From an uncultured Bacteroidales bacterium (GTDB taxonomy: Bacteria; Bacteroidota; Bacteroidia; Bacteroidales; Paludibacteraceae): 33,604 nucleotides of DNA. Shown here in pieces: positions 1 through 33,604 of the stretch. The stretch spans positions 1 to 33,604 of the forward strand of contig CAIYOZ010000344.1 of assembly GCA_903927945.1 (NCBI GenBank), in the 5' to 3' direction. The notes below the pieces were generated by a model that saw nothing but the letters and a program-made list of their open reading frames with translations, had not been told where the DNA came from and did not search any database. Made by a program: the position numbers and the translations under genes. The stretch's first letter is position 1. Every line of letters starts with the position of its first letter.

Positions 1-472
1 CTATATTTACCTCCACCACTGATTGAACTTCTTTTTTATCGGGAATATATATCGGTTTTTGAGCGGAATAACCTACAAAGACCTTTACTAAAAAATTACT
101 GGGGGATATATAAAAATCGGACAGTTGCCCGAGAATTTCAATCTTGTCCATATCTACACCTATTTCCTCTCTCGTTTCCCGTAGGGCAGTCATGTCAAAA
201 GTTTTATCCGTAGTTTCGTACTTGCCACCCGGAAAAGATATTTGCCCGCTATGAATGCCTTCGTATTCACTGCGTTTGATAAAGACTGTCTTCAGTTTTC
301 CATTTTCAGGAAACAAAAGAATAAGTACTGCACTTTTCTTTGCTGAAATTATTACATCATTTAATGCCAACTCTTCTATTGTGCGTTGTTTTGGTGCCAT
401 TTTTAGATGGGACTTTGCACCAGGCAACGGAAGTTGTAATTTCTGTTTTAATTCGTCAGTGCTCAGATACAT
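1..472 (-). CDS. Nudix hydrolase, CoA pyrophosphatase (NudL/UPF0035) type, 3'-truncated by window edge
   Basis: This gene is absent from the ORF track because it runs off the left edge. I read 157 codons on the minus strand from an ATG at 472 with no stop. Residues 74-83 read HSGQISFPGG, followed by a Nudix box ending in ALRETREEIG (about 97-105). The combination of HxGQxSFPGG and TALRETxEEIG is the signature of the CoA pyrophosphatase branch of Nudix enzymes, which hydrolyse CoA or oxidised CoA to 4'-phosphopantetheine and 3',5'-ADP in the cytoplasm. No signal peptide is seen. It lies downstream of sufD on the same strand but beyond a terminator-like hairpin (550-577), so I treat it as a separate unit. 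The family assignment is firm; the exact substrate is inferred from the family. No strong Shine-Dalgarno sequence precedes the start, which is normal for Bacteroidetes. Confidence 0.85.
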   Translation of the reverse strand, partial: MYLSTDELKQKLQLPLPGAKSHLKMAPKQRTIEELALNDVIISAKKSAVLILLFPENGKLKTVFIKRSEYEGIHSGQISFPGGKYETTDKTFDMTALRETREEIGVDMDKIEILGQLSDFYISPSNFLVKVFVGYSAQKPIYIPDKKEVQSVVEVNI

Positions 473-540
473 GTGTTCAAAACAGGGATTTAAAGTCAGT
501 TTAGTTATTCTATGGTGAATATATTGCTTTAATAAACAAA

Positions 541-577
541 GAAAGAAAACTCTCAAAGGTGCTTTGCACTCTTAGAG
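541..577 (-). terminator. Rho-independent terminator after sufD
   Basis: On the minus strand a hairpin CTCTAAGAGTGC-AAA-GCACCTTTGAGAG is followed by a T-rich run (TTTTCTTTC). It sits about 20 bases beyond the sufD stop, which fits the end of the suf operon. The stem has one bulge and one or two weak pairs. Confidence 0.65.
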
Positions 578-597
578 GTAAGCGATGATGAATCAGA

Positions 598-1938
598 TTA
601 CTGGCAAATAATACAACCTTCGCATTTCGATAAATCGCCCCGTAACCTTTTTTCCACTAATATCTTTATGCGATCCTGAAGAGCCGTTATTCGGATATTT
701 TCAATCACATCGCTCGTAAAAGCATACATAAGAAGCAGTTTTGCCTCTGCTTCGGGGATTCCGCGTGATTGCATATAGAATTTAGCCGTTTCATCCAACT
801 GCCCAATGGTGGCACCATGCGAACACTTTACATCATCGGCATAGATTTCCAGTTGAGGCTTGGTACTCATTTTGGCTGTTTTCTTGAGCAGAATGTTTTT
901 ATTTATCTGGAAGGCTGATGTTTTCTGTGCATCCTTTGCCACCAGTATTTTCCCGGTAAACCCAGCCTTTGAATTATCATCCAGTACGTATTTAAACAAT
1001 TCATTGCTATTGCAATTAGGTTTGTTATGCATGATATACGTGAAATTATCAACCTGCTGGTTTTTATCAGCGATCACCATGCCACATAAACGGGTCTCAC
1101 AATGCTCACCATCCAGATCTATCTCAATGGAATTGCGTGTCACCCCGTTATGCAATGTAATGACGTTTGTCAGCACGGTGGAAGACGTTTTTTGGTCAAT
1201 AAGTAACGTGGATAAATTTGTTGTTTTGATATGGGTGTTTTCTAGTTTGTAATGCTCATAAGAAGCATTTTCGCCTACAAAAACTTCAGTAACGCGGTTA
1301 GAAAGGAAACGAACCTCATCCATAGTATGGTCACAAACAAGTAATTGGGCATGTGCTCCATCTTCCAGGATAATCAGGTTATGGCTATTAGCCATAAAGT
1401 CGACGTCCGAACGCATAATATTTATAAGTTGAACCGGTTGATCTAATACCACCCCCTTAGGTACATACATGAAAAAGCCATCCTGAGCAAAAGCACCATT
1501 AAATGCAACTAATCCATCATTTTTAGTTGTGCTGAGTTTTCCGTAATAATCTTTCAGTAATTCAGGGTGTGTAGTAGCTATTTCTTTTAAACTTCCAATG
1601 ATCACCCCATTTGGCAGCGATTTATTATTCGGCTCATTCACCGGATAAAAAGCATCGTTCACCACAAAGAAGAGAAACGAATGTATCCCCGGAACATCAC
1701 ACTTGAATACCTCGTAAGGATTTACAGGAATGGTAACACGGTTTATATTCAAACCGTAGTCAATGGATAGCGGTTCCTTAAGATCGGAGTATTTATAGTT
1801 TTCCAACTTTGAGGTTGGAAAACCTAATTTTTCAAACAACGTAAATGACCCATCTCGTAAAGTGTTCATCACGGTTGCCGAATGTTCCTTGATGCTTTCG
1901 TGGTGTTGTTTGTATAATTCTATATATTGTTGTTCCAT
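598..1938 (-). CDS. sufD: Fe-S cluster assembly scaffold subunit SufD
   Basis: 446 aa, normal length for SufD. It is the partner of SufB in the SufBC2D complex that builds and transfers Fe-S clusters in the cytoplasm. The C-terminal core carries KCSHGATIGQLD; the histidine at about 374 aligns with the conserved SufD His (E. coli His360) implicated in cluster assembly. The protein ends in a cysteine cluster CEGCIICQ (Cys 439, 442, 445). I believe a similar C-terminal cysteine tail is common in Bacteroidetes SufD, but its role is not known to me. It is the third gene of sufBCD, 83 bases after sufC, and is followed by a terminator. No sufS or sufE is present in this window downstream of it. Confidence 0.95.
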   Translation of the reverse strand: MEQQYIELYKQHHESIKEHSATVMNTLRDGSFTLFEKLGFPTSKLENYKYSDLKEPLSIDYGLNINRVTIPVNPYEVFKCDVPGIHSFLFFVVNDAFYPVNEPNNKSLPNGVIIGSLKEIATTHPELLKDYYGKLSTTKNDGLVAFNGAFAQDGFFMYVPKGVVLDQPVQLINIMRSDVDFMANSHNLIILEDGAHAQLLVCDHTMDEVRFLSNRVTEVFVGENASYEHYKLENTHIKTTNLSTLLIDQKTSSTVLTNVITLHNGVTRNSIEIDLDGEHCETRLCGMVIADKNQQVDNFTYIMHNKPNCNSNELFKYVLDDNSKAGFTGKILVAKDAQKTSAFQINKNILLKKTAKMSTKPQLEIYADDVKCSHGATIGQLDETAKFYMQSRGIPEAEAKLLLMYAFTSDVIENIRITALQDRIKILVEKRLRGDLSKCEGCIICQ

Positions 1939-2021
1939 TTTCTTATTTCAAAAGCTGTCTGATTATTGAACTTTTAGACCATTTTGATTTATTATCCAAT
2001 TAACTTAATCAATTAACCAAA

Positions 2022-2777
2022 TCACTCTCCGTCTACTTCTTTCTTAATCCAGTCATATCCTTTATCTTCCAATTCCAATGCAAGTTCTTTGCCACCGGTT
2101 TTAACTATACGGCCATCATAGAGTACGTGAACAAAGTCAGGAACAATATAATCCAACAGCCGCTGATAATGAGTTATCAAGATGGTGGCATTGTCAGTAC
2201 GTTTCAGTTTATTGACGCCGTTTGCTACAATCCGCAAGGCATCAATATCCAACCCTGAATCAGTTTCATCGAGTATAGCCAATCGTGGATCAAGCATAGC
2301 CATTTGGAATATCTCATTTTTCTTTTTTTCTCCACCCGAGAATCCCTCATTCACCGAACGGTTAGCAAGATTGCTATCCATTTCAACCAATTCTTTCTTT
2401 TCCCGCATAGTACGTAAGAAATCAGTGGCCGACATGGGTTCCAGTTTATTGTATTTACGGTGTTCATTCAGTGCAGTACGCATGAAATTAACCATACTGA
2501 CTCCGGGAATTTCAACAGGGTATTGAAAGCTAAGGAATATTCCTTCCCGTGAACGGTCTTCGGGAAGCATTTCCAATAAATTCTTACCGTAGAAAGTAAC
2601 ATCTCCTTTTGTAACCTCAAAAGCCTGATTACCTGAAAGTACAGAAGCTAAAGTTGATTTACCGGCACCGTTAGGTCCCATAATGGCATGAATTTCTCCG
2701 GGACGAACTACTAAATCAAGTCCTTTTAATATCTCCTTGCCATTGATGTTGGCGTGTAGGTTTTTAATTTCAAGCAT
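2022..2777 (-). CDS. sufC: Fe-S cluster assembly ATPase SufC
   Basis: 251 aa ABC-type ATPase, full length for SufC. Visible motifs are Walker A GPNGAGKST (34-42), the SufC-type ABC signature FSGGEKKK (146-153), Walker B LAILDETD (166-173) and the H-loop His203. The DETDSGLD sequence is typical of SufC rather than of transporter ATPases. It drives conformational change in the SufBC2D scaffold and is cytoplasmic with no membrane segments. It lies between sufB and sufD in the classic order. The 132-base gap to sufB contains an inverted repeat (see separate entry). Confidence 0.97.
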   Translation of the reverse strand: MLEIKNLHANINGKEILKGLDLVVRPGEIHAIMGPNGAGKSTLASVLSGNQAFEVTKGDVTFYGKNLLEMLPEDRSREGIFLSFQYPVEIPGVSMVNFMRTALNEHRKYNKLEPMSATDFLRTMREKKELVEMDSNLANRSVNEGFSGGEKKKNEIFQMAMLDPRLAILDETDSGLDIDALRIVANGVNKLKRTDNATILITHYQRLLDYIVPDFVHVLYDGRIVKTGGKELALELEDKGYDWIKKEVDGE

Positions 2778-2793
2778 AAATAGTTATAAAACG

Positions 2794-2911
2794 ACCCCCA
2801 ACCCCTAAAGGGAGTAAAGAATCTTTAGTTTTAAATTTTTAAGTTCAGTTTTATATGTAAATCGTCCTTTTTGTAAAGCACAAATAACCACCCTTTAGGG
2901 GGGCTGGGGTT
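2794..2911. repeat. Intercistronic inverted repeat between sufB and sufC
   Basis: The left arm ACCCCCAACCCCTAAAGGG (2794-2812) is matched by the reverse complement of the right arm (2891-2910), ACCCCAGCCCCCCTAAAGGG. They share a perfect 11-bp CCCCTAAAGGG core and a C-rich flank with one gap and one mismatch. About 78 bp of AT-rich DNA separates them. The right arm overlaps the sufB stop codon (2910-2912). C-rich CCCCTAAAGGGG motifs recur between genes in many Bacteroidetes; that statement is from memory. It could be a small mobile repeat or an mRNA hairpin. Confidence 0.7.
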
Positions 2912-4346
2912 AACCGACACTACCCTCCAACGTAATCTGCAGTAACTTCTGGGCTTCCACGGCAAACTCCATAGGGAGCTGGTTCAGCACCTCTTTAGCA
3001 TATCCGTTTACGATTAGCCCGACAGCATCTTCCGTTGAAATGCCCCGTTGATTGCAATAGAATATCTGGTCCTCATTGATTTTTGAGGTGGTAGCTTCAT
3101 GTTCTACTACCGAAGAATCATTATTCACTTCCATGTAAGGAAAAGTATGTGCACCACATTTATCACCCAGCAACAAGCTGTCGCATTGAGAATAATTGCG
3201 GGAGTTCTCGGCATTCTTATTCACCTTCACCAGTCCGCGGTAGCTGTTTTGACCCTGACCTGCTGAAATACCTTTTGAAAGGATATGACTTCTGGTATTT
3301 TTACCGATATGTTGCATTTTGGTGCCGGTATCAGCCTGTTGGTGATGATTGGTCACCGCTACAGAATAAAATTCGGCAGAGGAATTATCCCCCAACAGAA
3401 TACAGCTCGGATATTTCCAGGTGATGGCAGAACCCGTTTCAACCTGAGTCCAGGATATTTTGGAGTTTTCACCTTTACAAATGCCACGTTTTGTGACGAA
3501 ATTAAAAATACCCCCTTTACCATTTTTATCACCGGGATACCAATTCTGAACTGTCGAGTATTTTACTTGGGCGTTTTTAAGAGCTACAATTTCCACAATG
3601 GCAGCATGAAGTTGGTTCTCATCGCGCATAGGTGCTGTACAACCTTCCAGGTATGAAACATAGCTATCGTCGTCAGCAATGATCAGGGTTCGTTCAAACT
3701 GACCTGTATTCATAGCGTTTATACGGAAGTAGGTTGAAAGTTCCATGGGGCAACGAACTCCTTTAGGAATGTAGACAAAGGATCCATCGCTAAAAACGGC
3801 AGAATTTAGAGTGGCATAAAAGTTATCGGTATAAGGTACAACAGATGCCATATATTTCTGAACCAGATCAGGATGGTGTTCTACCGCATCGCTGAATGAA
3901 CAAAAAATAATACCCATCTCGTTTAAACTTTCTTTAAAAGTGGTCTTTACTGAAATACTATCCATAACAGCATCGACAGCTATTCCCGACAGAGCCATCC
4001 GTTCATGGAGTGGAATCCCGAGCTTCTCAAAAGTTTTCAACAATTCAGGATCTACTTCGTCCAAACTTTTAGGTGCATTTTTACGGGGTGCTGCATAATA
4101 GGCAATGCTTTGATAATCAATCTCCGGAATGTTGAGATGTGCCCAAGTAGGCATTTCCATTGTAATCCAATGCCTGTAAGCCTTTAAGCGGAATTCGAGC
4201 ATCCATTCGGGCTCGTTTTTCTTTGCAGAAATGAGACGAACCACTTCTTCACTCAGTCCAATAGGAATAATGTCTGTTTCGATGTCGGATGAAAATCCAT
4301 ATTTATATTCTCCTTGAGTTACCTGATCTAATATAGCTTCTGACAT
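2910..4346 (-). CDS. sufB: Fe-S cluster assembly scaffold subunit SufB
   Basis: 478 aa, usual length for SufB. The C-terminal half contains the conserved core with [11 protein letters not shown]; Cys at about 397 corresponds to E. coli Cys405, the residue needed for cluster formation, and it is followed by [10 protein letters not shown] with the conserved Glu. The N-terminal part has the SufB-type [17 protein letters not shown] segment. It is first in the sufBCD operon and makes the nascent Fe-S cluster with SufD and SufC. A promoter-like -7 box lies about 56-63 bases upstream, with a perfect palindrome in the leader between them. The stop codon lies inside the right arm of the sufB-sufC inverted repeat. 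Confidence 0.97.
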
Positions 4347-4366
4347 AATATCAATTTATTAAAAGC

Positions 4367-4388
4367 AAAAGATGATAAATCATCTTTT
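4367..4388 (-). promoter_or_regulatory. Perfect dyad in the sufB leader
   Basis: AAAAGATGAT-AA-ATCATCTTTT, 10-bp perfect arms around a 2-base centre, lies between the candidate -7 box and the sufB start. It could be an operator for a dimeric regulator or a leader hairpin. A role in iron or oxidative-stress control is only inference from its position ahead of suf genes. Confidence 0.5.
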
Positions 4389-4401
4389 TTGAAATAAGCT
4401 G

Positions 4402-4409
4402 CAAAGGTA
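4402..4409 (-). promoter_or_regulatory. Candidate -7 promoter box for sufBCD
   Basis: The minus strand reads TACCTTTG, an exact match to the Bacteroidetes sigma consensus TAnnTTTG. No clear TTTG -33 element is found at the expected spacing, so this is a partial match. The predicted leader is about 50 bases long. Confidence 0.55.
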
Positions 4410-4550
4410 CAAAAAAAATGCATTTTGAAATGCTATCAAATTGTCCTATTTACAATAGAGGCATAACACCTTTGCCTTGGTTATTGTTTTCAATAGCTTT
4501 ATTATTGACATCTTTTGAGGCTTACGATACATTCGCCCCACTAAAATGAC

Positions 4551-4580
4551 AAGAGGAATAAGACTGGTCTAATTCCTCTT
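4551..4580. repeat. 30-bp near-perfect palindrome
   Basis: AAGAGGAATAAGAC-TG-GTCTAATTCCTCTT has 14-base arms with one mismatch and a 2-base centre, and CGCC/GGCG lies further out. There is no T-tract, so it is not a standard terminator. It may be an operator or a small repeat element. Confidence 0.6.
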
Positions 4581-4710
4581 GGCGCAAAACTTTAACCTGC
4601 AATTGAGTCGAAGATAATATTACTTCCATTTAATTGGCTAAGCAGATTTGAATTATATATCAACATTTTCAAAACATTTGTTGTTTCCTAGAATGCTTGT
4701 TATGAATCAA

Positions 4711-6021
4711 TTATTTTCTCTTCTGTAGTTGTTTCTGAATCTTTTTAATGGCCGATTCAATTGATTTTTCAGGTTCTATCACATTATATTCTCCCCAAAA
4801 TTGATGGTCTGTAAAACCAGATGCCTCATCACTGATAATTACAGATGGCTTTAGTTTTTCTTTAAAATCGATTGATTTTTTCTCTGATTCTTTTCCCCAA
4901 TCGGTAACCGCCATTTCCACTACTGAGAAATAATTAGTATTAAATAATTTTTTCTTCCAGATTACTTTCAATCCAAGCTCAATCCGACTATAGGAATAAT
5001 ACCATTTTCCATCTTTTTCAAGATAATCAATTCTGTATTTGGTTTCAGTAGGGTACACCCGGGCGTTATATGGTTTTTTCATGATGAACATTCGGGCTGA
5101 AGCATCTTTATCCGTGATGTTCAAACTGAAAACGGCACTTCTCAATGCAAGAGTCTGGGCATCAATATATAGTTTTCCAAAATAATACGGTTCTGTTGTT
5201 TTGCTGGGACGTTGTTTGAAATCGATCACATAAATCAATTTATTGTCAGTATGGGTTGATCTGTCGAAACTAAATTCATAAGTTGAAAAGATGTCATCCG
5301 TGAACAGGTATTCAGGATTTTTCATGATATCCAGGTATAGTGAGTTAAAAGGTCCTCCCTGCAACTTAAACGTCAATGTATCAAGTTTTGTGTAGTCGGC
5401 CTTTTTACGTGCCTTATAGAGCTTAACCGCATCGGATTTATTTGAAGTGCAGGGCTGTTTATTCACTTCTACCACTGCCTCGGAAAGAGATACGTAACTT
5501 CGGTTTTTCTTAATTGTTTCCCTATAAAAAGCAGTCATCAATGTTTGTACATTGAAATAATTTTCCCCTCTTTTCTCAAGTACGGCTCGCATAAGGACTT
5601 CTGCATTCTTAGAAATGACATTTAATTCCGGTAATTCCACAAGGGTAGGTTCCAGCTCAATACGTGATTTTTCAGGCTTTAAATCAGATAATTTTATTGA
5701 TTTGTCTTTATACCCAATAAAGCTTATAAAAACTTTTGGATTGATCACTTCATCTGAAATTTTCAATGAAAATTCACCTTCACTGTTTGAAACAGTGGAG
5801 ATATTCATTCCAGCTACCACTATACTGGCAAATGCCAGGGGTGTTCCTGTTTTCTTATCGACGATTTTTCCTTTATATTCTATAAAGTTCTCTTTTACCC
5901 CATTTTGTGTGGATGGAAAATGAATAAATGCACTGGCAGGAACGGGTGAGAATAAAACAAACAGGACAAAAATACAAACTGACATGATTCTGTCATTTGA
6001 GATGTGTACATGTGTTTTCAT
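4711..6021 (-). CDS. Secreted protein with carboxypeptidase-like regulatory domain
   Basis: 436 aa. An N-terminal signal peptide is evident (hydrophobic SVCIFVLFVLF, then ASA near residue 32). Residues about 48-130 form a carboxypeptidase-D regulatory-like beta-sandwich (GKIVDKKTGTPLAFASIVV, then a GEFSL and ISFIGYK pattern), the same fold that precedes TonB-dependent receptors, but no plug or barrel follows. The remainder (about 135-436) is a beta-rich region of a family common in Bacteroidetes that I cannot name with certainty. There is no lipobox cysteine and no clear T9SS tail, so a periplasmic or outer-membrane-associated location is likely. It appears to be transcribed alone. Function unknown. 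Confidence 0.75.
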   Translation of the reverse strand: MKTHVHISNDRIMSVCIFVLFVLFSPVPASAFIHFPSTQNGVKENFIEYKGKIVDKKTGTPLAFASIVVAGMNISTVSNSEGEFSLKISDEVINPKVFISFIGYKDKSIKLSDLKPEKSRIELEPTLVELPELNVISKNAEVLMRAVLEKRGENYFNVQTLMTAFYRETIKKNRSYVSLSEAVVEVNKQPCTSNKSDAVKLYKARKKADYTKLDTLTFKLQGGPFNSLYLDIMKNPEYLFTDDIFSTYEFSFDRSTHTDNKLIYVIDFKQRPSKTTEPYYFGKLYIDAQTLALRSAVFSLNITDKDASARMFIMKKPYNARVYPTETKYRIDYLEKDGKWYYSYSRIELGLKVIWKKKLFNTNYFSVVEMAVTDWGKESEKKSIDFKEKLKPSVIISDEASGFTDHQFWGEYNVIEPEKSIESAIKKIQKQLQKRK

Positions 6022-6196
6022 ACTTTAAGCTTTTATTATTTTAATAAAACATCCAGTTGAAATTACAATTTCACTTTTTCACACATTTTCTTTAATATAT
6101 TATAACACTAAAAAGAGTGTAAAAGTTGAATTATAATGAAGGTTGAGATTCATTATTAGTATAGAACAAATTACATACAGTAATTTTATAATAATT

Positions 6197-6233
6197 CAAG
6201 TCGATTTTATCCGAAAATAATCGAACCGACTTG
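6197..6233 (-). terminator. Possible 3' hairpin after the nuclease genes
   Basis: CAAGTCG and CGACTTG arms enclose a partly paired inner stem (CGATTTTAT with AAATAATCG). It lies about 30 bases beyond the stop of the gene ending at 6262 on the minus strand. The following sequence is AT-rich but lacks a clean T-run. Confidence 0.35.
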
Positions 6234-6261
6234 CAGCTATAAACATTCGATACAACACATT

Positions 6262-9102
6262 TTATTTCATAATCTTGAATGTTGAATTTGCCACCCTGTC
6301 TTGGATACGGATAAGAAATATGCCGTTTTGGTGAATGAGAATATCTTTTACATTGGTTGTAGCTTTAGCCTGAATCAGACAAATACCCGTTAAGGTATAA
6401 ACCTGAATAAACTCATCTCCTTGAAGACCGGTTATTGTTATTTTATCTTTGCCCGATAAAATTTTTATGGAAGTGGAGTTCTGATTTCTTACTTCACTAC
6501 TCATTAACGTTTGTACTCCTATCGTTTCAGAATTTCCCGATATGTAACTACCAAGCGTTGCCTTTGTACGATAGTAATAGGTGCTGTTTTCTTTCAAATT
6601 TTGAACCATAGAAAATGTGAATGAAGTAGGCTTATCCTTTACAATGAAAACCGTGTCCTGGTTCCCGTAAGTTGCCGAAACATCATCCAACGATAAGTTG
6701 CCACCGGGTATCTTATTAAATGTAAACCGGAAAGAGGTTAATGTTTTTGTTTTATCGAAATTATAAACCGGATAGAATTTTGTATTGTTTTTACAAACAA
6801 TGCTGTCAACACGAGTCCAATTACCATTCCCAAGTCCATCCAATATCAAAGATGCACCGGCTTCATAGGTAGCAAAGCGGTACATGAAATTTAATTTAGA
6901 TACTGGTTGTGGAAATGTTTTTGTTTGGACCCATTCTTTTAGATTCTTGAAGGATAAAGATGGCGTATTAATTCCAATACTTGCTGAGGATGTGTAATTT
7001 CCACTTACTGTTCCACTCCACCCGGTTGGTAATGGGGTTCCGGCATATCCTACATTATCAAACCCTTCGACCACAGTAGTGTCGGCTTGTCCACTTACAG
7101 AGAAAACATCCATCAGATAACCCGAAGCATAGGCAGTCTCACCCCAGTTGGCAGTGAACTGATTCGATTGAACGTTTCCCGGTTCCGAAATTTCAGGTGC
7201 ATCCAGTGTGGAAGTATGCACTTGCATGGTATTTATTGCAGCAGTATTTCCACCCGGTCGAACTGCTTCCACACTGTAGGTATATATGCTGGCAGGTGAT
7301 AAACTTTGTATTGGGTACGAAGTAATCCCTCCGGTCAAAACATCCTGAAGCTGATAATTGCTGGCACTGACTGTTGACATGGTGTGACTTCCCAGCATGG
7401 AATATGAATCACTTGCCAATGTAGTCCATTCCTCCCCATTAAAAGTAGAAACAGGATGAGTTACTCCCGGTTTACGTTGCAGGGTCACTTTATCTCCCCA
7501 TATCACGTCGGCACCTGCATCTGCCTGGCCTGCAATATCAATGGTAACGCCACTGCGGACCAGAGCTACTGCATCGTTCCCATTAAACTGAAGGACTGAA
7601 TCCGCCAGCAATTGAGCTTTCGCCAATAAATCTGCTGTCGTACAATTCTTGCTTACAATGACATAACTTTTATTATTCTCCAGGGTGCCTGAAAGTTTTA
7701 GGGTTGATCCGAAATAACCGGCACCATTCGATTGCTTTTGTAACGAAAAATTCGATAAATCGATAGTCTTGCCGGTCCCGTTATACAATTCAAGGGCTTT
7801 GTTCCAGCTACTCCCATCCACATAAGTCGAAATTATCAAATCACCAGCTTGTTTATCACCCTGATATAAATTCAATTTATAATCGGTGGCAAGTGGATCG
7901 GAAATCCATTTTAATGTTCCTCCTACAGGTGTAATGTCTGTTGGTTCCAATGTGATGAAATCGGCAGATGCCAATGCTTTGACCGGAATACTCAGGGATT
8001 CAGTTAATCCACCACCCTGAATTTTCAATGAATCACGAACAAAACCTGTAGTGATAGGTGTAAATGTGATAGTTACATCAACTCCATTTAACGCATTCAC
8101 TGCTGAAATAGAGGTTGTGGACAATGTTATGGCTCCTGAATTTCTGACGAGTGATAATTGTATATCCGAGTTTATGTTCGATCCCTGAATGTGAAGGGTT
8201 TGAGAGCGGGAATCATTTTGAAGTATCACCCCAAAATCAATGGAAGAACCTCGGCGTGGCATTACCAGGAATGGACTAGTCTCTTCTGGGAAAGGGTATG
8301 TACTAAGGGTGTCTTTTCCCCAGATATAATCAGCCAGGTCAGGGTAGTCGATGAAGGGATTACGATTTCCCTGAATATTATAAATGGCCTCGATACGAGC
8401 CAGCTCTTTTGGGCTCACCGGATCCTGATGGCTCCATTTCAAGAGCAAATCAATTGCCCAGGGTTTCCAGACCGGATATGTATTATTGTTCATCATGGGG
8501 GAAGACCAAAGTGACGCAAAATTTTCATAGATCGTTGAAATATAAAAATACGAACGTGCAAAATCACCTTTATACTCATCAGCCGGTTCAAAGCAATTGT
8601 CGGTATAGGCAGTTTCAAAACCATTTTTACCAACTTTACTTTTTCCGTTATCCATGGATGGTATTCCGGTCACTTCTCCCAGGGGTAAATTATTTTTGAT
8701 GATGTTGGTAATTCCATCTGCAGGATATAAATGAAATAAATCTTTGTAGGCATTATTCGGGAAAGCGCCCCACCAACTCTTAGGTAATGAATGTTCGATA
8801 TTCATCCCCGTTACTGCTTTAAAACCAGTGAAATGCCTTACCGAGTCAGAATACATATCAATCACCGAACCATCCGGATTCTGATCCGTATAAAAAAATC
8901 CTTGCCAGGTAAATCCTGCACCTCCACCATAATTAAACTCGTTCATTGGAGCACAATACGTATGAAGAGCTGTTTTCAATGCAGCCTGTTTTTTATTCCT
9001 GGCAAAATAATAGTATCCGGAGGGAACACCTGCAAAGACAGTTGAAAAAATGAGAAAACTAATCAGGAGAGTCAGAAATGACTTTTTATTTAGTGTCAGC
9101 AT
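6262..9102 (-). CDS. Secreted endonuclease I-family nuclease with lamin-tail and split FN3 modules, T9SS tail
   Basis: 946 aa. Signal peptide about 1-24. Endonuclease I (EndA/NucM-like, His-Me finger) domain about 28-265, with NIEHSLPKSWW (probable catalytic His104), DLFHLYPADG and NNLPLGEV. An ASH-like beta-sandwich covers about 280-378. A first FN3-like module (383-414 and 577-631) is interrupted by a lamin-tail-type domain (about 418-573, with SSWNKALELYNGTGKTIDLS). A second FN3-like module (635-671 and 816-866) is interrupted by a jelly-roll-like domain (672-815). Residues about 872-946 resemble a T9SS sorting domain ending in KIMK. It probably degrades extracellular DNA or RNA at the cell surface. 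The start lies 2 nt after the stop of the upstream paralogue, implying one transcript. Confidence 0.85.
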   Translation of the reverse strand: MLTLNKKSFLTLLISFLIFSTVFAGVPSGYYYFARNKKQAALKTALHTYCAPMNEFNYGGGAGFTWQGFFYTDQNPDGSVIDMYSDSVRHFTGFKAVTGMNIEHSLPKSWWGAFPNNAYKDLFHLYPADGITNIIKNNLPLGEVTGIPSMDNGKSKVGKNGFETAYTDNCFEPADEYKGDFARSYFYISTIYENFASLWSSPMMNNNTYPVWKPWAIDLLLKWSHQDPVSPKELARIEAIYNIQGNRNPFIDYPDLADYIWGKDTLSTYPFPEETSPFLVMPRRGSSIDFGVILQNDSRSQTLHIQGSNINSDIQLSLVRNSGAITLSTTSISAVNALNGVDVTITFTPITTGFVRDSLKIQGGGLTESLSIPVKALASADFITLEPTDITPVGGTLKWISDPLATDYKLNLYQGDKQAGDLIISTYVDGSSWNKALELYNGTGKTIDLSNFSLQKQSNGAGYFGSTLKLSGTLENNKSYVIVSKNCTTADLLAKAQLLADSVLQFNGNDAVALVRSGVTIDIAGQADAGADVIWGDKVTLQRKPGVTHPVSTFNGEEWTTLASDSYSMLGSHTMSTVSASNYQLQDVLTGGITSYPIQSLSPASIYTYSVEAVRPGGNTAAINTMQVHTSTLDAPEISEPGNVQSNQFTANWGETAYASGYLMDVFSVSGQADTTVVEGFDNVGYAGTPLPTGWSGTVSGNYTSSASIGINTPSLSFKNLKEWVQTKTFPQPVSKLNFMYRFATYEAGASLILDGLGNGNWTRVDSIVCKNNTKFYPVYNFDKTKTLTSFRFTFNKIPGGNLSLDDVSATYGNQDTVFIVKDKPTSFTFSMVQNLKENSTYYYRTKATLGSYISGNSETIGVQTLMSSEVRNQNSTSIKILSGKDKITITGLQGDEFIQVYTLTGICLIQAKATTNVKDILIHQNGIFLIRIQDRVANSTFKIMK

Positions 9103-9104
9103 GC

Positions 9105-11156
9105 TTAAAATCTGATTTTATATGTTTTTAAACCCTGACTTTGTTTCACCTGCAATAAATAAATTCCTTTCTGTGAGAGGTTTATTCTGATTTCAGTAGA
9201 AGCGTTTTGAAACGATTGAAGCTGTTTCCCCATAATGTCCATCAAAGAAACAATACAATCTCCCGGCAAATTCCTGATTAGCAATTCGCTTGAAGATGTT
9301 GACCAGATGATTGTATGGTCAGAATGTTCTTCAACCCCACTGTTAAGTTTTAAGGTGTGTACCTGAATCTGATCGGATGCGGCTGTTGTGTTCCCCTCGG
9401 GAGTTACCGAATAAAAATAGGTTGAATCACTTTGAAGATCACTCAACACGTAATTCAATACATTCCCCACTGACTTAGGATAGCCAATTAATGAAACCGG
9501 TTTCTGAGCAACACCCTGTGTGGCCAGTTTTACATAGTCCACATAAACTCGTTTCCCGGAACCGGCATATGTATACAATGAAATAGTAGAAGAACTTGTT
9601 TTCATTGGCACATTCACAGTGAAATCCTGATTGGCTACAGCTGTAATCCATGTAGCCAAGGTGTCAGTATTCACAAGTGCCATAAGTTTTGCACCGGTAT
9701 CATTACTGTATTGTTTTGCTCTAACCGTCAAAACAGTAGCATTCGTTGAAAGATCGAGTGCCGGTGTGGTGATTTTACCAAAATTAGTACCTGACGAAAA
9801 CCTGATAGAACCAGGTATCGAAGTGCTTTCAGTATAACCGCTGGCTACCCACAGTGCTGGCAATCCGGTTGGAAAATCAGTTTCTAATAAAGTCTTTGGT
9901 GTTGCATTCAAATCGCCTGCCAATGAATATACATCCAGATTATATCCTGTTGCATTAGCTGATGAGGTCCAGTTGGCCGTAAAACCTGAATTTGTGATAT
10001 TGCTTGCTGCCAAAGTTAAGAACCCATCGACGGAGATAGCAGTCAATGTGATGGTCGTAGTGACAATTCCTCCACCCGAAATAGTTATCTGTGCTGTCTG
10101 AGTTCCTAATGTTTGCGCCGAATAATTAAGTCTCAATCTGTATCCGGCTTCTGCACTTAACTTACTGATAGATGTTGTAAAAATTGAAAATGTAGATGCA
10201 TTTGTTCCTGTTAAGGCGATGCTTAAATCACCCGTTAGGTTGGCTCCTTTGATCAATACAGAAGCTGTATCAATTGATTGAAAGGCCACTTTGCCAAAAT
10301 CAATGGTGGCACCGCTGGACGGCGAACCCAAATACGGTGTTGTTACTGTGGAGCTGGAAAATACTTCGGTTGTCTTATTCCCCCAGATGTATTCTTCCAA
10401 GCCGGGGTTGTCAATAAACGGATTCCGGTTGTTCTGAATGCCATATACGGCATTGTTACGCATAATTTCTTTTGCGCTGACTGGATCCTGCCGGCTCCAT
10501 TTCAGGAATAAATTCATGGCATAGGGAGTAAGGCCTAAATTTGCTGTACTATACACTACATTTGCTCCAGCAGTCCAGCTCTCACACAATCCTGCATAAC
10601 GGGTGGCCATATAGAAATAGGTACGTGCGAAATCACCTTTGTATTCATTAATAGGTTCAAAAACAATTCCTGTATAATCAGGGAAACTGGAAGTTCCGAG
10701 TTTGCTCCCATTGGCAGATGTATACGTTGCTGTTCCTACTTCACCATAGGGATAATTGTTTCGCTCACCGTTTACTTTTCCGTCGGTTGGATATACATTA
10801 AAAAGGTCACTCACCATAGGAGCAGCTGAGCTGAACCAGCTTTGCGGGGAAGTATGTTCCCGGTTGTAGCAATCGCATTCTGCGGAATAACTTCCACATT
10901 GTTTAGTTCCAAATGGGAAGGTGCAATTGGAGTACATATCCCATAAATTGCCGCTTGAGTTTAAATCAGTTGTCTTGTAGGCAGTCCATAACCCGTCATA
11001 GCCCACATCGCGAGTGCCGTTTGAAATAATTAATTGGAGTGAAGTGCGAAGATTGGAAGTGTTTTTCCCTTCCGCTGAACTATAATACCCTACCGGAGGC
11101 TGAGCCAGCATATAAAGAGAGAATGAAAGCAAGAATAAAGTAAAAAGTTTTTTCAT
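9105..11156 (-). CDS. Secreted endonuclease I-family nuclease with split FN3 module, T9SS tail
   Basis: 683 aa, paralogue of the next gene. Signal peptide MKKLFTLFLLSFSLYMLAQ. Endonuclease I domain about 20-260, with YNREHTSPQSWF (probable catalytic His101), DLFNVYPTDG and NNYPYGEVG. An ASH-like domain covers about 276-375. An FN3-like module begins at about 378 (ANWTSSANATGYNLDVYS), is interrupted by a beta-sandwich of about 135 residues, and resumes at about 562-601. The C-terminal ~75 residues are a T9SS sorting domain (LLIRNLPGDCIVSLMDIMGK, later GIYLLQV). Upstream is an exact -7 box preceded by a 14-bp direct repeat. It is first gene of a two-gene unit. Confidence 0.87.
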   Translation of the reverse strand: MKKLFTLFLLSFSLYMLAQPPVGYYSSAEGKNTSNLRTSLQLIISNGTRDVGYDGLWTAYKTTDLNSSGNLWDMYSNCTFPFGTKQCGSYSAECDCYNREHTSPQSWFSSAAPMVSDLFNVYPTDGKVNGERNNYPYGEVGTATYTSANGSKLGTSSFPDYTGIVFEPINEYKGDFARTYFYMATRYAGLCESWTAGANVVYSTANLGLTPYAMNLFLKWSRQDPVSAKEIMRNNAVYGIQNNRNPFIDNPGLEEYIWGNKTTEVFSSSTVTTPYLGSPSSGATIDFGKVAFQSIDTASVLIKGANLTGDLSIALTGTNASTFSIFTTSISKLSAEAGYRLRLNYSAQTLGTQTAQITISGGGIVTTTITLTAISVDGFLTLAASNITNSGFTANWTSSANATGYNLDVYSLAGDLNATPKTLLETDFPTGLPALWVASGYTESTSIPGSIRFSSGTNFGKITTPALDLSTNATVLTVRAKQYSNDTGAKLMALVNTDTLATWITAVANQDFTVNVPMKTSSSTISLYTYAGSGKRVYVDYVKLATQGVAQKPVSLIGYPKSVGNVLNYVLSDLQSDSTYFYSVTPEGNTTAASDQIQVHTLKLNSGVEEHSDHTIIWSTSSSELLIRNLPGDCIVSLMDIMGKQLQSFQNASTEIRINLSQKGIYLLQVKQSQGLKTYKIRF

Positions 11157-11199
11157 AAAAGAACCTTGAAATGTGTAATAAATATTATTCGTGAGGGAG

Positions 11200-11207
11200 C
11201 AAATGTA
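11200..11207 (-). promoter_or_regulatory. Candidate -7 box for the nuclease pair
   Basis: The minus strand reads TACATTTG, an exact TAnnTTTG match, 44-51 bases upstream of the start at 11156. No canonical -33 TTTG is evident; that position is occupied by the 14-bp direct repeats. Confidence 0.55.
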
Positions 11208-11216
11208 GGAAATATG

Positions 11217-11248
11217 TTTTGCATTTTTATATCATTTTGCATTTTTAT
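11217..11248. repeat. Two 14-bp direct repeats, 18-bp period, upstream of the nuclease promoter
   Basis: TTTTGCATTTTTAT occurs perfectly at 11217-11230 and 11235-11248, separated by ATCA. In minus orientation the pair begins 10 bases upstream of the -7 box, so it spans the -33 zone. This layout suits a regulator binding as a tandem dimer, but the sequence is AT-rich and chance is possible. Confidence 0.55.
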
Positions 11249-11392
11249 GATTTTATTATGTGAATATTTCACCTCATTCTAATATATATAGCCCTTTATC
11301 TTGTTAATAATACGATCTTATTACAAATTCCGGTAACTGTAATCTGGAGTAAACCTGAAATTTGACGAGTTTTCAATTTGCTAAGTTTGAGT

Positions 11393-11400
11393 TATATTTG
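11393..11400 (+). promoter_or_regulatory. Candidate -7 box for the S9D peptidase gene
   Basis: TATATTTG matches TAnnTTTG exactly and lies 58-65 bases upstream of the ATG at 11458. No convincing -33 TTTG is found at the usual spacing. Confidence 0.45.
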
Positions 11401-11457
11401 TATTTTGATTTATTAAAACATTAAGTTGAATAACCGATCATTAATCCTCAAAATATC

Positions 11458-13836
11458 ATGACAGCATCAACTTCCCATAACGTGCAGGAAAGTCTTAAAT
11501 ATCAGGTTCCACCGCCAGAGATCTTACAACTGGCTGATTATGAGCGCGCTCCATCAGTGTCGATTGACACAAAAAAAGAATATATGTTACTAAGTTATTA
11601 CAGCACCTATAAAACGCTGGAGGACTTGAATCAACAGGAAATGAGCATGGGGGGGCTGCGTGTCAATCCGGTTACAAACATCAGTTCCTCGGTGAATTAT
11701 ATTATTAACTTGAAGATATGTAAGGTAAATGAGTCGCGGTCTTTTCAGGTAAAGGGATTGCCCGATAATCCCCGCATAACTTTTGTCACCTGGTCCCCTG
11801 ATGAATCAAAGATTGCCTTTACAAATACAAATTCAAAAGGTGTTGAACTTTGGGTACTTGATGTGGCTTCAGCCGAGGCTAACCGCTTAACAAAACCGGT
11901 GATAAATGCCAATCTAGGCAATCCACTGAACTGGTTTCGCAACAGCCGGCAGTTACTGGTTCGTATATTACCTAAAGTCCGGCTGGCGTTGATTGATCCT
12001 AAAAAAGAATTGCAGGATGGTCCTACTGTATCGGTGAGTGATGGTTCTATTTCACAGAACCGTACGTATCCCGATTTGCTTAAAAACGCTTCGGACGAGA
12101 TCAATTTTATCACACTCACTTCTTCAGAATTACATAAAGTAGAGCTAAACGGAAATTCCGAGCTATTCAAAGGCGAAGATATGTATGCCGGCGAATCCTT
12201 TTCGGCCGATGGAAAATATATACTAATCACTACATTACGCAAACCATTTACGTATATTGTTCCTTTGAACCGTTTTCCTCAGCTTTCGATTGTCTACGAT
12301 CTGTCGGGGCATGAAGTGAAAACAGTGAATGATGTACCGCTTTCTGAGGTATTACCCAAAGGGTTTATGGCTGTCCGGAAAGGAAAACGGGGCTTAAGCT
12401 GGCGTCCCGATCAACCTGCAACGCTTTATTTTGTGGAAGCACTGGATGGAGGTGATCCTTCGGTAAAAGCAGAATATAGGGATGCTATCTATCAATGGAA
12501 AGCCCCATTTGAAGAGGCACCGGCTTTTATATCGAAGACAATTTCCAGGTTCTCGCACGTTATTTGGGGCAATGAGTCAGTAGCTGTACTCCAGGACGAA
12601 TGGTACGATACGCGTAATGAAAAGACCTATCTGATCAATCCGGCTAAAGCTGATCAGCACCCTCATGTCATCAATGACCGTAATTTTCAGGATGTCTATT
12701 CGGATCCCGGTAATTTTGAAACAGTTAAAAATGAATATGGCAAATACGTACTGGCCATCGAAAATAATAACTTGTATAGTGTGGGAGAGGGTCATACCCC
12801 CGAAGGACAGTTCCCTTTTATCGATGAATTCAACCTGAAAACGTTGAAAAAAAAACGGCTTTATCAATCGGCTTACACTGATAAAATGGAAGAGATCATT
12901 GATGTGGAAGATTTCATAAAAGGTGAAGCGCTGGTTCGAATCCAATCAAAAAACGAATATCCGAACTATTATTTCCGGAATATCAAAAAGAAAAATGAAT
13001 TGACGCAGATCACCCATTTCCCAAATCCTTTCGAAAGCATCAAGGATGTCTATAAAGAAGTGATTAAGTATAAAAGGGCCGATGGGGTGGAACTGTCGGG
13101 TACTTTATACTTGCCGGTTGGCTATGACCGGATCAAAAAGGAAAAACTACCTTTGCTTATCTGGGCTTACCCGGCCGAATATAAAGACAAGCAAAGTGCC
13201 GGACAGAGTACCGCCAACTCCAATGAGTTTACTTTCCCATATTATGGTTCTTTTGTGTATTGGGTAACAAGAGGGTATGCTGTGCTCGACGATGCAGCCT
13301 TCCCGATAATTGGTGAAGGTAAAATCGAACCGAACGATACATTTATCGAACAGTTAGTTTCGAATGCCAAAGCAGCCATCGATGCAGTAGACAAACTAGG
13401 TTTCATTGACCGGAAGAAAGTGGCGGTAGGCGGACATTCATACGGTGCCTTTATGACGGCAAACCTGTTGACCCATTGCGACCTCTTTGCCTGTGGTATT
13501 GCACGCAGTGGGGCTTATAACCGGACATTGACCCCCTTTGGTTTTCAGAGCGAACAGCGAAATTACTGGGATGCCCCTGAAGCCTATAATGCCATGTCTC
13601 CATTTATGAATGCCGACAAAATGAAAATACCGATATTGCTTGTCCATGGTGAAGCTGACAATAATCCGGGAACATTCACCCTGCAAACTGAGCGTTACTT
13701 CCAGGCTTTAAAGGGGTTGGGTGCTCAGGCCCGCATGCTGATATTACCCAAGGAAGCGCATAGTTATGTGGCACGGGAAAATATACTGCACCTGTTGTGG
13801 GAACAGGATAAGTTTTTGGAGAAATACCTGAAATGA
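11458..13836 (+). CDS. S9 family serine peptidase, glutamyl endopeptidase-like (S9D)
   Basis: 792 aa. The N-terminal two thirds is a beta-propeller-like region; the C-terminal ~250 residues form the alpha/beta-hydrolase domain. The nucleophile elbow is GGHSYGAF (Ser661), with probable Asp734 in HGEADNNPG and His768 in KEAHSY. The segment CGIARSGAYNRTLTPFGFQ and the N-terminal YxxPPxEI motif match the S9D group that includes plant chloroplast glutamyl endopeptidase, so cleavage after Glu is likely; this is family inference from memory. No signal peptide is seen and an in-frame TAA lies just upstream of the ATG, so the product appears cytoplasmic. It stands alone between a divergent promoter region and the RAYT repeat array. 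Confidence 0.9.
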   Translation: MTASTSHNVQESLKYQVPPPEILQLADYERAPSVSIDTKKEYMLLSYYSTYKTLEDLNQQEMSMGGLRVNPVTNISSSVNYIINLKICKVNESRSFQVKGLPDNPRITFVTWSPDESKIAFTNTNSKGVELWVLDVASAEANRLTKPVINANLGNPLNWFRNSRQLLVRILPKVRLALIDPKKELQDGPTVSVSDGSISQNRTYPDLLKNASDEINFITLTSSELHKVELNGNSELFKGEDMYAGESFSADGKYILITTLRKPFTYIVPLNRFPQLSIVYDLSGHEVKTVNDVPLSEVLPKGFMAVRKGKRGLSWRPDQPATLYFVEALDGGDPSVKAEYRDAIYQWKAPFEEAPAFISKTISRFSHVIWGNESVAVLQDEWYDTRNEKTYLINPAKADQHPHVINDRNFQDVYSDPGNFETVKNEYGKYVLAIENNNLYSVGEGHTPEGQFPFIDEFNLKTLKKKRLYQSAYTDKMEEIIDVEDFIKGEALVRIQSKNEYPNYYFRNIKKKNELTQITHFPNPFESIKDVYKEVIKYKRADGVELSGTLYLPVGYDRIKKEKLPLLIWAYPAEYKDKQSAGQSTANSNEFTFPYYGSFVYWVTRGYAVLDDAAFPIIGEGKIEPNDTFIEQLVSNAKAAIDAVDKLGFIDRKKVAVGGHSYGAFMTANLLTHCDLFACGIARSGAYNRTLTPFGFQSEQRNYWDAPEAYNAMSPFMNADKMKIPILLVHGEADNNPGTFTLQTERYFQALKGLGAQARMLILPKEAHSYVARENILHLLWEQDKFLEKYLK

Positions 13837-13850
13837 CTTTTCATTTTTCA

Positions 13851-14338
13851 ACCGCTGTCAACCGCTGTCAGAGTCCTTCGGACTGCTGACAGGGTTGTCT
13901 GCTCTGATAGTGTATTCAGTTCTTATTAGCAGTTGACGATGTTCTTACCAGAATAAAAATATAAATACTAAATTAATTACAAGGAAAATATCAGATCGTT
14001 GATGGTGACTTATTAACTTTGCATAATAGTGGACGTAGTTCATCAGCAGTTGAAGATTTTCTTGCGAGATTAAAAATAAATCCTAAATAAATATTCATTA
14101 ATTACAAAGAAATTATCCGATTGTTGATGATGATTTATCAACTCTGACAGCGGACGCAGTCCCTGTCAGCAGTTGATAAAGGAGAAATATAAATTCGTAA
14201 TATTTATCCCATTCGTGGCATGAATTTTCTCAAATCAAACCGCTTTAATTGAACTAAATCATGATTTTAATGTTAATAGTTTGTCAACTCTGACAGCGGA
14301 CGCAGTCCCTTTCAGTAGTTGTAGTCTGTCAGCAGTTG
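13851..14338. repeat. REP-like hairpin array upstream of the RAYT gene
   Basis: This fills the 516-bp gap after the peptidase gene. It holds one type A hairpin (13859-13897: CAACC-G-CTGTCAG-A-GTCC-TTC-GGAC-TG-CTGACAG-GGTTG), preceded by a 10-bp tandem duplication ACCGCTGTCA. It also holds four type B copies: a decayed one at 13902-13935, a decayed one at about 14014-14052, an intact one at 14139-14175 whose stem extends to TTTATCAACT/AGTTGATAAA (14134-14180), and one at 14285-14321. A further half copy, CTGTCAGCAGTTGAA, is at 14325-14338. Type B reads CAACT-CTGACAG-C-GGAC-GCA-GTCC-CTGTCAG-C-AGTTG. Such palindromes beside a RAYT gene are the expected substrates of that transposase family. Confidence 0.85.
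13928..14166. repeat. Degenerate tandem duplication, period 117 bp
   Basis: The segment starting AGCAGTTGACGATGTTCTT at 13928 recurs in diverged form at 14045 (AGCAGTTGAAGATTTTCTT). Both contain an (A)AATTACAA-rich middle, then a GTTGATG-containing stretch, and each ends in a type B hairpin copy. The copies carry many substitutions, so the duplication is old. Confidence 0.65.
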
Positions 14339-14352
14339 AATAGGATGAATAG

Positions 14353-15000
14353 GTGAAAAAATTAAATCATAGCTATATGGATGAATTTTTTGAACCCAAG
14401 GTCAATTACAATTCTGTTTACAATATATTTAATTGTGGCATTAATGGCTGCGATGTATTTATTGACGACGAAGATTACGATCACTTTCTGTCGAAATACT
14501 CAAAATATATCGAACCTATTGCCGATACCTATGCCTTGAGCTTGTTAGGAAATCATTTTCATCTGGTCATCCGAATAAAAAAAGAATCCGAAATCAGCAC
14601 ATTAGAAGAACTTGGTCTTTTGGAAGAGCGAACTACTTTACGTACTCCCGGTAAAAAACCGGATCCTTCCCGCCAATTTTCGCACTTATTCAATTTTCAT
14701 GCCCAATACTTCAATCACAAATACAAGCGTCACGGAAACCTTTTTGAACGACCATTCAAAAGAAAATTGATTGACAACCGTGCTTATTTTAAGCGGTGTT
14801 TGATTTATGTGCATCAAAACCCTGTTAAACATGGTTTTGTTGAATGCCTGTCCGATTATAGATATACCTCATACAATACCATTTTATCAGATAAAGTAAC
14901 ACACCTGAAAAGAGATCGGGTGCTGACGTTCTTCGGTGATCGGTCTGATTTTGAACTGTCACATTCAAAAATTGTAAGCTTAGTCGAAACATTCGAATGA
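14353..15000 (+). CDS. REP-associated tyrosine transposase (RAYT, Y1_Tnp/HUH family)
   Basis: 215 aa from a GTG at 14353, preceded directly by an in-frame TAG. An ATG at 14377 is an alternative start and gives an N-terminus more like other RAYTs. The HUH metal-binding motif is GNHFHLVIR (His68, His70), and the probable catalytic tyrosine is Tyr152 in IYVHQNPVKHG, the typical YxHxNPVKxG motif. Family members nick single-stranded DNA at REP palindromes and are thought to spread them as non-autonomous repeats. The gene is bracketed by REP-like hairpins on both sides, the diagnostic RAYT context. The reading frame is intact and key residues are present, so it may be active. The half hairpin just ahead of the start (14325-14338) could affect expression. 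Confidence 0.92.
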   Translation: MKKLNHSYMDEFFEPKVNYNSVYNIFNCGINGCDVFIDDEDYDHFLSKYSKYIEPIADTYALSLLGNHFHLVIRIKKESEISTLEELGLLEERTTLRTPGKKPDPSRQFSHLFNFHAQYFNHKYKRHGNLFERPFKRKLIDNRAYFKRCLIYVHQNPVKHGFVECLSDYRYTSYNTILSDKVTHLKRDRVLTFFGDRSDFELSHSKIVSLVETFE

Positions 15001-15004
15001 ACGG

Positions 15005-15084
15005 CAACCGCTGTCAGAGTCCTTCGGACTGCCGACATGGTTGTTGTCAAACTCTGACAGCGGACGCAGTCCCTGTCAGCAGTT
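15005..15084. repeat. REP-like hairpin pair downstream of the RAYT gene
   Basis: A type A hairpin (15005-15043) with a decayed right arm (CCGACAT in place of CTGACAG) is followed after 4 bases by a well-preserved type B hairpin (15048-15084). The A-then-B order with a 4-base gap repeats the arrangement at 13859-13935, so A-B pairs bracket the transposase as direct repeats. The type A hairpin begins 5 bases after the RAYT stop codon and may also shape the 3' end of its transcript. Confidence 0.85.
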
Positions 15085-15125
15085 AAAAGCTGTCATCTTC
15101 AAATCAATCCTTGAACCCTAAAACC

Positions 15126-15163
15126 AAAAAGACACCAAATGAATTATCTCATCCGGTGTCTTT
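15126..15163 (-). terminator. Terminator after the phenol-lyase-like gene
   Basis: A 9-bp perfect stem AAAGACACC/GGTGTCTTT has a partly paired loop. On the minus strand it is followed by further T residues (TTTTTGGTTTT). It lies 36 bases beyond the lyase stop at 15199 and could act in both directions. Confidence 0.75.
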
Positions 15164-15198
15164 AATAGTAAATAGTAAATGATTAAATTGTAAATTCG

Positions 15199-16647
15199 TT
15201 ACAGGCTCTCTCCAAAATCCTCTTTGAATTTCGCCATTAACTTCACAGGCCAGTCGCTGGTAGGTTCCAGTCCACCCATAAAGAAACGCAATACTGGTGG
15301 TTCGTACACGAATCGCAATCCGCCGATCAGCAGGCGATTGTCGTACAACCAGTTCAGACGGTCTTCCACATACTTGATCTGTGACAATGTAAACACGCGT
15401 CGGGGAACAGCCAGGCGAAGCAATTCCATGTCGGCATAGGTTTCGTTACCATACTCATCCCGTTGGTTGGAAATCGAGCCGCGTTCCATGCCACGAACCC
15501 CGGAGATCAAAAACAAAGCCGATGCCAGTGCGCCTGCCGGATATTCTGTCTGTGGAATGTGGGCGCAAAACTGCATGGCATCCACATGGGCTCCCAGTAC
15601 CCCTGCTGGTTTAATCACCGGAATACCTTTTCCATCCAGGGCATCCACCAGGTATTTGATAAACGATGGACTCTGGCAGATCATGCTTTCATCCAGGGTT
15701 TCGTACAGACCCACTGCCATGGCTTCAATCTCACGGATGGAGATACCGCCATAAGTCAGGAATCCTTCATATAAAGGAACCAATGCTTCCAGTTCTTTAT
15801 AGATCGTCATATTATCGGTACACATGCCACCACCGCGCGAGGAGCTCAGTTTACGGGCCGAGAAGTATACCAGGTCGGCCATGCCGGTCATGATTTTAAT
15901 GATCTCGCCCATGTTCGAGTCTTTGAACTCTTCCTCGCGTTTGAGTACCAGGTAGGCGTTTTCTCCCAGTAAACTGGCATCAAGCACCAGGCGGATACCG
16001 TATTTGTCAGCCATGGCGCGTACATCACGTAAGTTCTGAATGGAGAAAGGTTGTCCGCCAATCAGGTTGGTGGAAGCTTCCATGCGGATAAAGGGAATAT
16101 TATTGGCACCATGATGTTTGATCGTTTCCTCGAGTTTCTCGATGTTCATGTTCCCTTTGAAAGGATGGTCGGAGTTGATCTTATAAGCTTCGTCGTATAA
16201 CAGCTCGGCAATTTTACCACCGTTTTGGGTGATATGCGCCATAGCGGTGGTGAAGTGGTAGTTCATGGGCACCAGGCTGCCTTTTTTTATGTAGGCGGTC
16301 GAAATGATGTTTTCGGCAGCACGTCCCTGGTGGACAGGGAGCAAAAGTTTCTTGCCTAATACATCTTCCACAGCCTTTTGAAGGCGAATGAAACTTTGTG
16401 AACCTGCGTAAGCATCATCGGCTTGCATCATGGCAGCCAGTTGGTTATCGCTCATGGCATTGGTGCCGCTGTCGGTCAGCATGTCCAGGAAGACATCCAG
16501 GGTGCTCAGGCGGAAAGTGTTGAATCCCCCTTCGTAGAGTGCTTCCAGACGACGTTCGATAGGTACCAGGTTTAATTTTTGTACGATGCGTACTTTGTGA
16601 AGTTCCAACGGGATCGTTTCACCGCTGTAAAATTTGATTTCTTGCAT
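15199..16647 (-). CDS. PLP-dependent beta-eliminating lyase, tyrosine phenol-lyase-like
   Basis: 482 aa, tryptophanase/tyrosine phenol-lyase family (456-471 aa typical). The enzymes split tyrosine or tryptophan into phenol or indole plus pyruvate and ammonia in the cytoplasm. Conserved here: LTDSGTNAMSD, HQGRAAE (106-112), Asn194 before GGQP, Asp223 (PLP ring nitrogen), Lys266 in FSARKL (PLP Schiff base) and Arg411 in RLAVPRRV. Two residues that separate phenol-lyase from tryptophanase favour phenol-lyase: Arg389 in GVRGMERG (Tpl Arg381, Ile in tryptophanase) and Phe455 in VLRFF (Tpl Phe448, His in tryptophanase). Unusual: the DATR/DSAR arginine contacting PLP is Leu226 (DASL), and SSSRGGG replaces the usual segment after the PLP lysine. 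The start is preceded by a long leader with a hairpin. Substrate should be considered open. Confidence 0.8.
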   Translation of the reverse strand: MQEIKFYSGETIPLELHKVRIVQKLNLVPIERRLEALYEGGFNTFRLSTLDVFLDMLTDSGTNAMSDNQLAAMMQADDAYAGSQSFIRLQKAVEDVLGKKLLLPVHQGRAAENIISTAYIKKGSLVPMNYHFTTAMAHITQNGGKIAELLYDEAYKINSDHPFKGNMNIEKLEETIKHHGANNIPFIRMEASTNLIGGQPFSIQNLRDVRAMADKYGIRLVLDASLLGENAYLVLKREEEFKDSNMGEIIKIMTGMADLVYFSARKLSSSRGGGMCTDNMTIYKELEALVPLYEGFLTYGGISIREIEAMAVGLYETLDESMICQSPSFIKYLVDALDGKGIPVIKPAGVLGAHVDAMQFCAHIPQTEYPAGALASALFLISGVRGMERGSISNQRDEYGNETYADMELLRLAVPRRVFTLSQIKYVEDRLNWLYDNRLLIGGLRFVYEPPVLRFFMGGLEPTSDWPVKLMAKFKEDFGESL

Positions 16648-16677
16648 GATCTTAGAAAATGTTTTTTAATGTATCGA

Positions 16678-16743
16678 TTAATTTTTAAGTTGATTCCCTC
16701 CTAAAAAATTTGCGTGCCCGGTTAGTAAGCACGCATGCTGCAT
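16678..16743 (-). other. Possible leader peptide ORF upstream of the lyase
   Basis: A 21-codon ORF beginning ATGCAGCAT overlaps the leader hairpin. A nested ORF, ATG CGT GCT TAC TAA (16736-16722), encodes Met-Arg-Ala-Tyr. Neither contains tryptophan. Both are short enough to occur by chance, so this is only a candidate. Confidence 0.2.
16703..16735 (-). promoter_or_regulatory. Attenuator-like hairpin in the lyase leader
   Basis: On the minus strand a 7-bp perfect stem TGCGTGC/GCACGCA with an 11-base loop is followed by AATTTTTT. This is a terminator shape located between the candidate promoter (16785-16792) and the start codon at 16647. A terminator inside a leader suggests conditional readthrough. 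An AGGAGG run follows it, about 50 bases before the start codon, too far to be the ribosome site for this gene. Confidence 0.5.
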
Positions 16744-16784
16744 TATTTTGTAGTTTTAATTACAAATTCAAAAAAATTGAACAG

Positions 16785-16792
16785 CAAAGATA
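16785..16792 (-). promoter_or_regulatory. Candidate -7 box for the lyase gene
   Basis: The minus strand reads TATCTTTG, an exact match to TAnnTTTG, about 140 bases upstream of the start. It implies a leader of roughly 130 bases containing the attenuator-like hairpin. A -33 element is not clear. Confidence 0.5.
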
Positions 16793-16952
16793 CAGGTTAT
16801 TTCAGAAAAACGGTAAAAAAAGAAAATAATGATAGTCACAAATTGAAAAAAGTATCAAATTGAAAGAGTTTTACAGATTCTCTACTTTCAGCATAAGTTT
16901 GTCTTCTCATTTTATGGGCTTTCATTTTTTTCCCGTCTTTATACTTCCTCCG

Positions 16953-17144
16953 GCCTTTCTCCTGCCATTCTCGTGAAATGCTATTTAGACGTTACATACA
17001 CATTGCATAGATATTACATATATATATTACATATACATCACATACCTATATAGGTATGTAACATCTATGTAACATGTATGTAATGAAATTCTAGTTAGTA
17101 ATTAATGAATAAAGACCATTTCACGAGAATGGCAAGAGGAAGGC
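16953..17144. repeat. Long inverted repeat, MITE-like, about 190 bp
   Basis: Terminal arms 16953-16980 and 17117-17144 match in 26 of 28 positions as inverted repeats (inner end CCATTCTCGTGAAATG). A perfect 20-bp palindrome ACATACCTATATAGGTATGT (17040-17059) sits at the exact middle. Between them, the left TTACATACA...CATAGAT stretch (about 16991-17019) is the inverted counterpart of 17058-17087. No ORF lies inside. This structure fits a non-autonomous mobile element or a very long hairpin in the gap between the lyase and the pectin locus. Confidence 0.75.
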
Positions 17145-17363
17145 ATAAGAAAAGCGCCCTAAAAAGCACCATTAGTAGAATGTAGTCTGGAATAAGAAAG
17201 TATGGTCAGTTAACATTTGTACGCATACAATCCACCTAAAAATGCTTTTTAGTCAATTATTCCACCGATAAACGTCATTTTTTGCACATTATTAATGAAT
17301 CAAAACCATACTTTTGTTCCGAAAACATATTGTTCAACAAATTATCTAATACATGAAAACACA
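17145..17363 (+). promoter_or_regulatory. Leader region ahead of the pectin locus
   Basis: About 220 bp upstream of the preferred susC-like start. It has a small perfect hairpin CTAAAAA-TGC-TTTTTAG (17236-17252) whose right arm also pairs with CTAAAAAGC at 17159-17167. The sequence TTAACATTTGTA (from 17210) resembles a -7 box with one extra base. No clear operator for a known PUL regulator is recognised. Confidence 0.35.
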
Positions 17364-20300
17364 ATGAAAGAAGCAATGCAACTAAGGAAGCTATTTTTCA
17401 ACCGATGGGCGGTCACATTTCTGGTAGCTTTTTTTGCCTGGAGCTCGTTGAGTGCTCAGGTGAAACCGGTATCGGGGGTGGTCAAGGATCCTACGGGTGA
17501 AACTATTATAGGCGCATCGGTGATTGTAAAAGGGACAACTATCGGGGTGATTACCGGTATGGATGGATCCTATAAATTAAATGTACCAGCCACGGGGAAA
17601 GTACTGTTGGTTTCGTATGTAGGGATGGAAAAACAAGAAGTGCCTATCAAGGGAAGCGTGGTGAACGTGACGCTTCAGAATACCGACAAATCACTGGATG
17701 AAGTGGTGGTTATCGGTTATGGCACCCAGAAGAAACGCGATTTGACAGGCTCGGTGTCGTCGGTTAGCGAAAAAGAGTTGAGAGACATTCCGGTAGCCAC
17801 CGCTGCAGAAGCCCTTACCGGAAAACTCCCCGGAGTTCAGGTGACAACCACTGAAGGATCACCGGATGCCGATATCAAGATACGCGTCAGGGGTGGCGGT
17901 TCCATTACCCAAAGCAACACTCCGCTTTATATAGTGGATGGTTTTACCAAGGATGATATTAAAGACATTGCACCTTCCGAAATTCAAACCATCGACGTAC
18001 TGAAGGATGCTTCTTCTACTGCTATTTATGGGTCACGTGGTGCCAACGGGGTAATCATTATTACCACCAAGACGGCAGCAGCCGGCAAACTAACTGTTTC
18101 ATACAACGGATATGTGGGCATCAAGGAAGTTCCCAAGATGTTGGATGTGCTTTCTCCTTATCAGTTTGCGCAAAAGCAATACGAACGATCGGTTTGGGAT
18201 GGTAAGGAATCGAGTGAATATGAAAATTACTTTGGCAGCTACAACGATATCAATTTATACAAGTCGATGAATGCCACCAACTGGCAAAATAAAACCTTCG
18301 GGAATACTGGGGTGGTACAGAATCATACAGTGGCTGTCGGAGGAGGTGGTTCCATGCTGAAGTACAATGCCAGTTACAACCATATCGACAGCAAGGAAGT
18401 GATGTACATGTCGAATTACAAGCGTGATAACGTGAGTTTGAAGTTGAAATTCACTCCCGTGAACTGGCTGATCATCGATGCAGCCGCCCGGTATGCCGGG
18501 ACCACTATTAACGGTCCGGGTGCTAATGACCAGACAGGTACCGAGAAATCAACCTCCGATTCACGTGTAAAAAATGCGGTGATCTTTAAACCGATTCCTT
18601 TAAAGAACCTGACTTCTGAAACGGATGATTCCGAGGCTTCTGCCAGTCTTTATTCGCCACTGGTGGCTACACAGGATAACAACAGGTATCAGAAAAATAA
18701 TAATTACAACCTGAACAGTGGCGTTACCATTAATTTCAACAGGAACTGGTCGTTCCATTCAACGGTAGGAATTACCAAAATAGATAACAACGATAAGCGG
18801 TTTTATGGGTTGACGTCTTATTATGTCGTTCAGGGTGGTGCTTCGAAAAGAGCCAATGATGCCGGGATTTTAGTATCCGCACCGGCTACATCGATTGTCA
18901 ATACGAACACAAAAACACTTCAAAATACAAACCTTCTGACTTTCCATAAAGATAATTTTTTGCCCGATCAGAATCTAAACTTTATTCTGGGTCAGGAAAG
19001 CTATATAAATTCTATTGACTACATCGGACAATCGATAGAGGCATTCCCACTGACCTACATGTCTTCGGATGCATGGAGTCATTTAAGTGATGGCACTACC
19101 GTATCCAGTAAACACTTCTACAACCCCGATTACCGGAAGTTCTCCTATTTTTCACGGTTGAATTATGAAATCAGGGACCGGTATTTGCTGGCAGCCTCCG
19201 TACGTGCCGATGGATCGAGTAAATTCCAGAAGAACCCCTGGGGGATATTCCCTTCAATATCCGCCGGATGGAGAATCACCGAGGAGTCATTTATGAGGGA
19301 TTCACAGGATTGGCTTTCGAACCTGAAGTTACGTGCCGGATACGGACAAGCCGGGAATGATAATATTCCCGTTCAGATGTTCACCCGGAATTATAATTCT
19401 ACCTATTCCACCTATCTGCCTGCCTCCATTAATTCGACAATTTTTTCAGCAGGAACAACCCTGGCGAATCCTGACCTGAAATGGGAAACGACAACCACCA
19501 GGAACGGGGGTCTTGACTTCGGATTCTTTAAAAACAGGATCAACGGATCGGTGGAAGTGTATTCGAATACCACGAAAGATGCCTTGCTTGATTTAAGTAT
19601 CAGTGGCCCTTATTCGGATATCTGGAAAAATGTAGCTTCTACCTCCAATAAAGGGATTGAGTTTAATGTCAATGCAGCACTTATTCAGACCAAGGACTTT
19701 AACCTGAGCTTTGCGTTTAATATCAGTTTTAACCAGAACAAAGTCCTTAGCCTTGGAACCCTGCAAAGTTATACATTTAACGAACAATGGACCAGTACTT
19801 CCTCTGCTTCCAACAGTTATGTGGTGACACCGGGTAAGCCCATCGGACTAATTTACGGGTATGTGAACGATGGTATGTACAATGCCAGTGATTTTAGCTG
19901 GAATGGAACCAAATGGGTAATGAATGCTGCCAAATATTCCACTGCTGTATTAGTGTCGGATGATGGAACAAAGAAGGTTTATAAATACAAGGATGCCAGT
20001 GGTAATATATTTGCAGATAACAGTGCTCTTACCGGAGTCAGTTGGGGGCCGGGAGCCATGAAGCTGAAAGATACAAACGGAGATGGTGTCATTACCGAAG
20101 CCGACCGTGTACAGATAGGGAATACCAACCCTACTCATTTCGGATCATTCTCTTTTACAACCAGTTATAAAGGATTCGATGCCAACGTAAACTTCAACTG
20201 GGTGTATGGCAACAGTATTTACAATGCCGGGAAAATTGAGATGACCTCCGAGTATAATTATAAATACCGGAATATGCTCGCCATGACTGCCAACTCGTAT

Positions 20301-20675
20301 ACTCAAATTGATTGGGCCACCGGAAACAGGGTGACTGATGCCGCTACACTGACCGCTATGAATGCTAATGCCACCATGTGGGCTGCACCTGCCGGTCAAT
20401 ATGCGGTGACTTCCTGGGCTATAGAGGATGGATCGTTCCTGCGGTTGAATAATTTAACGGTGGGTTATTCCTTGCCAAAGAAGATGACTACAAAATTCTA
20501 CATTCAAAAGCTTCGGGTATATGCCACGGGATATAACTTGTTTATCCTGACCAACTATACAGGTTATGATCCTGAAGTGGATACACGCCGGTCTAAAACA
20601 GCAACCCCGGGAGTTGATTATTCAGCTTATCCCAAGAGCCGTTCATACAACCTTGGAGTAAACATAACCTTCTAA
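17364..20675 (+). CDS. SusC/RagA-family TonB-dependent outer-membrane glycan importer
   Basis: The ORF opens at 17295 (1126 aa), but the ATG at codon 24 (17364) begins a standard signal peptide (LFFNRWAVTFLVAFFAWSSLSAQ), giving about 1103 aa. In ORF numbering: carboxypeptidase-like regulatory domain about 57-128, TonB-box-like LDEVVVIGYG at 134-143, plug about 145-260 (LTGSVSSV, then GVIIITTK), then the 22-strand barrel to the C-terminal aromatic end NLGVNITF. SusC proteins form the pore beneath a SusD lid and import oligosaccharides using TonB energy. It is followed after 12 bases by susD, as usual. Substrate is inferred to be pectin from the enzymes downstream. It is the first gene of the locus. 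Confidence 0.95.
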   Translation: MKEAMQLRKLFFNRWAVTFLVAFFAWSSLSAQVKPVSGVVKDPTGETIIGASVIVKGTTIGVITGMDGSYKLNVPATGKVLLVSYVGMEKQEVPIKGSVVNVTLQNTDKSLDEVVVIGYGTQKKRDLTGSVSSVSEKELRDIPVATAAEALTGKLPGVQVTTTEGSPDADIKIRVRGGGSITQSNTPLYIVDGFTKDDIKDIAPSEIQTIDVLKDASSTAIYGSRGANGVIIITTKTAAAGKLTVSYNGYVGIKEVPKMLDVLSPYQFAQKQYERSVWDGKESSEYENYFGSYNDINLYKSMNATNWQNKTFGNTGVVQNHTVAVGGGGSMLKYNASYNHIDSKEVMYMSNYKRDNVSLKLKFTPVNWLIIDAAARYAGTTINGPGANDQTGTEKSTSDSRVKNAVIFKPIPLKNLTSETDDSEASASLYSPLVATQDNNRYQKNNNYNLNSGVTINFNRNWSFHSTVGITKIDNNDKRFYGLTSYYVVQGGASKRANDAGILVSAPATSIVNTNTKTLQNTNLLTFHKDNFLPDQNLNFILGQESYINSIDYIGQSIEAFPLTYMSSDAWSHLSDGTTVSSKHFYNPDYRKFSYFSRLNYEIRDRYLLAASVRADGSSKFQKNPWGIFPSISAGWRITEESFMRDSQDWLSNLKLRAGYGQAGNDNIPVQMFTRNYNSTYSTYLPASINSTIFSAGTTLANPDLKWETTTTRNGGLDFGFFKNRINGSVEVYSNTTKDALLDLSISGPYSDIWKNVASTSNKGIEFNVNAALIQTKDFNLSFAFNISFNQNKVLSLGTLQSYTFNEQWTSTSSASNSYVVTPGKPIGLIYGYVNDGMYNASDFSWNGTKWVMNAAKYSTAVLVSDDGTKKVYKYKDASGNIFADNSALTGVSWGPGAMKLKDTNGDGVITEADRVQIGNTNPTHFGSFSFTTSYKGFDANVNFNWVYGNSIYNAGKIEMTSEYNYKYRNMLAMTANSYTQIDWATGNRVTDAATLTAMNANATMWAAPAGQYAVTSWAIEDGSFLRLNNLTVGYSLPKKMTTKFYIQKLRVYATGYNLFILTNYTGYDPEVDTRRSKTATPGVDYSAYPKSRSYNLGVNITF

Positions 20676-20687
20676 AATCATACTACA

Positions 20688-22547
20688 ATGAAAAAAAATA
20701 ATCTATATAAAATACTTTTCGGCTTCCTCCTCTTTTCGATGAGTTCATGTACTGACATGTTAGTTGTATCCAGCAAGTCGCTGTTGAGTGATGACCAGGT
20801 TTTTACGAATACCGATTCAACCAGAGAAGCCATTTCGGCCATCTATGATATCTTCGGACAAAATAATTCGTACCGGAACCGCCTTTGGTTGCAAATGGGG
20901 CAGAATACCGATATCGAATACCGGTCCGGTTGGGCTACCGGAACAGCGCTCACCTCAATCAAATCGGATGACAATATAGCTCTTTATAATTCCACTACTG
21001 CACTACCGGATGGTTATAGCAATCCGGGTTCCGACAATCCATGGAACAGGCTTTATCAAGGTGTAGAGCGTTCGAACCTGGCTATTGCAGGGATACGCAA
21101 GTTTGGAAAACCGGCTGCCGGAAACGATATGGGACACTACCTGGGGGAAGCCCTGACTTTGCGTGCCTTTTTCTATTTCGACCTGATTAAATGGTGGGGT
21201 GATGTGCCGGCCTGGTTTGATCCTATGACTGCCGGGACGATCTATGTCGCCAAATCGAACAGGGATAGTATTTACAACCACATTATCGGTGATTTACAGG
21301 AAGCATCCACGCTGTTGTACAGTATCAATAATCCGTTGACCACCTCCACCAAGCTGGTGAGCAGGGATGCCGCCCGTGGATTGCTGGCCCGCATATGCCT
21401 GCAGGCTGCAGGATATTCCATGCGTCCCTTGGGAGCCACTGATTCCGAAATAAAAATTACAGCATCAACGGCCCGTCAACAGGAACTTTACACCATAGCC
21501 CGCGAAGCTTGCCGGGCCATCATTACCGATAACCATTATTCACTCGACGGAAGTTTCAAGAATATCTTCTATCAACAATGCCAGGATGTGGAATCGCAGG
21601 GACGGGAAACTATCTGGCAGATACCATACAAAATGGGCATACGCGGACGTATGGTCTATAACCTGGGAATCCCCCGCGACCCTGACGGGGTGAACAATAC
21701 CGTAACCATTGGCGGACAATTTAAAGTTATGCCAAGTTTCTATTATGACTATAATGTGAACGACACACGCCGGGATATCACCGTGGTTCCTTATAAAGTT
21801 CAAAAAAGCACCACCCTGGGGGTTATGGAACAAAACGTTGCCTCCGGCATCACAGGTTTCAATATCGCCAAATGGCGGGCCGAATGGGTGAAAGCACCAA
21901 TAACAGGGACAGATGATGGGGTATCACCGATTGTGTTACGTTATTCGGATGTGTTGTTAATGTTTGCAGAGGCCGATTTGTTCTTAAACGGAACAGAGGG
22001 AGCCGAATACTTCAACATGGTTCGCCGCCGTGCCTTCGGACAATCCATAAATTCAGTTTCACCCTATGACTTGCCCCTTACACTGGATAATCTCAAACAG
22101 GAAAGAGCCTTTGAGTTCTGCGGTGAAAATATCCGCAAATACGACTTGGAACGTTGGGGACAACTTAAATCGGGTATCGACCAGGCTACCAATAACCTGA
22201 GAGCACTGCGTGATGGTACGGGAAATTATGCCACCGTTCCGGCAACCATTTATTACAAATGGAATGTTGATAATACCATATCCCCGGGAGAACGCGTACT
22301 GACCGTCTATGGATTGCAACGCGGTGAAATAGATGATAAAACGGTTACCGAACCACTGGGTGGCTGGATCAAGAAATCATGGACACAGGGTGCCTCGGGA
22401 AGTGACCTGTATTTAAGCGAGGGATTTGTGACACACCTCTATTTTAATGACCCGGATAAGCGTCAGCTTTTGCCTATTATGGATCAAATTATCAGTGTCA
22501 GTAACGGCACCTTGAAGAATGATTACGGATACACAACAAAACAATGA
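20688..22547 (+). CDS. SusD/RagB-family outer-membrane glycan-binding lipoprotein
   Basis: 619 aa. The N-terminus has a lipoprotein signal with lipobox FSMSSC (Cys21) followed by TD. The SusD fold is indicated by the early AISAIYDIFGQ helix region, LGEALTLRAFFYFDLIKWWGDVP, LLARICLQAAGY, and a late segment VLLMFAEADLFLNG followed by LKQERAFEFCGENIRKYDLERWGQL, which is highly characteristic of the family. It caps the SusC-like importer and captures oligosaccharides at the cell surface. It starts 12 bases after susC and is certainly cotranscribed. Confidence 0.95.
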   Translation: MKKNNLYKILFGFLLFSMSSCTDMLVVSSKSLLSDDQVFTNTDSTREAISAIYDIFGQNNSYRNRLWLQMGQNTDIEYRSGWATGTALTSIKSDDNIALYNSTTALPDGYSNPGSDNPWNRLYQGVERSNLAIAGIRKFGKPAAGNDMGHYLGEALTLRAFFYFDLIKWWGDVPAWFDPMTAGTIYVAKSNRDSIYNHIIGDLQEASTLLYSINNPLTTSTKLVSRDAARGLLARICLQAAGYSMRPLGATDSEIKITASTARQQELYTIAREACRAIITDNHYSLDGSFKNIFYQQCQDVESQGRETIWQIPYKMGIRGRMVYNLGIPRDPDGVNNTVTIGGQFKVMPSFYYDYNVNDTRRDITVVPYKVQKSTTLGVMEQNVASGITGFNIAKWRAEWVKAPITGTDDGVSPIVLRYSDVLLMFAEADLFLNGTEGAEYFNMVRRRAFGQSINSVSPYDLPLTLDNLKQERAFEFCGENIRKYDLERWGQLKSGIDQATNNLRALRDGTGNYATVPATIYYKWNVDNTISPGERVLTVYGLQRGEIDDKTVTEPLGGWIKKSWTQGASGSDLYLSEGFVTHLYFNDPDKRQLLPIMDQIISVSNGTLKNDYGYTTKQ

Positions 22548-22553
22548 AAGGTG

Positions 22554-22579
22554 GGAGGATAGCTTACCGCATATCCTCC
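22554..22579 (+). other. Intercistronic hairpin between susD and the DUF5123 gene
   Basis: An 8-bp perfect stem GGAGGATA/TATCCTCC with a 10-base loop lies just after the susD stop. There is no T-run, so it more likely affects mRNA stability or processing than terminates. Confidence 0.4.
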
Positions 22580-22610
22580 TACATTCAACAAACTATTAAA
22601 ATTCCGAAAA

Positions 22611-24281
22611 ATGAAAAATATAAAAAACATACAGTTAGCGGCATTCTTTGCAGTGATCTTTGTAGTGGGAGCATTCACCTCCTGCAACGATGACCTGACG
22701 TTGAAAAGTCTGCCCTATTTATTCCGTCCGGTAAATTTTGCCGCTACCCTGAATAAAACAGTGGCGACTATCTCGTGGGCTGCGGTGGACAGTGCAAAGT
22801 CATATACTCTACAGGTAAGTATGGACAGTACATTTAAATCCAGGATGGTGGATACTACCACTACCAAGCTTTTTATTACCAAGGAGTTTGCGGGTGAAAC
22901 AACGTTTTATGCCCGGGTTCGCGCCAATGCCGGTGATACCACCAAGAATTCAAAGTTTAATGCCACTCTGTCCTTTAAGACCCCAAAAGAAAATATATTC
23001 CTGGGGTATGGTACCAGCAATAACACGGGTAATTTATACAGTGCTTACATGAATAATGCGAACACCCTGGATATCAAATGGCAACCGGGAGCCAATGCCA
23101 CACATTTGATTCTCACTTCTGCAGATGGTTCTATTAGGGATTCTGTTTCATTATTAGCACCACAACTCACCTCAGGTGAAAAAGCTGTTACCTCATTATC
23201 AAAATCAACCTGGAAAGTTGCTATCTATAACGGTTCGATTCTTAGAGGAACAACCTACGGACTGGTTGAAGGTGATGTAATTTTAGGACCAACCGATAAT
23301 TTGCGGACTGCATTGGACAATGCTACTTCGGGTCAAATCATCATGTTATCTCCGGGAGTGACCTATGCAATAGGCGGTGCTGCTTATAATTTTAGTAAAA
23401 ACGTTAAAGTTAAGAGTTTTTCCCCCATCAGCCGTTCGGTGGTTTGCATGACTACAAGTGGTACAACAACGCCACCTACCACCACTTCAAACATGATGGG
23501 TGTTGTAGCTTCGTCGGCCATTGACAGCTTGGTTTTTGAGAATATTGATTTCACGGGATATTGCGACAATAACACTTCTTCGATAAAAATTGGTTATCTC
23601 TTTAGCAACAAAGTAGCCTGTACGGTGACTAATCTAAAATTTACCAACTGTAATATCCATAATCTCGGGAATACCACTATGAGGCTCTCAGGAGGTACCC
23701 CCACTGCAAGCCAACGTATCTCCAATCTTATTTATAATGGATGTGTGATTAGTGAATCGGGTTTTGCAAGTGGTTACGCGCTGGTGAACATAAGCAAATC
23801 GTCTGATTATATTGACAACATTGTTATTTCGAATTCCACCCTTTATAATTTCAGTTATCCGGTCATTTCGATCGTTCAAACTGCAACTACACCTATGACC
23901 TCTGTATCCATTTCAAATTGTACATTCAATCAAACCTCCCAAAATGCAGGAGGAACGCGGGTGTTATTTAATTTTGATTACATGGCTTTGACAAATGGAA
24001 TAAGTATTAAGAATTGTATATTTGGAAGTTCGGGTGCTGCCACAGCCGGATTAAAAACCACAAATGCAACAGTTGCAACGACCATAACGGGCTGTTATTA
24101 CACCAGTGATTTTGTAGATGAGACATTGGTTGCAGGAGTATCGTATTCCATTAAGCCCAGCATGTCGGGTTATTCAGGGAATTCTACCTCTTTATGGAAA
24201 AGTCCGTTGACTGGAGACTTTACTTTGATAGACACTTCATTCAAGGGTAAAGGGGTGGCTGGTGATTTAAGGGTGTATTAA
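22611..24281 (+). CDS. Surface lipoprotein, FN3 plus DUF4957/DUF5123-type beta-helix
   Basis: 556 aa. Lipoprotein signal with Cys25 in AFTSCNDDL; the acidic residues after Cys resemble the surface-export signal of Bacteroidetes lipoproteins. FN3-like modules occupy about 35-225 (ISWAAVDSAKSYTLQVS, then DIKWQPGANATHLILTS). From about 228 (DNLRTALDNATSGQIIMLSPG) a right-handed parallel beta-helix follows (repeated LKFTNCNI, NLIYNGCVI, SVSISNCTF), ending in the DUF5123-like tail NSTSLWKSPLTGDFTLIDTSFKGKG. Proteins of this kind are regular members of pectin utilisation loci, next to SusCD and GH28/PL1 genes, and are thought to bind or process pectin at the surface. Lyase activity is not shown; I see no confident catalytic residues. 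Confidence 0.82.
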   Translation: MKNIKNIQLAAFFAVIFVVGAFTSCNDDLTLKSLPYLFRPVNFAATLNKTVATISWAAVDSAKSYTLQVSMDSTFKSRMVDTTTTKLFITKEFAGETTFYARVRANAGDTTKNSKFNATLSFKTPKENIFLGYGTSNNTGNLYSAYMNNANTLDIKWQPGANATHLILTSADGSIRDSVSLLAPQLTSGEKAVTSLSKSTWKVAIYNGSILRGTTYGLVEGDVILGPTDNLRTALDNATSGQIIMLSPGVTYAIGGAAYNFSKNVKVKSFSPISRSVVCMTTSGTTTPPTTTSNMMGVVASSAIDSLVFENIDFTGYCDNNTSSIKIGYLFSNKVACTVTNLKFTNCNIHNLGNTTMRLSGGTPTASQRISNLIYNGCVISESGFASGYALVNISKSSDYIDNIVISNSTLYNFSYPVISIVQTATTPMTSVSISNCTFNQTSQNAGGTRVLFNFDYMALTNGISIKNCIFGSSGAATAGLKTTNATVATTITGCYYTSDFVDETLVAGVSYSIKPSMSGYSGNSTSLWKSPLTGDFTLIDTSFKGKGVAGDLRVY

Positions 24282-24429
24282 TAAATAATTAAGGTCTTCT
24301 CCTTCTCTCTTCAACATAGAGGAGAGAGGTGTAAGTCCTTATTCAATGGAATATGAAACGTTTGATTTCTGTTGTTTTGATCACTCTCAGCATGTTTTTT
24401 TAATTGGTTATAAAATAAAAAGTTTAGTG

Positions 24430-26076
24430 ATGTATTTATTAAAAAAAACAAATAAACTTATAGGTGCTCTACTCATGATTCTATCTTTCACTTCTGTTGA
24501 AGCATCGAACTGCTACGACCATCTATACAAGGGTTTGCCATTTTCAATGCCAAAAGTTATAGCACCTGTTTTTAAAAATAATGTGATTTCAATTACTGAT
24601 TTTGGTGGATTAGGGAATGGATATACCCTTAACACCGATGCTTTCAAAAATGCCATTACGTTACTTTCTAAAAGAGGGGGTGGTCAACTCACTGTACCAG
24701 CAGGGGTTTGGTTCACAGGCCCCATCGTGTTGGAGTCTAATATCAACTTGCATCTGGATAAGGGAGCGTTGATCTTGTTCTCTTCTGATTTTAGTTTATA
24801 TCCCTTGGTGAATACCTGTTTCGAAGGGTTGTCGACACGACGTTGCCAGTCGCCCATCTCCGCCCGCAATGCGGTGAACGTTGCTATTACTGGCGAAGGC
24901 TCTATCAACGGGTCGGGAGAGGCGTGGCGGCCTCTTAAAAAGGCAAAAGTAACCGATGCTTACTGGAAGAAGGTAGTGAAGTCGGGGGGCGTGTTGAAAG
25001 ATCCCACTTATTGGTTCCCGTCGAAGGGTTCGTTGAAAGGGGAATCCATCAGTGATTCGAACGTACCGCGTGGTAAAATGACCGATTCCTCCTGGCTGGA
25101 GGTCAAAGACTTTCTCCGTCCGGTGATGATTAACTTTATTGAATGTAAAAACGTGTTGTTGCAGGGCGTGTTGTTTGAAAATTCACCCAGCTGGAATATT
25201 CACCCGTTGATGTGTACCAACCTGATTATTGACAATGTCACGGTGCGAAATCCGAATTATGCTCAGAACGGGGATGGCATTGATGTGGAATCTTGTAAGA
25301 ATGTATTGATCGTAAACAGCAGTTTCGATGTGGGTGATGACGCCATTTGTATAAAATCGGGGAAAGATGAAGAAGGCCGTCTGCGTGCCCGTCCTTCCGA
25401 AAACATCATTGTGGACAACTGCAAGGTGTTCAAAGGGCATGGTGGATTCGTGGTGGGGAGTGAGATGTCAGGCGGGGTTCGCAATGTTTCGGTTCGTAAC
25501 TGTCAGTTCCTGGGTACTGATGTAGGTCTTCGATTTAAAAGCAACCGGGGACGTGGTGGACTGGTTGAAAATATCTATATCAGCGATATTTATATGTTCG
25601 ACATCATGACCGATTCATTCTTATTCGATCTGTTCTATGGTGGAAAATCATCTTCCGAATCGCTGGAGGAAGGGGATACGGCAGCAACCGCCTTACAAAA
25701 CATACCGGTGACCAAAGAAACACCTTCCTTCCGGAATATCTACGTGAAAAACATCGTCTCCCGCAATGCCCGGAGGGCAATGTATTTTAACGGACTGCCC
25801 GAAATGAAGATAGCCAACATCAACGTGGAAAATGCGATTATATCCTCGCAATACGGGGCTGTGATCAGTGAATCGGATGGCATTAAATTCAAGAATATAC
25901 AGATCATCCAGCAAACAGGCCCTGCCCTGACACTTCAAAACGTAAAGAACTTTGAGTTGAAAGATTTCACCTATCCCACAAACCTTCCGGAGGTGGTGAA
26001 GATTACAGGGAAATCAACGAATATTCAACTTCCAGAATCCATAGAGAAGGAAAAGATTATTGGAATGAATTTGTAA
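24430..26076 (+). CDS. GH28 polygalacturonase
   Basis: The ORF opens at 24346, but the ATG at 24430 starts a good signal peptide (MYLLKKTNKLIGALLMILSFTSVEA), giving 548 aa. In that numbering the GH28 motifs are NGDGIDVES (Asp282), GDDAICIKSG (Asp303, Asp304), GHGG (His337) and RFKSN (368-372), the complete GH28 catalytic set within a right-handed beta-helix. The enzyme hydrolyses alpha-1,4-galacturonosyl linkages of homogalacturonan; the long N-terminal region and the KDPTYWFPSKG insert suggest an exo-type enzyme, by comparison with Bacteroidetes relatives. No lipobox and no T9SS tail are seen, so it is probably periplasmic. It is followed by a strong terminator, closing the SusCD transcription unit. 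Confidence 0.92.
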   Translation: MYLLKKTNKLIGALLMILSFTSVEASNCYDHLYKGLPFSMPKVIAPVFKNNVISITDFGGLGNGYTLNTDAFKNAITLLSKRGGGQLTVPAGVWFTGPIVLESNINLHLDKGALILFSSDFSLYPLVNTCFEGLSTRRCQSPISARNAVNVAITGEGSINGSGEAWRPLKKAKVTDAYWKKVVKSGGVLKDPTYWFPSKGSLKGESISDSNVPRGKMTDSSWLEVKDFLRPVMINFIECKNVLLQGVLFENSPSWNIHPLMCTNLIIDNVTVRNPNYAQNGDGIDVESCKNVLIVNSSFDVGDDAICIKSGKDEEGRLRARPSENIIVDNCKVFKGHGGFVVGSEMSGGVRNVSVRNCQFLGTDVGLRFKSNRGRGGLVENIYISDIYMFDIMTDSFLFDLFYGGKSSSESLEEGDTAATALQNIPVTKETPSFRNIYVKNIVSRNARRAMYFNGLPEMKIANINVENAIISSQYGAVISESDGIKFKNIQIIQQTGPALTLQNVKNFELKDFTYPTNLPEVVKITGKSTNIQLPESIEKEKIIGMNL

Positions 26077-26103
26077 CGTGTTGTTCCCGATTGGATTTTA
26101 ATC

Positions 26104-26134
26104 AAAAAAAGGTGGATTATTCCACCTTTTTTTT
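26104..26134 (+). terminator. Strong rho-independent terminator after GH28
   Basis: AAAAAAAGGTGGA-TTAT-TCCACCTTTTTTTT: a 13-bp perfect stem with a 4-base loop ending in an eight-T run, 28 bases past the GH28 stop. It separates the SusCD unit from the PL9 gene. Confidence 0.9.
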
Positions 26135-26357
26135 GTCCACCAGCATGATCTAACTATTTGCTAAGTATCATGTAATCTCATATAGAATTATAATGTATTG
26201 AAATACAAGATAAAGATATGATTTTAGACTGGTATAAAAGATATGTAAAAACATTGTTTTGTTTTACACATTAAAAGTCAGTTTCTCCACATTTGATAGC
26301 AGGCAGAACGGTAATTTAGCAGTTGAAATCTATACTAATTATTAAAAAAATAAATCA

Positions 26358-28847
26358 ATGAAAAGGAAAAGTCTATTTTTTATTTCTGTCTTAGCACTTT
26401 TATTTGTTTTTGTACCAAGTAGTCAAGCTGCGATTTTCTATGTGTCTTTATCAGGGAATGATACAAACAATGGATTGACTTCAGCAACTCCATTTGGAAC
26501 CGTATATAAGGCTGTTACCATGGCCAATCCCGGTGATATGATTTATGTCAGGGGTGGGAAGTACACGTGTGCCACCAGAATCAATTTGTCCAAAACAGGT
26601 ACAGCCGCACAATTGAATTATTTGTTTGGGTACCCTGGCGAAAAGGTCATTCTTGATTTCTCGTCTATGGTACTTTCTGATAGCAATCAGGGTATTCAAA
26701 TCTCCGGGGATTACTGGTATGTAAAAGGAATTTCAGTATTTAATGCCGGTGATAACGGCATGTTGATACAGGGAGGTAGTTACAATCGCATTGAAAATTG
26801 TGAATTTTATGAAAACCGGGATGCCGGTTTTGAAATCAAGGGAGGTGCAGCCTATAACAAAATAATAAATTGCGATTCATACTTGAATGCCGACCCTGCC
26901 ACTTCGTATGGAAATGCGGATGGTTTCTCCACTAAAATAGATCCGGGAACAGGCAATTACTATTATGGATGTCGTGCCTGGTGCAATTCCGATGATGGAT
27001 GGGATGGTTACCTGAAATGCTTGGATGCAGTTCCACCCGTAGCTGATGATATGACTACAACCTTGGAGAATTGCTGGACATTTAAAAGTGGTTATCTGAA
27101 AGATGGATCAGTTGGTCCCGGGAACGGGAACGGATTTAAAACAGGGGGTAGTGGTACAACACCTGATCAAAGACACAACCAGATATTGATAAATTGTCTT
27201 TCGTTTGGAAACACAAACAAAGGCTTTGATCAGAATGGGAATATGGGTTCAATATCGTTGATAAACTGCACGAGTATCAGCAATGCAAAAGGCAATTATA
27301 TGTTTAAAACAGCATTAGCAACTGGAAAGAAAGTTACAGTTGAAAATTGCATTTCACTTCAACCAAGCGGAACAAAAACAGGTTTTTCTACCACAAACCC
27401 CCAGGTATTTGCCACGAACTCTTTTGTTTCAAAAACGACAGATGGATCGGAAGCGAGTAATTTTGCTACCATAGCTGATTTTCAGGTTTCCGATGTGGCC
27501 ACCGGTTATACTCAATGCATCGCGGCAAGAAAAGCAAATGGCAGTTTGCCGGATATTACATTTGCTCATTTGGCATCAACTGCAACTAAAGAAATTGATG
27601 CAGGTACCATAGTCATTAACTTTCCTTATTTAGGGATTTCACCGGTTCCTTTTAATGGCACTAAACCCGATTTGGGTTGTTTCGAAACCGGGAGTAGCGT
27701 TCTGACACCCTCATATAGTTTAACGGTTTATACTACAGGGTCTGGAGAAGTTACGTTAGATCCCGCAACCGGTCCTTATGTAAAAGGTTCAGTTATTACG
27801 CTTATTTCGAACGCCAATGCCAATAACAAATTTACAAACTACAGCGGTGACTTATCAGCTACCTCGAAAATTGCAACGATAGTGATGGATGACAATAAAA
27901 CTGTAACAGCTAATTTTACCGCAACAGCACAATATACCTTGACAGTTAATGTGGTCGGTTCAGGTTCTGTCTTGTTGAACCCTGTTAACACAGGTATTTA
28001 CGATGCAGGTACTGTCGTTTCATTAAATGCAATAGCCAATACCGGAAACCTTTTCTCTGCTTTTAGCGGTGATATTAGTACTGGTACAAATGCAGGAACC
28101 ATTCTCATGGACGGAAACAAAACAATTACGGCTACTTTTGCACCTATCGTAGCCACAGACTGGAACACTATTCAAGCAGAAACTGGTTCTCTCGTGAATG
28201 CAACTGTCAAAACTGATCATGCATTTACCGGTACAGGATATGTTGATTTTACGAACGCTGCCTCTGATGCTTCTGTTACGTTGAATGCAACTGTTGCAGT
28301 TGCCGGTTGTTATGATGTAAATATTTATTATGCCGGAATTGAGGATCGTCCGATAAACGTTTATGTAAATGGTGTTCTTTGGGCTAATCCTACCTGCCCG
28401 AACCCGGGTTCTTATGAAGTATATGCCTATGCCCCGGTAATTTTAGCCTTAAATGCAGGGAACAATCTACTTAAATTTACCGGTCCGGGTGCAAACAGCG
28501 GACCTAATTTTGACCGTATCGAAATCAAAAAGGTTCCAAGGTACGGCAATTGTTCTCCAGCTACACTATCAGGGATATCTTCTGTGAATGATTTGATTCA
28601 GAATCTTAGTATTGATCCTAATCCTATCGATCATACCACGACGATGACCTTTAATGCTTCAAACAATGAAAAGGGCAGACTGTCAATAGTTGATTTAACA
28701 GGGAAACTTGTATTTGAACAGTCCTACAACTTTAACACTGGGGAAAACCAAAAGACTATCGACTTGAGTCAGCTTAATGGCGGAATGTATATTGGTAGAT
28801 TGCAAGTGGGGAGTCAGATGCAGTCGATTAAAATAATGAAGAAATAA
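26358..28847 (+). CDS. PL9 pectate lyase with InlB-type repeats, CBM35-like module and T9SS tail
   Basis: 829 aa. Signal peptide about 1-24. The catalytic right-handed beta-helix covers about 25-445 with PL9-type motifs NADGFSTK (186-193), SDDGWDGY (211-218) and GNGNGFKTGG (255-264), where Lys261 aligns with the PelL catalytic base; NKGFDQN follows. Two divergent InlB B-like repeats (about 452-521 and 525-595; TGSGEVTLDP, GSGSVLLNP, MDDNKTVTANF) come next. A CBM35/CBM6-like module (about 600-726, QAETGS to FDRIEIKK) and a T9SS type A sorting domain (747-829, SIDPNPIDHTTTMTF to IKIMKK) complete it. It cuts polygalacturonate by beta-elimination, leaving unsaturated ends. T9SS targeting implies secretion or surface anchoring. 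It has its own terminator. Confidence 0.9.
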   Translation: MKRKSLFFISVLALLFVFVPSSQAAIFYVSLSGNDTNNGLTSATPFGTVYKAVTMANPGDMIYVRGGKYTCATRINLSKTGTAAQLNYLFGYPGEKVILDFSSMVLSDSNQGIQISGDYWYVKGISVFNAGDNGMLIQGGSYNRIENCEFYENRDAGFEIKGGAAYNKIINCDSYLNADPATSYGNADGFSTKIDPGTGNYYYGCRAWCNSDDGWDGYLKCLDAVPPVADDMTTTLENCWTFKSGYLKDGSVGPGNGNGFKTGGSGTTPDQRHNQILINCLSFGNTNKGFDQNGNMGSISLINCTSISNAKGNYMFKTALATGKKVTVENCISLQPSGTKTGFSTTNPQVFATNSFVSKTTDGSEASNFATIADFQVSDVATGYTQCIAARKANGSLPDITFAHLASTATKEIDAGTIVINFPYLGISPVPFNGTKPDLGCFETGSSVLTPSYSLTVYTTGSGEVTLDPATGPYVKGSVITLISNANANNKFTNYSGDLSATSKIATIVMDDNKTVTANFTATAQYTLTVNVVGSGSVLLNPVNTGIYDAGTVVSLNAIANTGNLFSAFSGDISTGTNAGTILMDGNKTITATFAPIVATDWNTIQAETGSLVNATVKTDHAFTGTGYVDFTNAASDASVTLNATVAVAGCYDVNIYYAGIEDRPINVYVNGVLWANPTCPNPGSYEVYAYAPVILALNAGNNLLKFTGPGANSGPNFDRIEIKKVPRYGNCSPATLSGISSVNDLIQNLSIDPNPIDHTTTMTFNASNNEKGRLSIVDLTGKLVFEQSYNFNTGENQKTIDLSQLNGGMYIGRLQVGSQMQSIKIMKK

Positions 28848-28862
28848 ATATTCAGAAAGATT

Positions 28863-28917
28863 GATGAGTTGGAACTGTATTGTTTAAAATAAAATTCAGT
28901 TCCAACCCATCGTTTTT
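28863..28917 (+). terminator. Terminator after PL9
   Basis: A long stem GATGAGTTGGAACTG paired with CAGTTCCAACCCATC (one mismatch) around an AT-rich loop, followed by GTTTTT. It lies just beyond the PL9 stop. Confidence 0.8.
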
Positions 28918-28971
28918 AGTTGCTTATTGATTAATTTCTACTGTTATTTTTCTCAGATTCAATATTCAATA

Positions 28972-30427
28972 ATGAAACAATTCATACTCATTACCTTTTT
29001 AAGTATTGCACTTAACTTTCATGCTTTTGGTTCCAATTTGCCTTATTTCCAACGAATGGCTCAATCTCAAATGACACGAAGCGGAGCCCTGGGCATTTGG
29101 GATTATCCTACCGGATTGTTTGTTGAATCTATCCTGAAGGTATATGATTTGTATGGTGGAGATAAGTATTATAATTATGCCTTGAATTTCGCAAAAGCCA
29201 CCGTGAATACAAGTGGGAAAATAGCCACCAAATATAAATTCACAGACTTTACCCTGGACAATATAAATTCAGGAGTGGCATTGCTTGATATATATAAGAG
29301 AAAATTCAGCCCAATACAAGATTGCCTTGGATACGTTACGTAAACAAATCCAAAAACAACCCAGGAATATAGAAGGTGGATTCTGGCATAAAAATTCATA
29401 CCCAAACCAAATGTGGTTGGATGGTATCTATATGGCAACACGATTTTACGCTAATTACGAAAAACAGTTCAATGTAGGTTTAAATTATGACGATGTTGTC
29501 AATCAATTTACGCTCATCCATTCTAACACATATGATCCGACATTTCAATTGAATTATCACGTCTGGTCGGCAACTCCAACGGATGCAAATTCTTTCTGGG
29601 CAAAACAAACTGATCCCTTTAAAGGCTGTTCACCGGAATTCTGGGCACGTGGGGTGGGTTGGTATGCAGCTGCTTTAGTTGATGTATTGGAAGTGTTGCC
29701 AACCGGTTATGCTAAGAGGCAGGATCTGATGGATATTCTCAACCAGGTTGCTACAGGCATTAAACGATGGCAGGATCCGCTAACAGGTTGCTGGTATCAA
29801 CTGCTGCGTTATGATAAAACAATGGTTTCGAATGGTACTGCTAATTATATCGAGGCTTCAGCGTCATGCATGTTTACCTATGCACTTCTGAAAGCAGTTC
29901 GTTTGGGGTTTATTTCCAAAACAGATTACCAGTCATCCGGAACAAAAGGATATCAGGGATTGATTAACAATTTTATTACAGAAGATCCCTCGGGCAGTTT
30001 ATCTATTCATACGATTTGTAGTTCGGCAGGTGTAGGACCTGCAACAAGCCCCACTCGTGATGGTTCCATTAATTATTACCTGAATGGGAGTGATGCAGGG
30101 CTGATTGTCTCGAATGATTTAAAAGGTGTCGGACCGTTTATTCTGGCAAGTATAGAATATGAAAAACTTCAACTATTGACAGAAAATGTAAATGTCTTCC
30201 GTGAAAAAAATGAATATCAGGTACTGAATCACGATAAATTATTGATAATTAAGTCAAATGCTGACTGTTTGAATGACATTGCAATTTATAATTGTTTGGG
30301 TAAAGAACTTAAGCACTGGCGTGGAAGAGATATAAATGAAGTTTCAATATCACTGTTAGATGTAAATCAAGGGATTTATCTATTAAAAATAAATGGGTTG
30401 AAGATGGAGAAAATTTTGTTGCAGTAA
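28972..30427 (+). pseudogene. GH105 unsaturated glucuronyl/galacturonyl hydrolase, frameshifted, with T9SS tail
   Basis: Two overlapping ORFs (28927-29343 and 29285-30427) together make one GH105 protein. Reading from the ATG at 28972 (signal peptide MKQFILITFLSIALNFHAFG) in the first frame to about 29300 and then in the second frame gives about 484 aa. Removing one A from the AAAA run at 29301-29304 restores a smooth DIYKRNSAQYKIALDTL reading. Family motifs: GGFWHKNSYPNQMWLDGIYM (probable catalytic Asp), FWARGVGWYAAALVDVL, NDLKGVGPFILASIE. The enzyme removes the unsaturated uronic acid made by pectate lyases. The last ~80 residues resemble a T9SS sorting domain (NCLGKELKHW, GIYLLKI), unusual for GH105. 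The shift may be a real mutation or a sequencing error in a homopolymer. Confidence 0.85.
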
Positions 30428-30471
30428 ATTAACCCTGGCTTTAATTCTATAAGTCATATTTTCGCCTATAT

Positions 30472-30520
30472 CGGTCAAATTTTACACATTGCTTTGGGCA
30501 AAACCAATTAAATTTACACC
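30472..30520 (+). promoter_or_regulatory. Shared upstream element, copy 1
   Basis: From GGTCAAAT through CATTGCTTTGG to TAAATTTACACC, 54 bases before the ATG at 30574. It aligns with 32721-32769 upstream of the next gene. The TAAATTTA part resembles a -7 box. Confidence 0.5.
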
Positions 30521-30573
30521 GTGAAATTATCCTTAAATAAATCATATTTAATAAACTTTTAAATTTAATCGTT

Positions 30574-32514
30574 ATGAAAAAACTAATTACTAAATCGTTA
30601 GCATTTTTAGCATTTCTATTATTAAGTGCATGGAATGTAAATGCACAAACTACCACCTATTCGGGAACTTTTCCAATAACTTTACAAGGTTTTGCTCAAG
30701 TTTATACTGCACCCGTTGCAGCGGGTTGGGCCGGGACAACATCAGCACCGACATCTTCTGATCGGAGTGGTAAATGTTTTACAACTGCAACAGATCCTAA
30801 TGTTAACACAGGTAAGAATTTTACCTACCGGCTACCATATTGCGGTACAATAACACTTCAAGCTAATGGTACTGTCGGAAGAGGCTTTATTGTTACAGTT
30901 ACGAAAGTAACAGGGGGAGCACAAGTAAGTAGGATTGTATGGGCTTATAGTAACGCAACATGTTCATCACAGAACTTTGTAGTGAATGTTAACGAGCCTG
31001 TGAATGTTACAATTTTATCTCCTTCAGCCGTAGAGGGTGCAATAACTTCCACCGGGTCTTCATATATAAGCTATGTCAACATTTCACCTCTTCCGACTCC
31101 TACCATTTCATCTTTTACTGCTGCAGGAATAACCGCCACAATTAATGAAAGCACAACACCCAAAACTATTATAGCTGTTCTTCCTTACGGAACCAATATG
31201 ACTGCAATAACCCCAACTGTTACTATTGGTGGATCAGCAACAAGCTATACACCAGCAGGCGCACAGGATTTTTCTGCCGGAGCAGTAAATTATGTCGTCA
31301 CAGATGGTGCTTCCACACCAGCATCAACAACATATGCCGTTACACTTACAGCTTCAACGGTAGCAAATACCGACGCAACTTTAAGTGATTTAAAAGTCGA
31401 TGGAACAACTGTTACCGGATTTAATGCCTCAACATTAACATACGATGTTGTTTTACCTTACGTATACAGTGGAACGCCAGCAGTTACTTCAACGGTAAAC
31501 GCCATAACTTCAACTCAGGTTATTACCCAAGCATCAGCCATTCCGGGCTCAGCAACAGTAACTGTTACTGCACAGGATAATTCGCAAAAAGTATATACAG
31601 TTAATTTTACGCGGACTCCGATAAGTACCGCCAATGATATTACTTCATTTTCAATTAATGGTAAAACAGGCGTTATTACAGGTCAAAATATTCTTGTTCA
31701 AATGCATTTAACTACTAATGTTACAAGCCTGACTCCTGCTGTAGTTGTTTCGAATTTAGCTACCATTACTCCTTCCGGTGCCCAGGATTTCACGAACCCT
31801 GTGAATTATGTAGTGACAGCACAAGATGGCACTCAAAAAACATATACAGTTACTGTACAATTGCTCGATTTGAGTTATACAGGCACATATCCATATATTA
31901 CTAATTTCCCGTCCGGTTATACCATTCCAGTATGGATGAGTTCTCCGACCGGCGGTGTTATTTTTACTGATCCTTATACGGGTTCTGACAAAACATCGTG
32001 GTACGACAATACAGCAGAAACTACCGCTGCCACTGCATCGGTTATTCGTTTCAATTCCGCGACCTCCATGGATTTATTGGTTTCACAATGTGGGACTGTT
32101 ACTGCTAAAGTTTCAGCAACAGGAGGTCGCACTTATAACCTGTATATTAATGGTGTTCTGGCTAACAGTGCTACCGGTACAACCAATTCAATGGCAACGC
32201 TGACAGCCAGCCCTAATCTGACTACTCCAACCACCATTCGGATTGAAAACCCAGCTACAAGTGGTGGAATTACACTTGGTTATTTAGAAATTGATGCACC
32301 TGTTGCTACCGGCCTGTCTCAATCCAAACTAGGTAGCGTTACTTTTGATGGACAAATAATACAGAACCCTTCAAATGTGGAGTTACAAGTGTTTGATACA
32401 ACAGGACGTTTGATGGTACATTCCAGTCAAAGCATCAATATGGGTACCAATTCAAAAGGGGTTTATATTGTAAAGAGTGCAACAGGAACCATCAAAATTG
32501 CACTTGTAAAGTAG
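30574..32514 (+). CDS. Secreted multi-domain beta-sandwich protein with T9SS-like tail
   Basis: 646 aa. Signal peptide MKKLITKSLAFLAFLLLSAWNVNAQ. An N-terminal domain (about 27-175, TYSGTFP to SYVNIS) is followed by a DUF5018-like Ig module (about 178-265, ending VNYVVTDGAS), a cadherin-like beta-sandwich (about 266-350, ATLSDLKVDGTTVTGFNASTLTY) and another DUF5018-like module (about 351-430). A second copy of the first domain then follows (about 431-575, SYTGTYP and CGTVTAKVSATGGRTY echo the first). The C-terminal 70 residues resemble a T9SS sorting domain (VELQVFDTTGRLM, GVYIVKS). No catalytic domain is recognised; pectin or cell-wall binding at the surface is a guess from context. It ends at a strong terminator. 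Confidence 0.75.
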   Translation: MKKLITKSLAFLAFLLLSAWNVNAQTTTYSGTFPITLQGFAQVYTAPVAAGWAGTTSAPTSSDRSGKCFTTATDPNVNTGKNFTYRLPYCGTITLQANGTVGRGFIVTVTKVTGGAQVSRIVWAYSNATCSSQNFVVNVNEPVNVTILSPSAVEGAITSTGSSYISYVNISPLPTPTISSFTAAGITATINESTTPKTIIAVLPYGTNMTAITPTVTIGGSATSYTPAGAQDFSAGAVNYVVTDGASTPASTTYAVTLTASTVANTDATLSDLKVDGTTVTGFNASTLTYDVVLPYVYSGTPAVTSTVNAITSTQVITQASAIPGSATVTVTAQDNSQKVYTVNFTRTPISTANDITSFSINGKTGVITGQNILVQMHLTTNVTSLTPAVVVSNLATITPSGAQDFTNPVNYVVTAQDGTQKTYTVTVQLLDLSYTGTYPYITNFPSGYTIPVWMSSPTGGVIFTDPYTGSDKTSWYDNTAETTAATASVIRFNSATSMDLLVSQCGTVTAKVSATGGRTYNLYINGVLANSATGTTNSMATLTASPNLTTPTTIRIENPATSGGITLGYLEIDAPVATGLSQSKLGSVTFDGQIIQNPSNVELQVFDTTGRLMVHSSQSINMGTNSKGVYIVKSATGTIKIALVK

Positions 32515-32551
32515 TTCTTGAATAAAATAAGTTAGTTAATGTCTTGATAGT

Positions 32552-32594
32552 AAATGAAAGCTACCGTGTCTTAACGGTATGCTTTCATTTTTTT
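32552..32594 (+). terminator. Strong terminator after the 30574 gene
   Basis: AAATGAAAGCTACCGT-GTCTTA-ACGGTATGCTTTCATTT with a single bulged T, followed by TTTT. It is about 38 bases past the stop codon. Confidence 0.9.
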
Positions 32595-32720
32595 GAATAT
32601 TCGTTCCTGATATGCCTGATTAATAAGGAGCTTATGTCCATTAATATATTCTCATGGGTTGGACTTTTTTCTTATTCGCGAAACGCTTTTTGTTGTAAAA
32701 ATCGTTTTATCCACAATTTC

Positions 32721-32769
32721 CGTCAAATATTGCTCATCGCTTTTGGAAAATAGCACCTATATTTACAAC
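32721..32769 (+). promoter_or_regulatory. Shared upstream element, copy 2
   Basis: From CGTCAAAT through CATCGCTTTTGG to TATATTTACAAC, 44 bases before the ATG at 32813. It shares the GTCAAAT start, the GC(T)TTTGG core and the TAnATTTACA end with copy 1 at 30472-30520. Confidence 0.5.
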
Positions 32770-32812
32770 ATAAAAAATTCACGTAATAAAATACATTTAA
32801 AATTAATTCATC

Positions 32813-33604
32813 ATGAAAAAATCATTACTTTTAATGGCTTCATCTTTGCTATTGTCAGTCGGAATGCAGGCCCAGGAATGGATACTTGGAAATGACGCCA
32901 CAAATTTTCCAGTTGCAGCAGGTGTTTCTCCAGCCGGTGGTACAGCTGTCATCAATGGACTAACAATTTATGCCGGCGGATCAGTAGCTAACATGGGGCA
33001 AATAGAAGCCTCCGCTAAAACTTTTGGGACTAACACCTACATCAACCGCTTTAAATTCAATGGTGGTGGATATACAGGGGCTGCTGCAACACAAACTATA
33101 CCTACTGTGAACATGCCGACACAACGTTATATCAGTTTTCCTGTGACAGGAAACACGACAATAACAGCCTATGGAATTACGGGTAGTTCCACAGAAGTAA
33201 GAAGACTTTTTGTAACCGATGGCACTAGCCTCATAGGAACTATGGTAATGCCATTAGGTTCAGCTGTGACAGAAGGTGTAGTCGATTATAAAGGGGGTGC
33301 AAAGACTTTGTATATGTATTGCAATGCTTCAGTAAATTTATATTATCTGAAAGTTGCTGCCTATCAAAGTCCAAGTATGACATCTTTTACTCTCCCAATT
33401 ACAAATGTAACCACTATTATTACAGCTGCTGGAACTGTAACGTCGAGAGTGCCTTTTGGTACTGATGTGACCGCTCTCGTTCCAACCATTACGTTGACAA
33501 CAGGTGCAACTAATGCAGTTAGTCCTGCATCGGGGGTAACCACTAATTTTACGGGTACTGTTAATTACACAGTTTCTGATGGAACAAACTCTAAGGTATA
33601 TGCC
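32813..33604 (+). CDS. Secreted beta-sandwich/DUF5018-like protein, 3'-truncated by window edge
   Basis: This gene is missing from the ORF track because it runs off the right edge. From the ATG at 32813 I read 264 codons with no stop. The signal peptide is MKKSLLLMASSLLLSVGMQAQ. A beta-rich domain (about 22-180, ITAYGITGSSTEVRRLFV to NLYYLKVAAY) precedes a DUF5018-like module (from about 183, MTSFTLPITNVTTIITAAG to VNYTVSDGTNSKVYA). The second module is related to those in the preceding gene, and the two genes share an upstream element. In Bacteroidetes pectin loci such N-terminal modules often precede a pectate lyase domain, so a catalytic part may lie beyond the edge; that is inference. Confidence 0.8.
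   Translation, partial: MKKSLLLMASSLLLSVGMQAQEWILGNDATNFPVAAGVSPAGGTAVINGLTIYAGGSVANMGQIEASAKTFGTNTYINRFKFNGGGYTGAAATQTIPTVNMPTQRYISFPVTGNTTITAYGITGSSTEVRRLFVTDGTSLIGTMVMPLGSAVTEGVVDYKGGAKTLYMYCNASVNLYYLKVAAYQSPSMTSFTLPITNVTTIITAAGTVTSRVPFGTDVTALVPTITLTTGATNAVSPASGVTTNFTGTVNYTVSDGTNSKVYA

Follow-up and report, generated by a model that had tools for sequence, protein, structure and literature searches.

A RAYT gene amid arm-swapped, double-bulge REP hairpins in an uncultured Bacteroidales bacterium

The stretch of DNA analyzed here (33,604 nt; hereafter ‘the window’) constitutes contig C344 of a Bacteroidales draft genome (4.47 Mb in 450 contigs, with 4.6% contamination; the host genome, G000). 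Between an S9 peptidase gene (11458–13836, + strand) and a beta-eliminating lyase gene (15199–16647, − strand), it harbors a RAYT gene within an array of REP hairpins, composed of the following features:

13849–13868, + strand: 10-bp tandem duplication CAACCGCTGT (repeat family D8), the left edge of the array, ~12 bp past the stop of the S9 peptidase gene
13859–13897, + strand: REP type A, intact, CAACC-G-CTGTCAG-AGTCC-TTC-GGACT-G-CTGACAG-GGTTG; 37.8 bits with the covariance model
13895–13936, − strand: REP type B, decayed; 71% identity to B, weak DNA fold
14017–14053, − strand: REP type B remnant, decayed (repeat families D5 and D7)
14139–14175, − strand: REP type B, intact, CAACT-G-CTGACAG-GGAC-TGC-GTCC-G-CTGTCAG-AGTTG as read on the − strand; 46.0 bits, supported by DNA folding
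14285–14321, − strand: REP type B carrying a single mismatched pair; 33.7 bits
14323–14340, − strand: REP type B, truncated (repeat family D7)
14353–15000, + strand: RAYT (TnpAREP-like Y1 HUH transposase), 215 aa, GTG start, catalytic NHFH and YVHQNP intact
15005–15043, + strand: REP type A with two changed bases, opening the right A-B pair; 20.3 bits
15050–15084, − strand: REP type B, intact, closing the right A-B pair; 46.0 bits

Within this interval, the covariance model matched type A at 13861–13895 (+) and, weakly and with two changed bases, at 15007–15041 (+), and type B at 14141–14173 (−), 14287–14319 (−, one mismatch), and 15051–15083 (−). Five hairpins of the array are well formed and another two or three are decayed; the at least seven hairpins counted in a first-pass annotation of this DNA are reached only if remnants are included. 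The direct repeat which that annotation had seen bracketing the RAYT gene is real (13859–13898 and 15005–15044, 95% identical over 40 nt). Of the A-B pairs it placed on both sides, the right one is well preserved, whereas the left one consists of an intact A followed by the decayed, merely B-like copy; the symmetry of the array is partly lost because of this decay. The tandem duplication at the left edge may be a footprint left by REP insertion or by slippage.

The RAYT frame is open over all 215 codons and both motifs noted at first pass, HFH and YVHQNP, are in place, with NHFH at residues 67–70 and Tyr152 as the tyrosine of YVHQNP. The NCBIfam model NF047646 (REP_Tyr_transpos) was matched by all 58 family members, the window RAYT itself only weakly, its 49.7 bits falling below the cut-off of 80. 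A Pfam search with the window RAYT alone returned no match, PF01797 included; 24 of the 58 members matched PF01797 at E ≤ 0.01. Sequence comparison to the PDB linked the protein to E. coli TnpAREP (4er8) with an E-value of 0.0013, or 1.7e-5 when the 58-member profile was used. An AlphaFold model (pLDDT 90.9) found its best PDB fold match in the same structure, a complex of E. coli TnpAREP with a REP hairpin (E 2.2e-7), followed by the IS200, ISDra2, and IS608 transposases. Conservation of the HUH and Tyr positions extends across an aligned set of 112 relatives. W94-Q95 of E. coli TnpAREP, which two studies place in the GTAG-contacting region (PMC6006769, PMC8266576), corresponds to F131-E132 in the window RAYT and to F/E in nearly all family members; the position of E. 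coli E100 is occupied by Arg137, and by Arg in 110 of the 112 relatives. Ser173, the Ser motif after the core, is present, and an extra segment of the model sits between beta3 (68–75) and alphaC (105–123). By predicted fold, motif, and association with dispersed REPs, the window protein is a RAYT with predicted activity, which bears out the RAYT/REP reading of the locus.

The REPs share a plan of a foot stem, an extrahelical base, a 7-bp stem, a small apical hairpin, the same extrahelical base again, and the other 7-bp arm. Read on the strand with the extrahelical G, types A and B both take the form foot-G-CTGWCAG-apical hairpin-G-CTGWCAG-foot, with A lying on the plus and B on the minus strand of the window and the 7-bp stem arms exchanged between them. 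The two hairpin types of the first-pass annotation are not unrelated but represent one architecture with swapped stem arms, a point which that annotation missed. The GTRG tetranucleotide was absent from the foot of the REPs; instead, the 5’ motif outside the paired foot reads TTCA in the window family and AAGAA in the CTTT/AAAG families. An Rfam search with the hairpins returned chance-level matches only, and no family fits.

Searched with a covariance model of this plan, the host genome yielded about 106 places at E ≤ 1, a rough number because only 150 of 680 candidate places were scored. Copies were located by model and pattern searches and the matching stretches searched again, which re-found 110 copies at 62 sites on 44 contigs. 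ORFs of 130 aa and longer make up 66% of these stretches, yet only seven of the copies fall within one. Dispersed, mostly intergenic copies, proposed at first pass as the mark of active spread, do exist for the hairpin plan, and the hairpins are not confined to the RAYT locus. For the window's own type the picture is weaker, with only about six dispersed copies carrying its ACC/ACT foot. The extrahelical bases were identical in 97 of the 110 copies (76 G/G, 21 T/T), and the stems CTCAAAG and CTTTTGG each occurred with either G/G or T/T. Hairpin pairs of the CTGWCAG pattern numbered 28 in the genome, as opposed to none for a reversed control pattern, and so exceed chance. The window itself contains a lone REP of another family (548–580, + strand; CTCAAAG stem, T/T bulges, 25.8 bits), located just past the stop of an ORF on the minus strand (598–1938).

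REPs frequently occurred as neighbors. Among 42 host-genome pairs separated by a gap of up to 60 nt, 33 were inverted and nine had the same orientation. We scored a pair as swapped when the 5’ arm of one REP was more similar to the partner's 3’ arm than to the partner's 5’ arm. On this definition, 29 of the inverted pairs were swapped, two unswapped, and two tied (16 versus one when distinct stem combinations are counted), and all nine same-orientation pairs were unswapped. Other genomes gave 28 swapped versus six unswapped pairs (13 versus three distinct combinations), with the exceptions including loci L062 and L072. Strict pairing percentages computed from rows that had been selected for pairing are biased. 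The swap is no artefact of mistaken orientation, since a perfectly paired 5’ arm reads identically from either strand. Folding with DNA parameters showed real inverted pairs to gain a mean of 3.7 kcal/mol over two separate hairpins, so that cross-pairing and the formation of two local hairpins are close to equally favorable. Artificial unswapped pairs gained ~30 kcal/mol, and so would zip into one long hairpin, the REPIN form (PMC3116915). The swap may serve to prevent zipping into a single hairpin, and the two extrahelical bases, symmetric about the 7-bp stem, would suit a two-fold site.

The first-pass annotation had described a single RAYT and missed four further paralogs: the host genome encodes five related RAYT genes, four of them 39–48% identical to that of the window. 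Four of the five, those of the window and of contigs C80, C287, and C364, are flanked by hairpins of the double-bulge plan, with stems CTGACAT and CTGTCAG at the C80 gene, CTTTCGT and CTTAAAG at C287, and CTTTTGG and CCCAAAG at C364, where an extrahelical T replaces G. The fifth gene, on C105, is accompanied by perfect hairpins of the AACTTTTCCAAAGT type, including one within the gene itself. Five related enzymes in one genome, four with separable hairpin families (bulge base, stem, and 5’ motif), constitute a natural specificity matrix. Weaker RAYT-like matches, covering part of the query at 25–47% identity, lie on contigs C234, C114, C355, C375, and C26; the one on C355 contains one stop codon.

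Across congeners, the exact type-A hairpin tracks the orthologous RAYT: three of the four genomes encoding one have it, as opposed to 0 of the 44 that do not (Fisher p 2.3e-4). The three are the host, G032, and G034 (RAYT identities of 100, 71, and 72%, respectively); the fourth, G014, with a 59% identical ortholog, carries variant copies. This exact hairpin is therefore not equally common in relatives lacking an orthologous RAYT, which the first-pass annotation had named as an outcome that would speak against its view. The orthologs of the three congeners (59–72% identical) all have intact frames. A RAYT identical to the window's is present at the same contig position in L057, a public MAG labelled Paludibacter jiangxiensis, which makes a Paludibacter-like member of the Bacteroidales the most likely host, and a further congener, G002, encodes a RAYT at 76102–76719 of its contig C6. 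REPs of the C80 type accompany a 75% identical ortholog in G065 and also exist as orphans in five congeners (G005, G007, G030, G024, and G019) in which we detected no orthologous RAYT, implying that hairpins outlive the enzyme or spread without it. Two REP sites on host contig C179 have REP-free alleles at the orthologous intergenic positions of congeners: G007 and G062 lack a REP at site 1, where G005 has a single one, and both G007 and G005 lack REPs at site 2. Such alleles do not distinguish insertion from loss, and could be losses.

Among the wider relatives, the hairpin class at 112 RAYT loci was perfect in 67 cases and double-bulge in 28, with no hairpin detected in 17, which led us to reject the idea of one class for all; on the RAYT tree the classes cluster, yet change several times. 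At 80 loci, 35 double-bulge hairpins fell within 800 bp of the gene, as compared to two in the 299 kb of farther flank, and CTGWCAG hairpins behaved alike (48 within 800 bp, at 23 of the 80 loci, versus three in the 299 kb farther away). In many relatives, the RAYT gene itself contains in-frame REPs, and 31 of 40 such REPs fall between the HUH and Tyr motifs. They are found in L048, L072, L092, L131, and about 25 others, mostly ~20 codons past the HUH motif, and some form complete inverted pairs. At many Flavobacterium loci (L039–L118), the gene is flanked on either side by exactly one perfect hairpin, often with AACCCTGWCAGGGTT-type arms, reminiscent of the left and right ends of an IS.

How does this system relate to those already described? 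A Bacteroidetes REP-RAYT group is on record (Quentin et al. 2018, PMC6006769). That study reports ‘atypical’ structures on the flanks of Bacteroidetes genes of its subclass 2.6, with further copies at other places in the genome; systems of this sort are thus already known to exist. The parts of PMC6006769 covered here yielded no description of a double extrahelical base or of swapped arms; priority for drawing double-bulge hairpins is uncertain. Subclass 2.6 (RAYT group 5) has in common with our system its occurrence in Bacteroidetes, a YIH[QN]NP motif, a HUH-Tyr distance of ~82, the Ser motif, and REPs without GTRG, but differs in having NH[LIV]H (here NHFH), WQ (here FE), and an insertion of ~21 aa between alphaC and beta4, where the window model has its extra segment between beta3 and alphaC. 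Subclass 2.4 (RAYT group 4), as presented there, shares NH[IFV]H, a beta3-alphaC insertion, frequency in Bacteroidetes, and in-frame REPs between HUH and Tyr, as in the relatives of the window RAYT; such in-gene REPs are reported as unique to it. Its W/Q and GTRG-type REPs are absent here, the conserved Ser tail is extra, and its YIxNNP pattern compares with YVHQNP/YIHNNP in our family. Filing under subclass 2.6, first favored on the strength of YIH[QN]NP, was weakened by the position of the insertion in the model (beta3-alphaC), by the missing W/Q pair, and by the REPs found within genes. Within the published scheme, the window system mixes features of subclasses 2.4 and 2.6, without the W/Q pair and the GTRG of canonical REPs.

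With the E. coli REPtron and its BIMEs (4er8; PMC8266576), the system shares the HUH/Tyr fold, a hairpin with unpaired bases, inverted pairs, and intergenic spread; it differs by lacking a GTAG 5’ motif, by its two like extrahelical bases about a 7-bp stem, and by the swapped arms of partners. As in Pseudomonas REPINs, inverted REP doublets are the usual unit, but REPINs are symmetric and form one long hairpin (Bertels and Rainey 2011, PMC3116915), which the arm swap removes here; the pairs do not qualify as REPINs, being inverted but arm-swapped. IS200/IS605 elements (IS608, ISDra2) likewise combine the Y1 transposase fold with hairpins containing a flipped-out base. They would be expected as multi-copy, near-identical elements, whereas here each RAYT is present in a single copy per genome (other host-genome matches to the window RAYT are at most 48% identical), no tnpB was seen beside the gene, and there are many REPs, in inverted pairs, rather than one left and one right end.

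Taken together, these observations probably reflect a REPtron-like system of Bacteroidales, in which a domesticated Y1 HUH transposase acts on cognate REP hairpins. We infer binding, cutting, and copying of REPs by the RAYT, together with a choice of strand, along the following lines. A REP in transiently single-stranded DNA would fold into its hairpin, and the RAYT would recognize the 7-bp stem with its two like extrahelical bases, one before each arm, as well as a short 5’ motif (TTCA before the foot in the window family, AAGAA in sister families). Tyr152 and the HUH metal site would then cut and rejoin next to the REP, so that REPs could be copied or moved, usually as inverted A-B pairs. 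Owing to the swapped arms, an A-B pair would be unable to zip into a long perfect hairpin, and both REP hairpins would stay available.

The first-pass annotation likened the locus to a mobile unit with direct A-B repeats at its edges, a view that finds partial support. RAYT and repeats might form an IS200-like element with the repeats as its ends, the dispersed hairpins being by-products. In its favor, the gene lies between the two copies of the direct repeat, single perfect hairpins occur on either side of the gene in many Flavobacterium relatives, and the locus is absent or elsewhere in congeners: both flanking genes are adjacent without a RAYT in between, 136, 184, and 1031 bp apart in G015, G027, and G032, respectively. 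The orthologs' neighbors, named by eye from translations, differ as well, with a hexosaminidase-like gene adjoining the G032 ortholog, ABC transporter-like genes that of G014, and, next to the same peptidase, a different gene on the right in G034. However, about 100 hairpins stand against five genes, the paralogs are merely 39–48% alike, and the congener comparison revealed no exact insertion or empty-site boundary, which could not be drawn because the flanks are too diverged. With one copy of each RAYT per genome and no exact boundary, the evidence favors spread of the REPs over movement of the unit as a whole, and we consider an IS200-like element rather improbable.

The intergenic position of the hairpins is also where transcription terminators would be expected. 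That they are ordinary terminators or regulatory structures unrelated to transposition is very improbable, though, given that the hairpin type is tied to an orthologous RAYT, that the conservation of unpaired bases, 5’ motif, and stem arms exceeds the requirements of a terminator, that no Rfam family fits, and that copies also sit in frame within the RAYT genes of relatives. Less remote, but still unlikely, is an inactive RAYT whose array is a relic of past spread. The decayed REPs of the array, the few dispersed copies of the window type, and the survival of C80-type REPs without enzyme would all fit, but the window RAYT has retained its frame and catalytic residues, and three congeners hold intact orthologs with matching REPs.

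Returning to the REPtron-like reading, a more specific version is conceivable, which we advance tentatively: this Bacteroidota RAYT group may read the symmetric extrahelical bases as a dimer-like site with no GTAG guide, its REPs spreading as arm-swapped, non-zipping pairs and each paralog reading its own bulge base, stem, and 5’ motif. This touches on two open general questions, how REPs spread and how a RAYT recognizes its own REP. To our knowledge, experimental work on either has been confined to GTAG-type proteobacterial systems. The arm swap, in turn, clearly predicts how the transposed unit should be structured.

Weak matches to the REP model were additionally recovered from G028, G009, and G026 (77, 44, and 35 matches, respectively; best E about 5e-4), perhaps representing another palindromic repeat family.
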